DNA of 64,000 nt from Halobaculum halobium. GTDB taxonomy: Archaea; Halobacteriota; Halobacteria; Halobacteriales; Haloferacaceae. The stretch is from contig NZ_CP126158.1 in the NCBI RefSeq assembly GCF_030127145.1, positions 682,001-746,000 on the forward strand. Reading direction: 5' to 3'. Shown piece after piece: positions 1 through 64,000 of the stretch (positions are counted from its first letter, which is position 1; each line of letters opens with the position of its first letter). Both the position numbers and the translations under genes were made by a program. The notes under the pieces are model-generated. The model saw only the letters and a list, made by a program, of their open reading frames with translations. It was not told the origin of the DNA and made no database searches.

Positions 1-789
1 GACCTCGCCGGGACGCTCATCTGCCTGCCCGTGTTGAACGTCCCCGGCTTTCTCGCCCAACAGCGATATCTCCCGGTGTACGACCGCGACTTGAACCGCT
101 CGTTCCCCGGGTCGGCTGACTCGACGAGCGCGAAACGGATGGCCGCGCGCATCTACACTAACTTCATCGAGCCCTGCGACTTCGGCCTCGACTTCCACAC
201 GTCGACGCGGGGGCGGACGAACATGATCCACGCACGCGCCGACATGGCCGACTCCGACGCCGCCCGACTCGCCCGCGCGTACGGGACGAACGTCATCATC
301 GACAGCGAGGGCTCGTCCGGGATGCTCCGAACGGAGGCGGTGACCGACGGCATCGCGGCGATCACCGTCGAGATGGGCGAGGCACACCGCTTTCAGCGAA
401 CGCTCATCGACGAGGCGCTCTCTGGCGTGCGCTCGACGTTCGCCGAGTACGGCATGCTCGACGCCGAGCGTGTTCGGTGGCCCGGCTGGCGGACGGTGAT
501 CACCGACGCGCGCGAAAAGACCTGGCTGCGGGCCGACGCTGGCGGGATGGTCGACATGCACTTCGAGCGGGGATCGCTCGTCCACGAAGGAGACACCGTC
601 TGCACCATCACGAACCCGTTCAAGGACGACAACATACTTGTCGAGGCACCGTTCACCGGGCTGCTCGTCGGGATTCTCGAGAACCCGGTCGTGTACCCCG
701 GTAACCCGCTGTGTCATCTCGTCCAACTCGACGACCGGACGCGACGTGTCGTCGAATTGGACCAGAGTCCGTCCGGGACTGTCGAGTAA
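1..789 (+). CDS. succinylglutamate desuccinylase/aspartoacylase family protein (5' end outside window)
   Basis: The frame is open from the first base, so the N-terminus, which would carry the first zinc motif (GxHGxE in this family), is upstream. The visible 262 residues show the family signatures: DLNRSFPG about 25 residues in and the zinc-ligand context DFHTSTRG about 40 residues later. The C-terminal third (GGMVDMHFERGSLV, then EGDTV) looks like the barrel-sandwich domain that follows the catalytic fold in AstE/AspA proteins. These are zinc carboxypeptidase-fold (M14-like) enzymes that remove acyl groups from amino-acid derivatives. The exact substrate cannot be read from sequence. It is convergent with the next gene, 54 bases apart. 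Confidence 0.85.
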   Translation, partial: DLAGTLICLPVLNVPGFLAQQRYLPVYDRDLNRSFPGSADSTSAKRMAARIYTNFIEPCDFGLDFHTSTRGRTNMIHARADMADSDAARLARAYGTNVIIDSEGSSGMLRTEAVTDGIAAITVEMGEAHRFQRTLIDEALSGVRSTFAEYGMLDAERVRWPGWRTVITDAREKTWLRADAGGMVDMHFERGSLVHEGDTVCTITNPFKDDNILVEAPFTGLLVGILENPVVYPGNPLCHLVQLDDRTRRVVELDQSPSGTVE

Positions 790-843
790 GGGGAGGACCC
801 AGTAGTCGCGTCCGCGCCGAGACGCGGGTGCCGTTTCTTTGCG

Positions 844-1812
844 TCACGCAACGACCCTGAGGTCGGGAGTCACGACCACCTGCTTGTCGCCGTTCGGTGG
901 CTCGAAGGCGACGGAGCCATCGTCCCGATGACGCGCCCGCCACGAGAGGAACGTCCCGAACCGTCGCCAGGCCCCCTCGCCGTCGGCGGTTCGACCGTCG
1001 GTGTGTTCGGCGGCGTCCGACGCGGTTCCGACGGTCTCCGGTCGGGTGCCGACGGCGTCGCCTCCGCCGCCGGCGTCGACACCGTCGGCCGCGGGGTTTC
1101 CGAACAACGGGTGAGTGATGCGCCCCCTGCCGCACGTCTCACACACGACCTCCGCGAGGGCGGGATAGGCGGTGTGGCAGTCGGGACAAATCCCGTCGGT
1201 CGCGTGGTCGGGACACCGCGTGAGGCGTCCGTCGACGCCGCCGCCGCACTCCAGACATATCCCCTCGATCATGGGTCGAAGCCGGCGTTCGAACACCCGG
1301 TGGGCCCGGTGGACCAGCGGTGTCGGGTCCAACCGCTCGACGATCGTCGGCGGCAAGACGATCCCGGAGAGCGTGCCCGACGGGCACTCGTCAGCGCCGA
1401 AGAGTCCCTCACACGCCGCACAGCAGGTGAACAGGTGGTGGTCGGTGTAGATCACGTGCACGTCACCTCCGCAACGGGGACACCGAGCATCGACCGGCTC
1501 GGCGTCGAGTTCGGCGTCGCCGTCGACGATACCGCGTTCGAGCAGTCGGACCGTCTCCCGACCGGGCTCGCGCAGCCGATAGCCGTTCGGCGTCTTCTCG
1601 ACGAACCGACCGGTGAGTTTCCCGAGGTGGTAGCTGAACTTCCCGCTGTCTTCCTCACCGACGGTTCGACGGAGATCACTGTACGCCATCGGGTCGGTCC
1701 GCGGGCCCGCGCGCGACTCGCGCTCAGCGAGCGCGCGGAGGATCGACAGGCGGAGGTCGTCGCCGAGAAACGAGAACGCGTCGACCGCGCGGTTGGTCGA
1801 ACGACCGGTCAC
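844..1812 (-). CDS. ArsR-like winged-helix regulator with multiple zinc ribbons
   Basis: A protein of about 322 residues. The first 90 residues form a winged helix (AFSFLGDDLRLSILRALAE, then SDLRRTVGEEDSGKFSYHLGKL), the usual haloarchaeal ArsR-type HTH. The rest carries cysteine pairs typical of zinc ribbons: CPRCGG, CCAACEG, CLECGGG, CPDCH and CETCGRG. The open frame extends 57 codons further upstream, but that part is arginine-rich and unlike the gene. A GTG at 1812 is preceded by a TATA-like element (TTATATC) near 1835-1842, which is right for a leaderless transcript, so 1812 is the preferred start. Likely a cytoplasmic transcriptional regulator; its targets are unknown. It is divergent from sdhC, which makes the sdh operon a possible but unproven target. 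Confidence 0.75.
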   Translation of the reverse strand: MTGRSTNRAVDAFSFLGDDLRLSILRALAERESRAGPRTDPMAYSDLRRTVGEEDSGKFSYHLGKLTGRFVEKTPNGYRLREPGRETVRLLERGIVDGDAELDAEPVDARCPRCGGDVHVIYTDHHLFTCCAACEGLFGADECPSGTLSGIVLPPTIVERLDPTPLVHRAHRVFERRLRPMIEGICLECGGGVDGRLTRCPDHATDGICPDCHTAYPALAEVVCETCGRGRITHPLFGNPAADGVDAGGGGDAVGTRPETVGTASDAAEHTDGRTADGEGAWRRFGTFLSWRARHRDDGSVAFEPPNGDKQVVVTPDLRVVA

Positions 1813-2021
1813 TATCGCTCCTGCGGCGCGCGCCGATATAACTTTCACGCAGTCGGACACGTTCGACGGCAGCGGCGCTATCGGGGCGTACACGGGTCGA
1901 ATCGGGCTTCTGTGGACGCGCCGCGGCCTGGCGTTCGGATATCTCACGGCGCCGATCGTCGCGCGGGCGTGCGGGGGCGTCACGTAACTACTATACCCCC
2001 ATAGGCCGGAGCGACAGACGT

Positions 2022-2447
2022 ATGAGCCAGTCGTATGACAGGGGCCTCGTCGAAGACTTCGGCCGGTGGCGGGAGTTTTCGGCGGGGATGTGGGCCTGGG
2101 TGTTCCACAAGTTCACGGGCTGGGTGCTCGTGGGCTACCTGTTCACCCACATCGCCGTGTTGAGCACCGCCATCTCCGCGGCCGGACAGACCCAGCGCAT
2201 CGCCGCCGAAAACGACGTGTACACCACGGTCATCGTCATGCTGGAGAGTCTGCTGGTCGTCCGTATCCTCGAGGTCGGGCTGCTTGCGGTCGCCGTCTTC
2301 CACATCCTGAACGGCTGCCGCCTGCTGCTGGTCGATCTGGGGATCGGACTGGAGAGCCAGGATAAGAGCTTCTACGCGTCGCTGATCTTGACCGGCGCCA
2401 TCGTCGTCGCGTCCGTCCCGACGTTCCTCGCGGGGGTGTTCGGCTGA
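2022..2447 (+). CDS. sdhC: succinate dehydrogenase cytochrome b subunit SdhC
   Basis: First gene of sdhC-D-B-A. The 141-residue protein has three predicted membrane helices (roughly 25-50, 65-95, 112-138) and the family start [20 protein letters not shown]. Histidines in LFTHIAV and FHILNG are candidate haem ligands. With SdhD it forms the membrane anchor of complex II and hands electrons from succinate to menaquinone. A TATA-like ACTATAC lies at about 1989-1995, some 28 bases before the ATG, which marks the operon promoter. The stop overlaps the start of sdhD (ATGA arrangement), which implies translational coupling. Confidence 0.93.
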
Positions 2448-2818
2448 TGGCCGAGCGCTACTCCTCGTTCGAGAAGGGCGGGCGCCGATGGCTGTGGCAG
2501 CGCATCACCGCCGCGTTCCTCGTGGTGGTGCTCGCGTTCCACTTCTTCCTGCTCCACTTCGTCAACCACGCCGACGAGGTTTCGTTCCTCGCGTCGAGCG
2601 CGCGGATGACGGACCTCACCTACTACTCGCTGATGGTGCTGTTCCTGATCACCGCGACGTTCCACGGCGTCAACGGCGTCTACAACGCCCTCGAGAACCA
2701 GGGACTGACCGGGGCGAAGAAGCAAGCCGTCAAGTACACGCTGATCGCGGCGAGCCTGGTGCTCGTCGTGCAGGGGATCCGCACCGCAAACGCCTGGGCG
2801 GGCTTCCCCACCTTCTGA
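2447..2818 (+). CDS. sdhD: succinate dehydrogenase membrane anchor SdhD
   Basis: Second anchor subunit, 123 residues with three membrane helices. The start WLWQRITAAFLVVVLAFHFF and the later HGVNGVYNALENQG match haloarchaeal SdhD. It overlaps sdhC by one base and sits two bases before sdhB, so the operon is tightly coupled. It pairs with SdhC to hold the haem and quinone site of complex II in the membrane. Confidence 0.92.
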   Translation: MAERYSSFEKGGRRWLWQRITAAFLVVVLAFHFFLLHFVNHADEVSFLASSARMTDLTYYSLMVLFLITATFHGVNGVYNALENQGLTGAKKQAVKYTLIAASLVLVVQGIRTANAWAGFPTF

Positions 2819-2820
2819 TA

Positions 2821-3720
2821 ATGAGTACACAAGTTCCAGAGACGGAGACGGAAACCGAGGCAGAGACCGAGGTTGAGCACAGCGAGCCGCTGGCGCCCGC
2901 ACAGGAGGAGCGGATGCGCAAGAAGGCCGAGGCCCGCGCCGACCGCGAGGAGCGCGCGCGCCGGGAGGCCGCCGAGCGCGCCGACGGCGACGAGGACACC
3001 TTCCACCTCAAGGTGTTCCGCTTCGACCCCGAGGTCGAGGGGAAACAGGAGCCGCGCTTCGACGACTTCCACGTCCCGTACGAGAAGGGGATGACCGTCC
3101 TCGACGCGCTCATCTACGCCCGGGACACGTTCGACTCCTCGCTCACGTTCCGGCACTCCTGCCGGCAGGCGATCTGCGGGTCGGACGCGCTGTTCATCAA
3201 CGGCCGCCAGCGACTCGGCTGCAAGACGCAGCTGTCGGACCTGGACCAGCCGGTTCGCGTCGAGCCGCTCCCGCACGCCGAGGTCGAGAAGGACCTGGTC
3301 GTCGACATGGACCACTTCTACGACCAGATGGAGGCGGTCGAGCCGTACTTCGACGCGGACGAACTCCCGGACGGCGAGTTGGACGAGCAGCGCCAGTCGC
3401 GGGAGAACCGCGAGAAAGTGAAGATGTCGACGCGCTGTATCTGGTGTGGCGCGTGCATGTCCTCGTGCAACATCGCCGCGGGCAACAACGAGTACCTCGG
3501 TCCCGCCGCGATCAACAAGGCGTATCGCTTCGCGATGGACGAGCGCGAGGGCGAGGACCGCAAGCAGCACCGGCTCAACATTCTCGAACAGGAGAACGGC
3601 GTCTGGCGGTGTCAGACCCAGTTCTCGTGCACCGAGGTGTGCCCGAAGGACATCCCGCTGACCGAACACATTCAGGAGCTCAAGCGCGAGGCGGTCAAGA
3701 GCAACCTGAAGTTCTGGTAG
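2821..3720 (+). CDS. sdhB: succinate dehydrogenase iron-sulfur subunit SdhB
   Basis: 299 residues from the ATG two bases after sdhD; the longer open frame that runs back through sdhD is ignored. The [2Fe-2S] domain has CRQAICGSDALFINGRQRLGC split over the usual spacing. The ferredoxin-like half has CIWCGACMSSC and CQTQFSCTEVCPKD for the [4Fe-4S] and [3Fe-4S] clusters. The first 60 residues are an unusual extension: an ET/EA-rich stretch followed by a charged, probably coiled segment (EERMRKKAEARADREERARR), absent from bacterial SdhB. It carries electrons from the SdhA flavin to the membrane subunits. A 156-base gap separates it from sdhA. Confidence 0.95.
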   Translation: MSTQVPETETETEAETEVEHSEPLAPAQEERMRKKAEARADREERARREAAERADGDEDTFHLKVFRFDPEVEGKQEPRFDDFHVPYEKGMTVLDALIYARDTFDSSLTFRHSCRQAICGSDALFINGRQRLGCKTQLSDLDQPVRVEPLPHAEVEKDLVVDMDHFYDQMEAVEPYFDADELPDGELDEQRQSRENREKVKMSTRCIWCGACMSSCNIAAGNNEYLGPAAINKAYRFAMDEREGEDRKQHRLNILEQENGVWRCQTQFSCTEVCPKDIPLTEHIQELKREAVKSNLKFW

Positions 3721-3876
3721 GTTCGCCCCGGTCAGCTACCCGAACCGGCACGCGATTGAAGTAGCCCGAACCCCAAGCGAACTCGACGACGAACCGTGGG
3801 GGTTCGGCGAGGACGGACGACCATCGAACGCAGCGACACCGACCGAACGCAGCAACACGGACACAACACACGACAC

Positions 3877-5724
3877 ATGTACGAACACGACGTCATCGTG
3901 GTCGGCGCCGGCGGCGCGGGACTCCGCGCTGCCATCGCCGCCCAGGAGGAAGGCGCGGACGTGGCAATCGTCTCGAAGCTCCACCCGGTTCGCAGTCACA
4001 CCGGCGCCGCGGAGGGCGGGATCAACGCCGCCTTGCGCGAGGGAGACTCGTGGGAGGACCACGCCTACGACACGATGAAGGGGTCGGACTACCTCGGCGA
4101 CGCCCCCGCCATCGAGACGCTCTGTACGGATTCCCCGAAAGAGGTCATCCAGCTCGAACACTGGGGCATGGCGTTCTCCCGCGAGGAAGACGGCCGCGTC
4201 TCACAGCGCCCGTTCGGCGGCCTCTCGTTCCCGCGGACGACGTACGCGGGCGCCGAGACGGGCCACCAGCTGCTCCACACGATGTACGAGCAGCTCGTCA
4301 AGCGCGGCATCACCGTCTACGACGAGTGGTACGTCTCCGACCTGGCCGTCACCGACGAGGAGCGCCCGGAGGACCGCACCTGCCACGGCGTCGTCGCCTA
4401 CGACATCCAGAGCGGCGAGCTGTCGGGCTTTCGCGCGACTGAGGGCGTCATCCTCGCGACCGGCGGCCTCGGCCAGGTGTTCAGCCACACCACGAACGCC
4501 GTGGCCAATACGGGCGACGGGGTGGCGATGGCCTACCGCGCGGGGGTCCCCATCGAGGACATGGAGTTCATCCAGTTCCACCCGACGAGCCTGCCCAGCA
4601 CGGGCGTGCTCATCTCCGAAGGCGTCCGCGGTGAGGGCGGCATCCTCTACAACGCCGAAGGAGAGCGCTTCATGTTCGAGTACGGCTACGCGAGCAACGA
4701 CGGGGAGCTGGCCTCCCGCGACGTCGTCGCCCGCGCGGAGCTGAGCGAAGTCGGCGAAGGGCGCGGCATCGACGACGAGTACGTCCACCTCGACATGCGC
4801 CACCTCGGCGAGGAGCGCATCACCGACCGGCTGGAGAACATCCTCCACCTCGCGAAGGACTTCGAGGGCGTCGACGGGCTGGAGGAGCCGATGCCGGTCA
4901 AGCCGGGACAACACTACGCGATGGGCGGCATCGAGACGGACGAGAACGGCGAGACGTGCGTCGGCGGGCTGTACGCCGCCGGCGAGTGCGCCTGCGCCTC
5001 CGTCCACGGCTCGAACCGCCTCGGCGGCAACGCGCTGCCGGAGCTCATCGTCTTCGGGAAGCGCGCGGGCGCTCACGCCGCCGGTAAGGACTTGGGCACC
5101 GCGGAGATCGAGACGGGTCAGCGCGGCGAGTACGAACTCGGCGAGGTCGACACGCCCGTCCAGCCCGGCGAGGTCGAGCCCGCGGGCGGCGACGCGGTCG
5201 CCGACGGCGGCGTGGCCGCCGAAACGGGCTCCGGCAACGGCCACAACATCGTCGAACGCGCGGTCACTCGCGAGCGAGAACGCGTGCAGTCGCTCATGGA
5301 GAAAGACGAAGGCCTCCAGCACGCCGAAATCCGCTCGGACGTGCAAGAGTCGATGACGGAGTACGTGAACGTCTTCCGCGAGGAGGACGGCCTCAAGCAG
5401 GCGCTCGAAGACATCGCGGAGGCGCGCGAGCGCTACCAGGACGTGTTCGTGAAGGACCCCTCGCGCACGTTCAACACCGATCTCATCCAGACGCTGGAGA
5501 CGCGCAACATCCTCGACCTGGCGGAGGCCATCACCCTCGGCGCGCTCGCTCGCGACGAGTTCCGCGGCGCACACTGGCGCGCTGAGCACCAGGAACGCCG
5601 CGACGAGGAGTGGCTCAAGCACACGATGCTGTCGTGGAACGACGGCACGCCGGAACTGTGGTACAAGCCGGTCATCCTCGAGGGCGAGGACAAGAAGTAC
5701 GAGCCGAAGATCCGCTCGTACTGA
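3877..5724 (+). CDS. sdhA: succinate dehydrogenase flavoprotein subunit SdhA
   Basis: 615 residues from the ATG at 3877, where MYEHDVIVVGAGGAGLRAA begins the FAD-binding Rossmann motif. RSHTGAAEGGI contains the histidine that carries covalent FAD in this family. HPTSLPSTGVLISEGVRGEG and HGSNRLGGNALPEL are the substrate and capping-domain signatures. A low-complexity acidic insertion (around residues 425-455, PGEVEPAGGDAVADGG) interrupts the helical domain, as often in haloarchaea. It oxidises succinate to fumarate. It is last in the operon; the 156-base gap before it may hold an internal signal, but none is clear. Confidence 0.95.
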   Translation: MYEHDVIVVGAGGAGLRAAIAAQEEGADVAIVSKLHPVRSHTGAAEGGINAALREGDSWEDHAYDTMKGSDYLGDAPAIETLCTDSPKEVIQLEHWGMAFSREEDGRVSQRPFGGLSFPRTTYAGAETGHQLLHTMYEQLVKRGITVYDEWYVSDLAVTDEERPEDRTCHGVVAYDIQSGELSGFRATEGVILATGGLGQVFSHTTNAVANTGDGVAMAYRAGVPIEDMEFIQFHPTSLPSTGVLISEGVRGEGGILYNAEGERFMFEYGYASNDGELASRDVVARAELSEVGEGRGIDDEYVHLDMRHLGEERITDRLENILHLAKDFEGVDGLEEPMPVKPGQHYAMGGIETDENGETCVGGLYAAGECACASVHGSNRLGGNALPELIVFGKRAGAHAAGKDLGTAEIETGQRGEYELGEVDTPVQPGEVEPAGGDAVADGGVAAETGSGNGHNIVERAVTRERERVQSLMEKDEGLQHAEIRSDVQESMTEYVNVFREEDGLKQALEDIAEARERYQDVFVKDPSRTFNTDLIQTLETRNILDLAEAITLGALARDEFRGAHWRAEHQERRDEEWLKHTMLSWNDGTPELWYKPVILEGEDKKYEPKIRSY

Positions 5725-6068
5725 GCCGCTCGCCCGTCTTCGGGCTGGTCGTCGCGATCTCTCGATTCCTGGTCCGTTCGATTCGATCCGGTTCTCTCTC
5801 GCTCCATAGTCACGTCACAGCACGTCGTAGTCGGTCTCCGACCGCTGCGCGCGCCGACACCTGTTCACTCTCCGGTCCCCTAATCAGAGTGAGGACTCCT
5901 CGCCGTCAGGAGTCGAAACGCGGCCCCGATGACACCCAGAATCCGTTCACTCGTATTCCGATACCGTTCGATATCGACCGGTACGGGACGCGATTGAGGT
6001 GTTTTCGAGACTTTCGACGAACGTCGTACCACAGTTTTACACGTGTCGAAGTACACGCTGAAATCACG
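5725..6068. other. intergenic region with a perfect short inverted repeat
   Basis: No gene is visible in 344 bases between sdhA and the small HTH gene. It holds T/C-rich runs just after sdhA (around 5783-5800), suitable for archaeal termination. A perfect inverted repeat GACTCCT - 7 bases - AGGAGTC lies at 5894-5914, and a shorter hairpin GTCGG-TCT-CCGAC at 5830-5842. A TATA-like TTTTAC at about 6035-6040 fits the promoter of the next gene. Confidence 0.6.
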
Positions 6069-6314
6069 ATGACTACGACACACGCCGACGCCACGCCGAC
6101 GCAGGCAACGACGCCGATGACGCAGCTCCCCGATGGGGTTTCTTCTCCCCGGGCGAAGCTGGTGTATCTGTACCTCGCAACGCACGGTGCAGTTCCCGAA
6201 GACGACCTCTGTGACGGGCTGTCGATGAAGCGGATCTCGTTGTACTCCATCCTGAAGACCCTCCGCGAGGCAGGACACGTCGAGAAAGCGAACGATCGCT
6301 ACGCGCTGGCGTAG
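6069..6314 (+). CDS. small winged-helix DNA-binding protein (MarR/TrmB-like)
   Basis: 81 residues from the ATG at 6069. After a Thr-rich N-terminus of about 25 residues comes a winged helix: RAKLVYLYLATHG, then DDLCDGLSMKRISLYSILKTL and REAGHVEKANDRYALA. A TATA-like box 30 bases upstream supports this start rather than the longer open frame. Small single-domain HTH proteins of this type are common in haloarchaea; the target is unknown. It converges on livF, 72 bases away, so it is not part of the transporter operon. Confidence 0.75.
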   Translation: MTTTHADATPTQATTPMTQLPDGVSSPRAKLVYLYLATHGAVPEDDLCDGLSMKRISLYSILKTLREAGHVEKANDRYALA

Positions 6315-6386
6315 GGCCGACCCACGGGACACGAGCGGGGCGATCCGCCTCGGTGTGACACAACTCGCGACCGCGGCCCGCAGGCG

Positions 6387-7250
6387 TCAGCCGCCGAGGA
6401 AGTCCTTGCGAACCTGTTCGTCGTTCAACAGCGCGTCGCCGGAGTCGACGTACGCGTTCTCCCCGTTCACGAGGACGTAGCCGCGGTCACAGCGGCGCAG
6501 CGCCTGTTTGGCGTTCTGCTCGACCATGAGGACCGCCGTGCCGTCGTCGTTGATGCGGTCGATGCGGTCGAACATCTCCTGTACCAAGTCGGGGGCGAGT
6601 CCGGCGCTCGGTTCGTCCAGCAGCAGGAGGTCGGGATCGAGCATGAGCGCGCGACCCATCGCGAGCATCTGGCGCTGGCCGCCGGACATCGTCCCGGCGC
6701 GCTGGTCCGAGCGTTCCCGGAGGATCGGGAATCGGTCGTAGATGACTTCGATCTGGTCCTCCGGCACCTCGTCGAGGATGTACGCGCCCATCTCCAGGTT
6801 CTCCCGCACCGAGAGGCTCTCGAACACGTTGTCGTTCTGGGGAACGTAGCCGATCCCCTCGTGGATGATCTCGTCGGGCGAGCGACCCTGGATCTTCTCG
6901 CCGTCGAACTCGATGGTGCCGCCCATGTACGACGTCAGCCCGAAGACGGACTTCATGACGGTCGACTTCCCGGCGCCGTTGGGGCCGACGATGGTGACGT
7001 ACTCGCCGTCGCCGACGTCCATGTCGACGTCCGTGAGGATCTGTAGGTCGCCGTAGCCGGCGTCCAGGTCGCGGACCTGAAGCAGGCTCTCCTCGGGCAT
7101 CGTCGCGTCTGCGGCCCGCGTCGCGCCCGCAGTGGCGTCGGCGTCGTCGGAGACGATTTCGGCGGCGTCGTCACCCTCGTGGGTCGCCTCGCTCCCCGCA
7201 GGGCTCGAGGGCTCGCTTCGCTCGATCTCGCCCTCGCCCTCGCGGCTCAT
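6387..7250 (-). CDS. livF: branched-chain amino acid-type ABC transporter ATPase LivF
   Basis: 287 residues. After a 50-residue acidic, Ala/Thr-rich N-terminal extension comes the ABC ATPase: Walker A VGPNGAGKST, Q-loop GYVPQND, signature MSGGQRQMLAMGRAL, Walker B LLLLDEPSAGL and the H-loop region VEQNAKQAL. It hydrolyses ATP to drive the LivH/LivM pore in the cytoplasm. It starts inside the livG stop (ATGA overlap). The same frame is open far upstream through livG into livM; see the livM entry. Confidence 0.9.
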   Translation of the reverse strand: MSREGEGEIERSEPSSPAGSEATHEGDDAAEIVSDDADATAGATRAADATMPEESLLQVRDLDAGYGDLQILTDVDMDVGDGEYVTIVGPNGAGKSTVMKSVFGLTSYMGGTIEFDGEKIQGRSPDEIIHEGIGYVPQNDNVFESLSVRENLEMGAYILDEVPEDQIEVIYDRFPILRERSDQRAGTMSGGQRQMLAMGRALMLDPDLLLLDEPSAGLAPDLVQEMFDRIDRINDDGTAVLMVEQNAKQALRRCDRGYVLVNGENAYVDSGDALLNDEQVRKDFLGG

Positions 7251-8110
7251 ACGTCGCCTCCGAGGTACGCCTCGACGACGCGTTCGTCGCTCGTGATCTG
7301 TTCTGGGGTGCCCTCCGCGAGCACCGACCCCTGGTGCATGACGATGACGTGTTCGCAGTTGTTCATGATGACGTCCATGTCGTGTTCGACGAAGAGGAAC
7401 GTGTTCCCCCTGTCGCGAAGCTCGTGAATCCGGTCGAGCAGCTTCTCCTCCAGCGTCGGATTGACGCCGGCCAGCGGCTCGTCGAGCAACACCATCTCGG
7501 GATCGGTCATCAGCGCGCGCGCCATCTCCAGCAGCTTGCGCTGACCACCCGAAAGCGTGCCCGCGTACTCCTGGGCGAGGTGGTCGATCTCGAAGAACTC
7601 CAGCTGCTGCCACGCTCGTTCGAGGAGTTCTTTCTCCTGTTCGACGACGCGGTCGCGCAGTCCCGGCACGACCGCGTTGGTGAGCCGCTCGCCGACCTGC
7701 CCGTTCGGCGCCAGCATCATGTTCTCCAGCACAGTCATCTCCGGGAGCTCCCGGGCGATCTGGAACGTCCGCACGAGCCCCTGCTGGGCGATAGCGTGGG
7801 GCGCCATGCCGGTGATGTCGGTCCCCTGGAACGTCACCCGTCCCGACGTGGGCGTGTGGACGCCCGTGATGCAGTTGAACGTCGTCGATTTGCCGGCGCC
7901 GTTCGGGCCGATCAGCCCGGTGAGTGACCCCTCGGCGACGGAGAAGCTCGCGTCGTCGACGGCGGTGATCCCGCCGAACGTCTTGCGGAGGTTCTCGACG
8001 ACCAGCGGGTGCTCGTCGACGTCGCGTGCGCCCTGTGCGGTCGCCGACGTCGATTCGGCCGCGGTCGCGTCGGCGTCCGTTCCGCCGGCCGCGTCGCCGT
8101 CGGCGCTCAT
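7247..8110 (-). CDS. livG: branched-chain amino acid-type ABC transporter ATPase LivG
   Basis: 287 residues from the ATG at 8110, preceded by the ribosome binding site GGAGGTG five bases upstream. The N-terminal 45 residues are acidic and Ala-rich, followed by VVENLRKTFGGITAVDDASF, Walker A IGPNGAGKST, signature LSGGQRKLLEMARAL and Walker B VLLDEPLAGVNP. AGVNP and the FVEHDMDVI H-loop are typical of LivG rather than LivF. It is partner to LivF in an HMGF-type importer. Its start codon lies where the livM stop would be expected. Confidence 0.92.
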   Translation of the reverse strand: MSADGDAAGGTDADATAAESTSATAQGARDVDEHPLVVENLRKTFGGITAVDDASFSVAEGSLTGLIGPNGAGKSTTFNCITGVHTPTSGRVTFQGTDITGMAPHAIAQQGLVRTFQIARELPEMTVLENMMLAPNGQVGERLTNAVVPGLRDRVVEQEKELLERAWQQLEFFEIDHLAQEYAGTLSGGQRKLLEMARALMTDPEMVLLDEPLAGVNPTLEEKLLDRIHELRDRGNTFLFVEHDMDVIMNNCEHVIVMHQGSVLAEGTPEQITSDERVVEAYLGGDV

Positions 8111-9827
8111 CGCGCACCTCCTCGGCGGCGTCGTCACGCCCGCCGTCAGCGACCGCCTCGCCCGCCGTCTTCCCCGCGTCACCCGGGCGGGTGAGCGGGA
8201 TCGCTGCCGCCTCCTCCTTGCGGTGTCCGAGTAGCCCCTCGGGTCGCCGCTGCATCAGCATCACGAGGATGACGCCGACGAGGATGAACCGAAGCGCAGA
8301 GACGTTGTCGAGCAGGAACGCGAGGAACGGGAGCACCTCGCCCTCGAGGAACGGCGCGACCGCCGCCGGGAACGTGCTCGGCGTGTCACCGAAGCTGACG
8401 TAGTTGGTGACGACCCGCCGGACGTACACCGGCCCCTCCCAGATGGCGCCTGCAAACAGCGCGCCGCCGAGGACGCTGCCGGTGTTCGAGCCGGCGCCAC
8501 CGATGATGAGCGCGACCCAGATGTAGAACGTGATGATCGGCCGGAAGGCGCCGGGATTGGTGAACCCCTGGCTCCCCTGCCAGAGGATGCCGCCCAGCCC
8601 CATCAGCCCGCAGCCGAACATGAACGCGACGATCTTGAAGCGATTCGTATCCTTCCCGAGCGACTTCGCGACCATCTCGTCTTCGCGGATCGCCTTGAGC
8701 ACGCGACCGAACGGTGAGTTCCCCGTGCGCACGAGCAGGACGTAGAACAGCCCGACGAACCCGGCGAGCACCACGACGTACGCCCAGTTGTTGATAACCG
8801 ACGGCTGGATCGCCAGATCGAGGGTGAACGCCGGAAGCGAGACGATCCCGAGCCACGACGATCCCGGCGGGATCAGCTCGATCCGGAGGTCGCCGAACAG
8901 CGGAAACAGGATAGACCCCAACAGCGCGGGCTCCGCGCCGGCGCCGAAGCCGTCATAAAAGAGGAGTCGGACCGGATTCCCCGGCATCGTGATGCCGGTC
9001 GCGCCGCCGGTGCCGGTCGTCACGCCGGCGATCGTGAACTCTTGGAGCGTCCGGGAGTTGAGCGTGAGCCGGATGATCTCCGAGAGCGCGACGGTGACGA
9101 TCGCGAAGTAGTCCGCCCGCAACCGGAGCGCCGGGAGCGCGGCAAGCAGCCCGACGAACGCGGCGGCGAGCACGCCCCCGAGGATCCCGATCGGGAGCGG
9201 AAGCCCCAGTCCGGGAATCGACGTCGCACTGGCCTCCGCCGGCGACGAGAGGATCGCCATCACGTACACGCCGACGGCCATGAAGCCGGCGATGCCGATG
9301 TTGAACACCCCAGCGTACCCCCAGTGGAGGTTGAGCGCTAACACCATCATCGCGTACACGGCCGTGAAGAACAGCACCGATCCGAGCGCGCCCATGAGCC
9401 CGTTGAACGGGAGTCCCAACGCGACGGCGAACACGAAGAAGACGACGACGACGTGCCCGAGGATGATGAGCAGCTTGTCGGCGTCCGACTCCATCCAGCG
9501 GTCCTCAAGCCACGTGACGTAGGGCTCGGCCGGCGGCGCCGTGGCGGCGTACAACACCGCGACGGTGACCGAGAGATAGACGAACCAGACGAGACTCCCG
9601 CCGATCGGGAGCGTTCCTAGGTCGAAGCCGGCCACGAGCGCGAACAGAACGCCCCCGACCAGCAGGTGGCCAAGCGCGGTCGCCCACGCGGTGGCTCCGC
9701 CCTCGTTCCACTGCCCCCGGAACCACTCGCGGTACGGCGTCCAGCCCGGGATCGCCCGGCTGGAACCGCCGCCGCCCGCGTCGCCGGCCGCTCCGCCTGC
9801 GTCGGCGGGCTCCGTCGAGGAACTCAC
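8108..9827 (-). CDS. livM: branched-chain amino acid-type ABC transporter permease LivM (no in-frame stop before livG)
   Basis: Membrane permease with about 10 helices and the LivM hallmark stretch LRADYFAIVTVALSEIIRLT, then GRVLKAIREDEMVAKSLG. The start overlaps the livH stop (ATGA). The recognisable protein ends with RRPEGLLGHRKEEAAAIPL and a hydrophilic tail that still has coding-type third-position GC up to the livG start. A TGA overlapping the livG ATG exists there but in another frame. In its own frame livM stays open through all of livG and joins livF in frame, giving an ORF to 6387 (1146 codons). A one-base loss in roughly 8112-8138 would explain this. The end given here is the expected, not the literal, stop. 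The transported solute (branched-chain amino acids, urea or similar) is not determined; no binding-protein gene is adjacent. Confidence 0.8.
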
Positions 9828-10921
9828 GCCGTCGTCACCCCCGAGAAGAGGCCCTCAGGCTTGAACAGCAGCACGAAGATCATGACGCCGAAGGCGGCGA
9901 CCGTCGAGAACTCGCTGGGGAGCCACACCAGCGAGATGCTCTGTGCGATGCCGATCGTGACCCCACCGAACATCGCCCCGTAGATGGAGCCGATGCCGCC
10001 GAGGATCACGGCCGCGAAGATCAACAGCAGGAGCACCCAGCCGAACTGGAAGTTCATGGTCCCGCGTTCGAGCGCGATGAGGAACCCGCCGGCGCCCGCG
10101 AGGCCGCCGCCGATGATCCACGTGAAGCGGACGACCCGCTCGGTCGGGATGCCGGTGACGCGAGCGAGGTCCTCGTTGTCTGCCATCGCGCGCATCGCCT
10201 TCCCGAGCTTCGTCGTCTGGAGCAGGAGGTGGACGCCGAGCATCAGGCCGGCTGCGATGACGACGAGCGTGACCTCGTGTCCACCGACGCCGAACCCGCC
10301 CGCGATCGCGAGATCGGGCACCGACTGCGCGTCGGTGAGCCCGCGGGTACGCTGCCCGAAGACGATGTAGATCACGTACCGAAGCGCCAGTGCGACCCCG
10401 ATAGAGGCGATGAGCAGCGAGATACCGCCCTCGTCGCGCATCGGCCTGTACACCAGTCGATCGATGACGAGCGAGAGGACGATTGTCGCGGCGGCCGCGA
10501 CGACCAGTCCCGCGACGACCGCGAGCGGGGTCGCGAACATCGTCACCCCCAGATCCCGCGTCGACACCGAGCCGATGAACAGCAGCGTCGTCAGGTCGAA
10601 CTGCCCGGCGCCCGCGAACAGCCACGTCACCGCCCAACCGGCGAACGCGCCGGAGGTGACGTAGTCGCCGTGGCCGAAGTTCGCGAAGTTCAGGATACTG
10701 TACGTCATCGAGAGTCCGACGCCCGCGAGCCCGATCGAGAGCCCAACTACGATCCCCTCCCACAGGAATCCGGCGAGTTGCGCGCCCGTGAGGCCTCCCG
10801 GCGCCGCGATCTGGCGGCCGAGGTCGAACACCAGGAACGCGATGATGCCGGCGACGATGAGGACGAACGGCCGAGAGGCGGCAAGGTCTCTGCCGCGTGA
10901 GTACGTTTCGCTAATGCCCAT
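9824..10921 (-). CDS. livH: branched-chain amino acid-type ABC transporter permease LivH
   Basis: 365 residues with eight or nine membrane helices. The family signatures are GLGLSMTYSILNFANFGHGD-like (here VGLSMTYSILNFANFGHGD), the EAA-like cytoplasmic segment GKAMRAMADNEDLARVTGI and the end AVILGGIGSIYGAMFGG. It is first gene of livH-M-G-F and pairs with LivM to make the membrane channel. Upstream are a TATA-like GGTTAAG (about 10960-10966) and a perfect palindrome at 10933-10947 between it and the start, where a repressor would block transcription. Confidence 0.92.
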   Translation of the reverse strand: MGISETYSRGRDLAASRPFVLIVAGIIAFLVFDLGRQIAAPGGLTGAQLAGFLWEGIVVGLSIGLAGVGLSMTYSILNFANFGHGDYVTSGAFAGWAVTWLFAGAGQFDLTTLLFIGSVSTRDLGVTMFATPLAVVAGLVVAAAATIVLSLVIDRLVYRPMRDEGGISLLIASIGVALALRYVIYIVFGQRTRGLTDAQSVPDLAIAGGFGVGGHEVTLVVIAAGLMLGVHLLLQTTKLGKAMRAMADNEDLARVTGIPTERVVRFTWIIGGGLAGAGGFLIALERGTMNFQFGWVLLLLIFAAVILGGIGSIYGAMFGGVTIGIAQSISLVWLPSEFSTVAAFGVMIFVLLFKPEGLFSGVTTA

Positions 10922-10932
10922 TGATATTCCTT

Positions 10933-10947
10933 CTCACGATTCGTGAG
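10933..10947. promoter_or_regulatory. palindrome in front of livH, putative operator
   Basis: CTCACGA-T-TCGTGAG is a perfect 7-1-7 inverted repeat 12 bases before the livH ATG, just downstream of a TATA-like GGTTAAG. This places it at or next to the expected transcription start. That position suits a dimeric repressor controlling the transporter. The regulator is not identified. Confidence 0.5.
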
Positions 10948-11071
10948 GTACCCCAACGCACTTAACCATTCTCTCACCCGCAGGACAGCGTCGTCGAGCC
11001 GACACGACTGTCGGCGTCCCCGACACTCGGAGCACAAGGGCCAAGCCAAGTCAGACCCTTCGAACCGGTGG

Positions 11072-11686
11072 ATGCCGGTCGATCCGTCGGACACCGACGC
11101 GCGTGATCGCGGGAGGCCCGCCAGCGACGAACGCGAGCCGAACCATGCCGGCGGCGTCACGGTCGAACCGGGCACGATGGACGACGTCGAGACCGTTGCC
11201 GACCTCTGGGTTCGTCTCGCGGACGGACAGCGATCCCACGGGACCCACCTCGCCGCCGCCGAGAACCGGCCGGCTGCCGCCGACGCGGCCGCGCGCGCGG
11301 TCGTCACCGGCGGCCTCGTCGTCGCTCGGGCGTCGGCCCCGGATCCGGACGAGAGCGGTGCGGACGCCGGCCTCCCGGACGAAGGGTCGAGGGGAGTCGT
11401 GGGGTTCGTCACGTTCGGGATCGAGTCGGGCCGCTACGACCTAGACGTGACCCGCGGGGCAGTGTACAACCTGTTCGTTCGCGAGGGGTATCGCGACGGC
11501 GGCGTCGGAGCAGAATTACTCGCGGCCGCCGAGTCGGCGCTCGCGGACGAGGGCGTCGACGTGGTCGCGCTCGAGGCGATGGCTGCGAACCGAGACGCGA
11601 GGCGATTCTATGAGCGGCACGGCTACGACGCCCACCGCATCGAACTAGAGAAGCCGGTGGACGGCGACGGAAGCGATAGCGATTAA
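11072..11686 (+). CDS. GNAT family N-acetyltransferase
   Basis: 204 residues from the ATG at 11072 (MPVDPSDTDARD); the open frame upstream of it overlaps the livH promoter region and is unlike coding sequence. The GNAT core is clear: motif A VYNLFVREGYRDGGVGAELLAAA with the acetyl-CoA loop R/Q-x-x-G-x-G/A in the variant REGYRDGGVGAE, and motif B NRDARRFYERHGY at the end. A 70-residue region before motif A has an acidic Asp/Gly-rich insertion. Substrate unknown. Its stop lies 29 bases before the tRNA. Confidence 0.8.
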   Translation: MPVDPSDTDARDRGRPASDEREPNHAGGVTVEPGTMDDVETVADLWVRLADGQRSHGTHLAAAENRPAAADAAARAVVTGGLVVARASAPDPDESGADAGLPDEGSRGVVGFVTFGIESGRYDLDVTRGAVYNLFVREGYRDGGVGAELLAAAESALADEGVDVVALEAMAANRDARRFYERHGYDAHRIELEKPVDGDGSDSD

Positions 11687-11715
11687 ACGGAGGACGCAGT
11701 ACGACCCCAGTACGC

Positions 11716-11789
11716 GCCGGGGGAGCATGGGCGGTGCATGCACTCGACTTGTAATCGAGACTTCGCGGGTTCGAATCCCGCCCCCGGCT
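11716..11789 (+). tRNA. tRNA-Thr (anticodon UGU)
   Basis: A complete cloverleaf can be drawn: acceptor GCCGGGG/CCCCGGC, D stem GCAT/ATGC, anticodon stem CTCGA/TCGAG with loop CTTGTAA (anticodon TGT at 11750-11752), variable ACTTC, T arm GCGGG-TTCGAAT-CCCGC, and discriminator T at 11789. CCA is not encoded and there is no intron. Positions 8-9 read GA instead of the usual U at 8, so the normal 8-14 tertiary pair is absent, though all stems are intact. No copy of its 3' end was seen elsewhere in the window. Confidence 0.93.
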
Positions 11790-11936
11790 TCTCCCCTGAC
11801 GGTTCGAAACCGGGAGCGGCGCGTGAACCGGCGTATTGAACCGAGCTGTCCGCGACCCGAGACCGTCCTCGATCGCGCGTTCACGTCCCGCTCACAGTCG
11901 CTATTTCCGCCTGCGTTTACGATTCACGTTCGCTGT

Positions 11937-13244
11937 TCACTGGCGGTCGCGGACTCGAACCGTCACCGGGCCATCCGGCTGCGTGGTCATCTGCGGCGAG
12001 ACCGAGAGCGACCCAGTCGCGTCGAGCCGATAGCGCCGGCAGATCGTCGCCAGCGTCGCCTTCAGCTCCAGCTCTGCGAGGTGCCGACCGAGACAGATCC
12101 GCGGGCCGCCGCCGAACGGGACGAACGCGTAGCCACGCTCGCGCGGCGTCGTCGACCGCCACCGCGTCGGGTCGAACGTCTCGGGCTCGTCGTACCACCG
12201 CGGGTCCCGGTGCAGGCTCCACGTGCTGAGCAGCACCGTCGTGTCCGCGGGGAGAGTGTACCCGCCGACAGAAACCGGTTCCCTGGCGACCCGCGGGATC
12301 GCGTGCACCGGCGGGTACAGTCGCATCGTCTCGTGAACCACCCGGTCGAGAACGGACAGTTCGTCGAGGTCCGTCGCCGTCGGCGGTCCGTCGAGTGTCT
12401 CGTCGAGTTCCTCGACCACTCGCCGTTCGACCGCGGGGTTGGCGCCGAGCAGGTGGAGCGCGAACGTGAGCGAGAGCGCCGTCGTCTCGTGACCGGCGAA
12501 CACCATCCCGACGACCTGATCGAGCACCTCCGCCTCGTCAAACCCCGAGTCGGGGTCGTCGCGGAGGGCGGCGAGCCTGGCGAGCAGGCTCCCGTCGTCG
12601 GGGCCGCCGTCTTCGCTGGCGAGCAGGGAACGCGCGTGCTCGCGCATCGCCGCGACGCCGCGGCGAAACGATCGACGGGCAGGCGTCGGAACCCACGTCG
12701 GCAACACCCACGAGGTCGGTTCGAACCACCGGTTCAGCGCGTGGGCTGTCTCCGCGAGCTCGTCGAGCTCCTCGGCCGGCGGCGCGTCTCCGAGGACGAC
12801 CTCGAACAGATTCCGGAGCGCGAGCGTTCGCATCTCCTCGTCGACCCGAACCGTCGCCCCGTCCGTCCACCGCTCGGCTCGTTGGCCCGCGAGCGTGACC
12901 ATCACCTCCGCGTGCTCGCGGACCCGGGATGGGCTGAAGAACGACTCCATGGCGTGACGCTGTCGCCGCCACCGGTCTCCCTCGACCGCGAGCAGCGCGT
13001 CACCGAACGCGACCGAGAAGTCGTCGAGCTTCCCGAACGCCTCGCGATTCAGGAGGGCCGACTCTACGTGGTCGGGGTGCGCGAGGATGACCACGTCGGT
13101 CCCGGGGAACCGAAGGCGGACCACGTCGCCCGTCGACCGGACGGACTCGCGAACGAACCCGAACGGGTTGCTCGCGAACCCGACGGCGTTTCCGAGCACC
13201 GGAAGGCCAGACGGCGTCGGCGGGAGCTCCCCTTGCTTCGACAT
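11937..13244 (-). CDS. cytochrome P450
   Basis: 435 residues starting MSKQGELPPTPSGLPVLGN, a Pro-rich start with no membrane anchor, so a soluble P450. The I-helix oxygen-binding motif is MVFAGHETTAL, the K-helix ExxR is ETMR, and the haem loop is FGGGPRICLGRHLAELELK with the thiolate Cys. It resembles the small group of haloarchaeal P450s typified by CYP174A. The reaction is mono-oxygenation of an unknown substrate; a redox partner is not encoded nearby. The open frame continues 108 codons upstream, but that part is Arg/Pro-rich and lacks a P450 function, so the ATG at 13244 is chosen. Confidence 0.93.
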   Translation of the reverse strand: MSKQGELPPTPSGLPVLGNAVGFASNPFGFVRESVRSTGDVVRLRFPGTDVVILAHPDHVESALLNREAFGKLDDFSVAFGDALLAVEGDRWRRQRHAMESFFSPSRVREHAEVMVTLAGQRAERWTDGATVRVDEEMRTLALRNLFEVVLGDAPPAEELDELAETAHALNRWFEPTSWVLPTWVPTPARRSFRRGVAAMREHARSLLASEDGGPDDGSLLARLAALRDDPDSGFDEAEVLDQVVGMVFAGHETTALSLTFALHLLGANPAVERRVVEELDETLDGPPTATDLDELSVLDRVVHETMRLYPPVHAIPRVAREPVSVGGYTLPADTTVLLSTWSLHRDPRWYDEPETFDPTRWRSTTPRERGYAFVPFGGGPRICLGRHLAELELKATLATICRRYRLDATGSLSVSPQMTTQPDGPVTVRVRDRQ

Positions 13245-13918
13245 GGATCCGATCGGCGGCGGACTACTCACAAAGCTGTCGAACGCCGAAATGTGAGGCA
13301 AAAATCGGGTGGGTGGGTCGGGCCCACCCGTGGGCCGAATTCGGATCGGCCGCGGGGGATGCGGCCGCAGTCGGGGCGATGCGATCGAGCCGTCGGCGTG
13401 GGAACGCCTCCGGCGGCCGAAGCGACATCGGTCGGCGCGTGATCCACAGACGCCGAGCGCGACTCGGCCGGTACTCGCGTCGAGGAAGGCGACGAGCCTC
13501 GTCCGCGAGCGAGCGATCCGAGGGTCGACTCGAGTATTGTTATCCGCCGGATATCCTCGACAAGCCACCCCCGTCCAAGCAAATCTCTCTCATCCAAGCA
13601 AGCCACCCCCGTCCAAGCAGGTCAACCGGCGTCACGAGAGGCGCCCGGAACCGGTCCGGTCGGTCCGGTACCGCCGCCGAGTCGTCCGTGCTGGGCCCGT
13701 CGCGATCGGCGTCGAATCGACCGTCGACGGGTCGATCGCGGGCCGGGATCGCGACGCGTCACCTCGGCCCGCGCGAGCGACCCCGTCGCAACCGACTACC
13801 CGCCGTGCTGCGGTCTGAGTTGTACGTAACCCGCTAACTGGGGTGAACCGAGGCTTCGACTGGACGACGACCGGCGCGGGGCGCAACGGTTTTGCCGGTC
13901 CGAGTCCCGGCGTCACGC
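13245..13918. other. long intergenic region with a 21-base direct repeat
   Basis: About 670 bases between the divergent P450 and CHY genes. Open frames on both strands here are Arg/Ser/Pro-rich shadows without any recognised motif. The P450 promoter is probably around the run CGATTTTTGCC on the minus strand (13296-13306). A perfect direct repeat lies at 13561-13619. A TATA-like GGTTTTGCC at about 13888-13896 precedes the CHY gene. The middle (13650-13850) shows nothing I can assign. Confidence 0.6.
13561..13619. repeat. two perfect 21-base direct repeats
   Basis: The 21-mer starting CAAGCCACCCCCGTCCAAG is present at 13561-13581 and again at 13599-13619, separated by 17 bases that themselves contain the related CATCCAAGCA. 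The spacing of 38 bases start to start and only two copies argue against CRISPR. It could be a protein-binding site or a slippage product in a gene-free region. Confidence 0.7.
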
Positions 13919-14269
13919 GTGCGACGACTCGTCTACGGCACTGCCGTTCGCGGCGTCGACGTCGGCACCGAGACTCGCTGTGCCCACTACGACGGACCGA
14001 CGGACGTGATCGCCCTACGGCTCGGCTGCTGTGGGGAGTTCTTCCCGTGTGCAGAGTGCCACGACGCCGTCGCGGGACACGAGCGCGAGCCGTGGCCACG
14101 CGACCGCTTCGACGAGCCCGCGGTGCTGTGTGGCGCCTGCGGAGCGACGCTGTCCGTCGACGAGTACCGTGACGCCGCGTTCGCCTGCCCGGCCTGCGAC
14201 GCCGAGTTCAACCCCGGCTGTGCAGCGCACTACGATCAGTACTTCGAGGGCGTCGACCCAGCCCGATAG
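13919..14269 (+). CDS. CHY-type zinc finger protein
   Basis: 116 residues from a GTG at 13919 (MRRLVYGTAVRGVDVG). The CHY zinc finger is complete: TRCAHYDGPTD, then LGCCGEFFPCAECHDAVAGHE, VLCGACGATL and FACPACDAEFNPGCAAHY, giving the Cys/His ligands for three zinc ions. In eukaryotes the domain is part of ubiquitin ligases; in archaea these small stand-alone proteins have no established role. A TATA-like box about 27 bases upstream supports the chosen start. It converges on msrA. Confidence 0.85.
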   Translation: MRRLVYGTAVRGVDVGTETRCAHYDGPTDVIALRLGCCGEFFPCAECHDAVAGHEREPWPRDRFDEPAVLCGACGATLSVDEYRDAAFACPACDAEFNPGCAAHYDQYFEGVDPAR

Positions 14270-14303
14270 GGAACCGACCTCCCCTCTGGCCTCGGCGTCG
14301 TCC

Positions 14304-14837
14304 TCACGCTTGGTGCATCTCGGCGAATTTCTCGCGCACCTTGTCGATCTTCGGTTGGGCGTGCATCGTGCAGTAGGCGTCGTTCGGATTCTTCGCGAAG
14401 TAGTCTTGGTGCTTCTCCTCGGCGCGGTAGAACGTCGCCAGCGGTTCGAGTTCGGTGACGACGTCGTCCTCGTATCCGCCTTCCTCGTCGAGTGCCTCGA
14501 TGTACGACTCGGCCAGCGCGCGCTGCTCGTCGTCGTGATAGAGCACGATCGAACGGTACTGGCTGCCGACGTCGGGCCCCTGGCGGTTCAACTGCGTCGG
14601 GTCGTGGACGGTGAAAAACACCTCCAGCAGCTTCTCGTAGGAGACTGCGTCCGGGTCGTACGCGACCTGGACGACCTCCGCGTGCCCCGTCTCGCCCGTA
14701 CAGACCTCCCGGTAGGACGGGTTCTCGGTGTGGCCACCGGCGTACCCGGAGGTGACGCTCTCGACGCCCTCGATCTCCTCAACCGCAGCCTCGATACACC
14801 AGAAGCAGCCGCCGCCGAACGTGGCGTTCTCCGTCAT
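14304..14837 (-). CDS. msrA: peptide-methionine (S)-S-oxide reductase MsrA
   Basis: 177 residues from the ATG at 14837. The catalytic motif FGGGCFWCIEAA is at residues 7-18, with the nucleophilic Cys in GCFW. Further conserved blocks are VTSGYAGGHTENPSY, TGETGHAEVVQVAYDP, FFTVHDPTQLNRQG, YRSIVLYH and THAQPKID-like MHAQPKIDKV. It repairs methionine S-sulfoxide in proteins; electrons come from thioredoxin. Length and motif order are standard. The open frame upstream is a shadow of the methyltransferase gene. Confidence 0.95.
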   Translation of the reverse strand: MTENATFGGGCFWCIEAAVEEIEGVESVTSGYAGGHTENPSYREVCTGETGHAEVVQVAYDPDAVSYEKLLEVFFTVHDPTQLNRQGPDVGSQYRSIVLYHDDEQRALAESYIEALDEEGGYEDDVVTELEPLATFYRAEEKHQDYFAKNPNDAYCTMHAQPKIDKVREKFAEMHQA

Positions 14838-14916
14838 ACGTCGATCATGGGCAGCGAGCAGTATGTACCTGCCGTCCGCACGCCTGCGATGCCCTCGGCG
14901 GTCGCGGCGCCGACGG

Positions 14917-15549
14917 TCACCGCGTTCGCCGCGCCCCGACGAGGAACGCCGGGTTCCGCGTCCCGCGACGCTCGAACACCGTGTCGGACACGAACGACAG
15001 CTCCCAGCCGCGGTCTGGGCGGAACAGCGCACGGAGGTCCGCCCGCGACAGCGACGCCCACGTCGGGGCGACGCCGTCGTCACGGGCGTCACACAACAGG
15101 AAGTAGTCGCCGCCGGGGCGCAGCGTCCGACGGATCGCTTCGGTCGACAGCCGCCGCTCCATCGGGCCGAGACAGTGCAGCATCGCGGAGTCGACGACGG
15201 TATCGGCGCCGACGCCGAGGGCGTCGAGTCGAAGCGCGTCCCACACGAGGAAGTGCGCGGGGATGCGTCGCCAGCGCGCCTTCTCGCGCGCCTGTCGGAT
15301 CGCCGTCGGCGCCACGTCGACGCCGAGCACCTTGTGTCCTCGTCGCGCGAGAAACAGCGACAGTTCGCCCGTGCCGCAGCCGACCTCGATCACCCGCCGA
15401 CCGATCCGCCCCGCCTCCGCGAGCGCGACGAACGCGCGCTGAGGCCGACCGATGTCCCAGTTGGGTACGTTGTGGTGATAGCTGGCGTCGAAGCCGTAGG
15501 CGGCCGCGGGGTTGACGTAGTCGAGTCCCGGATCCGTCGTGGCCGACAC
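14917..15549 (-). CDS. class I SAM-dependent methyltransferase
   Basis: 210 residues. SAM-binding motif I is VIEVGCGTGELSLFLARRG (about residues 53-71), followed by the acidic VLGVDVAPTAI and motif IV DTVVDSAMLHCL. GGDYFLLCDARDDG marks the later strands. The N-terminus YHHNVPNWDIGRPQRAF resembles the thiopurine-methyltransferase-like group, where NWDIGRPQ is common. Substrate unknown. The stop is 79 bases from the msrA start and both are on the minus strand, so they may share a transcript. Confidence 0.85.
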   Translation of the reverse strand: MSATTDPGLDYVNPAAAYGFDASYHHNVPNWDIGRPQRAFVALAEAGRIGRRVIEVGCGTGELSLFLARRGHKVLGVDVAPTAIRQAREKARWRRIPAHFLVWDALRLDALGVGADTVVDSAMLHCLGPMERRLSTEAIRRTLRPGGDYFLLCDARDDGVAPTWASLSRADLRALFRPDRGWELSFVSDTVFERRGTRNPAFLVGARRTR

Positions 15550-15751
15550 ACCAGAGCCTCGGCGGCGAGCGGCTTAGTTCCCGGCGGCGACTCCCGCGGG
15601 CCCCGTCGAATCCGACTGCGTCAGATCAGACGCCGTCGAGCAGCCGGCGGTCGTCGCCGGCGATCGCACCGGCGTGAGAACGCCCCGAAGGTGCGGGAAT
15701 CCACCCGGGAAACGAGCGGACTTACAAGGCGCCTCGAAGAAGTGCGGGGAC

Positions 15752-16588
15752 ATGAGCGACCGCGACCCCAGCGACGACAGCGAAGACCCGAACGCAGAGG
15801 TCCAGTATCACATCGAGGTCGGCTCCGACGACGTGGCCGACACCGTCCTCCTCCCGGGCAACCCCGAGCGCGTCGACAAGGTGACCGCGCTGTGGGACGA
15901 CCACGAGGAGGTGGGCCAACACCGCGAGTACCGCACCGCGACCGGCGAGTACGACGGCGAGCCGCTGTCGGTCACGTCGACCGGGATCGGCTCCCCCTCG
16001 GCGGCGATCGCCGTGGAGGAACTCGCGCGCGTCGGCGCGGACACCTTCATCCGCGTCGGCTCCTGTGGCGCCATCCAGGAGGGGATGGAGGTTGGCGATC
16101 TGGTGATCACGTCCGGGGCCGTCCGCCAGGAAGGGACGAGCAAGGAGTACGTCCGGGAGGACTACCCCGCGGCCACCGACCACGAGGTCGTCTCCGCGCT
16201 CGTGGCCGCCGCCGAGCGCCTGGGGTACGACTATCACGTCGGGATCACCATGTCGGCCGACTCCTTTTACGCCGGGCAGGGTCGCCCCGGGTTCGAGGGC
16301 TTCGAGGCCGCCGGCAGCGACGCGCTCGTCGAGGAACTGCGCGAGGCGAACGTGAAGAACATCGAGATGGAGGCCGCGGCGATCGCGACCATCGCGAACG
16401 TGTACGGCCTCCGCGCCGGCGCGGTCTGCACGGTGTACGCCAACCGCGTCACCGGCGAGTTCCGCACGGAAGGCGAGTCGCGCGCGGCTGAGTGCGCCAG
16501 CCTCGCGGCGGCGCTTTTGGCGCGGATGGACGAGGTGAAGCGCGAGGCGGGCGTCGACCGCTGGCACGCCGGCCTGTCGCTGGAGTAA
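15752..16588 (+). CDS. udp: uridine phosphorylase / nucleoside phosphorylase
   Basis: 278 residues. The purine/uridine phosphorylase family 1 fold is shown by VLLPGNPERVDKV (phosphate loop), STGIGSPSAAIAVEEL, IRVGSCGAIQEG and the ribose-binding KNIEMEAAAIATIA with its Glu-Met-Glu. It cleaves uridine (or another nucleoside) with phosphate to base and ribose-1-phosphate. The first 20 residues are an acidic haloarchaeal extension. A TATA-like CTTACAA at 15721-15727 lies 27 bases before the ATG, so the transcript is probably leaderless. Confidence 0.88.
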   Translation: MSDRDPSDDSEDPNAEVQYHIEVGSDDVADTVLLPGNPERVDKVTALWDDHEEVGQHREYRTATGEYDGEPLSVTSTGIGSPSAAIAVEELARVGADTFIRVGSCGAIQEGMEVGDLVITSGAVRQEGTSKEYVREDYPAATDHEVVSALVAAAERLGYDYHVGITMSADSFYAGQGRPGFEGFEAAGSDALVEELREANVKNIEMEAAAIATIANVYGLRAGAVCTVYANRVTGEFRTEGESRAAECASLAAALLARMDEVKREAGVDRWHAGLSLE

Positions 16589-16675
16589 TCGAGCACTCGC
16601 CCGACTCGGCCGCCAGAATCGCCCGTTGCCGGCGGTTTCAACACGCATTTATCCTCCGCCCGGGAACACGCGTCC

Positions 16676-17926
16676 ATGAGCCAACAGGTCGTCGTCGTCG
16701 GGGCCGGGTACGCCGGTGCCGGGACGGTGAAAGCGTTCGAAGACGCGATCGAACCGGGTGAGGCCGAACTGACGTGGGTGTCGGACACCGATTACCACCT
16801 CGTGCTCCACGAGTCCCACCGGGTCATCCGCAAGCCCGAGGTCGAGTCCAAGGTCGCCATCCCGGTCGAAGAGATCAAAGACGACGACACGGACTTCGTC
16901 CGGGGTCGCGTCACCGAGATCGACACCGACGAGCGCGTGATCCACACCCGCGACGGCGACGAGATCGACTACGACTACGCCCTCGTCGCCGTCGGGTCGG
17001 CGACGGCGTTCTTCGGCATCGACGGGCTGCGCGAGCACGCGCTCACGCTCAAGACGCTCGACGACGCCCGCGAGATCCACCAGGCGGTCAAGACCGCCGG
17101 GCAGGAGGCGACCACCACCGACCCCGCGAAGGTGCTCGTCGGCGGCGCCGGTCTCTCAGGGATCCAGTCGGCCGGCGAGATCGCGGAGTACCGCGACGAC
17201 CACAAGGCGCCGATCGACATCGAGATCGTCGAGGGGCTCGACTCCGTGTTCCCGAACAACGACCCCGAGGTGCAAGGCGCGATCCAGAAGCGCCTGAACC
17301 AGAAGGACATCGCCGTCTCCACCGGCGAGTTCATCTCGAAGGTCGACGAGAACGCGGTTTACCTGGGCGGCGCAGAGTCGGAGTACTACGGCGAGGACGG
17401 CGAGGGTGACGCGCCCGAGACCGACGAGATCGACTTCTCGAACGACCTCGTGATGGACTACGACGTGCTGCTGTGGACCGGCGGCATCACGGGCCAGCCC
17501 GAGGTCGAGGAGTTCCACCTCGACGCCGACGAGCGATCCAACCGCGTGTACGCCGAGTCCACGTTCGAGACGAGCGACGACCGGGTGTTCGCCATCGGCG
17601 ACACCGCGCTGGTCGACCAGGGCGACGACGACCTCGCTCCGCCGACCGCCCAGGCCGCCTGGCAGGCCGCAGAAGTCGCCGGCGAGAACCTCGCCCGCGC
17701 CGTCCGTGGCGCTCCCCTGAAGTCGTGGCGCCACGAGGACAAGGGGACGCTCATCTCGATCGGCGAGGAGGCGGTCGCCCACGACGTGAAGGCGCCCGGA
17801 TTCACGATCCCCGTGAACACCTTCGGCGGCCCGGCCGCCAAGGCGCTGAAGAAGGCCGTCGCGAGCCGCTGGATCGCGGACGTCTCCGGGTACGGGCGCG
17901 CGCTCAACGCCTGGAACGACATGTGA
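16676..17926 (+). CDS. NDH-2-like FAD/NAD(P)-binding oxidoreductase
   Basis: 416 residues with two dinucleotide folds: FAD GAGYAGAGT at residues 8-16 and NADH VGGAGLSGIQSAGEI at about 154-168. VFAIGDTALVDQG is the second FAD contact and PTAQAAWQAAEVAG the following helix. It fits type II NADH dehydrogenases, which pass electrons from NADH to quinone at the membrane surface without pumping protons. The C-terminal amphipathic part (AAKALKKAVASRWI) could bind the membrane. A paralogue is at 53212-54354. A TATA-like CATTTATCC lies about 25 bases before the ATG. Confidence 0.85.
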   Translation: MSQQVVVVGAGYAGAGTVKAFEDAIEPGEAELTWVSDTDYHLVLHESHRVIRKPEVESKVAIPVEEIKDDDTDFVRGRVTEIDTDERVIHTRDGDEIDYDYALVAVGSATAFFGIDGLREHALTLKTLDDAREIHQAVKTAGQEATTTDPAKVLVGGAGLSGIQSAGEIAEYRDDHKAPIDIEIVEGLDSVFPNNDPEVQGAIQKRLNQKDIAVSTGEFISKVDENAVYLGGAESEYYGEDGEGDAPETDEIDFSNDLVMDYDVLLWTGGITGQPEVEEFHLDADERSNRVYAESTFETSDDRVFAIGDTALVDQGDDDLAPPTAQAAWQAAEVAGENLARAVRGAPLKSWRHEDKGTLISIGEEAVAHDVKAPGFTIPVNTFGGPAAKALKKAVASRWIADVSGYGRALNAWNDM

Positions 17927-18150
17927 ACCGCCACGAATAGTCTCCGCGGACGCACGGCGCCGTCCGTTCTCACGCTCCGCCTCGTCCGCCAGCCGTGCGT
18001 TCGTCGCCGCGGGGCTCGGTCACTCCTCGCGGCCGTCGAGGTGCCGACGCCGGGTGTGACCGCAAAGCGCGTCGGCCACGAACGGTAACCGTTCGCGCTC
18101 CCGGAGTCGTGTGTACCCACCGGAGCCGGGTGCTGTTTCCCGGTTCGCGA

Positions 18151-18684
18151 TCAGTGCTCGGGCGGCTCCGAGGGCGCCTCCATCCCGTCGATCTTGAGAA
18201 TGAGGACGGAGGCGGTGTCGTCTTTCCCGTCGACCGTGCCGTCGATCACTAGTTTCGACAGCGGCGTCGGCCCGACGCTGACGGAGTCGCCCTCGTGGAA
18301 GTCGCGCACCGACCCCTGGACGTGGATCTCCGCGCGGCACAGCTCCGGGTGGTGGACCGACGTGAGGTTGATCTCTTGGACGTTCACGTTGTCGAGCCGT
18401 TCCCCCTCGTGGAACAGCGGCGTCGACGCGGGCTCGTCCAGGTTCTGGAGGTCCAGCGCCTCGAACGCGTTTGCCGTCGGCTTGTAGCCACCCTTCGGCC
18501 CGGGTACCCCCTCCACCAACTGGAGGGCCTTCAGGCTCTGCATCTGGTTGCGGATCGTGCCGGCGTTGCGGCCGACGGCGTCCGCGATCGTCTCTCCCTT
18601 GACGGCGTCTTCCTCCTCACGGTAGAGGTTGACCAGTTCGTTGAGGATCTTCCGCTGACTGTCGGTGAGCTCGATGGACGACAT
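18151..18684 (-). CDS. winged-helix transcriptional regulator with C-terminal sensor-like domain
   Basis: 177 residues from the ATG at 18684 (MSSIELTDSQRKILNELVNL). Residues 1-70 are a winged helix (GETIADAVGRNAGTIRNQMQ, then VEGVPGPKGGYKPTANAF), as in the Rrf2/TrmB-like regulators of haloarchaea. The second half (VHHPELCRAEIHVQG, FHEGDSVSVGPTPLSKLVIDG) has a conserved, probably ligand-binding domain. Two promoter-like elements precede it: TTTTATG about 28 bases upstream and TATATA only 3-9 bases upstream, the latter overlapping the likely transcription start and possibly used in autoregulation. Target unknown. Confidence 0.78.
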   Translation of the reverse strand: MSSIELTDSQRKILNELVNLYREEEDAVKGETIADAVGRNAGTIRNQMQSLKALQLVEGVPGPKGGYKPTANAFEALDLQNLDEPASTPLFHEGERLDNVNVQEINLTSVHHPELCRAEIHVQGSVRDFHEGDSVSVGPTPLSKLVIDGTVDGKDDTASVLILKIDGMEAPSEPPEH

Positions 18685-18913
18685 TTGTATATAGTCGTCT
18701 TGGAACCCGCATAAAACCACGGACCCAGTACACCCGCGAGAGCGATCCCCACACGGCGGGGGGTTCGACCCGGCGGAGCTTCACGTGATCGCCGTACAGC
18801 TCCGCTTCGGTCGCGCTCCGAAACGGGACTCCGATCGCCGCTTCGAGCCCTGCCCTCGACCGGCACATCAGCCAACCGACACCGCTTTTTGCGCGGGCGA
18901 ATCCAGTTCGGAC

Positions 18914-19840
18914 ATGAACGACGCACGCGTGCTGGTCACCGGCGGCGCCGGGTTCATCGGTTCGAACCTCGCGAACGCGCTGGCGGCCGCCGGCAACGAC
19001 GTGATCGCGCTCGACAACGGCTACCTCGGGACGCCGGAGAACCTCTCGGCGGCCGTGGAGTTCGTCGAGGCCGACGTGCTCGACGAGGGGCTCCCGACCG
19101 ACGTGGACGTTGTCTTCCACCTCGCGGCGCTGTCCTCGCGCCAGATGCTCGAGGAGAACCCCCGGCAGGGCGCCCGCGTCAACATCGAGGGATTCGTCAA
19201 CGTCGTCGAGCAGGCTCGCGACGACGGCTGCGACACCGTCGTGTACGCGTCGACGTCCTCCGCGTACGGGAGCCGGACGGAACCGAGCCCCGAGGACATG
19301 GACCTGGAGGCGTCGACGGGGTACGACGCGTCGATGCTCGGGCGCGAGCGCTACGCGGAGTACTACAACGACTTCTACGACGAGCTGACGTGCGCCGGCG
19401 CGCGCTTCTTTTCGGTGTATCAGGGCTACGGCGGCGCCGAGGGCCACAAGGGCGACTACGCCAACACCGTCTCGCAGTTCGCCGACGACATCGCCAACGG
19501 GGAGTCGCCGGTGCTGTGGGGTGACGGAACCCAGACGCGCGACTTCACGCACGTCGACGACATCGTCCGCGGTCTGGAGTTGATCGCCGACCACGAACTG
19601 GCAGGCGTGTACAACCTCGGCACCGGCGATCCGTACTCGTTCAACGAGATGGTCGAACTCATCAACGACGCGCTCGGCACGGCCGTCGAACCGGAGTACG
19701 AGCCGATCCCGTTGGAGAACTACGTCCACGACACCTGCGCCGACATCACGAGGATCCGCGAGGCGACCGGCTGGGAGCCCGAGGTCGACTTCGAGGAGGG
19801 CGTTCGCCGCGTGTGTGCGCCGTACCGAACCTCGGCGTAA
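18914..19840 (+). CDS. NAD-dependent epimerase/dehydratase (extended SDR) with altered catalytic lysine
   Basis: 308 residues. NAD-binding motif TGGAGFIGSNLANAL at residues 9-23, then VVFHLAALSS and VVYASTSSAYGS as in UDP-glucose 4-epimerase/dTDP-glucose dehydratase relatives; DFTHVDDIVRGL and YNLGTG are also typical. At the catalytic YxxxK the protein reads GYDASMLGRERYAEYY: Met (codon ATG) stands where Lys is expected. Either the enzyme uses a different proton relay or it is not a classical epimerase. The true start at 18914 is 28 bases after a T-rich box (GCTTTTTGCG). Likely acts on nucleotide sugars. Confidence 0.82.
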   Translation: MNDARVLVTGGAGFIGSNLANALAAAGNDVIALDNGYLGTPENLSAAVEFVEADVLDEGLPTDVDVVFHLAALSSRQMLEENPRQGARVNIEGFVNVVEQARDDGCDTVVYASTSSAYGSRTEPSPEDMDLEASTGYDASMLGRERYAEYYNDFYDELTCAGARFFSVYQGYGGAEGHKGDYANTVSQFADDIANGESPVLWGDGTQTRDFTHVDDIVRGLELIADHELAGVYNLGTGDPYSFNEMVELINDALGTAVEPEYEPIPLENYVHDTCADITRIREATGWEPEVDFEEGVRRVCAPYRTSA

Positions 19841-19845
19841 TCTGT

Positions 19846-19925
19846 CGGTCGCGTAGTCGGCCGGACGCGTAGCCAGCCGGTCGCGTAGTCAGTCGCTCTC
19901 GTAGTCAGTCGCTCTCGTCCCCGTC
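19846..19925. repeat. 16-base tandem repeat, about five imperfect units
   Basis: Units of 16 bases follow one another from 19846: CGGTCGCGTAGTCGGC, then CGGACGCGTAGCCAGC, CGGTCGCGTAGTCAGT, CGCTCTCGTAGTCAGT and a degenerate fifth. The array fills the gap between two convergent genes and runs into the last codons and stop of the DUF5305 gene (stop at 19905-19907). Confidence 0.8.
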
Positions 19926-21227
19926 GGAGCCGCCTTCTTCGCTATCGCCGTCCGTCTCTGTAGGCACGGGGTCTGCAGAGGGCTCCGGGTCCGGTTCGTG
20001 TCGCGTCTCGGGGTCGTCTCGTCCCTCGTCTCCGTCACTCTCGTGTCCGTCGACGATTGCGTCGTCACCGGCGGACGGGGCTCCGTCGTCGGAGGCCTCG
20101 CCACGGCTGTCGAGCGCTCCCGACAAGACCGAGGAGACGATACCCGGATCCGTCGATCCGAGACCCGGCCCGTCGGTCGCGGGCGGGGGGGCTCGATACG
20201 TGTACCGGTACTCGTCCGAGACGACGTGAAACGCGTCGCCGTCTGGCTCTTCAAGCACGGCGTTGTCCGTGTCAATCGCGAGGTTCACCAGATCCGCGAG
20301 CGAGCCGGCCTCGGCGGTGGGGCGGTCTCTCGCGTCCGGCGGGAGACGGACGGAGACGATCCACTGGTCGAACTCGGATCGGTCGTTCAGATACTCGAGG
20401 CGCGCACGCTCGGTGTCCGTCAGCGCCGGTCGCTCTCGCCCCGCGACGTACCCCAGCGCTCCGATCCCGACGAGTCCGACGACGAGTGCGGCCGGCCCGC
20501 CGATCGATCGAATCGGGCCGTACTCGCGTTCGACACGCTCGGAGACGGTCCGCTGAACCGGTTCCTCGATGCGTCCGGGGCCGGAGACAGTGTACGTATC
20601 TCCGTTCAACGCGATGGGGAGTCGGCTGGAGAACGAGAGCCGGCTGGTCGCCCCGCCGGTGGTCGACCGCTGGATCTCCACGTCGACGACCACCGCGACG
20701 GTCGTTTCGCCCGGGGCGGTTCCGACCTCCTCTTCGATCGCCGCGATCCGGTCGGCGACCTCGGAGGTGTTGACCGAGAACGCGACCGAGGCGGGTTCGT
20801 CGGCCGACGTGGCCGTTACCGCGTTCAACGGCCGGCTGTCGCTCCAGTAGGTAGTTTCCTCGTCAGTCGACTCGACCAACAGCGCCGTCGAGAGCGCGAT
20901 CGACGCGTTCCCGTCGATTCCGGGGGTGGCGACCGTGAACCTCCCGTCGAGGACGGGCGTGACCGTGCGGAAGAACGTCGACCGGTTCGTCAGCGTCGTC
21001 CCGACCGGGTACAGTGGGTTGTCGCGTGTCACCGTCGCCGAGTGGTCGAACGACCCGGTTGCGGTCCACGCCGTGGTCTGTCGCTCAACGGTCTCCGTCC
21101 CGGAGTCGACGTGGGCGGTGTACGTCGCCCAGACGCCGGCGGTTCCGATCGCGAACGAGACGACGAGTAACACCGTGAGCCACGACGACAGCGCCGACCG
21201 AACGCGGAGTCGCGTGGCCTCGTCCAT
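19905..21227 (-). CDS. DUF5305 family membrane-anchored exported protein
   Basis: 440 residues: an N-terminal membrane helix (residues 13-37, WLTVLLVVSFAIGTAGVWAT), an extracytoplasmic beta-rich region (40-230), a second helix (GGPAALVVGLVGIGALGYVAG, about 245-265), then a cytoplasmic domain of about 100 residues and an acidic low-complexity tail. This is the layout of DUF5305. Such proteins occur next to archaeal signal peptidases and DUF1102 proteins. It is last gene of the minus-strand group, 47 bases after the signal peptidase. It may be an accessory or anchor for exported fibre subunits (inference). Confidence 0.78.
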   Translation of the reverse strand: MDEATRLRVRSALSSWLTVLLVVSFAIGTAGVWATYTAHVDSGTETVERQTTAWTATGSFDHSATVTRDNPLYPVGTTLTNRSTFFRTVTPVLDGRFTVATPGIDGNASIALSTALLVESTDEETTYWSDSRPLNAVTATSADEPASVAFSVNTSEVADRIAAIEEEVGTAPGETTVAVVVDVEIQRSTTGGATSRLSFSSRLPIALNGDTYTVSGPGRIEEPVQRTVSERVEREYGPIRSIGGPAALVVGLVGIGALGYVAGRERPALTDTERARLEYLNDRSEFDQWIVSVRLPPDARDRPTAEAGSLADLVNLAIDTDNAVLEEPDGDAFHVVSDEYRYTYRAPPPATDGPGLGSTDPGIVSSVLSGALDSRGEASDDGAPSAGDDAIVDGHESDGDEGRDDPETRHEPDPEPSADPVPTETDGDSEEGGSDGDESD

Positions 21228-21274
21228 TACTCCCTGGTGTGGATGGATCAGTCATATGTCTGTTGGTGGATCTG

Positions 21275-22441
21275 TTATCGGGTCAACGATCGCCAGACCC
21301 TGGCGGTGACCGACCGATCGTGGCGGGAGTCGCGCGAGCGGATCCGCGTTCGGCCGCCGTCGATGAGGAGGAGCCCGAGCCCGTACAGCGTCCCGCCGAG
21401 CAGTCCGTCGATCGCGACGATCGGGAGCCACGGGTGCACGAGCGAGAGGTCGCGGATCACCGGCTCGGGGAGCACCGCGAGGTACCGGTGCTCGGCGACG
21501 TACCGTCGGTAGTAGCCGGTCTCCGCTGGCGCCGTGAGGGTGATCGATACCCGCGCCTCACCGCGTCCCTCGACGAACACGTGCTCGGGCGAGGTCGCGA
21601 CGCCGTCGCTGGCCGGGCGGACGTAGCTGTGGACCGGGACGAGCCCGGCGTTGGGGACGCGGTATTCGATCGTGGCGGACTCGCCCTGCCGGATGACGGT
21701 CGGGTTCTCGGAGTCGAACTCGGCGCTGACGATCCCGAACTGTTGGGTGCCGGCGGGGACGACCATCGCGGCGGTCGCGGAAACGACGACCATCCCCGCG
21801 AGCGCGACGAGGATAAGCCGCGTCGAGACGCCCTGGTCGCGGTCGGTCGACCTCGTTCGGTCGGGACCGCCAGAGTCGCCGCCGCGCAGCAGATCGACGA
21901 CGTACCCCAGCGCCGAGAGGGCCAAGACGATGTAGGCGATCCCCTGCGTGCCCAGCAGGGATCGGCTGCCGACGGTCGCGGCGACCCACCGTTGGGCACC
22001 GGAGAGGAGGCTCTGGATCCCCATAATCGCCGTCCCGAGTTCGGGGATCACGACCACGGCGCCGCCGATTTGCAGGGCGTGCGCGACGATCTGCGCGTCC
22101 TTCACCGGCGGTTCGTCGCCGTCTTGGTCGGTGAAGGGGTTGGCGTCACCGCGGGTGACGTAACCGCGGTCGGTCTCCTCGACGATCCGGTGTGTGGTGA
22201 GGCCGCCGCCGTTCAGTTCTTCGGCCTCAAAGGTGACCACGTCTCCTCGTTCGGGTTCCCCGGCTATCGCCGACGGAACGGCGATAAAGCCGTCGCCGGG
22301 CTCCATCGTCGGCTCCATGCTCCCCGTCTCGACGTAACTGAGGAGGATCGGCTGTCCGAGCACCTGCCCCGCGACCAGCGAGACGACGAAGGCGATCAGT
22401 AGGAGTTCGGAAGCGATCGTGAGGAGTCGACGGACGTCCAT
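21275..22441 (-). CDS. signal peptidase I, ER/SipW type, with C-terminal exported domain
   Basis: 388 residues. N-terminal helix 9-30, then the catalytic Ser in ETGSMEPTMEPGD (Ser41), His84 in LTTHRIVEE and Asp in RGDAN: a Ser-His(-Asp) enzyme, like archaeal, ER and SipW peptidases and unlike the Ser-Lys bacterial type. Two helices follow (about 120-135 and 160-180). After another helix (LILVALAGMVVVSATAAMVV) is a beta-rich outer domain of about 100 residues (ESATIEYRVPNAGLVPVHSY), then a last helix and a basic tail. The extra domain is unusual for the house-keeping enzyme and points to a dedicated peptidase for the neighbouring exported proteins. Confidence 0.85.
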   Translation of the reverse strand: MDVRRLLTIASELLLIAFVVSLVAGQVLGQPILLSYVETGSMEPTMEPGDGFIAVPSAIAGEPERGDVVTFEAEELNGGGLTTHRIVEETDRGYVTRGDANPFTDQDGDEPPVKDAQIVAHALQIGGAVVVIPELGTAIMGIQSLLSGAQRWVAATVGSRSLLGTQGIAYIVLALSALGYVVDLLRGGDSGGPDRTRSTDRDQGVSTRLILVALAGMVVVSATAAMVVPAGTQQFGIVSAEFDSENPTVIRQGESATIEYRVPNAGLVPVHSYVRPASDGVATSPEHVFVEGRGEARVSITLTAPAETGYYRRYVAEHRYLAVLPEPVIRDLSLVHPWLPIVAIDGLLGGTLYGLGLLLIDGGRTRIRSRDSRHDRSVTARVWRSLTR

Positions 22442-22544
22442 TCGCGTCGGTGACGTGTTCGTGTCGCTAAGTAAGAAGGCTCGGGTCGCTCGCGGTCCGA
22501 ACGACTGCCCGCGCCGAACGGCCGTGTGACGGTGAGCGGCCGGT

Positions 22545-23381
22545 TCACTCGTCGGCCACGGGGACGGCGTCGACGAGCACTGCCACGAAGGCGACGAGGA
22601 ACGCCAGCGAAAGCCCGAGGAAGTGGACGTACACGTTGACTACGGCGACGCCCGTCCCCAGTTCGGCCGGAAACCCGACGAACGGGTAGCCGAGAACCAG
22701 CACCGCTCCGAACGCGAACAACTCGAGCCAGCCCGAACCGCGGGCGGTCGAGTGAAACGCGGTGCCGCGGACATCGACGGCGACCATCGCCGCGTATCCG
22801 AGCGCACCGAGAGCGGCCGTCCCCGCCAGTGCCGTCGCCACAGCCGAGTGCGTCGGGAGGAGCACCGACACGAGCGCGAGGAGTGCGAGAAAGCCGACGG
22901 GCGCGTGATCGACGCTCACCTCGGGGTGTATTCGCCGCTCGGCGTACGCGGCCAGCAGTATCACGAGCAATCCGACGAACGCCATCGTCACGCCGGAGAA
23001 GCCGTAGCCGACGGCGTCGCGCGGGACGGCGAGGTTCAGCGCCGACAACGCCGGCGGGAACGCGAGCAGGTACGTCGCCGTCGCGACGAAAAACAGCCGG
23101 CGCGCGTCGGCCAGTACGGCGAGCACGTAGCCCGTCCCCGCGAGTAACGCGTACCCGAACACGTTCGAGAGGAGATGCGAGAGCGAGCGGTGGACGAAGT
23201 GAGCGGCGTACGCGGTGAGGAGCGTCGGCCGCTCGTAGGTGAAGACGTATTCCAGCTTGGTCTCCGCAGGCAGGAGAAACACGGCCACGAGCACGGCCGG
23301 GACCGCCGCGAGCCCGAGGCAGTCGGCGAGGCGTACCCGCTTCCGGAGCGTCGCTCGGAAGGAGTCGGGTGCGTCGTTCAT
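22545..23381 (-). CDS. rhomboid-like multi-span membrane protein, possible intramembrane serine protease
   Basis: 278 residues with six or seven predicted helices. Rhomboid-like marks are HRSLSHLLSNVFGY (residues 64-77, compare the HxxxHLxxN of rhomboids), GYGFSGVTMAFVG with the GxSG serine at 129, and a late helix with VYVHFLGLSLAF that supplies a histidine. Ser and His would form the dyad of an intramembrane protease. Overall similarity to well-known rhomboids is low by eye. It stands 103 bases from the peptidase gene, same strand. It could process neighbouring exported proteins or be an unrelated neighbour. Confidence 0.65.
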   Translation of the reverse strand: MNDAPDSFRATLRKRVRLADCLGLAAVPAVLVAVFLLPAETKLEYVFTYERPTLLTAYAAHFVHRSLSHLLSNVFGYALLAGTGYVLAVLADARRLFFVATATYLLAFPPALSALNLAVPRDAVGYGFSGVTMAFVGLLVILLAAYAERRIHPEVSVDHAPVGFLALLALVSVLLPTHSAVATALAGTAALGALGYAAMVAVDVRGTAFHSTARGSGWLELFAFGAVLVLGYPFVGFPAELGTGVAVVNVYVHFLGLSLAFLVAFVAVLVDAVPVADE

Positions 23382-23484
23382 CTGAGATCCGAGTGCGGGC
23401 GCAGGGGAGCGGTCATCGGAGGGCGTTCGTTCGACGTGTCACGCCGAATGGCATAACGGTTCGGTCCGCGAACCCGCCGCGCAG

Positions 23485-25053
23485 TTACCGAGGAACGCGC
23501 CGCGCGAGCACGAGCAGCGCCACGACGGTCGCGGCGACGAACGCGAGGCCGCCGACTTCGACGAGCCCGAGCCCGGCCGGTTCCTCGACGGGAGCCGCCG
23601 TGGCCGTGACCGCGGCCGCCGTCTCTCCGCCGGAGTCGGCCGCGGTCCCGACAGCGCCCGACGCGCTCTCGGTCCCGCCGACGGTCAAGATCCCGGCGGC
23701 CGTGCCGTCGACGACGACCGCGTACTCGCCGGCCGTCCCGGGCGTCACGTCGAACGTCACGGTCGTCGACTCACCGGCGTCGAGTTCGACCGTCCGCTCG
23801 GCGACCGCCTCGCCGTCGAGCGTGAGCGTGATCGTCTTCTCGCCCGGGGCCCGGCCGTCGTTGCCGACGCGGGCGGTCACGGTCGCCGACTCGTTCGCTT
23901 CGATCGACTCGGTCGACAGCGACGCCTCGGAGACGCCGATCGACGGGCGCAGCGCCGCGACGGTGAACGTCGAGAAGCCCGGCGTGTCCGCCTCGAAGAT
24001 GACGCGCTCGCCGGCCGCGTCGACGATCCGGACCGGCAGTGTCGAGGCCTCGCCGGTGCTCGTGCGGGTCACGGTCAGTTCCTCGGGCGCGACGCCGCGG
24101 TCCGCGAGGTACGCCCGCGAGACGCTGAATCGGACCGTCGCCGCCGAGACCGACCCCGACTCCGCCTCGGTCACTTCGACCGCACCGAGCGACGAGACGC
24201 CGACGGCATCCTCGCTGCCTAGCTCGGCGGTGGCCAACTCAAGCGAGATGGTGCTCCCGTTCGAGGCGGTCACGGCAATCGAGTCGAGCGTGAGGTTCGC
24301 CTGTCCCCCGTCGGCAGCGGACTCACCGTCGAGGGGCATCGCGTTCAGGTCGACCGTCGTTCGACCCTCCGTCGGTGCGTTGACGACCGTGACCGAGCGC
24401 TCGGTCGGACTCGGCGCGAACACCTGGACGGCCGTCCCGCCGTCGCTCGACGCGGTGTCGGCGTCGTCCTCGCTCGCGTCGCCGCCGGCGTCAGTGCTCG
24501 CCACGGATCCACCCCCGTCGGTGCTCGCGCCGTCCACGCCCTCGGGTTCGGCGACCGCCGCGTGCACCTGCACGTCGTCGATCAGGCCGTCGCCGCCGTC
24601 GCCGGTGGTGTCGACGAGGACGCCGACCGAGACGGACTGGTTCGGCCCGAGCGTGACGTTGTTCGCCTCCGAGTCGATGGGGTCGCCGTCGACGGTGAAC
24701 GTCACGGCGTCGGACTCGTCGGTGATCCAGACGTGCGCGTACCGCGAGCCGTTGTAGTGGATCTGAAAGACGTTCGCGAGCGTCGTGACGGCGTCGGGGT
24801 TGACGCCCTCGGCTTCGCCCGCGAGGTTCGGGTTCGAGGCGGTGAGGTCGACGACGAGTTCGTCGTTCTCGTCGAGGTAGGCGTAGTCGCCGTTGGGCGT
24901 CGTTGTGGGGGCAAGGGAGACGTCTTGGGTGATGGCGTCGGACTGTGAGAGGGCGAACGGCGCCGCGGCTGACGGGAACACGAGCGCTCCCGAGAGGGTG
25001 AGTAGGGCGAGGGCGGCGACGAGGCGTTTCATTCGGATTCTCTGGAAGCCCAT
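23485..25053 (-). CDS. large exported DUF1102-like protein with C-terminal membrane anchor
   Basis: 522 residues. Signal peptide (LVAALALLTLSGALVFPSAAA), then an N-terminal domain of about 140 residues whose features (NVFQIHYNGSRYAHVWITDE, VTLGPNQSVSVGVLV) parallel the DUF1102 protein upstream. An acidic Ser/Gly/Asp-rich linker (about 165-215) follows, then a region like a halophilic surface-protein module (AEELTVTRTSTGE style, FSTFTVAAL), a CARDB-like Ig domain (VTARVGNDGRAPGEKTITLTLDG) and a C-terminal helix VGGLAFVAATVVALLVLA ending in Arg. It is thus a surface protein anchored at its C-terminus, perhaps a fibre base or adapter. An alternative start is the ATG at 25032 (MKRLVAALALL). Confidence 0.78.
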   Translation of the reverse strand: MGFQRIRMKRLVAALALLTLSGALVFPSAAAPFALSQSDAITQDVSLAPTTTPNGDYAYLDENDELVVDLTASNPNLAGEAEGVNPDAVTTLANVFQIHYNGSRYAHVWITDESDAVTFTVDGDPIDSEANNVTLGPNQSVSVGVLVDTTGDGGDGLIDDVQVHAAVAEPEGVDGASTDGGGSVASTDAGGDASEDDADTASSDGGTAVQVFAPSPTERSVTVVNAPTEGRTTVDLNAMPLDGESAADGGQANLTLDSIAVTASNGSTISLELATAELGSEDAVGVSSLGAVEVTEAESGSVSAATVRFSVSRAYLADRGVAPEELTVTRTSTGEASTLPVRIVDAAGERVIFEADTPGFSTFTVAALRPSIGVSEASLSTESIEANESATVTARVGNDGRAPGEKTITLTLDGEAVAERTVELDAGESTTVTFDVTPGTAGEYAVVVDGTAAGILTVGGTESASGAVGTAADSGGETAAAVTATAAPVEEPAGLGLVEVGGLAFVAATVVALLVLARRVPR

Positions 25054-25119
25054 CGGCGGAGTCGAACCGCCTGAAACCGAAATGGGGAAGAATAATCTAA
25101 AAGCGTTCTATAACCGGGA

Positions 25120-25749
25120 TCAGGGACCTTTTCCAGCGTCGACCCACTCCTCGGTGAATCCGAGTACCCGAAGATCACCACTCACACTCGTTCCAGCGTC
25201 GTCCCCGTCCGTCACAAAGTACATGTCCGGCCGGAAAACATCACCAGGTTCAAGAACGTATGGATTACTGGTGGTGAAATCCCGGTTTCCTGCACGGTAG
25301 TTGGACGGGAGAGCAGTTGCCCCGTTAGGCTGTCCTGCATTAGCTACTGCATCATTGTAGATACCGAAGCCGATACCTTCGTCTTCAAGTTCCGTCTCAA
25401 TATTTCCTTCGAGGCTCTCTTCAGCAGAGTTAGCCGCTGATGCGTTTCCGTCATCAAGGAAGATCGCTGCATTTTGATCACCTTGATTCTGAATCGCAAA
25501 GACATCGTGGAATTCACTGGTTGCATCAGTATTCAGCTGGTCAAACCCTACTTCGAGCTCACCATTGTTAGCGAGAGATGAGTACTGACTACCCGCCGGA
25601 ACCATCCGGAGGTACGCATCCCCATCACCAACAACCGAGACAGAAACATCACGTTCTGCGCTCACACTACTAAACGCACCCGTACCCATTGCAGCGGCCG
25701 TACCGGCCGCGAGCGATCCCACACCTGCGATGAACTTTCGCCGTTCCAT
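25120..25749 (-). CDS. DUF1102 exported protein, candidate TasA/camelysin-like fibre subunit
   Basis: 209 residues. The N-terminus ERRKFIAGVGSLAAGTAAAM has a twin-arginine-like motif and a short hydrophobic core ending GTGAFSSVSAERDVSVSVVG. This Gly-x-x-Ala-Phe followed by a beta strand is like the GxxAxF region of SipW-dependent TasA/CalY precursors. The body is Asn/Gln/Gly-rich and beta-predicted (EFHDVFAIQNQGDQNAAIFL, YVLEPGDVFRPDMYF), with no membrane anchor. Codon use differs from neighbours: a 60-base line at 25381 has 29 G+C (48 percent by hand count) against 46 of 60 in the adjoining gene at 24001. That suggests recent transfer. Function as a fibre subunit is inference. Confidence 0.78.
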   Translation of the reverse strand: MERRKFIAGVGSLAAGTAAAMGTGAFSSVSAERDVSVSVVGDGDAYLRMVPAGSQYSSLANNGELEVGFDQLNTDATSEFHDVFAIQNQGDQNAAIFLDDGNASAANSAEESLEGNIETELEDEGIGFGIYNDAVANAGQPNGATALPSNYRAGNRDFTTSNPYVLEPGDVFRPDMYFVTDGDDAGTSVSGDLRVLGFTEEWVDAGKGP

Positions 25750-26129
25750 TGGTATTCACGCACACCGTTTCCGGGGTGTGCTCACTCACCCATACCAGGG
25801 GGGACATTACTGTATTGAGCCGTCAGAGCGATCGAAGGTTCGCGCTGTGATACCCGAAGCCCGGACCTGAAACGGGTTGCGCGCTCGATAACAGTACGAC
25901 TGTTGCTGACTCGTGGATCCCCGACATATCGCCTGAAAACCCCAGTATCTGGATATCAGGTGCGGTCTGATGGCGACGCCGATTTGTGATTCGAGGTCAA
26001 ATCAGGTGAAATAAAACCGAATCCTCACTGGAGATACTGGTGGTATTTAAACATCTTCGACCAGGTGACACTAAACGAAAATAACGATTACACTTATCTG
26101 CTGATAGGTGTCAGACAAATGTAGGCAAC
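25750..26129. other. low-GC divergent promoter region of the DUF1102/regulator cluster
   Basis: 380 bases without a gene. The part before the regulator is strikingly AT-rich: 21 of 60 bases are G or C in the line from 26041. TATA-like elements for the rightward regulator are ATTTAAAC (about 26043-26050) and ACTTATC (about 26093-26099), the latter about 30 bases before the ATG. AGGTGACACT (26073-26082) and AGGTGTCAGA (26106-26115) are similar 10-mers on either side of the second box, possible binding sites. The leftward gene has the nested hairpin described separately. Confidence 0.6.
25751..25796 (-). promoter_or_regulatory. nested inverted repeat in the 5' leader of the DUF1102 gene
   Basis: GCACACC (25760-25766) - 8 bases - GGTGTGC (25775-25781) is a perfect 7-base inverted repeat. 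Around it GGTAT (25751-25755) pairs with ATACC (25792-25796). It starts two bases upstream of the start codon at 25749. It could be an operator or, in RNA, a hairpin that hides the start codon. Confidence 0.55.
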
Positions 26130-26747
26130 ATGTCGGGAACGAAGCTGTCAGGCGGTGCCGACTCGGTCGCGGAACCGGGTGGACCTGACGAGGACGGGGA
26201 ACCGAGCCCCCCCGACGTCACGGAGGACGAGATCTTCGACGTGCTCTCCAATCGGCGCCGGCGGCACGCGCTGCACGCGATCGCGGGGGCCGAAAACGAG
26301 ACTCACGACCTGGGCGAGCTCTCCGAGCGCGTGGCCGCGTGGGAGAACGAGATCGACGTGGCCGAGGTGGACTACGCCGAGCGCAAACGGGTGTACACCG
26401 CGCTCCAGCAGTCGCACCTCCCGCGACTCGACGAAGTGGGGCTCGTCGAGTTCGACAAGGACCGCGGCACCGTCGACGCCACCCCCGCGCTGGAGGACGT
26501 GGAGATCTACCTCGACGTCGTCCGCGGCAACGAGATCCCCTGGAGCGAGTACTACCTCGGGCTCTCGGGCGTCTCGGCGGCGCTGCTGCTGGCCGTGTGG
26601 GTGAACGCGTTCCCGTTCACGATGGTGCCCGACCTCGGGTGGTTCGCGTTCGTCGTCGTCGCGTTCTCCGTCTCGGCGGCCGCGAACCGCTACTACTCGA
26701 GAGACATGAAACTCGGCGGCGACAGTTCGCCAGCGGAACTGGAGTGA
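26130..26747 (+). CDS. membrane-anchored HTH regulator (haloarchaeal DUF7344-like)
   Basis: 205 residues. Residues 30-130 form the HTH domain seen in many haloarchaea (DEIFDVLSNRRRRHALHAI, then ELSERVAAWENEIDVAEVDY, ERKRVYTALQQSHLPRLDEVGLVEFD). Two helices follow (GLSGVSAALLLAVWVNAF, GWFAFVVVAFSVSAAANRYY), so the DNA-binding part is tethered to the membrane on the inside. It is divergent from the DUF1102 gene and three bases upstream of another exported protein, so it probably controls this cluster. A membrane-bound regulator next to exported subunits would let it sense assembly or the envelope (inference). Confidence 0.8.
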   Translation: MSGTKLSGGADSVAEPGGPDEDGEPSPPDVTEDEIFDVLSNRRRRHALHAIAGAENETHDLGELSERVAAWENEIDVAEVDYAERKRVYTALQQSHLPRLDEVGLVEFDKDRGTVDATPALEDVEIYLDVVRGNEIPWSEYYLGLSGVSAALLLAVWVNAFPFTMVPDLGWFAFVVVAFSVSAAANRYYSRDMKLGGDSSPAELE

Positions 26748-26750
26748 CTC

Positions 26751-27260
26751 ATGGGACGAACCGCGCTCCGCGTCGTGCTGCTCGTGGTCATCGCCGCCGG
26801 CGTGAGCGGCGCGACCGTCGGGAGCGCCGGGTTCAGCGCCGTCGAAGCCGACCGCACCGTGAGCGTGAACGTCGTGGGGAACGACGAGGCGTACGTCGGC
26901 GTCGTCGCCTGCGAGAAGTCCGCTAATGCGGGGAATGGGAAGGGCCCCGTGCGCGTGTGGGTGACGAACCGCTACACCGACGAGATGACCGTGGAGTCGA
27001 TCACCAGCGACGACGCCGTCCGAAGGAACCCCGACCAGCGGCTCGGGACCGTCGATCCGGGCGAGCGTGAGCACCTCAACCCGGTGTTCGCGTCTGCGGT
27101 CTCCTCGGTGACCGTCGAGGTGTCCGCCGACGGCCTCGACGCGTCGGTCACGCGGACGGTCACCTCGAAGACGGACTGTCCGTTCTCGACGGGGAACGCC
27201 AACGGAAAGACGAACGCGTCGACCACCGCGACCGGAACCGCCACGAACGCCTCCGGTTGA
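26751..27260 (+). CDS. exported DUF1102-like protein, second candidate subunit
   Basis: 169 residues. After a basic start and hydrophobic core (RVVLLVVIAAGVSGATV) comes GSAGFSAVEADRTVSVNVVG, directly alignable to GTGAFSSVSAERDVSVSVVG of the DUF1102 protein 1 kb away; DEAYVGV likewise matches DAYLRM. A beta-rich domain follows (VRVWVTNRYTDEMTVESI, VTVEVSADGLDASVTRTV). Cysteines in VVACEKS and KTDCPFS could form a disulfide. The end is a Thr/Asn/Ala-rich tail (STTATGTATNASG), a likely glycosylated stretch. It follows the regulator by three bases and is cotranscribed. Confidence 0.75.
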   Translation: MGRTALRVVLLVVIAAGVSGATVGSAGFSAVEADRTVSVNVVGNDEAYVGVVACEKSANAGNGKGPVRVWVTNRYTDEMTVESITSDDAVRRNPDQRLGTVDPGEREHLNPVFASAVSSVTVEVSADGLDASVTRTVTSKTDCPFSTGNANGKTNASTTATGTATNASG

Positions 27261-27316
27261 TCGCCCCGACGCTCGACTATCGACGCCGTTTTTTGGTCGC
27301 CGTCTTCAGGAACGGT

Positions 27317-27541
27317 ATGCCCGCTCGCCGCCCGTACGACGACACCAAATCGCTGCTCGCGGCGATCCTCGGCGTTCCCGCGCTCGCCGGACTGGTGTAT
27401 TTCATGCTCGTCGCCGTCAACGTCGCGTGGCGCGAGTACGGACTCGCGGTCGGTGCCGTCGTCTTCGTCGTCGGCTTCGTCGGCCTCTCGTACGGCTCCT
27501 ACCGCGCCGTCGAACTGGTCCGCTCGTCGGGCGGCCGCTGA
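27317..27541 (+). CDS. small two-helix membrane protein
   Basis: 74 residues: LLAAILGVPALAGLVYFMLVAVNV and GLAVGAVVFVVGFVGLSYGSY are two membrane helices, with short charged ends. The chosen ATG at 27317 begins MPARRPYDDTKS. It lies 56 bases after the exported protein and could be the last gene of that unit. No family recognised. Confidence 0.6.
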   Translation: MPARRPYDDTKSLLAAILGVPALAGLVYFMLVAVNVAWREYGLAVGAVVFVVGFVGLSYGSYRAVELVRSSGGR

Positions 27542-27632
27542 CTCACCTCACGGGGTCCCGCCGACCACCCGCCGCGACCGACCTCGCGGGGGACTGCCAA
27601 GCTTTACACTATTGCGAGTAAACTCCGAACAC

Positions 27633-28871
27633 ATGAGCCGAAACTACGACTCGCTCCACGACCCGAACGCGGAGTACACGATGCGGGAGCTGTCGAGCGA
27701 GACGATGGGCGCGACGGCGAAGCGAGGCGGCGGCCGCGACGTGGAGATCACGGACGTGCAGTGCACGATGGTCGACGGCAACTTCCCGTGGACGCTCGTG
27801 CGCGTGTACACCGACGCCGGCATCGTCGGCACGGGCGAGGCGTACTGGGGCGCGGGCGTCCCCGAACTCATCGAGCGCATGAAGCCGATGATCGTCGGGG
27901 AGAACCCCCTGGACATCGACCGCCTGTACGAGCACCTCATCCAGAAGATGTCGGGCGAGGGCTCCGTCGAGGGCGTCACCGTCACCGCCATCTCCGGCAT
28001 CGAGATCGCGCTCCACGACCTGGCCGGCAAGATCCTCGAGATCCCCGCCTACCAGCTGCTGGGCGGCAAGTACCGCGACGAGATGCGCGTCTACTGCGAC
28101 TGCCACACCGAGGAGGAGGCGGATCCGGAGGCGTGCGCCGACGAGGCCGAGCGCGTCGTCGAGGAACTTGGCTACGACGCCCTCAAATTCGACCTCGACG
28201 TGCCGTCGGGCCACGAGAAGGACCGTGCGAACCGCCACCTGCGCCCGGGCGAGATCCGCCACAAAGCCGAGATCGTCGAGGCCGTCACCGAGCGCGTGAA
28301 AGACCGCGCGGACGTCGCGTTCGACTGCCACTGGACGTTCTCGGGCGGCAGCGCGAAGCGCCTCGCGGACGCCATCGAGGAGTACGACGTGTGGTGGCTC
28401 GAAGACCCCGTCCCGCCGGAGAACCTCGAGGTCCAAGAGGAGGTCACGAAGTCCACGGTCACGCCGATCACCGTCGGCGAGAACCGCTACCGCGTGACCG
28501 AGGAGCGCCGCCTCATCGAGAACCAAGCGGTCGACATCATCGCGCCCGACATGCCGAAGGTCGGCGGGATGCGCGAGACCCGCAAGATCGCCGACGTGGC
28601 GAACCAGTACTACGTCCCGGTCGCGATGCACAACGTCTCCTCGCCGGTCGCGACGATGGCGAGCGCCCACGTCGGCGCTGCCATCCCGAACTCGCTGGCC
28701 GTCGAGTACCACTCCTACGAACTCGGCTGGTGGGAGGACCTGGTCGAGGAGGACGTGATCGAGGACGGGTACATCACCGTCCCGGAGGAGCCCGGCATCG
28801 GCGTCACCCTCGACATGGACACCGTCGAGGAGCACATGGTCGACGGCGAGACGCTGTTCGACGGGGCGTAA
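27633..28871 (+). CDS. gad: enolase-superfamily sugar-acid dehydratase, likely D-gluconate dehydratase
   Basis: 412 residues from the ATG at 27633, with a TATA-like CTTTACA about 28 bases upstream. It is a mandelate racemase/muconate lactonising type enolase-superfamily member: catalytic Lys in DALKFDLDVPSG, metal ligands in AFDCHW, WLEDP and TVGEN, and the His base in MHNVSSPVAT. Length and the start DPNAEYTMREL match the haloarchaeal gluconate dehydratase of the semi-phosphorylative Entner-Doudoroff pathway, which converts gluconate to 2-keto-3-deoxygluconate. D-xylonate dehydratase is a close relative, so substrate identity is probable rather than certain. Confidence 0.75.
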   Translation: MSRNYDSLHDPNAEYTMRELSSETMGATAKRGGGRDVEITDVQCTMVDGNFPWTLVRVYTDAGIVGTGEAYWGAGVPELIERMKPMIVGENPLDIDRLYEHLIQKMSGEGSVEGVTVTAISGIEIALHDLAGKILEIPAYQLLGGKYRDEMRVYCDCHTEEEADPEACADEAERVVEELGYDALKFDLDVPSGHEKDRANRHLRPGEIRHKAEIVEAVTERVKDRADVAFDCHWTFSGGSAKRLADAIEEYDVWWLEDPVPPENLEVQEEVTKSTVTPITVGENRYRVTEERRLIENQAVDIIAPDMPKVGGMRETRKIADVANQYYVPVAMHNVSSPVATMASAHVGAAIPNSLAVEYHSYELGWWEDLVEEDVIEDGYITVPEEPGIGVTLDMDTVEEHMVDGETLFDGA

Positions 28872-29075
28872 GCCGAAGTCGGATTCACCGAACGGAGTAC
28901 TGCGTCGTCTGTCGATCCGTCGCCTCGTTTGACGCCCCGGGTGCGTTCGGTGTCGGGCGGTCCGGCGTCCCCGGATCGACCGAGCCCGTTTCTGGTGTTC
29001 GTCGTGGCCGGCGTCTACCGGGGCGATCGATAGCCGACCCCCGTAGTCGGGACGGTCGAGGGAGTGACCTGGAAG

Positions 29076-29722
29076 TCACGGGAGTGCGTCGTCGCGTCGA
29101 GCGGTAGCGTCGTCCAGCCGAACGTCCAACCGCCAGGCGGCCCACACCAGGGACGCGACGAGCAGGGCCGCGGCGACCGGGCGGAGCCACGCGACCGCCG
29201 TCAGCGCCGCGCTCGTCGCCTGCAGTCCGAGGACGATGAACACCAGCGGCCCACAGCAGGCGGTCCCCGACAGCAGCGCGGGCAGTCCAGCCGCGAGCCC
29301 CGAGGCCGGCGAGACGCCGCAGGCGGCGGGTCGCCGCCACGCCAGCGTCGACAGTGCGAGGTTCGCGCCCACGAGTCCGGCGAGAGCCCCCGCCGCAGAG
29401 AGCGTCGCCGGCGTGAGAAGCACCTCGACCGGCCCGAGCGTCACGAGCGCGACCGCCTCGCCCGCGAGCGCTCGCGAGAGCGGGACGGCGGCGAGCGTCA
29501 CGTCGACCGCCGGCGCGTCGGCGCCCGCGCCCGCCGATCGCGACCGTCCGAGGTCGCCGACGGCGACGAGGTACACGAGCGTGTACAGCGCCGTCGCCGC
29601 GACGCCGACCGCGGCGGCGACGCGGTCGCCGAGGGCCGTCGCCAGCGCGCGACGAGTCCGACCAGCCGCGGCGGCAGCAGCGCCAGCGGTGTCGAACGGT
29701 CGGCGGCGATCTCACCCGACAT
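29076..29722 (-). pseudogene. four-helix membrane protein gene with an apparent frameshift
   Basis: The start ATG at 29722 overlaps the stop of the DUF3179 gene and reads MSGEIAADRSTPLALLPPRL, but that frame turns into an Arg/Ser-rich shadow. Coding character moves to a second frame around 29640-29665, which reads ALATALGDRVAAAVGVAATA and goes on through four helices to the stop at 29076. In the second frame no usual start codon exists before GTG 29576, which would cut off the first helix. Joining the frames by a one-base change gives a complete protein of about 215 residues with the Cys motif GTACCGPLVF. It is either a true frameshift mutation or a sequence error. Function unknown. Confidence 0.6.
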
Positions 29723-30797
29723 ACTCGACCCCGGGGTAGAAGCCGCCCATGGCGTGCCACATGGCGTCGAAACCGTACACCGGTTCCAGCGGGAGATCCG
29801 CCGCCGGGTGCACCGCCCCGTCGACGCGGACGCGACCCGCGGCGTCGGTGGGCGTCACGTCGGCCCCGGCCGTCCGGTAGGTCCACCCGGTGTCCAACGC
29901 GGGGTCGTGAACGGCGACGATCGACCTATCCCCGCTCGCGAGCATCCCGCGCTCGCGCAGCGCCGACTTGTCGAACGCCAGCGCGCGGTCGGCGGTCCGG
30001 ACGCCGATCACGACCCGCTTCGCGTCGGCCCGCGTCTCCGTCCACCCGTCGTCGAGCGTGGCGAACAGCGGCCCGCCGCCGCCGTAGTAGCCGCTGGTAG
30101 GGTTGTAGTTGCCGTAGGGATCCGAGCCGTATCGCTTGGCGTACCCGGTGTCCTCGGTCAGCACGAGGGTGTCGGGGTGAGCGTCGCGCCAGCGACCCCA
30201 GGTGGTCCAGACGAGCCGGAACTCGTCGAGTTGGTCGCCCTCCCGCGGCCCGTCGACGGCAGTCGCGAGCACCTGCGGCCACCGGGAGTCGGTCGCCCTG
30301 TCGTACAGCACGAGGTTGTTGTTCACCAGTCGTCCCGAGACGCCGAAGGTGGTGTCGCCCCGCCGGAAGCCCATCGCCGTGCCGGTCAGCGGACAGTACG
30401 TGACCGCGACGGGCGTCCCGTCGAGCACGTCGTTCGCGACCTCGTGCCAGACGAGGACGTGCTGGGGGTACGCCTTCACGTCCTCCGTGCCGGCGTACCC
30501 GAACACGATGTCGCCGTCGCCCAGCGAGCCCTCGCCTGCCGGTGCGAACTGCGGGTCGTCGACCGAGGGGATGCCGTCTGTTCCGGGGCCGCCGGAGACG
30601 GTCGATTCGCGGATCGTCTCGTGGGCCCATGGCTGGTGGAGACCGTCGTCCCTCGCGGGCGGACCCCCGACGGAACCGCCCGCTAGACCGTCGACGTCGC
30701 CCGGAACCCCGTCGGAGCCGGCACAGCCCGCCAGCCCCGCGAGGGCCGCGACACCGACGCCGCGGAGCAGCGACCGACGCGTGCGGGTACCTCTCAT
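29712..30797 (-). CDS. DUF3179 domain lipoprotein
   Basis: 361 residues from the ATG at 30797. A Tat signal (RTRRSLLRGVGVAALAG) ends in a lipobox LAGC, so the protein is exported folded and lipid-anchored. The DUF3179 signatures are clear: VLVWHEVANDVLDG, VTYCPLTGTAMGF, RLVNNNLVLYDRATDSRWPQ and YPGVEYVG at the end. The conserved Cys and His in these blocks suggest a metal or redox site, but the family has no proven function. The gene next downstream overlaps its stop codon. Confidence 0.85.
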   Translation of the reverse strand: MRGTRTRRSLLRGVGVAALAGLAGCAGSDGVPGDVDGLAGGSVGGPPARDDGLHQPWAHETIRESTVSGGPGTDGIPSVDDPQFAPAGEGSLGDGDIVFGYAGTEDVKAYPQHVLVWHEVANDVLDGTPVAVTYCPLTGTAMGFRRGDTTFGVSGRLVNNNLVLYDRATDSRWPQVLATAVDGPREGDQLDEFRLVWTTWGRWRDAHPDTLVLTEDTGYAKRYGSDPYGNYNPTSGYYGGGGPLFATLDDGWTETRADAKRVVIGVRTADRALAFDKSALRERGMLASGDRSIVAVHDPALDTGWTYRTAGADVTPTDAAGRVRVDGAVHPAADLPLEPVYGFDAMWHAMGGFYPGVEYVG

Positions 30798-30887
30798 ACG
30801 CGATATAACGTCGACTCCGGACAAAGCCGTGCGCCGGTCGTGCGAACCGCTCGCACGGCAGGCGTGTCGCGTCGGCGGCGATCCCGA

Positions 30888-31424
30888 CTACTCCGCTGTC
30901 GATCCCCGCAAGCGGTCGGCGATCTTCTGCCCTTCCGAGCGGGCGTCGTCTTCCAGCACCGCGACCCCGTCGTCCACGACGACCGCTCCGGGCGCAACCA
31001 CGTCCGCGCAGATCCCACCGCGGCGACCTCGAAGCGCGCTGGCGACGCCGGCCTCGTCGGCGACCTCCTCGACGTGCGCACACGGCGGTCGCGGCCGGGT
31101 TCCCCGCAGGACCGCGCCGGCGTCGGCGTCGCCGAGGCGAAACGTGGCCCCCAAGAGGGCTTCGAGGTCGGCGCCGCGGACGACGACGTTGCGGCGGTGG
31201 CGGCCGTCGGTGAGGTCGATGTCGAACTCGTCTCGGATCGCCTCCAGCGCCTCGACGGCGACGACAGTCACCTCGCACACGTCGAACGGCGAGTAGTACC
31301 CCCGGCCGGTCAGGTAGCGGTCCCCCTCGACACCGCCCTCGACGAGACGGACGCGGTCGTGCTCGACCATCGGGGCCGAGTCCTCGCGAGCGGTGTACAA
31401 CGCCTCGACGCGTGCTGTCGGCAT
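30888..31424 (-). CDS. MOSC domain protein
   Basis: 178 residues from the ATG at 31424 (MPTARVEALYTAREDSAP). The MOSC fold is shown by GGVEGDRYLTGRGYYS, RNVVVRGADLEALLG and the catalytic-cysteine block RPRPPCAHVEEV. MOSC proteins bind or move sulfur for the molybdenum cofactor. The longer open frame upstream runs through blh in another frame and is ignored. It is 71 bases downstream of blh on the same strand. Confidence 0.85.
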   Translation of the reverse strand: MPTARVEALYTAREDSAPMVEHDRVRLVEGGVEGDRYLTGRGYYSPFDVCEVTVVAVEALEAIRDEFDIDLTDGRHRRNVVVRGADLEALLGATFRLGDADAGAVLRGTRPRPPCAHVEEVADEAGVASALRGRRGGICADVVAPGAVVVDDGVAVLEDDARSEGQKIADRLRGSTAE

Positions 31425-31495
31425 CGGTCCGGTCGTCTCTATGCGACCGAGCGGCTTGAATCCGACCGGGTGCGGTCGCGCCCGTGGAGCGGCAC

Positions 31496-32605
31496 TCACG
31501 ACGGCGGGCCGGCCAGTCCCGCGCCCTGTACGCGGTCCATCCACGCGACGACCGCCACGTGGGGCAGCGTCAACACGGCGATGAACACGAGGTACAGGGC
31601 CGCCAGCGTCGCCGGCGCCGTGTCGACGCCCGCGACGAGGGCGACGGCGGCGAGCAACGCGATCGAGACGGCCGTCAACGGCAGCGCGTCGCGGCCGACG
31701 CGTGCGAGCGCGGCGAGTTCGTCGCCGTCGGCGGCGGCGCGACGCGCAGCCGGGTCGACCTCGACCAGTCGGGCGACGTGGCGCAGCGAGTGCCACGCGC
31801 AGAAGTAGACGCCGACCGCGACGAGGGGCGGAACGACGAGGAAGTACACCCACAGCAGCAGCGTCTCCGCGGCGTCGCGCCGCCACCCCGCGTCGCCCGC
31901 GCTCACCCGGCGGCGGCCAGCGAGCACGGTCGCAACCGTCACGACGGCGAACGCGGCGCCGAGCGCACCTCTGGCGCCCGGTGTGAAGATCCACGCCGAT
32001 CCCAGTTCGCGCCCGAACAGCGCCACCCACGCGTCGACGACCTGTCGGTAGCGGTCGGGGAACCGAAGCAGCGGGACGAGCATCGGCAGGCCGCCCCGGA
32101 CCAGTACCGTCCCCAGACGGACGCCCGCGCCCTCGAGGTGTCGACTCCCGATCGAATCGAGCGCGTAGAGGTCGCCCTGTCCCCAGTGGAGCCACGTGAG
32201 CCCCACGAATAGCGCCGCCGACGCGACGGGGGCCAGCGCCCACAACGCCGCGTAGGCGCCGCCCAACACGAGGTACCCGATCCCGACCGCGAGAAGCCAC
32301 CGCGGGGTGGGCGTTCGTCCCGCCGTTCGCGCCGGGGCGAGGTGATCGACCGCGCCGTGGGGGAGTCCAACCACGAGCGCGCTCGCCGCCAGCGGCGCGT
32401 ATCGGACCCAGGCCGGCAGCGCCGGGTCGACGCCCAGCGCCCCGACCGTCGCGGCGACCGCCGCGAGGGCGCCGAGCACGAACCAGCCGGGACGACACCC
32501 GACCACGAACATCACTCGCCGGGCCGACGGCTTCGGGGCGGAACCGGCGGTCGCGGCCGCCGTCCGTGCACCGGCAGACTCCTCGCCGCCGGCGGTGTCC
32601 GACAT
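31496..32605 (-). CDS. blh: Brp/Blh family beta-carotene 15,15'-dioxygenase
   Basis: 369 residues, eight or so membrane helices. Conserved His blocks that bind the iron are GLPHGAVDHL, LTWLHWGQGD, CAWHSLRHVARL and LTLPHVAVVAW. It cleaves beta-carotene to two retinals, the chromophore for the opsin encoded 1 kb upstream. Spacing to crtY is only four bases, so the pair is co-expressed: CrtY makes its substrate. A hydrophilic Ala/Ser-rich N-terminus of about 30 residues precedes the first helix. Confidence 0.92.
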   Translation of the reverse strand: MSDTAGGEESAGARTAAATAGSAPKPSARRVMFVVGCRPGWFVLGALAAVAATVGALGVDPALPAWVRYAPLAASALVVGLPHGAVDHLAPARTAGRTPTPRWLLAVGIGYLVLGGAYAALWALAPVASAALFVGLTWLHWGQGDLYALDSIGSRHLEGAGVRLGTVLVRGGLPMLVPLLRFPDRYRQVVDAWVALFGRELGSAWIFTPGARGALGAAFAVVTVATVLAGRRRVSAGDAGWRRDAAETLLLWVYFLVVPPLVAVGVYFCAWHSLRHVARLVEVDPAARRAAADGDELAALARVGRDALPLTAVSIALLAAVALVAGVDTAPATLAALYLVFIAVLTLPHVAVVAWMDRVQGAGLAGPPS

Positions 32606-32609
32606 CGCG

Positions 32610-33419
32610 TCAGGACCCTCCGAACGCGGACTCGACCGCGGACGCGGTCCGCGACGACGCCGGCTCGCGCCGGCGGTCGAGCACCCATCGGAACAGCACG
32701 AGTCCCTGGACGACGAACAGATTCGTGACGAGGAAGAACACCGCTTCCTCGACCGGCAGGCCGGCCACGTGGACCCCCGTGGTGTACCGCTCGGAGAGGA
32801 CCCAGATGCCGTACTCGATGGCGATTCTGTCGACGAGACACAGGTACAGCGCCGGGACGAGCGTTCCGAGCGCGACGAGTCGCCTGCGCGCCCACAACTG
32901 GGGCGCGCCGACGGCCCACTGGAGCGCGAGCACCGGCGCCGCCCACGCGGCGATCGCGCCGAGATACAGGGTCGAGTCGGTTCCGAACGCGACCCACCCG
33001 CCGACGCCGATAGCGGCGGCGAGGACCAGGCCGGCCGCCCGAGTCGCGATCGGGCGGTCGACGGTCGGCCACGACGACGGCAGCGTGAGATGGGCGAGCC
33101 ACAGCGCCGTCAGCCACGGCTGAACGAGGATGAACAGGTACTCGCCGACCGGAGCGTACCCCAGTGTGGCGAGGGTTGCGTCCGGCCCGTACCACCACAC
33201 CCCCCTCGCGATGAGATAGTTGTCCCAGGGGATCGTGTACACAAGCGCGACCCCGGTCACGATCGCGACGCCGCCCCAGTACCGCCGAGCGACGGCGCGT
33301 CCGACCAGCCCGCCGCGCTCGATCCGCGTTCGGCTGACGAACCCGGTGGCGATCAAGAACAGCGCCAGCGGGACGAGGAACGCGAGGTGGAACTGCAGGT
33401 ACGTGAGGACGGTTGTCAT
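32610..33419 (-). CDS. crtY: lycopene beta-cyclase (CrtYcd fused type)
   Basis: 269 residues with seven or so helices. It carries two copies of the lycopene-cyclase domain: the first with TIPWDNYLIARGVWWYGPD and PVGEYLFILVQPWLTALW, the second with LCLVDRIAIEYGIWVLSE and LPVEEAVFFLVTNLFVVQGL. This is the haloarchaeal arrangement where CrtYc and CrtYd are one protein. It closes both ends of lycopene to beta-carotene. It lies between bop (131 bases upstream) and blh (4 bases downstream). Confidence 0.94.
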   Translation of the reverse strand: MTTVLTYLQFHLAFLVPLALFLIATGFVSRTRIERGGLVGRAVARRYWGGVAIVTGVALVYTIPWDNYLIARGVWWYGPDATLATLGYAPVGEYLFILVQPWLTALWLAHLTLPSSWPTVDRPIATRAAGLVLAAAIGVGGWVAFGTDSTLYLGAIAAWAAPVLALQWAVGAPQLWARRRLVALGTLVPALYLCLVDRIAIEYGIWVLSERYTTGVHVAGLPVEEAVFFLVTNLFVVQGLVLFRWVLDRRREPASSRTASAVESAFGGS

Positions 33420-33550
33420 TGGGTGTGGTGAGTGTGATCGTGACGGAGTTCGGTTCGGCCGCGAACCCTCGGGGGACCCCGAGGACCGCGGGCGACCGGT
33501 CGATGTCGGCGCCGCCGGGGCCGGGCCTGGTCAGCCGGCCGCGGTCGGAA

Positions 33551-34297
33551 TCATTCCGCGGCGGTTCGCTCGGCCGCGGCGTCGCCCGCGGCGTCGAGCA
33601 CCTCGCGGCTCGACAGCAGGATGATCCCGAAGCCGACCTTGGCTACCAGGTCAAGCACCATGAAGCCGGCCGTCTCGATGTTCAGCGAGACGAGTCCGAG
33701 CCCCTCGGTGCCGACGATCCACCAGACGGGATACACGAGCCAGACCACGACGATCAGCGTCCGGAGCGTGCTGAACGTCGACGCGGCCTCTCCGCTGAGC
33801 TTGCTTGCTTTCTCGTCGAGCGAGCCGTAGAGCATGTACAGCAGGACGAGCAGGAAGCCCGTCGAGACGCCCCACCAGATCAGTCGGCTAGCTCCGGCAT
33901 CAAGCGCGCCCTGACCGGCCGTCAGCGTCGCCACCGCGCCGGTGCCGATCATCAGCATGTCCAGTCCGACGAGCGAGGTCAGCTCGTTGCGATTCGCCCC
34001 GGCCAGCAGCCCGAGGTCGAGGAGCAACAGCGGTGTGGTGAAGAACCAGTCCGTGTATCGCGCCCAGTAGATGGGTACCTCCTCGCCCCCGAGTTCGATG
34101 ATGGTTAACCCGAACCCGAGCGCCATCGCGAGATAGTTCACGAACGCGATGGCGGTGATGAATATCGTGACGATATAGAACTCCTGTCGCCGTCGGTTCG
34201 TCTCGTTCCAGCCCCTGGCGATGAAGTACAACATCCCCAGGAACATTCCGAGCGTGCCGATCCACAGCCAGATGCCTTCGCTGCCAGGTTGTGGCAT
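33551..34297 (-). CDS. bop: bacteriorhodopsin, light-driven proton pump
   Basis: 248 residues, seven helices. In helix [21 protein letters not shown] has the equivalents of Arg82, Asp85, Thr89 and Asp96 of bacteriorhodopsin. [15 protein letters not shown] supplies the proton-release glutamates 194/204, and [12 protein letters not shown] has Asp212 and the retinal Lys216. All residues of an outward proton pump are present, so it is not a halorhodopsin (TSA) or sensory rhodopsin. The N-terminus [16 protein letters not shown] is short, with little processing needed. Thr replaces the usual Ala before Asp85. Its promoter carries a Bat-type UAS. Confidence 0.96.
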
Positions 34298-34303
34298 GAT
34301 GCA

Positions 34304-34355
34304 ATTACATGTAGGGGGGTGAGACGGGTAAGTGAACTACACAACTAGTTGGGGT
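34304..34355 (-). promoter_or_regulatory. bop promoter with Bat upstream activating sequence overlapping the bat stop codon
   Basis: Read on the minus strand, 34355-34341 is ACCCCAACTAGTTGT, which fits the published bop UAS consensus ACCcnnactagTTnG at all but the last base. It is centred about 50 bases before the bop ATG, the distance known from Halobacterium. A weak TATA-like TTCACTTACC follows (about 34327-34336). The TAG within ACTAG is the stop codon of bat, so the site is shared by coding and control. Confidence 0.75.
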
Positions 34356-36066
34356 CTCCGGGGGCCGTCGGGGCATCGGCGCGGTCGGGGTCGACGAAGG
34401 CACCCACGAGTTTTCGCTGTGCCGCCCGGAGGTGCTGGTGAAACGTCGAGCGGCAGACGCCCATCGACGCCGCGAGGTCGTCGCCGTCGACGTCGCGGGA
34501 CCACTCGAAGTATCCGGCTGTGTACGCGCGGACGAGCGCCGCACGCTGGCGCTCGGTCAGGTCGCGCTCCACGGCGGCGACGAACTCCGGGCGAGTCCGG
34601 CCGCGACGCTCTCGGCGACGGTAGACGAGCAACTCGGCCGAGTCGAACCGCTCGGTGACGGCCGCCACTAGCGACTGCGCCAGCGCCTCGCGTGCGACAG
34701 CGACGCTGACGTACGCGGTGTCGCCGTCGACGGTCGCGGCGTCCAGTTCGGCGCCGTGCTCGGTGATCAACGCCTGCAGCCGAGGGTCATCGACCGAGAG
34801 TTCGATGACCGCGCCCTCCGACTCCGTCGATAACACCGAGTGGACCGTGACCCCGTCGGGCCCGTTCGATCGGAGGGCGTCCACGTCGATAGCCGCCCCG
34901 TCTGCCGCGGTCTCGAACAACATCGACGGGCTGTCGCGGTCGCTGACGGCACCGAGGTACCGCATCGTGCACCCCGCGACATCCGCGACGTCCACTAACG
35001 GGTGGTCGGCGAGCCCGAACCCCAGTTCGAACGCCTCCTCGCCCCGCAGGGTTCGTCGGCTCTCGATGGCGTTGATCCCGGTGGCGACCGTCCGCCCCAG
35101 CGCCGTCAACACGGCGTGTTCGTCGCTCGCGAACCCGCTGTCGGTCCGGGTGTACACCCCGATGACCCCGTACGTCGCGTCGCCGTAGTGGATGGGGATC
35201 GCCGCGACCGCGGTCGTGCCGTCGCCGGCGTCGGCGACCGACTCCGTCTGGACGAACCGCTCGTCGAGGGCCGCCGCCGCGGCGGCCGCGAGTGGGTCGC
35301 CGTCCGCGGTTCCGTCGACCGGGATCCGCCCTCGATCCCCGTCGCCGTTGGTCGTCCCCGCGGCGACGCTGACGACCACCTCCTCGGTCCGCGGGTCGTA
35401 CCGGCTGAACCAGGCGCCGGCGTACGTCCGGTCGATGCGATCGACCACCTCGCGTTCGAGCCCTCCCCGCGAAGACGCGCTGGTCACCGCTTCGGTCACG
35501 TCGACGACGACCCCGTCGAGGCGTTCGAGAAGGCGTCGCTGCGCCGTGCGTTCGCGCTCGATCCGGGCGGCGCGCTCGGCGGCCGCGCGCTCGGCGCGCT
35601 TCCGTCGGGTCACGTCCTGCTGGAAGCCAACGTAGTTGACGATCCGGCCCTCGTCGTCCCGCAGCGGCGCGATCGTCACCTCGTTCCAGAACAGTTCGCC
35701 GTCGCGGCGGTAGTTGCGGATCTCGACGGTCGTCGCCGCTCCGTTCCGGATCGCCGCCCGCATCCGCTCGACGGGTTCCGATCGCGTCGCTTCCCCCTGG
35801 AGGAACCGACAGTTTCGCCCGATTGCGTACTCGGGTCGATACCCGGTTATCCGCTCGAACGCCGCGTTGGCGTACACCAGCGGCATTCCCGGTTGCGTCG
35901 CGTCCGCGATCGTGATCCCGATGGGCGCCTCGTCCATCGCCCGCGTCTTGAGCGACTCGTCGACGGCCGCAGTGCTCGCCGAGGTCGCGGAGGTCGACGG
36001 CGGCGATCGCGACCGCTCCGGCGGCTCGAGTCCCGACCTGCCGTCACCGACGCCGTGAGATGTCAT
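34345..36066 (-). CDS. bat: bacterio-opsin activator Bat (LOV-like PAS, GAF, HTH_10)
   Basis: 573 residues from the ATG at 36066. Domains in order: PAS of the LOV type (about 35-150), with GRNCRFLQGEAT whose Cys86 is at the flavin-adduct position; a basic helical linker; a GAF-like segment (about 190-340, with ERFVQTESVADAGDG and YGVIGVYTRT); the Bat-specific domain (about 350-480); and HTH_10 at the end (LTERQRAALVRAYTAGYFEW then MGVCRSTFHQHLRAAQRKLV). Bat turns on bop and retinal-synthesis genes under low oxygen and light. Here it lies directly upstream of bop on the same strand. The 30 codons of open frame before the chosen ATG look non-coding. Confidence 0.92.
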   Translation of the reverse strand: MTSHGVGDGRSGLEPPERSRSPPSTSATSASTAAVDESLKTRAMDEAPIGITIADATQPGMPLVYANAAFERITGYRPEYAIGRNCRFLQGEATRSEPVERMRAAIRNGAATTVEIRNYRRDGELFWNEVTIAPLRDDEGRIVNYVGFQQDVTRRKRAERAAAERAARIERERTAQRRLLERLDGVVVDVTEAVTSASSRGGLEREVVDRIDRTYAGAWFSRYDPRTEEVVVSVAAGTTNGDGDRGRIPVDGTADGDPLAAAAAAALDERFVQTESVADAGDGTTAVAAIPIHYGDATYGVIGVYTRTDSGFASDEHAVLTALGRTVATGINAIESRRTLRGEEAFELGFGLADHPLVDVADVAGCTMRYLGAVSDRDSPSMLFETAADGAAIDVDALRSNGPDGVTVHSVLSTESEGAVIELSVDDPRLQALITEHGAELDAATVDGDTAYVSVAVAREALAQSLVAAVTERFDSAELLVYRRRERRGRTRPEFVAAVERDLTERQRAALVRAYTAGYFEWSRDVDGDDLAASMGVCRSTFHQHLRAAQRKLVGAFVDPDRADAPTAPGDPN

Positions 36067-36174
36067 AGCCACATATGGACCCGGAGCACCAAAACGAACG
36101 GGTCGAGCCACGTCGCCGAAGACGAGTGCGGGGGGTGCGTGGGGCGCGTGTGGCAATCAGCGGCGACGAGGCGG

Positions 36175-37431
36175 TTACGGCCAGTTCCCGCTGTCGGTGA
36201 ACGCGTCGGCGACCCGCTGGATCGCGACGACGTACGCCGCCGTGCGGAGGTTCGCCACGTCGACCGTCTCGTAGCACTCGACGAGGTCCTCGAAGGCGCT
36301 GACGACGTGGCGCTCCAGTTCCTCGTTGACTTTCTCCTCGGTCCAGTAGAAGCGCTGGCGGTTCTGCACCCATTCGAAGTAGCTGACGGTGACGCCGCCG
36401 GCGTTCGCGAGGATATCGGGGAACACGTGAACGTCGGCGTCGGTGAGCACGTCGTCCGCATCCGGGGTGAGCGGGCCGTTCGCCGCCTCGACGATCACGT
36501 CCGCCTGCACGTCGCGGGCGAGGTCGCCGTCGATGGCGTTCTCTAGGGCCGCCGGAACGAGCAGGTCGACGTCAAGGGTGAGCAGGTCCTCGTTGGAGAA
36601 CTCCTCGTCTGCACCCGAGTACCCGGAAACGGAGCCGGTCTCGTTCTTGTACGTCTTCACCTCGCGGGCGTCGAATCCGTCCTCGGCGTAGATGGCGCCC
36701 GAGGAGTCGGAGACGGCGACGATGTTCGCGCCCAGATCTTCGATGAGATACGCCGCGATGTGCCCGGCGTTGCCGTACCCCTGCACGGCCACGCTGGCGC
36801 CGTCCATATCCTTGTCGAGGTACTCGAACGCCTCGCGTGCGGTGAGCATCACCGATCGGCCCGTGGCCTCGACGCGGCCCTCGGAGCCGCCGGACTCCAG
36901 CGACTTCCCCGTGACGACGCCGGGCTCGGTCGTGTTCTCCAGCGTCTCGTAGGTGTCTTTGATCCAGTTCATCTCCCGCTGACCCGTGTTCACGTCGGGT
37001 GCCGGGATGTCCGTGTCCTCGCCGATGAACGGTCGTAGCTCCTCGGCGAACGAGCGAGTGAGGCGTTCGATCTCGGCGGCGGAGTAGTCGGAGGGGTCGA
37101 CGACGATCCCGCCTTTCCCGCCGCCGTACGGGATGTCTACGACGGCGCACTTGTACACCATCCACCCCGACAGCGCCTTCACCTCGTCGCGGGTGACGCC
37201 CGGGTGGTACCGGATACCTCCCTTGTAGGGCCCGCGGTCGCCGTTGAACTCCGATCGGAACGCGCGAAATCGCTCCAACGAGCCGTCGTCCTGTTCCACG
37301 GAGAGGTTCAGCTCCAGCACGCGCTCGGGGTGCTTGAGTCGGTCGAGCACGTCGTCGCCGACGTCGAGGTGTGCGGCCGCGTCGTCGATCTGCTCTTGAA
37401 GGCTCTCGAAGGGATTAGCCTCGTTCGTCAT
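36175..37431 (-). CDS. gdhA: glutamate dehydrogenase
   Basis: 418 residues, normal for hexameric GDH. Substrate-binding [17 protein letters not shown] and the catalytic-lysine block [16 protein letters not shown] are followed by the dinucleotide fold [17 protein letters not shown] and [16 protein letters not shown]. It interconverts glutamate and 2-oxoglutarate plus ammonia; NAD or NADP preference cannot be read safely. A TATA-like GACATAACC lies about 30 bases before the ATG. It is divergent from a second GDH gene. Confidence 0.93.
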
Positions 37432-37647
37432 GCACCCCGATTCCGCCGGTCGGGGGTTATGTCTACCGACAGCCGAACAAGACTGCTGTCCCCATGCCGA
37501 TCTCCCGCCGAGCGACCCTCACTGCCGTTCCGTGTATTATTGCATATATATCCCTTAGAAAGGACTATACCATCAATATTATATTCACCTCTCACCGACC
37601 GTCGGCCATCGACGCCGTCGCGCCACGCGGCGGCTGACAGCCCCATC
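37432..37647. promoter_or_regulatory. divergent promoter region between two glutamate dehydrogenase genes
   Basis: 216 bases. For the leftward gene a TATA-like GACATAACC is at about 37457-37466. The rightward side is locally AT-rich with two possible boxes, CATATATATC at about 37544-37553 and TTATATTC at about 37579-37586, which would give leaders of about 70 or 38 bases. The rightward gene therefore has a leader, unlike most genes here. Confidence 0.55.
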
Positions 37648-38964
37648 ATGTCTACCGGAACTGCAGGAACCGGCGAGAAGCGCGCCGCCACCGACGAACA
37701 GACCGAGCCCGAATCGGCGCTCGAGACAGCCCGACGACAACTAGACCACGCCGCCGCACACCTCGACGTTGACCCCGGCGTCATCGAGCGGCTCAAACAC
37801 CCCACGAAAGTCCACCGCGTCGCGGTGCCGCTGGAGCGCGACGACGGCTCCGTCGAGGTGTTCACCGGGTATCGAGCCCAACACGACGACGTGCGCGGGC
37901 CGTACAAGGGCGGGTTGCGCTTCCATCCGGACGTGAGCGAGGAGGAGTGCGTCGGCCTCTCGATGTGGATGACCTGGAAGTGCGCCGTGATGGATCTTCC
38001 CTTCGGCGGCGGGAAAGGCGGCGTCGTCGTGAATCCGAAGGAGCTGTCGACCGACGAGAAGGAGCGGCTCACTCGGCGGTTCGCCGAGGAACTGCGGACG
38101 TTCGTCGGCCCGAAGACGGACATCCCCGCGCCCGACATGGGAACCGACGCCCAGACGATGGCGTGGTTCATGGACGCGTACTCGATGCAGGAGGGCGAGA
38201 CGATCCCCGGCGTCGTCACCGGGAAACCCCCGGTCGTCGGCGGCTCGGAAGGACGCGAGGAAGCGCCCGGCCGCTCGGTGGCGATCATCACGCGCGAGGC
38301 CGCCGACTACTACGACTACGATCTCGACGGTCTCACCGTCGCCGTGCAGGGGTACGGATCGGTCGGCGCGAACGCGGCGCGCCTGCTCGACGACTGGGGG
38401 GCGGACGTCGTCGCCGTCTCCGACACCGGGGGCGCAGTCCACGACCCGACGGGCCTCGACACCCGCGCGATCCCGAGCTTCGCCGAGCAGCCCAACGCCG
38501 TCACCGACCGCGCCGACGAGGTCGGCGGCGTCGACCTCCTCGAGGATGGGAGCGACATCCTCGAACTCGACGTCGACGCGCTGATCCCGGCGGCCGTCGG
38601 GAACGTCATCACCGCCGACAACGCGAACGACGTGGGCGCAGACATCGTCGTCGAGGGGGCGAACGGCCCGACGACGTTCGTGGCCGACGAGATCCTCGCC
38701 GAGCGCGGCGTCCACGTCATCCCGGATATCCTCGCGAACGCCGGCGGCGTCACCGTCAGCTACTTCGAGTGGCTCCAGGACATCAACCGCCGGACCTGGA
38801 CGCTCGAACAGGTCCACTCCGAGTTGGAGTCGGAGATGCTCTCGGCCTGGGACGCGGTGCGAGAAGAGGTCGAAGCCAAGGACATCACGTGGCGCGATGC
38901 GGCGTACGTCGTCGCGCTCGGCCGCATCGCGGAGGCGAAGAGCGTCCGCGGCCTGTGGCCCTGA
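37648..38964 (+). CDS. gdhB: glutamate dehydrogenase, second paralogue
   Basis: 438 residues from the ATG at 37648. The same blocks as its neighbour are present: [52 protein letters not shown] and [16 protein letters not shown]. The N-terminus has a 25-residue Thr/Glu-rich extension. Identity to the first GDH is moderate, so this is an old duplication, and the pair probably differs in cofactor or direction (as the separate NAD and NADP enzymes of Halobacterium). The symbol is tentative. Confidence 0.9.
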
Positions 38965-39000
38965 GCCGGTAGCTCCACCCGGTTCTCCGGTCTCAGTTCG

Positions 39001-39858
39001 TCAGTCGTCCTCCCACGCTTCCGCCAGCCGCGCGTACTCGCGGACCCGCTCGGCCCGCGCGATCAACGGCGCGTCGATCATCTGGCCGTCCACCTCGAAG
39101 ACACCCCGATCCTCGGCGGCCGCCTCGTCGCGAGCGGCGAGCACCCGCCGAGCCCACGCGGTTTCCTCTTCGGCGGGGGTGAACGCGTCGTTGATAACGG
39201 GTACCTGTGACGGGTGGATCGCCATCTTCCCGTCGTAGCCGAGCCTCGCCGCGAATCGGGTCGCTTCGGCGAGCCCCGCCTCGTCGTCGAAATCGGTGTA
39301 GACGGTGTCGATCGCGTCGACACCGGCGGCCGCGGCGGCCGTGACCGTCTTCTCGCGGGCGTACAGCACTTCCGTCCCCTCGTCGGTCCGGGTCGCGCCC
39401 AGGTCCGCCGAGAGGTCCTCGGCGCCGAATGCGACGGCGTCGGTCGGCCCCGCGTCGGCGATCGCCTCGGCACGGAGCACGCCGCGAGCGGTCTCGATCA
39501 GCGCGATCACGGGTACCCGCCGGTCGTGCTCGCGGAGCTGGTTGCCGAGGTGGATGACCGCGTCCGCTGACTCCGCCTTCGGGAGCATGACCGCGTCGAA
39601 GGCCGCGTCCCCCTCGTCGACGAGGACCTCGAGATCGCGGTACGTCTCGGTCCCGGTGACGCGGACGCAGACTTCGGCGTCCGGATCGAACTCGGGGTCC
39701 GCGAGCGCGTCGCGGACGGCCGCCCGCGCCTCCGCTTTGCGGCCGGGCGCGACCGCGTCCTCCAAATCGAAGACGATCGTGTCCGCGCCTGTTGCGGGCG
39801 CCTTTCGCATCAGCTCCGGGCGGTCGCCCGGCGAGAACATGACGCTGCGTCGTGGCAT
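39001..39858 (-). CDS. HpcH/HpaI aldolase/citrate lyase family protein (CitE-like)
   Basis: 285 residues from the ATG at 39858 (MPRRSVMFSPGDRPELMRKA). CitE-like features: TIVFDLEDAVAPGRKAEAR, CVRVTGTETYRDL with the substrate Arg, VIALIETARGVL and FGAEDLSADLG with the Mg-binding Glu/Asp, and DGKMAIHPSQVPVI. Such enzymes cleave or form malyl-CoA, methylmalyl-CoA or citramalyl-CoA type thioesters. A divergent MaoC hydratase lies next to it, so a hydration-plus-cleavage pair acting on one CoA ester is likely. The exact substrate is not known. Confidence 0.82.
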   Translation of the reverse strand: MPRRSVMFSPGDRPELMRKAPATGADTIVFDLEDAVAPGRKAEARAAVRDALADPEFDPDAEVCVRVTGTETYRDLEVLVDEGDAAFDAVMLPKAESADAVIHLGNQLREHDRRVPVIALIETARGVLRAEAIADAGPTDAVAFGAEDLSADLGATRTDEGTEVLYAREKTVTAAAAAGVDAIDTVYTDFDDEAGLAEATRFAARLGYDGKMAIHPSQVPVINDAFTPAEEETAWARRVLAARDEAAAEDRGVFEVDGQMIDAPLIARAERVREYARLAEAWEDD

Positions 39859-39985
39859 GGGTCGGGGTTCGGCGGACCGGCGTATCAATCCCGCCGACCG
39901 CTCCCCGGTCGGGAAGGCGCCGGCCGCCACAGCGACGGCGACGGTTCCCCGCACGGTTTTCACCCCGCCGGCCCTCGCCCCGCTC

Positions 39986-40468
39986 ATGGCCGGCAAGTAT
40001 TACGAGGAGTTCGAGGTCGGCGAAACGATCACCCACGAGAAGCGTCGAACCGTCTCCGAACGAGACAACCAAGTTTTCTGTGACGTGACGATGAACCAGC
40101 AGCCGCTCCACCTCGACGCCGACTTCGCCGCCGAGACGCAGTTCGGCGAGCGACTGGTGAACGGCATCTACACCATGGCTCTGGCCACCGGGCTCTCAAT
40201 CCCGGACACGACCGACGGCACCATCGTCGCGAACCTCTCGTACGACGACGTTGAGCACCCGAATCCGGTGTTCCACGGCGACACGGTTCGCGCTGAGTCG
40301 ACGGTGCTCGACAAACGAGCGACCAGCGACGGCGAGCGCGGGATCGTGACGATGCGGGTCGACGCGTACAAACTCGCGGACGACCGCGACGCCCCCGACG
40401 ACGACACGCTCGTGTGCACGTTCGAGCGGACGGTGCTGTCGCTGAAACGAGCGAACGCGGGCGACTGA
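39986..40468 (+). CDS. MaoC-like (R)-hydratase
   Basis: 160 residues, single hot-dog domain. The hydratase-2 signature is visible: YYEEFEVGETITHEKRRTV, then the catalytic Asp/His region MNQQPLHLDADFAAETQFGERLVNG and GDTVRAESTVLDKRAT. It adds water to an enoyl-CoA. Start at 39986 (MAGKYYEEFEVG). It is divergent from the CitE-like lyase, 127 bases apart, and five bases before the next gene. A role in mesaconyl-CoA or crotonyl-CoA hydration is possible but not shown. Confidence 0.85.
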   Translation: MAGKYYEEFEVGETITHEKRRTVSERDNQVFCDVTMNQQPLHLDADFAAETQFGERLVNGIYTMALATGLSIPDTTDGTIVANLSYDDVEHPNPVFHGDTVRAESTVLDKRATSDGERGIVTMRVDAYKLADDRDAPDDDTLVCTFERTVLSLKRANAGD

Positions 40469-40472
40469 TCGC

Positions 40473-40907
40473 GTGTTCGACTCCGCCACCCGGCGGGCCG
40501 CGCGGGCGGCCGCTCGACTCCCGCCGGCGGCGACGCTTGCGCGCTGGGGGCTGGGCGGCATGGTGCTCGCGGCGGGCGTTCACAAGCTGCTCGATCCGGC
40601 GGCCTGGACCGTGTACGTCGTCGACTGGCTCGCGCCGCTGCTCGTCGTCTCGCCGACGGGGTTCATGCTGCTCAACGGCTACCTCGAAGTCGCCTTCGGC
40701 GTCGCGCTGCTCCTCGATCGCTATACCGCGTTCGCGTCGTTCGTCGCGGCCGCGTCGCTGTCGGCGACGTGCGTCTACCTCGCGATCGTGTGGGGGACGG
40801 TCGGCGCCTTCGGTGACGTGTTGGCGCGGGATATCGGGCTTGCGGGACTCGCGTGGGCCGTCTTCCGGGAGTCGTTCACCCGCGGCGTCGGCGGCGGCGA
40901 CAGCTGA
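40473..40907 (+). CDS. DoxX-like four-helix membrane protein
   Basis: 144 residues from GTG 40473, four bases after the MaoC stop. Four helices: ARWGLGGMVLAAGVHKLLDP, LLVVSPTGFMLLNGYLEVAFG, FASFVAAASLSATCVYLAIV and GLAGLAWAVFRE. The pattern (GVHKLLDP, LEVAFGVALLLDRYTA) is that of DoxX/SURF-like families. Function unknown. Confidence 0.7.
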   Translation: MFDSATRRAARAAARLPPAATLARWGLGGMVLAAGVHKLLDPAAWTVYVVDWLAPLLVVSPTGFMLLNGYLEVAFGVALLLDRYTAFASFVAAASLSATCVYLAIVWGTVGAFGDVLARDIGLAGLAWAVFRESFTRGVGGGDS

Positions 40908-40953
40908 GTCGCCGGGGGCGGTGTTTATGATGCTCGGCGAGCCACCCTCGGAC

Positions 40954-41565
40954 ATGTCGTCACCCTCCACTGACGCGACCCTGCCTGAGGGGTTCGACTG
41001 GCTCTCGCTCGACCCCGAGGAAGCGGTCGTCTGGACGGGCAAGCCGCACTCGATGAGCCTCGTCCCCGCGCTCGTCGTCGGCGTCCCCCTCTCGCTGGTG
41101 CTCGTCGGTATCCCGATCGTCGTCTCGGCGTACCTCTCGCGCGAGAACACCGAGTACGTCATCACCACCGAGGCGCTGTACAAGAAGCGCGGCGTCGTCT
41201 CCAGGGACGTGAAGCGCGTCGGCTTCGAGAAGGTGCAGGACACCTCCTATTCGCAGGACTTCTTCGGCACGCAGTTCGGCTACGGATCGGTCGATATCTC
41301 CACGGCCGGCGGCTCGGGCGTCGAGCTCAGCTTCGACAGCGTCGAGGAGCCCAAGCGGATCCAGGAACTCGTCAACGAGCGCATCCGCGCTCGCGACCGC
41401 CGCGGCGGCGACGGGGAGTCAAAGAGTGACGTGCTCGACGACATCCTCGCGGAGCTCCGGGCGATCCGCACCGCAGTCGAACGCGACGCCGACCGCGACG
41501 GCGACGAAGCGGCCGATCACGGCGCAGGTCGGGCGGCCGACACCGCCGGCAGCGACGGGGAGTGA
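40954..41565 (+). CDS. bacterial-type PH domain membrane protein
   Basis: 203 residues from the ATG at 40954, with a TATA-like GTTTATGA about 28 bases upstream. EAVVWTGKPHSMSLVPALVV begins a membrane hairpin, and the bPH2 domain follows: YVITTEALYKKRGVVSRDVKRVGFEKVQDTSY split over residues 65-97, then FGYGSVDISTAGG. The C-terminus is a charged helix (DVLDDILAELRAIRTAVERD). It is the first of two related genes that overlap by one base, probably acting as a pair like YdbS/YdbT. Role unknown. Confidence 0.8.
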   Translation: MSSPSTDATLPEGFDWLSLDPEEAVVWTGKPHSMSLVPALVVGVPLSLVLVGIPIVVSAYLSRENTEYVITTEALYKKRGVVSRDVKRVGFEKVQDTSYSQDFFGTQFGYGSVDISTAGGSGVELSFDSVEEPKRIQELVNERIRARDRRGGDGESKSDVLDDILAELRAIRTAVERDADRDGDEAADHGAGRAADTAGSDGE

Positions 41566-42164
41566 TGACGGACGCTACCGCTGTCGATGTGCCCGACGGG
41601 AAAGTCAACGACGCTCCCGATGCCGTCCCGGTGGCCGACGACGAGTCGGTGCTCTGGACGGGGACTCCGCGCCTCTCGGCGGCGGTTCCCGCGGTATTCG
41701 TCGGGGTGGTCGTCGCGGGCGCCGGGATGGCCATCGCCGTCGGCCCGGTGGCGACGAGTCGATTGGGGCTCGGGATCGCCGCGGTCGCGATCTTGGTCGG
41801 GCTCGCCGTTCCCGGCATCGCGGTGCTGTCGCTGACGAACACCCGCTACGTCCTCACCGACCGCGCGGCGTCGGTGAAGACCGGGATCGTCGGCCGGCGC
41901 GTCGTCCGCGCACGGCTCTCGATGGTCGAAAACTCGGCGTACGAGCAGTCCGTGACCGGCTCCCTGTTCGGCTACGGCACGGTGACGCTCGAGACCGCCG
42001 GCGGCGGTGTCTCCTTCCGCCGGGTTGACGACCCGCAGGGAGTCCGCGCGCTCGTTGGCGAACACGCCGGCGGCGACGCTGACGAGTCAATCCCCGGCTC
42101 GACGAACTCGTGGCGTCGGGTGCGCGAGGAGGTCCAACTGCTCCGGAGCGCGGTTGAGCGCTAG
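41565..42164 (+). CDS. second bacterial-type PH domain membrane protein
   Basis: 199 residues. The ATG at 41565 shares its A with the TGA of the gene before, so the two are translationally coupled. ESVLWTGTPRLSAAVPAVFV, two helices, and YVLTDRAASVKTGIVGRRVV then LFGYGTVTLETAGG repeat the architecture of its neighbour at low identity. It ends in a helix EEVQLLRSAVER, which mirrors the charged helix of the partner and could pair with it. Confidence 0.78.
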   Translation: MTDATAVDVPDGKVNDAPDAVPVADDESVLWTGTPRLSAAVPAVFVGVVVAGAGMAIAVGPVATSRLGLGIAAVAILVGLAVPGIAVLSLTNTRYVLTDRAASVKTGIVGRRVVRARLSMVENSAYEQSVTGSLFGYGTVTLETAGGGVSFRRVDDPQGVRALVGEHAGGDADESIPGSTNSWRRVREEVQLLRSAVER

Positions 42165-42320
42165 TCCCGAAGGCGTGCTGTCCGGGCAGGCGTGTGTGGC
42201 TACCAGACGGTGCGATCCCTCGGACGACGGAGCACCGTGCACCCGCTGACCGTCGTCCGGCGGTCGGTTAGGTCACGGACGGGCTGGTCCCGTCACCGTA
42301 TTTGAACCCTCGCCGACCGA

Positions 42321-44117
42321 TCACAGCACGGTGCCGTGCTTCTTGTCCGGGACCGACTTCTCGATGTCCTCGTAGAAGTCGAACCGCTGGACGAGTTCGT
42401 CGCGCAACTCCGAGGGCGGAACGATCTCGTCGATGACGACCTCGCTGGCCATCCGGTGGATGTCGATGTCGCGTCGGTACTCCTCGCGGAGTTCGTCCTC
42501 GCGCGTCGCGCGCTCCTCCGGGTCGTCGATCTCGGCGAGCTTGTTCGCGTAGACGGCGTTGATCGCGGCCTCCGGGCCCATGATCCCGATCTCGCCGGAG
42601 GGGAGACCGATGACGGATTCGGGCTCGTAGGCGGGGCCGCCCATGGCGTAGATGCCCGCCCCGTACGCCTTCCGGACGACGACCGTCTGTTTCGGGACCG
42701 TTGCCGAGGAGGTCGCGTAGATGAACTTCTTGCCCTTCTCGAGGATGGCGTCCTTTTCGACCTGCGAACCGGCCATGAACCCCGGCGTATCACAGAGGTA
42801 GAGGAGCGGGACCTCGTAGGCGTCGCACGTCCAGATGAACTCCGCGGCCTTCTCGGCGGCGTCGGGAAAGATTGCCCCTGAGCGCTCGGTCGGCTGGTTC
42901 GCGACGACGCCGACGGGGCGCCCGTCGATGCGGGCGAACGCGGTGACGATCTCCTTGCCGTACTCCGGTTTCAACTCGAACACCGACTCCGCGTCGCAGA
43001 TGCGCTCCAAGAGGTCGTGAACGTCGTACGGGCGGTTCGGGGCTTCGGGGATCAACTCGTCGATGCCGTCGGGTGAGTACGTTGGCGGTTTCTGGTCGCT
43101 GCGGGGCGGTTTCTCGCCCGCCTTATCGGGGAGGTAGCTCATCAGGTCCGCCACGAGATCGCGGGCGTGCTGTTCGTCCTCGGCGACCAGGTCGGCGCTG
43201 CCGGAGTACTTCGCGTGGACGTCCGGGCCGCCGAGGTCGTCCATCTCGATCTCCTCGCCGGTGACCATCTTCACCATCCGGGGGGAGGCGATCGCCATCG
43301 CGGACATCCCCTCGACCATCACGGTGAAGTCGGCGAACACCGGCGTGTACGCCGCTCCCGCGATGCAGGGGCCGTAGAGGACGCAGATCTGCGGGACCCG
43401 ACCTGAGAGCATCGAGTGGTTGTAGTAGTACTTCCCGATCCCCTCGCGGTTGGCGAAAAAGCCGGTCTGTTGGTCGATGCGGCCGCCCGAGGAGTCCATC
43501 AGATAGAGGATCGGCTTGCCGTTCTTCAGCGCGCGCTGTTGCATCCGGAGGAACTTCTCGACGCCCTTGCCGGCCATCGACCCCGCCTTCACCGTGAAGT
43601 CGTTGGCCATGAAGTGCAGGTCGCGCCCCTCGAACTCGGCGGCACCGGTGATGAGCCCGTCCGCGGGGAGGCGGTTCCCCTCGTCGGCCTCCTCCACGTC
43701 CGGGGAGTTCCCGTGCCACGCGTCGAAGTGCGCGAACTTCCCGTCCTCGAACTTCACGCCGTCGGCGGCGCCCTCGCGGTCGGCGTCGCCGGGGCCGCCC
43801 TCTCCTCTCTCGCCGAACCAGAGGTCGAGCCGGTCGCGGACGAACAGCTTCCCCTGGCCGGGGAGCCGGTCCCTGTACTTCTCGGGGCCACCCTGGAGGA
43901 TGTCGTCGATCTCAGCGCGGAGGGCGGCCTCGCGGTCGGTTGGCCCCAGATCGTCGTCCAGCGGGTACTCGATCTCGGGTGGCTCGGCGACCGCGATCGG
44001 CTCGTCGGCGTCGTCGCCGGCGTACACCTCGATGTCGACGCCGAAGTGCTCGGCCAGTGCCGAGGCGATGGCGCCGGCCTCCTCCTCGGTTGCCGCCGCG
44101 CCCACGTGGACTTTCAT
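42321..44117 (-). CDS. acyl-CoA carboxylase carboxyltransferase subunit with extra N-terminal domain
   Basis: 598 residues from the ATG at 44117; the usual haloarchaeal PccB is about 515. Residues 1-90 are extra: VHVGAAATEEEAGAIASALA resembles a small alpha/beta domain, then an acidic linker. The carboxyltransferase domain has RDRLPGQGKLFVRDRLDLWF, FTVKAGSMAGKGVEKFLRM, MDSSGGRIDQQTG, GPCIAGAAYTPVFADF and, in the second half, LCDTPGFMAGSQVEKDAIL and VVRKAYGAGIYAMGGPA. It moves carboxyl from biotin to an acyl-CoA, or acts in decarboxylation. No biotin carboxylase or biotin-carrier gene lies near, so partners must be elsewhere. Divergent from the S9 peptidase gene. Confidence 0.88.
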   Translation of the reverse strand: MKVHVGAAATEEEAGAIASALAEHFGVDIEVYAGDDADEPIAVAEPPEIEYPLDDDLGPTDREAALRAEIDDILQGGPEKYRDRLPGQGKLFVRDRLDLWFGERGEGGPGDADREGAADGVKFEDGKFAHFDAWHGNSPDVEEADEGNRLPADGLITGAAEFEGRDLHFMANDFTVKAGSMAGKGVEKFLRMQQRALKNGKPILYLMDSSGGRIDQQTGFFANREGIGKYYYNHSMLSGRVPQICVLYGPCIAGAAYTPVFADFTVMVEGMSAMAIASPRMVKMVTGEEIEMDDLGGPDVHAKYSGSADLVAEDEQHARDLVADLMSYLPDKAGEKPPRSDQKPPTYSPDGIDELIPEAPNRPYDVHDLLERICDAESVFELKPEYGKEIVTAFARIDGRPVGVVANQPTERSGAIFPDAAEKAAEFIWTCDAYEVPLLYLCDTPGFMAGSQVEKDAILEKGKKFIYATSSATVPKQTVVVRKAYGAGIYAMGGPAYEPESVIGLPSGEIGIMGPEAAINAVYANKLAEIDDPEERATREDELREEYRRDIDIHRMASEVVIDEIVPPSELRDELVQRFDFYEDIEKSVPDKKHGTVL

Positions 44118-44255
44118 ACGGTGGTGTGCGCAAGAATTGCGGAAAGAGTTTTCCATGGACGGCGGCGCGAGTCGGCCGCCCGCGATCGCCTGTCAACCGT
44201 CTTTCCACACGGTCGATCTGGACAGACTCAAGGCGACCGCGCCGAACGTTCGGGC

Positions 44256-46142
44256 GTGAGCGACGATCACGACGAAACCCTCCGGTCCCTCGCAGAGCTG
44301 CCGACGATGGCCCACCCCGCGCCGACCCCCGACGGCGACGAGGTGGCGCTGTACTACGACATCGACGGCCGAAACCAGCTGTACCTCCTCGATCCCGACA
44401 CCGGCGACCTGGAGCAGTGGTCCGACGGCCAGGTCCCCAAGGACGCCCGCCACGGCTTTGCGTGGGACACCGACGGCGATCGGGTCTTCTTCCACCTCGA
44501 CGAGGCCGGCAACGAGCAGAACGACGTCCACGCTATCGACCGCGACGGGAACGCCGAGCCGGTCGTCGAGATGGACGGACAGGTGACGCTCCAGTCGGTC
44601 GGCGACGACGGGGAGACGCTGCTGGTCGGCTCGAACGCCGACGGCCAGATGAACGTCTACCGACACGACCTCCCGTCGGGCGAGACGACGAAGCTCACCG
44701 ACTACGACCGCGCCGTCTGGACCGCGGAACTGTCGCCCGACTGCGACCGCTTCGCGTTCATGACCAACACCTCCGAGGACTACGACAACGCGGACGTGTT
44801 CGTTGGAGACATCGACGGCTCGAACGCCCGGAACCTCGAGATCGGCGAGACCGGCGCCGAGTCGGCGCCGGCCGACTGGCACCCCGACGGCGACGCGCTG
44901 CTCGTCTCGGACAACACGCCCGACAAGGGTCGCTGCGGCGTGTACGACCTCGAGGTGGACGAGGTGACGTGGTACGGCGACGGACAGTTCGAGGAGACGC
45001 CCGCGTTCTTCCACCCCGACGGCGACCGGTTCCTCGCGACGCGCTCGCGCGACGCCGAGGCCGTCCCGGTCGTCTACGACGTCGGGTCCGGCGAGGGTCG
45101 CGAACTCGACCTCCCCGGCGGCGTCGCGTCGTTGGCCGACGACACGCCCCTCGACGACGGACGGGTCCTGATCCAGCACACGACGCCGACGCGGCGCCCT
45201 GCACTGCTCGCGTACGATCTGGACACCGACGAGTACGAGACGGTTCTGGAGGCCGAGTACGGCCCGTTCTCGCCCAGCGACTTCGCCGACGCGGAGTACT
45301 TCGCCGTCGAGTCCGACGGCGTCCCCGAGACGCCACAGCGCGCCGTCGACCACGACGCCTACGAGGAACTGGATATCGGCGCGATCTTCTACGACTCCGG
45401 CGAGCGGCCGTCGCCGCTGGTCGTCAACCCCCACGGCGGGCCGCGCGCCCGCGACACGCTCTCGTTCAGCTACCGCACGCAGTTCCTGCTCTCTCGCGGG
45501 TTCTCGGTCCTGCAGGTGAACTACCGCGGCTCCACGGGTCGCGGCCGCGAGTTCGTCGAAGAGTTGTACGACGACTGGGGCGGCGCCGAACAGGGGGATG
45601 TCGCGACCGCTGCCGAGCACGTTCTCGCTGAGTACGACTGGCTCGACGACGACCGCGTCGTCGTGTTCGGGGGCTCCTACGGCGGCTACTCAGCGTACTG
45701 GCAGCTCGTCCAGTTCCCCGACCTCTACGATGCGGGCGTCGCCTGGGTCGGCGTCTCGGACTTGTTCGACATGGCCGAGAACACGATGCCGCACTTCCGC
45801 TCGGAGCTGCTGGTGAAGTACCTCGGCGAACCGGACGAGAACGAGACCCTGTACGAAGAGCGCTCGCCGGTCACCTACGCCGACAACCTCGCGTCTCCCC
45901 TGCTGATCGTCCACGGCGTCAACGACCGCCGGGTGCCCGTCTCGCAGGCGCGGATCTTCCGGGACGCGCTCGACGACGCGGGCTACGAGGAGGGCGACGA
46001 CTACGAGTACGAGGAACTCGGTGAGGAGGGCCACGGCTCCTCGGACATCGACGACAAGCTTCGGAGCCTCGAACTGCTCGACGACTTTTTCGACCGACGG
46101 ATCGGCACTCTCGAGGCCGACGTAGTCGCGAGCGACGACTAG
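44256..46142 (+). CDS. S9 family prolyl oligopeptidase-like serine peptidase
   Basis: 628 residues from GTG 44256; the open frame further back is antisense to the carboxyltransferase gene. Residues 1-370 contain repeated WD-like propeller blades (DEVALYYDIDGRNQLYLLDP, DRVFFHLDEAGNEQNDVHAI). The alpha/beta hydrolase domain has the catalytic Ser in VVFGGSYGGYSAYWQL, Asp in VHGVNDRRVPVSQA and His in GEEGHGSSD. No signal peptide, so cytoplasmic. It cleaves short peptides or acyl-peptides; specificity is unknown. Confidence 0.9.
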   Translation: MSDDHDETLRSLAELPTMAHPAPTPDGDEVALYYDIDGRNQLYLLDPDTGDLEQWSDGQVPKDARHGFAWDTDGDRVFFHLDEAGNEQNDVHAIDRDGNAEPVVEMDGQVTLQSVGDDGETLLVGSNADGQMNVYRHDLPSGETTKLTDYDRAVWTAELSPDCDRFAFMTNTSEDYDNADVFVGDIDGSNARNLEIGETGAESAPADWHPDGDALLVSDNTPDKGRCGVYDLEVDEVTWYGDGQFEETPAFFHPDGDRFLATRSRDAEAVPVVYDVGSGEGRELDLPGGVASLADDTPLDDGRVLIQHTTPTRRPALLAYDLDTDEYETVLEAEYGPFSPSDFADAEYFAVESDGVPETPQRAVDHDAYEELDIGAIFYDSGERPSPLVVNPHGGPRARDTLSFSYRTQFLLSRGFSVLQVNYRGSTGRGREFVEELYDDWGGAEQGDVATAAEHVLAEYDWLDDDRVVVFGGSYGGYSAYWQLVQFPDLYDAGVAWVGVSDLFDMAENTMPHFRSELLVKYLGEPDENETLYEERSPVTYADNLASPLLIVHGVNDRRVPVSQARIFRDALDDAGYEEGDDYEYEELGEEGHGSSDIDDKLRSLELLDDFFDRRIGTLEADVVASDD

Positions 46143-46165
46143 CGACGACTGCGCGCCGGCGCCGG

Positions 46166-47359
46166 TCACTTCCCGGTCTTCTCGGTCACGCGGAACTCCT
46201 CGGGCGGGTCGAGGACGCCCGCGACCGTCCCCAGCGAGTGAACGACGGTGACGACGGGCGCCAGCGGCACCGCCAGTGCCCAGCCCGCCGTCTCGCGGCC
46301 GTAGTAGGCGACCCCGCGGAGGAACCAGAACGCCGTGAACGCCGCAAGCGTCAGCGACGCCGCGAGGAACAGGCCGCCGAACAGGACGGAGACGCCGAGG
46401 ACCGACAGCGGGATCGCAACCAGCGTCACGACCGGCGACAGCGCCCACGCGTAGTTCCGCACGCGGGTGAGCAGGCGGTAGCGAGCCGGCAGCATCTTCG
46501 CGGCCCGGAGGTTGCCCGCGGTCCACCGGCGGCGCTGCTGGGTGATCTCGTACAGCGACGGCGGCGCCTCGTTTCGCACGGCCACGTCCGCGAGTTCGAA
46601 ATCTAGGTCGAAGCGCTCGGCCGCCTTCCACACGAAGGCGGTGTCCTCGACGAGCGTCTCGCGGTTCCACGTCACCGCGTCCTCGACCTCGCGCCGGACG
46701 GCGATCCCTCCGCCCCACGCGAACAGCGGGACCGAGAGGCGCGCGAAGGCGCGCTGTTCGATCTGGACGCCCATCCGGTACACGTCCGCGAGATACGACA
46801 GGACCGAGCCGGTCCGGCGCGGCTCCTCGCGCAGTTGGACCACGTCGGCGTCCGGCAGACCGTCGAACTCGGTCATGTGGCTGTCCTCATCGAGGTAGAG
46901 CACGAATTCGCGCTCGCAGTCGACGTGTCGACGCGCCCACTCGAGAGCGCGGCCCTTCCGGACGGCCGCGGCGTCGAACTCGTCGGGCACGACGTGGACC
47001 GTCGCGCCGGGGACGTCGATATCCGTCTCGGCGATGACGCGCACGTCGTCCAAGTCGTCCGGGAGCGACTCGACTGTCCGCCGCACGACCTCGGCAGCGT
47101 CGATGGTCATGATCCGCACCTGTACGTCGTCGCCGCCGCGAACCGGCTCCGGTTCCTCGTAGCCCGCACCGACGACGTACGTCAGGACGACCCACACGAG
47201 CGTCGTCCCGGTGAACAGGATGGTCGTACCCCACAGCGTCGCCGCGAGCAGCGACCGCGCCCCGACCGGCAGCCCCACGACGGCGGGGAACGCCAGTGCG
47301 CCCGCCGCCGCGAGGAGGCTCGCCACGGTCGCGATCAGTCCGATCCGTTCGAGGTTCAT
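46166..47359 (-). CDS. family 2 glycosyltransferase, membrane-bound processive type
   Basis: 397 residues from the ATG at 47359. Two N-terminal helices (residues 6-55), then the GT-A domain with LYLDEDSHM (DxD), FAWGGGIAVRREV, VEDTAFVWK and the QxxRW motif QQRRRWTAGNL, followed by three or four helices. This is the layout of cellulose/hyaluronan-synthase-like enzymes that extend a polysaccharide and move it out, though the acceptor and sugar are unknown. An alternative TTG start at 47392 adds 11 residues. No other glycan genes are adjacent. Confidence 0.82.
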   Translation of the reverse strand: MNLERIGLIATVASLLAAAGALAFPAVVGLPVGARSLLAATLWGTTILFTGTTLVWVVLTYVVGAGYEEPEPVRGGDDVQVRIMTIDAAEVVRRTVESLPDDLDDVRVIAETDIDVPGATVHVVPDEFDAAAVRKGRALEWARRHVDCEREFVLYLDEDSHMTEFDGLPDADVVQLREEPRRTGSVLSYLADVYRMGVQIEQRAFARLSVPLFAWGGGIAVRREVEDAVTWNRETLVEDTAFVWKAAERFDLDFELADVAVRNEAPPSLYEITQQRRRWTAGNLRAAKMLPARYRLLTRVRNYAWALSPVVTLVAIPLSVLGVSVLFGGLFLAASLTLAAFTAFWFLRGVAYYGRETAGWALAVPLAPVVTVVHSLGTVAGVLDPPEEFRVTEKTGK

Positions 47360-47575
47360 CGTGGTCGCCACGAACGGCGCCGCCCCCTTCAACGGGGACA
47401 GCGCTCAACGTGGATTGGGGGGCGCTGGCACCGAATTAAGCCGCATTAATCGAGAGACGCGGCCGAGTCGACCCACGACGAGGTGGATCCGTCGATCGGT
47501 CGAGGGAACCGCACACCGGGTGCCTCGGGCCGCGGACCTCGCTCCGGTCGCTCACGAGAACACCGGTCGGCCCCG

Positions 47576-47803
47576 CTAGTCGAACATCTTGTCGTCGAAC
47601 TCCGGCACGTCGAACCCGCCCTCGCCGCCCCACCCGTCCATCACGCGGCTCTGGTACAGCATCATCGCGACCTGCGGCACCGCCTGCGGCGGCACCGGCG
47701 AGGAGTCGTCGAACGCCTCGGCCGCCCAGCCGTTGTACTCGTCGACGATGTCCATCGCGTCCTTGAAACTGCGCAACATGAGCGCCTTATACCGATCTCT
47801 CAT
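47576..47803 (-). CDS. small conserved haloarchaeal protein, unknown function
   Basis: 75 residues, acidic, no membrane segment. Sequence features such as RDRYKALMLRSFKDAMDIVD and PQAVPQVAMMLYQSR suggest an all-helical start and an unstructured end rich in Gly, Asp and Phe. Codon use matches neighbours and the ATG is well placed 54 bases upstream of the fbp stop on the same strand. I do not recognise a family. Confidence 0.65.
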   Translation of the reverse strand: MRDRYKALMLRSFKDAMDIVDEYNGWAAEAFDDSSPVPPQAVPQVAMMLYQSRVMDGWGGEGGFDVPEFDDKMFD

Positions 47804-47857
47804 TACTCGGGTTCGGCGCGCCCGACGTGTGGGTCTATCGGTTCCGGGAGCGCCGAC

Positions 47858-48784
47858 CTACCGCTGTCGAACCGCATTGAGCGCGGCTTCGAGGCGGTCG
47901 ATCAGCGCGGCGTTCCCGATGTGGACGGGCACACGCTGGTGGATTCCGGTCGCTTCAACGTCCAACAGCGACCGCGCCCCGTCCGAGGATCGACCGCCGG
48001 CGCCCTCCACGAGGTACGCGACTGGATTCCCCTCGAACTGCAGGCGGAGTTTCCCGTCCGGGGCGGACTCCAGCGCGGGGTACGCGAACACGCCGCCGTA
48101 GGAGAGCACCTGGCTCACGTCCGCGATCATCGCGCCGCCGTAGCGCAGTTTCAGCTCGTCTTCGATCTCGCCGACGTACGCGGCGAAGTCGTCGGGCCAG
48201 TCGGGCACCCGCCCCCCGAAGCCGTACACCGTCGGGTCGTCGGGGAGTTCGATCCGCTCCAGTTGCTCACGGTCACCCTCCCCGGTGACCAGGTACTCGT
48301 GGATCGTCGCGTCCGCAGGCGCGCCGACGCCGGCAACCATCGTCGTGACCGGCCCGTACAGGACGAATCCGGCGGCGACGAGGTCACGGCCCGAGGCCGG
48401 AAGCGGACCGTCGTACACCGCGATCACGGTTCCCATCGGATTGTTCGACTCCAGATTCGACGACCCGTCGAGCGGGTCGACCGCGACCGACACGTCGCCG
48501 TCGCCGGTGTCGACGGTCGACTCGCGCTCCTCGCTGGCGTACGTTCCGACGCCGTCGATGTCGCCCACCATTTCCGCCAGCAACTCGTCGGCATACAGGT
48601 CCGCCGCCAGCACGTCCTCGCCCGAGGGGTTCTCGTCGTCGAGGTACCGGCGCCGCCCCGGCAGCCCCGCGCGGACGTCGGGGGCCGCGGCGGCGACGAC
48701 GTCCAGCACCGCCTCCGCGACGGCGAACGGGTCGTCTGTGGCGCCGGCGGAGTCGCAGTCGGAGCCAGCGTCGGAACCGTCCAT
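47858..48784 (-). CDS. fbp: fructose-1,6-bisphosphatase class I
   Basis: 308 residues. Metal-site blocks are YASEERESTV and VDPLDGSSNLESNNPMGTVI, the classic DPLDGS motif. KLRYGGAMIADVSQVL and GNPVAYLVEGAGG close the sugar site. It removes the 1-phosphate from fructose-1,6-bisphosphate in gluconeogenesis. Its start overlaps the stop of the aldolase gene (TGATG), and the two enzymes act in sequence, so this is a small gluconeogenic operon. Confidence 0.93.
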   Translation of the reverse strand: MDGSDAGSDCDSAGATDDPFAVAEAVLDVVAAAAPDVRAGLPGRRRYLDDENPSGEDVLAADLYADELLAEMVGDIDGVGTYASEERESTVDTGDGDVSVAVDPLDGSSNLESNNPMGTVIAVYDGPLPASGRDLVAAGFVLYGPVTTMVAGVGAPADATIHEYLVTGEGDREQLERIELPDDPTVYGFGGRVPDWPDDFAAYVGEIEDELKLRYGGAMIADVSQVLSYGGVFAYPALESAPDGKLRLQFEGNPVAYLVEGAGGRSSDGARSLLDVEATGIHQRVPVHIGNAALIDRLEAALNAVRQR

Positions 48785-49599
48785 CAGTCGTCGGCGACGG
48801 CGGACGCGGAGGTGTGTTCGAGCGCCTCGTCGACGGACGCGTCCTCGAAGATGACCGCCTCCAGCGCGTCGAGGATCTCCTCGGGGTTCTCCCGCTGGAA
48901 GACGTTTCGACCGACCGCGAGCCCCTTCGCGCCGCCCTCGAGCGCGCCGGCGACGGTTTCGAGGAACGCGCGATCGTCGGTCTTCGATCCGCCGGACATC
49001 ACCACTTTGGTCGGGCCGGCCATCCGCGCTGCCTCGGCCATCGAGTCGGGTGATCCGGGGTACTTTACCTTCGCGATGTCGGCACCGAGTTCGAGACCCA
49101 ACCGCGCCGCGTACGCGATGGTGTCCGGGCTGGTGTCGTTCTTCAGTCCCTGTCCGCGCGGGTACGACCACATGACGACGCCCATGTCGTGCTCGCGGGC
49201 CGCCTCCTGGGCGTCGCGGAACTCTTCGGCCATCTCGACCTCGTGGTTCGACCCGCCGTACAGCGTGAAGCCGATCGCGTCGGCGCCCAACTCGGCGGCG
49301 TACTCGACCGACCAGTTCACGGCGGAGTCCGGCTCGCCCATCCAGAGGTTCGAGGTGCTGTTGAGCTTCGCCAGCAGCGACACGTCCTCCTCGTAGCTCG
49401 GGTAGTACGCCTCCGCGATGCCCTTCCCGACCGCGAGCGCTGTTACCGCGTCGTGAGTCGCGAGGTCGAACACCCGCTCGGGATCCGCAGTCGACGGGTT
49501 CGGCGCGAAGTCCACGGGCCCGTGTTCGATCCCGTGGTCATATGCGAGAATGAGTGCCTTGTCGTCGCGAGTGATCGCCGCGTCCGCGTCGGTGAGCAT
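48784..49599 (-). CDS. fba: class I fructose-bisphosphate aldolase, archaeal (DhnA) type
   Basis: 271 residues from the ATG at 49599; GTG 49614 is an alternative, but a TATA-like TTTATCATC centred 28 bases before 49599 favours the ATG. ILAYDHGIEHGPVDF, the Schiff-base lysine in IAKVKYPGSPD, VVMSGGSKTDD and KGLAVGRNVFQRENP are diagnostic. It joins dihydroxyacetone phosphate and glyceraldehyde-3-phosphate, or the reverse. First gene of fba-fbp. Confidence 0.93.
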   Translation of the reverse strand: MLTDADAAITRDDKALILAYDHGIEHGPVDFAPNPSTADPERVFDLATHDAVTALAVGKGIAEAYYPSYEEDVSLLAKLNSTSNLWMGEPDSAVNWSVEYAAELGADAIGFTLYGGSNHEVEMAEEFRDAQEAAREHDMGVVMWSYPRGQGLKNDTSPDTIAYAARLGLELGADIAKVKYPGSPDSMAEAARMAGPTKVVMSGGSKTDDRAFLETVAGALEGGAKGLAVGRNVFQRENPEEILDALEAVIFEDASVDEALEHTSASAVADD

Positions 49600-49685
49600 A
49601 CGTAAATCCGCCACGGCAACGATGATAAATCAAATGGTGTCTGCGATGTGATATTTACTCGCCCCCGAGTATCGCATTCCATCTA

Positions 49686-50402
49686 TCAATCGACGTGCTC
49701 GGTCGCCGCCTCACACAGTTCGGCGACCCGTGCCTCGTCACGGCCCAGCGCCTCGGCCACTTCAGCCGGATCGGCGACGGCCAGCGCCCGTGCGGAGGTG
49801 ATCCCCGCCTCCGCGAGATCGGCTGCGTCCCCGTCGTCGACCCCTTCGACCGCTCCGACGGGCGTCGGTCGAGAGCGCTCGCGCCAGGCCGACTCGGCGG
49901 CGACCGGATCGCCCGACCCGTCGGTCTTCGTCCCCGGCGCGTCACCGCGGGCGGAGGCGGCGACCCACGCGCGCTCTGCGGTCACGCCGTCGTCGGTCGC
50001 CTCGTCGTCGGCGACTCCGGCGTCCGCCGGTTCAGCGCGGTCTGCCCCGTCGTCGCCGTCCCCGTTGGACCCGCCACCGCCGTCAGCGGCGTCGGACGCG
50101 CCGGCGTCGGCACCCTGCCAGTCTCCCGACGACGCCGCGACCCAGGCGCGTTCTGCGTCGCCGAGCCCGCGGACCTGCGTCGACCGTCGTGCGAGGTCTT
50201 CGCCCTCCGACTCGAACGACCAGGCCAGCGAGTGCTCCCGGCGGATGCGCGCCGCAACGCCCGGATTGACCCCGGCGTCGGTAAGCATCCGGTACGAGAC
50301 CGCCTTCTCGCGCACGGCCGCCGCGTCGAACGGCGCGTCCGCGAGGGCCTCCGCGGTCGCCGGTCCCACGAATTTCAACTCCCTGATGTCCTCATCCCCC
50401 AC
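49686..50402 (-). CDS. helix-hairpin-helix-like protein split by an acidic linker
   Basis: 238 residues from GTG 50402. Both ends look like helix-hairpin-helix modules: ELKFVGPATAEALADAPFDA at the start and GVDDGDAADLAEAGITSARA at the end. Between them is a low-complexity Ala/Asp/Gly-rich stretch holding three copies of a short motif AERAWVAAS / AESAWRERS (about residues 83, 142, 168). Haloarchaeal proteins of this kind are conserved but uncharacterised; the ends suggest non-specific DNA binding. Confidence 0.65.
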   Translation of the reverse strand: MGDEDIRELKFVGPATAEALADAPFDAAAVREKAVSYRMLTDAGVNPGVAARIRREHSLAWSFESEGEDLARRSTQVRGLGDAERAWVAASSGDWQGADAGASDAADGGGGSNGDGDDGADRAEPADAGVADDEATDDGVTAERAWVAASARGDAPGTKTDGSGDPVAAESAWRERSRPTPVGAVEGVDDGDAADLAEAGITSARALAVADPAEVAEALGRDEARVAELCEAATEHVD

Positions 50403-50528
50403 ACCTGGTCACCTGTTGGGTGCGTCGAACCCGGACGGTTTAACCTTTCTGCGCACGGTCTCACGTGCGGATAATTCCCAGTCCACAGGTCCGCTACGCT
50501 TACGGTGGCCGCATGGGCACCATTGTCC

Positions 50529-51386
50529 ATGCGCGAACTCTCGGAGATCGAGACGGTCGGCGTCGTCGGCGCGGGCACGATGGGCAACGGGATCGCCCAG
50601 GTGACCGCGACAGCCGGCTACGACGTGGTGATGCGCGACATCGAACAGCGGTTCGTCGACAACGGCCTGGACGCGATCGACTCCTCGCTGTCGCGCCTCG
50701 ACGCGAAGGGCGAACTCGACGAGCCACGCGAGGCGGTCCAAGACCGGATCACGGGAACGACCGACCTCGGAGATCTCGCCGCCGCCGACCTCGTCGTCGA
50801 GGCGGCGCTGGAAGACATGGACGTAAAGCAGGACATCTTCGAGGAACTCGAAGACGTGACTGACGACGACGTGGTGCTCGCGACGAACACCTCGACGCTC
50901 TCTATCACGACCATCGCATCGGCGACCGACCGCGAGGACCTCGTCGTCGGCCTCCACTTCATGAATCCCGTCCCGATCATGGCGGGCGTCGAGGTCGTCA
51001 CCGGCGAGAAGACCGCCACCGAAGTGACGGACTTCGCGCACGCGTTCGCCGAGGACGTGGGCAAGGAGACGTGGGAGAGCGACGACAAGCCCGGCTTCGT
51101 CACCAACCGCGTGCTCATGCCGTGGATCAACGAGGGCATCCGCGCGTACGACGAAGGCGTCGCCTCGAAGGAAGACATGGACAAGGGAATGAAGCTTGGG
51201 ACGAACGTTCCGATGGGCCCGCTCGAACTGGCCGACCACATCGGCCTCGACATCTGTCTCGACGCCAGCGAGACGCTGCACGAGGAACTGGGCGACCGGT
51301 ACAAGCCCGCCTACCTCCTCAAGCGGAAGGTCGCCGCCGGCGACCTGGGCAAGAAGACCGGCAAGGGGTTCTACGACTACGACTGA
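50529..51386 (+). CDS. 3-hydroxyacyl-CoA dehydrogenase
   Basis: 285 residues. NAD-binding [21 protein letters not shown] is split at residues 10-30. The catalytic His is in [12 protein letters not shown] with Glu in the pair, Asn in [14 protein letters not shown], and the C-terminal domain has [14 protein letters not shown] and [12 protein letters not shown]. It oxidises (S)-3-hydroxyacyl-CoA, as in beta-oxidation or butanoyl-CoA routes. Length is that of the stand-alone enzyme. Start at 50529 ([13 protein letters not shown]). Confidence 0.93.
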
Positions 51387-51444
51387 CGCCCAGACGACTC
51401 GGGACGGTACATTTTACTAGGCGTCACTTCGACCCGGATGGACC

Positions 51445-51888
51445 GTGATACCGCACGCGACGCTGACGGTCGCGCTCGCGGTCGCGGCGGCCCTCTCGTT
51501 GTGGACCACCGGGGTCGCGTGGCGCCACCGTGACGCGCGCTCGCGGGCCGCCCGCTGGCGCTGCTCATGACCGCGTCCGCGTGGCTTTCGCTCGCAACCA
51601 TCGGCGGCCTCACGACGGACGGGCTCACCGAGTCGCTTCGCTGGCGACAGATCCGGTACGTCGGGGACGTCGTGATCCCGCCCACCTGGTTACTGTTCGC
51701 GCTCGCGTGCGCCGGGTTCGACCGGTTCAGTGACCGCCGCCTCCGGGTCGCGCCCGGGGTCGTTGCCGGCGAACGTCGTCGGCGTGGCGGCGGTCGTTCC
51801 TGTCTCGATCGCTCCGACAGGGGCGATCGGGAGCTTGGAACGGGGAGACGTTGGGGAGCCGACGGACACGACCATTCGGAACGACTAA
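51445..51888 (+). pseudogene. decayed N-terminal fragment of a 7TM-type sensor histidine kinase
   Basis: A GTG at 51445, about 30 bases after a TATA-like ATTTTACTA, opens IPHATLTVALAVAAALSLWT but stops at a TGA at 51568. In the second frame (from about 51552) the text continues PLALLMTASAWLSLATIGGL and RWRQIRYVGDVVIPPTWLLF, the pattern of the histidine-kinase 7TM domain. After about 51730 a third frame reads GSLPANVVGVAAVVPVSIAP up to TAA 51886. No kinase core follows. At least two frameshifts and a large deletion have occurred. It lies just before the mevalonate decarboxylase gene. Confidence 0.65.
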
Positions 51889-51913
51889 CCACCCGCCCGC
51901 CCGTTCGGCGGGT

Positions 51914-52912
51914 ATGAAGGCCACGGCGACGGCCCACCCCATCCAGGGCCTCGTGAAGTACCACGGGATGCGCGACGCGGAGCGACGGCTCCCGTACCAC
52001 GACTCGATCAGCCTCTGTACGGCTCCCTCGCGAACGACGACGACCGTCGAGTGGGAGCCGGACGCGTCGCCGACCGACGACCAGTACCGCATCGACGGCG
52101 AGGCCGTCGACGGTCGCGGCGCCGAGCGCATCGAGATGGTCGTCGAGCACGTCCGCGAGCTCGCGGATCTGGACGCCGCCGTCCGCGTCGAGTCCGAGAA
52201 CTCCTTCCCGTCGAACGTCGGCTTCGGCTCCTCGTCGTCTGGCTTTGCGGCGCTGGCGACCTCGCTGGTCGAGGCGGCCGGGCTCGACATGACGCGCCCG
52301 GAGATTTCGACGGTCGCGCGCCGCGGCTCCTCATCGGCCGCCCGCGCCGTTACCGGCGCCTACTCGGTGCTGTACGCCGGGATGAACGACGAGGACTGTC
52401 GCGCCGAGCGCCTCGACGTGGGCGTCGGCCCGGACGGGTTCGACCCCGAGGAGGACCTCCGCGTAGTTACCGCGCTCGTGCCCGCCTACAAGGAGACCGA
52501 GGAGGCACACCGCGAGGCAGAGGCGAGCCACATGTTCGACGCCCGGATGGCGCACGTCCACGAGCAGCTCCAGCGGATGCGCGACCGTCTGCGCTCGGGG
52601 GAGTTCTCGGGGATCTTCGAGATCGCAGAGCACGACTCCCTGTCGCTGACGGCGACGACCATGACCGGCCCCGCCGGCTGGGTGTACTGGCAGCCCGAGA
52701 CGATCGCCGTGTTCAACGCCGTCCGCGAACTCCGCGAGGAGGAGGTTCCCGTCTACTTCTCGACGGACACCGGCGCGAGCGTCTACGTCAACACGCCCGC
52801 CGAGCACGCCGAGCGCGTCGAGGAGCGAATCGCCGAGGTCGGCGTCGAGACGAACATCTGGGAGGTCGGCGGCCCGGCGCGCGTGCTCGGGGCGTCGGAA
52901 GCGCTGTTCTGA
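51914..52912 (+). CDS. mvaD: phosphomevalonate decarboxylase (MvaD family)
   Basis: 332 residues. GHMP-kinase fold: AHPIQGLVKYHGMRD at the start, the ATP loop NSFPSNVGFGSSSSGFAAL, then ARRGSSSAARAVTGAY and STDTGASVYVN with the catalytic Asp. In Haloferax volcanii the homologous enzyme acts on phosphomevalonate, giving isopentenyl phosphate, which a kinase then phosphorylates; the same role is assumed here. It feeds synthesis of archaeal lipids and of carotenoids for retinal. Confidence 0.9.
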   Translation: MKATATAHPIQGLVKYHGMRDAERRLPYHDSISLCTAPSRTTTTVEWEPDASPTDDQYRIDGEAVDGRGAERIEMVVEHVRELADLDAAVRVESENSFPSNVGFGSSSSGFAALATSLVEAAGLDMTRPEISTVARRGSSSAARAVTGAYSVLYAGMNDEDCRAERLDVGVGPDGFDPEEDLRVVTALVPAYKETEEAHREAEASHMFDARMAHVHEQLQRMRDRLRSGEFSGIFEIAEHDSLSLTATTMTGPAGWVYWQPETIAVFNAVRELREEEVPVYFSTDTGASVYVNTPAEHAERVEERIAEVGVETNIWEVGGPARVLGASEALF

Positions 52913-53211
52913 TCCGGGGGCACCGCTCCGAACTTCGGGGACGGGTTGGGGCACGGGTCTGGTAGACGCGGAGCCGTCGCTGCGCCCCGAACTGACAGGC
53001 GGCGCGGCTGCGTCTGCCGGTCGTCGAGAGGCCGCCGGCTGCCCCCCGACTCCCGTCACCCGCGAGCGGTGCGCCGCACACCCGCTCGGCGCCCGCGGGC
53101 CGTCGTTACGTTACGGGGTCACTGGTCCCACTTTCCTCCTTGAACGTTCGTCCGCACCGACGTGCGCGACGCCCGTTACGCCCTTACCCGCGGCGGCCGT
53201 AGTGTTCGCGA
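52913..53211. other. gene-free stretch upstream of the second NDH-2-like gene
   Basis: 299 bases with no convincing coding sequence on either strand. The only element I can point to is CCTTACCC at about 53180-53187, some 28 bases before the ATG of the following gene and a likely TATA box for a leaderless transcript. Confidence 0.5.
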
Positions 53212-54354
53212 ATGCATGTCGTCGTTCTCGGCGCCGGCTACGCTGGCGTCGCTGTGACCCGGAGACTCGAGTCGCGACTCCCCTCGGCTGTCGACATCAC
53301 GCTCGTCAACGACGGCGAGAGTCACGTCCTCGTCCACGAGACGCACCGTGCGATCCGCCGGCCGGCGGTCGCCGACGCCATCTCGGTGCCGCTCGAGGAC
53401 CTGCTCGACCGCGCTGAGTTGATCGTGGACCGGGTCGTCGACGTGGACGCCGAGGCGGGCGTGGCCGAGTTGGCGAGCGGAGACGACATCGAGTGGGACT
53501 ACGGCGCGCTGTGTCTCGGCTCGGAGACCGCGTATTACGGGATCGAAGGGCTTCGCGAGCACGCGACGCCGCTGAAGTCGCTCGACGACGCCGCCGAGAT
53601 CCGCGAGGAGTTTCTGGAACTCCTCGGCGACGGCGGGCGCGTCGTGGTCGGCGGCGCCGGCCTGTCGGGCGTGCAGGTCGCCGGCGAACTCACGGCGCTC
53701 GCACGCGAGAAAGACGTCGCGGTACCCGACGAGGCGGAGGTCGTCCTCGTCGAGCAGTTGGGCGAGGTCGCGCCGAACTTCCCGGCGAACTTCAGCCGAG
53801 CCGTACGCGAGCAGTTGGAGGCGCGTGGCGTCGACGTCGAGACCGACACGACCGTCGAACAGGTCTTCGACGACCGGATCGCCACCGCCGCCGGCGACCT
53901 CTCGTACGACCAACTCGTCTGGACCGGCGGCATCGCCGGCGACGACGCCGTGGGTGGCGACCGTCCGGTCGTCCGTGCCGACCTCCGACTCACCGACGGT
54001 ACGTTCGCCTTGGGTGACGCCGCCCGCGTCGTCGATGCCGACGGCGAGGCGGTCCCGGCCTCGGCGTCTGCGGCCGTTCGGGAGGCGAAGGCGGTCGCGG
54101 AGAACATCGGTCGGCTGGTGGACAACGAGATGGTCGGCGACGAGGACGAGTTCGAACCGCGGCTGACGCGCTACCGGTTCGAGGTGCCCGGTTGGCTCGT
54201 CTCTGTCGGCGACGGCGCCGTGGCGCAGTTGGGGCCGACGGTGCTCACCGGCCCGGCCGCGCGGGCGTCGAAGGCGGGCGTCGGCGCGGGGTATCTCACG
54301 TCCGTCGGCGCCGTTCAGAAAGCGATCCAACTGGCGGAAGAGGAGCTCCTGTAG
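53212..54354 (+). CDS. NDH-2-like FAD/NAD-binding oxidoreductase, second paralogue
   Basis: 380 residues. FAD motif VVLGAGYAGVAVTRRL at residues 4-19, NADH motif VVGGAGLSGVQVAGEL at about 146-161, GTFALGDAARVVD for the flavin tail. Shared oddments such as YYGIEGLREHATPLKSLDDA tie it closely to the enzyme at 16676 (FFGIDGLREHALTLKTLDDA), so the two are paralogues. It probably transfers electrons from NADH to quinone. Shorter than its relative, mainly because of a missing acidic insertion around residue 225. Confidence 0.85.
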   Translation: MHVVVLGAGYAGVAVTRRLESRLPSAVDITLVNDGESHVLVHETHRAIRRPAVADAISVPLEDLLDRAELIVDRVVDVDAEAGVAELASGDDIEWDYGALCLGSETAYYGIEGLREHATPLKSLDDAAEIREEFLELLGDGGRVVVGGAGLSGVQVAGELTALAREKDVAVPDEAEVVLVEQLGEVAPNFPANFSRAVREQLEARGVDVETDTTVEQVFDDRIATAAGDLSYDQLVWTGGIAGDDAVGGDRPVVRADLRLTDGTFALGDAARVVDADGEAVPASASAAVREAKAVAENIGRLVDNEMVGDEDEFEPRLTRYRFEVPGWLVSVGDGAVAQLGPTVLTGPAARASKAGVGAGYLTSVGAVQKAIQLAEEELL

Positions 54355-54439
54355 AGATAGTTGGACGCTCGTCCACCAGATAACCTTGTATACCTAGGAT
54401 GAATGAGATACATCTGTAGAGAAGCCTTACACTGTAGAG
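54349..54439. repeat. three copies of CTGTAGAG before a small zinc-ribbon gene
   Basis: CTGTAGAG occurs at 54349-54356 (spanning the NDH-2 stop codon), 54414-54421 and 54432-54439 in a locally AT-rich gap of 86 bases. The last copy touches the GTG of the next gene. Possible regulator sites or chance. Confidence 0.45.
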
Positions 54440-54440
54440 T

Positions 54441-54605
54441 GTGGTACGTCAACTCGTGCCATCCAAGGATATCGATCCGTACGACGCGTCTGAAGCGTTG
54501 TTCGAGTGTGTCGGCTGCGGGACGCGGCTCCGAGGGGCCAGCCATCCCGGCACGTGTCCCGAGTGCGAGAGCGCGGTCCGGAACATCGCCGTCAGCCGGG
54601 AGTGA
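54441..54605 (+). CDS. rubrerythrin-like zinc-ribbon mini-protein
   Basis: 54 residues from GTG 54441; a TAG at 54434-54436 in the same frame rules out an earlier start. SEALFECVGCGTRLRGASHP then GTCPECESAVRNIAVSRE form one zinc ribbon with four Cys (CVGC and CPEC), as in the rubredoxin-like tail of rubrerythrin. Such stand-alone mini-proteins are common and conserved in haloarchaea; whether they bind zinc or iron, and what they do, is not established. Confidence 0.8.
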   Translation: MVRQLVPSKDIDPYDASEALFECVGCGTRLRGASHPGTCPECESAVRNIAVSRE

Positions 54606-54688
54606 CTCGGGGGTATCCGACGACGGCCGACGGCCGCTGAACGCCCGGTAGCGCGACCCTTAAGCCGCTCGCGCCGCGACGTTCGGCG

Positions 54689-57526
54689 ATGAGCGATACG
54701 CCGCGAGCGACGGGGATGGACGCGTTCGCGGCGCTGGGGGAGGAGGTTCGGTCGGCGCTGTCCGAGCGCGGGTTCACGACGCCGACGGCGCCGCAGCGAC
54801 GGGCGATCTCGCCCCTTGCGGCCGGCGAGGACGCCCTCGTCATCGCGCCGACGGGGACCGGCAAGACCGAGACGGCGATGTTGCCGGTGCTGTCGGCGCT
54901 CGCGGAGACGCGCCCCGAGGGGCTCGGGGCGCTGTACGTGACGCCGCTGCGGGCGCTCAACCGCGACATGCGCGAGCGCCTGGAGTGGTGGGGCGAGTAC
55001 CTCGACTTGAACGTGCAGGTGCGCCACGGCGACACCTCCGACTACCAGCGGAGCAAGCAGGCGAACGACCCGCCCGACGTGCTGGTGACGACGCCGGAGA
55101 CGCTGCAGGCGATGCTGACGGGCGAGAAGCTCCGGGCGGCGCTCTCGGACGTGAATCACGTCGTCGTCGACGAGGTCCACGAGTTGGCGGCCTCGAAACG
55201 CGGCGCCCAGTTGACCGTCGGGTTAGAGCGGGTGCGCCGCCTGTCGGGCGACTTCCAGCGCATCGGCCTCTCGGCGACCGTCGGCGACCCCGAGGAGGTC
55301 GGGAAGTTCCTCACCGGCGACCGAGGCTGTGCGATCGTCGAGGTCGACGTGGGGAGCAAGGTCGAGTTCGACGTGATCTCGCCGGAGGTGACCCCCGCGG
55401 ACGAGCGCCTCGCCGGGAAGCTCGCGACCGACGCCGACATCGCGAGTCACGTCCGGCTCGTTCGCGACATCGTCCGCGCGAACGAGTCGGTCCTGATCTT
55501 CGTGAACACTCGACAGACGGCGGAGGCGCTCGCCTCGCGGTTCAAAACGCTCGGCGAACCGATCGGCGTCCACCACGGATCGCTGTCGAAGGACGCCCGG
55601 ATCGAGGTCGAGGACGCGTTCAAGACCGGCGAGATCGACGGGCTCGTCTGTACCTCCTCGATGGAGTTGGGGATCGACGTGGGGCGCGTCGATCACGTCG
55701 TCCAGTACAACTCCCCCCGCGAGGTCGCGCGCCTGCTCCAGCGGGTCGGCCGCGCGGGCCACCGCCGCGACGAGGTGAGCCGCGGGACCGTCGTCACCGA
55801 CAGCGCGGACGACACCATGGAAGCGCTGGCGATCGCCCGGCGGGCCGTCGAGGGCGACGTAGAGGAGTCGGGCATTCACCACGGGAGTCTCGACACGCTC
55901 GCGAACCAGGTCGTCGGTCTGCTCATGGACATGGGCGAGGTCGACGCCCGCGAGGCGTACGATCTGATCACCCGGGCGTACCCCTTCCGCGACCTCCCGG
56001 AGGAGACGTTCCGCGAGGTCGCCCGCGAGCTGTCGGGGAATCGGTTGCTGTGGATCGACGAGGAGCGCGACGTGCTCGAAACGTCGGGGGGCACGTGGCA
56101 GTACTACTACCGGAACCTCTCGATGATCCCCGACGAGGAGACGTACGACGTGTACGACATCTCCTCGCGCCGGCAGATCGGGACGCTGGACGAACGGTTC
56201 GTCGTCAACTTCGCCCAGCCCGGGGAGGCGTTCATTCAGCGCGGGGAGCTGTGGCGCATCAACGACATCGACGAGGAGGAGTCGGAGGTGAACGTCGCGC
56301 CCATCGAGGACCCCGCAGGGGAGGTACCCTCCTGGACCGGACAAGAGATCCCCGTTCCCCGCGCCGTCGCCGGCGAGGTGGGCGAGATGCGCGGCGTCGC
56401 CGAACCGCAGTTCGCCGGCGGTGCCGACGCGGCCGCCGTGGCTCGGGAGTTCGCCGGACGGTATCCCGCCGAAGCCGACACGATCCGGGTCGGCATCGAC
56501 ACGGTCGGGCGCCACGTCGAGGCGGGTCACCCGATGCCGACTGACGATCAGATCGTCGTGGAGGGCACGGGACGGAGCATCGCCGTCAACGCCGCGTTCG
56601 GCCACGGGGTGAACCGCACGCTCGGCAGGCTCCTCTCGGCGCTGATCGGCCAGCGCACCGGCTCGTCTGTCGGGATGGAGGCCGATCCGTATCGCGTCGA
56701 GTTGGAGGTACCCAACGGCGTCACCCCGGGAACCGTCATCGAGGTGCTGGAGGAGACCGACCCGCAGCACGTCGAAGCCCTCCTCGAACTCGCCCTCAAG
56801 AACTCGGACACGCTGAAGTTCACGCTCGCACACGTCGCCGCGAAGTTCGGCGCGCTCAAGCGGTATCAGGGGAACAAGCGCTTCGGCGGCGACCGCCTCA
56901 TGGCGGCGCTGGAGGACACGCCGGTCTTCGACGAGGCGGTCCGGGAGGTGTTCCACACGGAACTCGCCGTCGAGGAGACGGCGGAGTTGCTCGGGGACAT
57001 TCACGACGGTGACGTCGAGGTGGTCGCTGCCCGCGAGCGCACGCCGCTGGGCACGGACGGCCGCTCCTCCGGCCGGGAGTTCCTTGTGCCCGAGAACGCC
57101 GACGCCTCCGTGATCGAGACGATCCGCGACCGCATCATGGACGACCACGTGATCCAGTTGTGCGTCCACTGCGGAGAGTGGGACCAGCGCACGAAGGTCC
57201 GCAGGGTCAGGGACAGCCCCGAGTGCCCCGAGTGCGGCTCCACCCGGATCGCGGCGCTGAACCCGTGGGCGGACGAGGCGGTACAGGCCGTCCGGTCGAA
57301 CGACAAGGACGACGAACAGGCGGAACTCACGCGCAAGGCGAACCGCTCGGCGAACCTCGTGCAGGCCCACGGCAAGCAGGCCGTGATCGCGCTGGCCGCC
57401 CGCGGCGTCGGCCCGCACAACGCCGCCCGGATCATCGGGAAACTGCGCGAGGACGAGGACGACTTCTACCGCGACATCCTGAAACAGGAGCGGCAGTACG
57501 CGCGGACCAAGAGCTTCTGGGAGTAG
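54689..57526 (+). CDS. lhr: Lhr-family superfamily 2 ATP-dependent helicase
   Basis: 945 residues, normal for archaeal Lhr. Helicase motifs: Q-like PTAPQRRAI, I APTGTGKTETAM, Ia TPLRALNRDM, II VVDEVHELAASKRG (DEVH), III GLSATVGDP, IV LIFVNTRQTAE, V TSSMELGIDVG, VI RLLQRVGRAGHRR. The Lhr winged helix and beta-barrel follow. Near the C-terminus is a zinc ribbon (CVHCGEWDQR, then SPECPECGSTRIA). It translocates along ssDNA and unwinds forks and hybrids in DNA repair. A TATA-like CCTTAAGCC is about 28 bases before the ATG. Confidence 0.9.
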   Translation: MSDTPRATGMDAFAALGEEVRSALSERGFTTPTAPQRRAISPLAAGEDALVIAPTGTGKTETAMLPVLSALAETRPEGLGALYVTPLRALNRDMRERLEWWGEYLDLNVQVRHGDTSDYQRSKQANDPPDVLVTTPETLQAMLTGEKLRAALSDVNHVVVDEVHELAASKRGAQLTVGLERVRRLSGDFQRIGLSATVGDPEEVGKFLTGDRGCAIVEVDVGSKVEFDVISPEVTPADERLAGKLATDADIASHVRLVRDIVRANESVLIFVNTRQTAEALASRFKTLGEPIGVHHGSLSKDARIEVEDAFKTGEIDGLVCTSSMELGIDVGRVDHVVQYNSPREVARLLQRVGRAGHRRDEVSRGTVVTDSADDTMEALAIARRAVEGDVEESGIHHGSLDTLANQVVGLLMDMGEVDAREAYDLITRAYPFRDLPEETFREVARELSGNRLLWIDEERDVLETSGGTWQYYYRNLSMIPDEETYDVYDISSRRQIGTLDERFVVNFAQPGEAFIQRGELWRINDIDEEESEVNVAPIEDPAGEVPSWTGQEIPVPRAVAGEVGEMRGVAEPQFAGGADAAAVAREFAGRYPAEADTIRVGIDTVGRHVEAGHPMPTDDQIVVEGTGRSIAVNAAFGHGVNRTLGRLLSALIGQRTGSSVGMEADPYRVELEVPNGVTPGTVIEVLEETDPQHVEALLELALKNSDTLKFTLAHVAAKFGALKRYQGNKRFGGDRLMAALEDTPVFDEAVREVFHTELAVEETAELLGDIHDGDVEVVAARERTPLGTDGRSSGREFLVPENADASVIETIRDRIMDDHVIQLCVHCGEWDQRTKVRRVRDSPECPECGSTRIAALNPWADEAVQAVRSNDKDDEQAELTRKANRSANLVQAHGKQAVIALAARGVGPHNAARIIGKLREDEDDFYRDILKQERQYARTKSFWE

Positions 57527-57565
57527 CGCTGTCGCCGCCGGTCGCGCTCCTCCGGCGGTTCCGGC

Positions 57566-58258
57566 CTACAACCGCTTGCTCCGCGAGGTGACCACGTTCA
57601 GCCCGCGGCTGTAGTGGTACACCGGGTCGGCGTCCGGCTCGGCGAAGCCGTGCGACTTCAGCAGTGTGTTCGCGTCCACGTCGGCCTCGGCGGGGTACAG
57701 CGTCCACGGCTCGTGCTCCACGTCCGTGTACCGGATCGACCCGTCCTGCGCCTCGGTGTAAAAGCGGTAGCGCTCCACGAGGAACTCGGCCATGGGGTCG
57801 TCGGGGGCTCGGAACGCCTCGCCCGTCGGGCGGTACGCCGCCTCGTAGCGTGCCGGTCGCGAACCGGGGTGAAGTCGCCGGCTCCGGAAGCGGACGCCGC
57901 CGCGACCGTCCGGACCGAGCGAGATCCGAGCGTAGTAGTACGGAAGATGGTGGAACACGCGAGCGCCGACGACGCTCGCGACGCCCTGCGCGTCGAGGCT
58001 GAAGAAGTAGACGCTCGGGACGCCGTCGCGGGTCACGTACGTGCGAACGTTCAACTCGGGCAGGCGGATGCCGGCCCCCGCCGGGAGACCTTTCGGACGG
58101 ACGGCGACGTTCGTGAACGGGACGACGGACAGCCACGCGGCGCCGTCGTAGGTATCCGGATCGAGCCCGTCGGGGAGGTGCGCGTCCATCACGTCGGGAT
58201 CGACCGGCCAGTTCTCGAACAGGAGGTGTCGCCAGCCCATCTCCAGCGGGAGGACCAT
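57566..58258 (-). CDS. DUF2071 (YqjF-like) protein
   Basis: 230 residues. The family pattern is clear: MGWRHLLFENWPVDPDVMDA, LPDGLDPDTYDGAAWLSVVP, LPELNVRTYVTRDGVPSVYF and DVDANTLLKSHGF near the end. It is a soluble beta-barrel protein of unknown function, acetoacetate-decarboxylase-like in fold by family knowledge. It converges on the lhr gene, 39 bases apart. Confidence 0.85.
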   Translation of the reverse strand: MVLPLEMGWRHLLFENWPVDPDVMDAHLPDGLDPDTYDGAAWLSVVPFTNVAVRPKGLPAGAGIRLPELNVRTYVTRDGVPSVYFFSLDAQGVASVVGARVFHHLPYYYARISLGPDGRGGVRFRSRRLHPGSRPARYEAAYRPTGEAFRAPDDPMAEFLVERYRFYTEAQDGSIRYTDVEHEPWTLYPAEADVDANTLLKSHGFAEPDADPVYHYSRGLNVVTSRSKRL

Positions 58259-58304
58259 ATCCGCGCTCGGTGGGCGGGCGAGAAACGTCTTGGGTTCGTC
58301 GCGC

Positions 58305-58694
58305 TCAGATCTCGCCTTCCCACTCCTCCAACGTCGCGGAGACGGCGCTGGCGAGGTGGTTGAAGTCGCGAAGCTCCATCCCGTCGCTGGTGACGAGCAC
58401 GCCCTTGTCGCGCCCGTCGATGCGGACGGCGTAGCCGTTTTCGAACACGCGCAGGGTGTAGCGATACTCGCCCAACTCCGTGCCGGAGTAGCCGTCGCTT
58501 GCCATCGCGAAGTCCTGCCGCTCGGTGCCGATGAACGCCATCAGGTCGGCGTCTTGTTCGAGGTCGTCGCGCAGGTACAACTGCTCGTGGTCGGTGCGCG
58601 AGAAGAACGTCACCGATCGCGCGTTGTCGCCGACGGTGGTCCGGCACGTCGAGACGAGTCGATCCGCGGCCTCATCGGGGAGCAGTTGGGTCAT
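58305..58694 (-). CDS. conserved haloarchaeal protein, unknown function
   Basis: 129 residues, acidic, one alpha/beta domain: DRLVSTCRTTVGDNARSVTF, then LYLRDDLEQDADLMAFIG and YRYTLRVFENGYAVRIDG, and a helical end LASAVSATLEEWEGEI. The pattern resembles a haloarchaeal domain family of about this size. No catalytic motif can be pointed out. 46 bases upstream of the DUF2071 gene on the same strand. Confidence 0.7.
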   Translation of the reverse strand: MTQLLPDEAADRLVSTCRTTVGDNARSVTFFSRTDHEQLYLRDDLEQDADLMAFIGTERQDFAMASDGYSGTELGEYRYTLRVFENGYAVRIDGRDKGVLVTSDGMELRDFNHLASAVSATLEEWEGEI

Positions 58695-58760
58695 ATCACC
58701 CGACTGCCGGCCGCAGCGGTAGTCGGTGTGGTAGCCGCCATCCTTGCCGGTTCTCTCCGA

Positions 58761-58777
58761 TCACACCCACGGTGTGA
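58761..58777. promoter_or_regulatory. palindrome between divergent genes, putative operator
   Basis: TCACACC-CAC-GGTGTGA is a perfect 7-3-7 inverted repeat in the 133-base gap between the conserved gene at 58694 (minus) and the methyltransferase at 58828 (plus). It shares the CACACC/GGTGTG core with the hairpin in front of the DUF1102 gene at 25760, with a different spacer. Confidence 0.5.
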
Positions 58778-58827
58778 GATACCATTGATCACGTGCTGCT
58801 TTCCGTCTCGATCCGTTCGGTGGGAGT

Positions 58828-59580
58828 ATGTCGACCGCCGATCCGGCGACCGACGATACCGGGGCCGACAGCGACCCGTTCGGCCGCGCGGTCCGTGACT
58901 TCCACCGCGGCGAACAGTCAGACCCGCTGTGGTGTGTCGACGGGGACGAGCGGTTGGAGCATCCGATCCAGCGGTTCTACTTCGAGGAGCGAGACGAGTC
59001 GGTGTACGAGACGCTCGAGGAGGATGGAGTGGCGACGCCGCTGCTCGACCTCGGCGCGGGCGCCGGGCGCGACGTGCTCCGGTTTCAGGAACGCTACGAC
59101 GGCGAGACCGTCGGACTCGAACCGTCTCCTCACCTCGTGGAGACGATGCGCGAGCGCGGCGTCGCGTCGGCGGTTCGAGGCGACATGTTCGCGCTGCGCG
59201 AGTCGTTCGACCGCGACCGATTCAGAGCCGTCTACGCCCACGGCACCCAACTCGGCCTGGCGCGCCCGCCGCACCGCCTCCGTGGGTTCCTCGGCGATCT
59301 CGCGGTCGTGACCACCGACGACGCCGTTGCCGTGCTCGACAACTACGACCCCGAGGCGGACGGCGCGCGCGATCTCCTGGGGTGGCGGCCCGACCCGACG
59401 CCGGGAATGGGCTACCGCGTGATGCACTTCGAGTACGAGGGGGACGTGGGCGACGCCCTGCTGTTCCGGCCGTTCGCGCCCGACGTGCTCCGGGAGGCGT
59501 GTGTCGGCTCCGAGTGGTCGGTCGCCTCGGTGCGGTACACCAGCGACCACCACTACGAGGCGGTGTTGCGGAAGCCCTGA
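58828..59580 (+). CDS. class I SAM-dependent methyltransferase
   Basis: 250 residues. Motif I is LLDLGAGAGRDVLRF (about 70-84), motif II TVGLEPSPHLVETM, motif IV FRAVYAHGTQLGLARPPHRL. The N-terminal 45 residues are acidic with the fragment GEQSDPLWCVDGDERLEHPI. Substrate unknown. Convergent with the tautomerase gene, 14 bases apart. Confidence 0.82.
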   Translation: MSTADPATDDTGADSDPFGRAVRDFHRGEQSDPLWCVDGDERLEHPIQRFYFEERDESVYETLEEDGVATPLLDLGAGAGRDVLRFQERYDGETVGLEPSPHLVETMRERGVASAVRGDMFALRESFDRDRFRAVYAHGTQLGLARPPHRLRGFLGDLAVVTTDDAVAVLDNYDPEADGARDLLGWRPDPTPGMGYRVMHFEYEGDVGDALLFRPFAPDVLREACVGSEWSVASVRYTSDHHYEAVLRKP

Positions 59581-59594
59581 ACCCCCGGCACTCC

Positions 59595-60002
59595 TCACTC
59601 CCCGTCGTCGCCTCCGACGCCCGCGTCATCGCGCTCGGCCGGGTCCCACGCCTCGAGCGGGTCGCCGCCGAGGACGAACTCCTGGCCTTCGTGTGCCGTG
59701 AAGACGACGTACACCGTCTGTTCCGGGATTCCGAACCGTTCACCGAGTTCGGCGGTCAGCCGGCGGGCGAGCGCGTGGCGCTGCTCGACGGTCCGACCGA
59801 CGCGGACGTCCGCGTTCACGAGCGCGACCGGACCATCGGGGTCGGCACCGCCCAACTGGGGGTCGGTTTCCACGACGACCACCCCGACGTGGTCGGTTCC
59901 GGTGTCCATGACCTCGGCGTAGGTCTCCGCGACCCAGTCGGCGAACGACGCGCGCTCACGGTCGGTGACGGCCACCGAGAGGTCGAAGCGTAGGTGTGGC
60001 AC
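59595..60002 (-). CDS. tautomerase (4-OT/MIF-like) family protein
   Basis: 135 residues if started at GTG 60002, which puts proline second (MPHLRFDLSVAVTD), the catalytic Pro1 of the superfamily after Met removal. A TTG at 60008 would bury it behind two residues and is rejected. VTDRERASFADWVAETYAEV and VVFTAHEGQEFVLGG resemble 5-carboxymethyl-2-hydroxymuconate isomerase-like members. It would shift proton positions on enol acids; real substrate unknown. The tail is acidic. Confidence 0.7.
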   Translation of the reverse strand: MPHLRFDLSVAVTDRERASFADWVAETYAEVMDTGTDHVGVVVVETDPQLGGADPDGPVALVNADVRVGRTVEQRHALARRLTAELGERFGIPEQTVYVVFTAHEGQEFVLGGDPLEAWDPAERDDAGVGGDDGE

Positions 60003-60050
60003 AGACAAACGATCCGCGTGTGAGGGATAGCTGTGTCGCCGTCGACCGCC

Positions 60051-61061
60051 TCAGGTCGACCGCTCGGCGACGTAGGTGCCGCTCGCGTCGCGCAGGGTCA
60101 CGGTCTCGCCGTCGTTGTTCAGCGTCGGTCGCCCCCGACCCCAGTACAGGTCGGAGTCGGTGTCCTCGCCGCTGCCGACGTGGAGCGTGACAGTCGCACC
60201 CGCCGCCAGCGTCGTGCCGTCGGGGAACTCGTAGGTGAAGCCCGCCTCGTCCGACAGCGTCCATCCCGAGAGGTCGACCGCCTCCTCGTCGCGGTTCGTG
60301 AGCACGACGTACTCGTCGTTGAGGTTCTCGCCGTCGTCGCCCTCGGCGTCGGCGTGGATGCGTGAAACGACCACCCCGTCGCCTGCGGGCGTCGCCGTCG
60401 CGGACGCGGTTGCGGTCGTCTCGTCGTCGCCGGCGGGACCGGGCGTCCCCTCGCGGCAGGACCACAGTCCGCGACCCGCCGTCATCGCGCGCTCCTCCGC
60501 GGCGTAGAACGCGTCCCCGCGCTCGAACGAGGAGTCGTACACGCGGGCGAGCCCTCGGTCGATCAGCGCGTAGTTGAACGAGCCGCCGTCGTGGTGGACG
60601 TACACGAGCAGCCGATCGTAGTAGCCGCGGCGTGGCTCGTTCGCGTCGAACGCCAGCGTCACTTCCTCCCCGAGGAGGCGGTTCTTCGCGTAGGCGCTGG
60701 CGCGCTCGCCGTACTCGCGCAGGCACGTCCGGCCGGCCTCCGTGTCGGGGACGCCCTCGAACTCGTCGGGCGTGTTCTCGCCGTAGACCTCTGGGGTGTC
60801 GACGCCGAGGAGTCGCGCGGTGTCGGTCGTGCCGTTCTCGTACTCGAACCGGAACGTGTCGCCGTCGACGACCTCGACGACCGTGACGCGAGGTCCGTCC
60901 GCCGGCGGGGCGGCGGTCGCCGGCGTTCCGTCCGACCCGGGCGGCGCCGTCGCGGTGCCCTCGCCGTCGGGGGTCGCGTCGCTGCCCGCGGGACCGACGA
61001 CACACCCCGCCAGCACGAGCAGGAGACAGCACGCGAGCGCGGCGAGACGGGGGCGAGCCAT
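60051..61061 (-). CDS. secreted lipoprotein nuclease: SNase domain plus lamin-tail domain
   Basis: 336 residues. Signal with lipobox (LACCLLLVLAGC), a Thr/Pro/Gly linker, then a staphylococcal-nuclease domain: VVDGDTFRFEYENGTTD, ARLLGVDTPEVYG, ERASAYAKNRLLGEEV and RRGYYDRLLVYV, with the catalytic Arg and Glu positions kept. After a Thr/Ala linker comes a lamin-tail domain (GENLNDEYVVLTNRDEEAVD, LSGWTLSDEAGFTYEFPDG). It would cut nucleic acids outside the cell, for food or DNA turnover; LTD fusions are common in haloarchaeal exported nucleases. Confidence 0.9.
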   Translation of the reverse strand: MARPRLAALACCLLLVLAGCVVGPAGSDATPDGEGTATAPPGSDGTPATAAPPADGPRVTVVEVVDGDTFRFEYENGTTDTARLLGVDTPEVYGENTPDEFEGVPDTEAGRTCLREYGERASAYAKNRLLGEEVTLAFDANEPRRGYYDRLLVYVHHDGGSFNYALIDRGLARVYDSSFERGDAFYAAEERAMTAGRGLWSCREGTPGPAGDDETTATASATATPAGDGVVVSRIHADAEGDDGENLNDEYVVLTNRDEEAVDLSGWTLSDEAGFTYEFPDGTTLAAGATVTLHVGSGEDTDSDLYWGRGRPTLNNDGETVTLRDASGTYVAERST

Positions 61062-61132
61062 TCGTGGCTGACGGGTGGTGCGGCGGGCGGAAAGCAGTTC
61101 TGGATGCCGCGCCCCCGCCGGGCGAGCGCGCG

Positions 61133-61696
61133 CTACTCCCGGCGTTCGTAGGCGACGAAGTCGAACGCGTCGCGCTCGGTGCGCTCGAGTTCCCGCCAGT
61201 GGTCGGCGTCGAACTCGGGAAAGGTGGTATCGCCGTCGTACGAGTCGTGGACTTCTGTCAACGTCAGTTCGTCCGCCAGCGGGAGGAACTGTTCGTAGAC
61301 GGCGCCGCCGCCGGCGACGTAGACCGTCGCGACGCCTCGGGCGACGGCGTCGGCGCGTGCGGCCGCGAGCGCTTCGTCGACGGATTCGGCGACGATCACG
61401 TCGTCCGGGAGATCGGGGCCCGATCGCGAGAGCACGATGTTCGTGCGGTCGGGGAGCGGCCCGCCGATGTCGCTCGCGATCGACTCGTACGTCCGTCGCC
61501 CCATGATCACGGGGTGACCGGTGGTGGTCTCCTTGAAGTGGCGCATGTCGGCGGGGAAGTGCCACGGCATCCCGCCGTCGGCGCCGATGACGCCGTTGGC
61601 CGCGACGGCGGCGATGAGCGAGACGCGAAGGTCGCCATCGGCGTCGGTGTCGCCGCCGGCGTCACCGCCCACGGCCGAGCCGGACCCGTCGGTCAT
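61133..61696 (-). CDS. folA: dihydrofolate reductase
   Basis: 187 residues. A 22-residue acidic extension precedes RVSLIAAVAANGVIGADGGM and PWHFPADMRHFKETTTGHPV; IMGRRTYESI, VVLSR-like NIVLSRSG and VYVAGGGAVYEQFL complete the family pattern. It reduces dihydrofolate with NADPH. Its start shares a base with the thyA stop (TGATG). ThyA makes dihydrofolate while forming dTMP, so the pair forms a recycling unit. Confidence 0.95.
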   Translation of the reverse strand: MTDGSGSAVGGDAGGDTDADGDLRVSLIAAVAANGVIGADGGMPWHFPADMRHFKETTTGHPVIMGRRTYESIASDIGGPLPDRTNIVLSRSGPDLPDDVIVAESVDEALAAARADAVARGVATVYVAGGGAVYEQFLPLADELTLTEVHDSYDGDTTFPEFDADHWRELERTERDAFDFVAYERRE

Positions 61697-62703
61697 CACT
61701 CGGCGACCGCGAACTCGATGCCCGGCGCCGGGTCGTAGTTCAGCAGTTCGACGTCGTCGAACGCCAGCTCGTCGAGCGGCTTGTCGGCGACGCGCAGCGT
61801 CGGTTTCTCGCGCGGCTCGCGGCCGAGCTGCCGCAGCAGGCCGGGGACGTGGTCCTTCTTTTCGTCGCCGTCGGCCTCCGCGGGGGCGGTCTCCTCGATC
61901 CAGTCGGCCAGCCGCTCGTACTCCTCGCGCGACTCGGCGTCGGCCAGGCCGTCTCGGAGCATCCCCCGGGCGTCCGCGTCGCCGTACCAGTCGCCGCGCT
62001 CGCCGGTGCCGCAGTAGACGTGTGCGTCGACGACGCTGTGCGCGAACGTGCCGGGCTCGAAGCCGGTTCGCTGGGCGACCGCCGTCAGCAGGATGGAGTA
62101 GGCGGCGATGTTGAACGGGACGCCGAGCGCGAGGTCGCCCGAGCGCTGGGTGAGATGGAGGTTCAGCCGGTCGCCCTGCACGTTGAACACGAAGGTGTAG
62201 TGACACGGCGGAAGGGTGGAGACCGTCGCGTTCGCGGGGTGCCACGCGTTGACGACGATCCGGCGAGAGTTCGGATTCTCTCGGAGGGTGTCGAGCACGT
62301 ACGCCAGTTGGTCGAACGTGCGCTCGTCGTCGTTCATCCAGCGGTGGGTCTCGTCCGGCCACGTCTCGCCCTCCAGTCCCTCCTCGGGAACGGGGTAGCG
62401 CCGCCAGAAGCGCCCGTAGGCGGTGTCGAGGCGGCCCTCCTCGTCGGCCCACGCATCCCAGATGCCGGTCTTCTCGCGGAGGTCGCGGATGTGCTCCTCC
62501 CCCGAGAGGTACCACAGGAGTTCGTGGATGAGCGACCGCCAGCGGAAGCCCGAGAGGTCCTTCGTCGTGAGTAGGGGGAAGCCGTCGGCGAGGTCGGCCT
62601 CGTAGTGCGTCGAGAACGCAGAGAGCGTGTCGACCCCGGTCCGGTTCGGCTTGTAGGTGCCGTCCCGGAGCACGTCCTCGACGGTCGAGAGGTACTGCTG
62701 CAT
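61696..62703 (-). CDS. thyA: thymidylate synthase
   Basis: 335 residues from the ATG at 62703. MQQYLSTVEDVLRDGTYKPN, FPLLTTKDLSGFRWRSLIHE, the nucleophile in STLPPCHYTFVFNV, LTQRSGDLALGVPFNIAAYS and HVYCGTGERGDW are all present. Compared with the bacterial enzyme there is an acidic insertion near residue 265 (ETAPAEADGDEKKDHVPGLL). It methylates dUMP with methylene-tetrahydrofolate. First gene of thyA-folA. Confidence 0.95.
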   Translation of the reverse strand: MQQYLSTVEDVLRDGTYKPNRTGVDTLSAFSTHYEADLADGFPLLTTKDLSGFRWRSLIHELLWYLSGEEHIRDLREKTGIWDAWADEEGRLDTAYGRFWRRYPVPEEGLEGETWPDETHRWMNDDERTFDQLAYVLDTLRENPNSRRIVVNAWHPANATVSTLPPCHYTFVFNVQGDRLNLHLTQRSGDLALGVPFNIAAYSILLTAVAQRTGFEPGTFAHSVVDAHVYCGTGERGDWYGDADARGMLRDGLADAESREEYERLADWIEETAPAEADGDEKKDHVPGLLRQLGREPREKPTLRVADKPLDELAFDDVELLNYDPAPGIEFAVAE

Positions 62704-62799
62704 ACGCGAGAAGCGCGGGGCGTCCGTGATAGACCTACCGAACCCGGCCACCCGTCCGGAACGCCAACCCCCAAGACCCGCCGTCGCCTATCGCCGCCC

Positions 62800-63426
62800 G
62801 TGATCCACAACCTCGCCGCCGGCATTCAGGCGTTCACGAGCAACGCGTTTCTCGTCTCCGGTCCCGCCAGCGCCGACGCGCCCGCGACGACCGACGACGG
62901 CGACGCGGGCCGGCGCGTCCTCGTCGACACCGGATCGAACTTCGATATCCTCCCCGCGATCCGCGAGCGCGTCGACGACCTCGACGCGGTGGTCCTCACG
63001 CACACCCACCACGACCACGTCGGCAACGTCGAGGCGGTGTGCGACGCCTTCGGCGTCGAGACGTGGGGCTTCGACACGGGCCAGCCGAGCGTCGACAACG
63101 AGCTTCCCGACGGCGGACGCGTCGACCTGGGCCTCGGACGCTACGAGGCGCTGCACACGCCCGGGCACAAGAACGACCACCTCTGTCTGTACGACGAGGA
63201 CGCGGGCGTGCTGTTCGCGGGCGACCTGATCTTCCAGAACGGCGGCTTCGGACGGACCGACTTGGAGGAGGGCGACCGCGACGCGCTGATCCGGAGCATC
63301 GACCGCGTGCGAGAGCGCCTCGACGGCGACGGCCTCCGTGAGCTCCACGTCGGCCACGGCCCGAGCGTGCTGGACTCGCCGTACGACCACGTGGAACTCG
63401 CCGGTCGAGCGGCGCGGTCTCGGTAA
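62800..63426 (+). CDS. metallo-beta-lactamase fold hydrolase
   Basis: 208 residues from GTG 62800 (MIHNLAAGIQAFTSNAFLV). Metal ligands: LTHTHHDHVGNVEAV, HTPGHKNDHLCLYDEDAG, LFAGDLIFQNGGFGRTDLE and the last His in HVGHGPSVLD. This is the glyoxalase II-like subgroup, a small cytoplasmic hydrolase. Substrate unknown. The stop codon lies inside a tandem duplication of 62 bases. Confidence 0.87.
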   Translation: MIHNLAAGIQAFTSNAFLVSGPASADAPATTDDGDAGRRVLVDTGSNFDILPAIRERVDDLDAVVLTHTHHDHVGNVEAVCDAFGVETWGFDTGQPSVDNELPDGGRVDLGLGRYEALHTPGHKNDHLCLYDEDAGVLFAGDLIFQNGGFGRTDLEEGDRDALIRSIDRVRERLDGDGLRELHVGHGPSVLDSPYDHVELAGRAARSR

Positions 63427-63541
63427 CGGGGCGACCGACGGGGAGTAGCCGCCCCGGCTGAACTGCGTCAGCGGCGCGGTCGCGGTAACGGGGCGACCGA
63501 CGGGGAGTAGCCGCCCCGTCTGAACTGCGTCAGCGACGCGG
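63408..63541. repeat. 62-base tandem duplication containing a hairpin
   Basis: Bases 63408-63469 are repeated at 63470-63531 with only a couple of differences, and a third copy begins (AGCGACGCGG). The unit includes the end and stop codon of the hydrolase gene and an inverted repeat CGGGGCG - 16 bases - CGCCCCG, so two hairpins stand in tandem between convergent genes, possibly acting as terminators for both. Confidence 0.85.
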
Positions 63542-63555
63542 CGCCACCGGGCTCG

Positions 63556-64000
63556 CTACCGATCGCGTGCTGTCGCCAGTAACGCGCCGTACGCCTCCCG
63601 GTACGCCGACGCGACGGCGTCGGGGTCGCTCCGTTCCTCGCCGGTCAGCGGCCGGAGATCGTGTGTCGAGCGGGGATCGAGCATCTCGGTGACGCGGTCG
63701 ACGTGGATCTCCAAGGTTCCATCGTCGCGGTCGCCGGTCGCGGTCTCGCGCGCGAGCGCCCAGCGGTCGCCGCCGTAGATGCGACACCGGCCGGGGTCGA
63801 CGACGGCGACGGCGTCGAACTCGACCCCGCGAAGCGGCATCGCAACGTCGCCGTACGACTCCACGAGCGCGATGCCGTCTCTGCCCGCCGTCTGAACATC
63901 GTCCGCGAGCCGGTCGAGCGCGGGGAGGTGTCGCTCGCGCATCGCGTCGTTGAACGCTCGAACCGAGTCGACGCGGCGGGCGTCTGCGAGCGGGAGATCA
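63556..64000 (-). CDS. conserved hypothetical protein (5' end outside window)
   Basis: The frame is open to the window edge: before the internal Met at 63942 it reads DLPLADARRVDSVRAFNDA in good codon usage, so the gene starts beyond base 64000. The visible 147 residues are acidic alpha/beta (ALDRLADDVQTAGRDGIALV, VEFDAVAVVDPGRCRIYGGD, EIHVDRVTEMLDPRS) with a helical end. No family recognised. Confidence 0.65.
   Translation of the reverse strand, partial: DLPLADARRVDSVRAFNDAMRERHLPALDRLADDVQTAGRDGIALVESYGDVAMPLRGVEFDAVAVVDPGRCRIYGGDRWALARETATGDRDDGTLEIHVDRVTEMLDPRSTHDLRPLTGEERSDPDAVASAYREAYGALLATARDR

Follow-up and report, generated by a model that had tools for sequence, protein, structure and literature searches.

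A probable Tafi-like fimbrial gene cluster of Halobaculum halobium and a candidate rhomboid-based sorting system for its anchored surface protein

Introduction

What does a haloarchaeal gene cluster make when it encodes a signal peptidase, several pilin-like exported proteins and a rhomboid-type protease side by side, and on which protein does the rhomboid act? Such a cluster of eight genes, here designated A to H (Table 1), lies in a stretch of 64,000 nucleotides (NZ_CP126158.1), referred to as the window, from the salt-loving archaeon Halobaculum halobium. The anchoring of haloarchaeal surface proteins is known mainly through archaeosortase. To our knowledge, no archaeal system consisting of a rhomboid and a tail-tagged fimbrial protein has been described in the part of the literature searched. 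The identification of natural substrates of archaeal rhomboids has been named as future work (PMC11985538), and a rhomboid whose one neighbouring partner bears a tail tag offers a directly testable substrate.

The joint explanation that we consider best, and fairly probable, is that the product of the cluster is a donor-strand fimbria of Tafi-like type and that a dedicated rhomboid, C, cleaves the C-terminal tail of the anchored protein D. The wider proposition, that haloarchaea have a rhomboid-based C-terminal sorting system, formed by C and an E-x-x-G-[FILV] tail and separate from archaeosortase, which places or releases a surface protein of a Tafi-type fimbria, leans modestly towards the probable. 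If true, it would reveal how a cell without an outer membrane holds on to, or lets go of, a donor-strand fimbria exported by Tat.

The gene cluster and its conservation

All eight open reading frames that the original prediction had placed together are present, and the core gene set recurs across Halobacteria, as that prediction had proposed to check. Of 41 loci around homologues of the peptidase B, that of the window among them, 39 have a pilin- or DUF1102-type gene at most 8 kb away. DUF5305 is encoded directly downstream of the peptidase in 34 of the 41, and F- and G-type genes (DUF7344 regulator; small exported protein) occur in 36 each. The gene arrangement is not due to chance.

The original prediction had counted three DUF1102 proteins in the cluster. 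The Pfam family is matched by D alone and not by E or G, and the label was rejected for the set of three; profile comparison nevertheless places E, G and the first domain of D in mutual homology. The two most informative features of the locus, Tat export and the pairing of a rhomboid with the tail of D, were absent from that prediction.

Table 1. Features of the cluster, with positions in the window
Feature	Position	Strand	Evidence or remarks
A, DUF5305 membrane protein	19905..21227	-	Pfam 6.8e-52
B, ER/SipW-type Ser-His signal peptidase, 388 aa	21275..22441	-	TIGR02228; conserved S41, H84, D99
C, rhomboid-fold intramembrane serine protease, rhombosortase-like	22545..23381	-	catalytic residues; TIGR03902
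D, large anchored TafF/DUF1102-like protein	23485..25053	-	Pfam DUF1102, TafF, PGF-pre-PGF, CARDB
Candidate C-terminal sorting tail of D, VEEPAGLGLVEVGGLAFVAATVVALLVLARRVPR	23488..23589	-	found with adjacent rhomboid, absent in loci without C
E, Tat-exported Tafi-like major or adapter pilin, 209 aa	25120..25749	-	phmmer, profile, TafE, AlphaFold
Intergenic E/F, presumed promoter region	25750..26129	.	380 bp, divergent, AT-rich; G+C 0.54 vs ~0.68 around
F, DUF7344 winged-helix-type protein, candidate regulator	26130..26747	+	Pfam DUF7344 5.1e-29
G, small exported Taf-like protein	26751..27260	+	TafC, TafA below cut-off; hhalign
H, two-helix membrane protein	27257..27541	+	TTG start; 4/41 loci

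The rhomboid C and the tail of D

D matches Pfam DUF1102 over the cut-off (9.3e-8) and also carries a CARDB domain; among the NCBIfam models, its PGF-pre-PGF domain is over the cut-off and TafF (41.4 bits) is below it. The true start of D is probably the ATG at 25032, since its homologues begin MKR.../MRR.... The first domain is homologous to E (hhalign 99.4%), and the protein ends in the motif E-x-x-G-[FILV], followed by a membrane helix and then arginines, which in the window read VEEPAGLGL...ARRVPR. Archaeosortase A with PGF-CTERM is likewise a haloarchaeal system of tripartite tail processing, ArtA is encoded in the same genome, and D has a PGF-pre-PGF domain; it differs in that the D tail of the window (EEPAGLGL) has neither a PGF motif nor a PGF-CTERM match, and in that the paired protease is a rhomboid. 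Over the cut-off, no curated sorting or CTERM family matched the D tails, and GlyGly-CTERM (TIGR03501) matched none of seven D tails at E values up to 10.

The gene originally described as rhomboid-like keeps every rhomboid catalytic residue (H64, H69, N73, G127-F-S129-G130 and H253). The HxxxxHxxxN motif, the GxSG serine and the TM6 histidine are invariant in 18 C homologues and present in most of about 75. The rhombosortase model TIGR03902 is matched by 17 of the 18 (best E 4.7e-5) and Pfam Rhomboid by five, and a search of solved structures with the rhomboid profile returned chance matches only. The nearest known family of C, though only weakly so, is rhombosortase, for which C of the window scores 16.7 bits, far under the cut-off of 84. 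The rhombosortase/GlyGly-CTERM system (TIGR03902/TIGR03501) is similar in its rhomboid-type protease and in the tripartite C-terminal tail on an adjacent target, and in bacteria that have just one target, its gene usually lies next to that of the rhombosortase (PMC3237569). It differs in that C is archaeal, in that the signature SGMLH reported for rhombosortase (PMC3237569) is missing at the active serine, where the window reads SGVTM, and in that the tail is E-x-x-G-[FILV] and not SGGS-like.

The missing signature, together with a tail that is not GlyGly-CTERM and falls in no curated family, would also suit a Tafi-like fimbria in which C serves regulation or quality control, shedding or degrading D, with the motif as its ordinary cleavage site. 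Vibrio expresses two active rhomboids that act on one common substrate, each cleaving it at a different site (PMC11389362). We consider this alternative unlikely, while giving it more weight than any other. The same genome encodes four other Pfam rhomboids for such a task, and sorting fits better than general quality control because the protease gene adjoins its presumed target, the tail is built of motif, helix and arginines, and rhombosortase is the family that C matches best. It is most plausible that C is a dedicated rhombosortase-like protease that would cleave the tail of D and so anchor or release the surface protein of the fimbria.

Association of the rhomboid with the tail motif

Of 68 loci with C, 58 have the strict tail motif, against none of 16 without C; among the held-out loci the corresponding counts are 41 of 49 and 0 of 8 (p=8e-6). 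When the count is taken over proteins whose C-terminus has a membrane helix and a basic end, the motif occurs in 66 of 76 that adjoin C, in 4 of 60 that lie farther from C and in 0 of 52 in loci without C. The ten loci that have C and miss the strict motif carry near variants in most cases, but three of the ten (L150, L164 and L203) have a reading frame with no membrane helix at its end. L055, which has no adjacent C, has EPAGG as a variant of the tail; C-type rhomboids are encoded elsewhere in its genome.

Shared ancestry, by which C and the tail would be co-inherited without a functional link, could produce such counts, as many of the loci come from Halorubrum and its close relatives. The phylogenetically independent comparison, in which only six pairs are supported among these related loci, is borderline (sign test, median p 0.0625). 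We nevertheless hold this explanation to be improbable. On the peptidase tree there are about eight changes in C, none of them accompanied by an opposite change of the motif, and in several lineages both change at once. The motif is also found on members of the D family that differ widely in length (up to 2861 aa) and lie next to C paralogues, and in most loci without C the D protein keeps a membrane helix but not the motif.

The Tat-exported pilin E

E (MERRKF...GTG-AFSSVSAERDVSVSV) matches the pilin of the Tafi pilus of Natrinema sp. J7-2 (PDB 9p0a) at 3.2e-12 with phmmer, and the profile of its family matches 9p0a at E=1.5e-34 over profile positions 1-183 of 197, approximately the full length. 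The two pilins share a Tat signal and a GTG-AFSSV segment. The AlphaFold model of E is of moderate confidence (pLDDT 69.5), and its best structural neighbours are donor-strand pilins, among them FimA, the Tafi pilus of Natrinema and the bundling pili of Pyrobaculum (7ueg). The Foldseek match to 7ueg, itself a donor-strand pilin, has an E value of 3.9e-3, but its TM-scores are low (0.33-0.37) and 7ueg is absent from the matches of the E profile search. E may polymerise by donor-strand exchange, as do the pilins that its model resembles. The profile match to 9p0a and the donor-strand-like model therefore support the filament of the original prediction. Neither of the two outcomes by which that prediction would have failed was seen: the fold of E lies near donor-strand pilins, and the peptidase co-occurs with pilin-type genes.

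The Tafi pilus structure reportedly dates from 2025. The kind of fibre is thus already known (Tafi pilus; NCBIfam TafA/C/E/F). E, D and G all have matches among the Taf families but fall under every equivalog cut-off there, and the proteins of the window are therefore a divergent relative. E scores 65.9 bits with TafE (cut-off 155) and 46.6 with TafA (190), and the solved pilin 9p0a likewise stays below both, with 77.4 and 53.9 bits. A surface coat or loose matrix in place of a fibre, which the moderate model and the missed cut-offs would allow, is the least probable reading, as 9p0a, a solved Tafi pilin, also stays below these cut-offs and is homologous over about the full length.

Unlike the Tafi/Taf systems, window-type clusters add the rhomboid C, DUF5305 and a D with CARDB and PGF-pre-PGF domains. 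The locus L092, in which TafA, TafC and TafE are over their cut-offs, also has a B-type peptidase and an F-type regulator, DUF5305 was not detected there, and the same genome has a window-type cluster (L091).

The twin-arginine signal of E was overlooked in the original prediction; R3 and R4 are invariant in 66 homologues. In the same 66, A25 is invariant and F26 is conserved in at least 90%, with GAF or SAF in 63. Plasmid records gave zero matches for E and distant matches only for B.

The signal peptidase B and the membrane protein A

B is an S26 signal peptidase that exceeds the cut-off of the archaeal TIGR02228 model (59.2 bits; cut-off 51.85). Its description as SipW-type holds for the Ser-His active site, as S41 and H84 are invariant and D99 is invariant or nearly so in 128 homologues, but not for the SipW equivalog model, with which it scores 32.8 bits (cut-off 190). 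As in the Bacillus SipW-TasA-TapA system, a Ser-His peptidase is encoded with beta-rich fibre subunits, and a conserved A-F follows the presumed cleavage site; in TasA, which the dedicated ER-type SipW cleaves, the P2' residue is likewise phenylalanine (PMC10269814). The window differs in the Tat signal of E and in the extra extracytoplasmic domain and further membrane helices of B. B may be dedicated to the pilin.

The DUF5305 identity of A is borne out by Pfam. A has an all-beta outer domain between two membrane helices and an acidic cytosolic tail, and its AlphaFold model (pLDDT 94.1) gave zero significant PDB matches. A reading of DUF5305 as a TapA-like chaperone thus finds no significant PDB match despite the confident model, and no TapA homologue was recognised in the cluster.

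Proposed mechanism

E would be exported as a pilin through the Tat pathway and cut by B before or near the conserved A-F, which would free an N-terminal strand able to complete a neighbouring subunit, and the cluster would in this way assemble a fibre. D, whose first domain resembles a pilin, would be a surface protein initially held by its C-terminal helix. C would recognise the E-x-x-G-[FILV] tail and cleave at the membrane, and D may then either pass to a lipid anchor or be freed to join the fibre, in a rhombosortase-like sorting. A may serve as a membrane-bound assembly or base factor, with F and G as a divergently encoded regulator and minor subunit.

The divergent genes F, G and H

F is divergent from the pilin genes and lies upstream of them in 33 of the 41 loci. 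The original description of a membrane-anchored HTH regulator agrees with its winged-helix-type DUF7344 family and its C-terminal membrane segments; as a regulator it is a candidate. G matches TafC (3.7e-7) and TafA (4.7e-6), both below the cut-off, shares the N-terminal segment of the pilin (GFSAVEADRTVSVNV) and is related to the E family at 99.2% in hhalign. H probably stands outside the core, because it is genus-restricted and begins with TTG.

The Pilin Cluster and Its Predicted Fibre

The eight adjacent genes of the original prediction were all found as it had described them in the window (G000:C1:682001-746000; haloarchaeal genome of 3.46 Mb). Genes E, D, C, B, and A are consecutive, with intergenic gaps of 47-103 bases, and are separated from the divergent F, G, and H by a 380-bp AT-rich gap.

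Genes of the cluster and their domain matches
Gene	Coordinates	Strand or orientation	Matches
E	25120-25749	minus	TafE/TafA (NCBIfam), below curated cut-offs
D	23485-25053	minus	DUF1102 + CARDB + PGF-pre-PGF domains (Pfam, NCBIfam); TafF below curated cut-off
C	22545-23381	minus	rhomboid-type; rhombosortase (NCBIfam) below curated cut-off
B	21275-22441	minus	archaeal signal peptidase (Pfam, NCBIfam)
A	19905-21227	minus	DUF5305 (Pfam, NCBIfam)
F, G, H	26130-27541	divergent from E-D-C-B-A	F: DUF7344 (Pfam, NCBIfam)
G	within 26130-27541	divergent from E-A	TafC/TafA (NCBIfam), below curated cut-offs
H	27257-27541

The pilin E carries a twin-arginine signal, and GTG-AFSSVSAERDVSVSV comes after it. 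Among solved structures, its sequence has one match, 9p0a (E-value 3.2e-12), the Tafi pilus of Natrinema sp. J7-2 (release July 2025), which is also reached by a profile built from 66 E relatives (E-value 1.5e-34). AlphaFold models E with moderate confidence (pLDDT 69.5; about 81-93 in the core strands). The folds closest to this model include FimA, the Pyrobaculum bundling pili, the Tafi pilus, and the Sulfolobus thread, each an established strand-donating pilin. For the Sulfolobus thread, this is documented (PMC11607397). With the 9p0a match and this structural neighborhood, the surface filament proposed originally stands as a predicted fibre, and its kind is already known.

By hhalign, both the first domain of D (99.4%) and the small exported protein G (99.2%) are homologues of E. 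Even the solved Tafi pilin misses the TafA/TafE cut-offs, which therefore cover just part of this fibre kind. In another genome, one locus (L092) combines a B-type peptidase with an F-type regulator and with TafA, TafC, and TafE that exceed their cut-offs, and this genome also carries a window-type cluster (L091); we interpret the cluster in the window as a divergent sister to the Taf one.

A second locus of the window's own genome (L096, G000:C1:96000-115900; genes 8930-11874) holds two E-type pilins together with a G-type gene and, in divergent orientation, a DUF7344 gene. The 20 kb examined there contain no homologue of B or A, and this second cluster may rely on the peptidase encoded in the window. 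Another (L097:9429-17165) encodes a 2578-aa protein with a TafE-like segment at its start (50.7 bits). At L058, L059, and L061, D, C, B, A, F, and G are present and an E-type pilin was not detected nearby.

Conservation and the Signal Peptidase

Of 242 Halobacteria genomes, 197 have a homologue of B. In the neighborhoods of 41 of these homologues, a pilin or DUF1102-type gene lies within 8 kb of the peptidase in 39; DUF5305 is directly downstream in 34, and F and G are each found around it in 36. B retains Ser41, His84, and Asp99. TasA, which is cut by the ER-type SipW, has a phenylalanine two residues past the cleavage site (PMC10269814). In E homologues, Ala25 is invariant and Phe26 nearly so; the TasA analogy would put the cut made by B just ahead of Ala25.

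The Rhomboid and the Tail of D

The rhomboid-tail pair is the addition worth following. Invariant residues in 18 C homologues are H64-H69-N73, GFSG with Ser129, and His253; 17 of the 18 match rhombosortase (NCBIfam; best E-value 4.7e-5) and five match Pfam Rhomboid. The window's own genome also encodes archaeosortase A and four ordinary rhomboids besides C.

The C-terminus of D proteins adjoining C consists of E-[PA]-x-G-[FIL], then a membrane helix and arginines; where no C is next to D, there is mostly a terminal helix without the motif. The motif was first spotted by comparing D proteins and then tested on new loci, mostly retrieved with a C query. Scored strictly (E-x-x-G-[FILV] within the last 45 residues), with the broken L147 excluded and L149 and L153 re-scored by hand as C-positive (C adjoins D, but is divergent), it is present in 58/68 loci with C versus 0/16 without. 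Held-out loci alone give 41/49 versus 0/8 (p=8e-6), although Fisher values overstate independence because the loci are related. Shuffled tails carry the motif in 10%. Across all proteins of these loci whose C-terminus has a helix and a basic end, it occurs in 66/76 adjacent to C, in 4/60 farther away (all D-family, 1.7-3.6 kb distant), and in 0/52 at loci without C. The peptidase tree implies about eight changes of C; of the six supported pairs that are independent, a mean of 5.1 have the motif changing with C, and it never changes in the opposite direction (median p 0.0625).

Bacterial rhombosortase cleaves a tripartite tail, after which, in Vibrio, a glycerophosphoethanolamine-containing group is attached and retains the protein at the surface (PMC6219818). 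Protease and target genes are usually neighbors when there is just one target (PMC3237569), and the arrangement of C and D fits this pattern. However, C scores 16.7 bits against the curated rhombosortase model (cut-off 84 bits) and lacks the SGMLH signature, and the D tail is not of the GlyGly-CTERM type, so that C is predicted from sequence to work like a rhombosortase at most. The PGF motif is absent from D.

In Halorubrum (L137, L142, L148, L168), C-type rhomboids adjoin, or lie close to, giant members of the D family (1306-2861 aa) that also have an E-x-x-G-[FILV] tail. In Halomicrobium/Halosimplex-type loci (L150, L164, L203), C is retained between D and B even though the D reading frame stops with no membrane helix at the C-terminus; a separate anchor, a frameshift, or another target may account for this.

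Remaining Genes

The model of A is confident (pLDDT 94.1) and shows a beta domain flanked by two membrane helices, with no significant match in the PDB. F is a candidate regulator on the basis of its domain and divergent placement. H, a small two-helix protein with a TTG start, overlaps G and is restricted to the window's genus.
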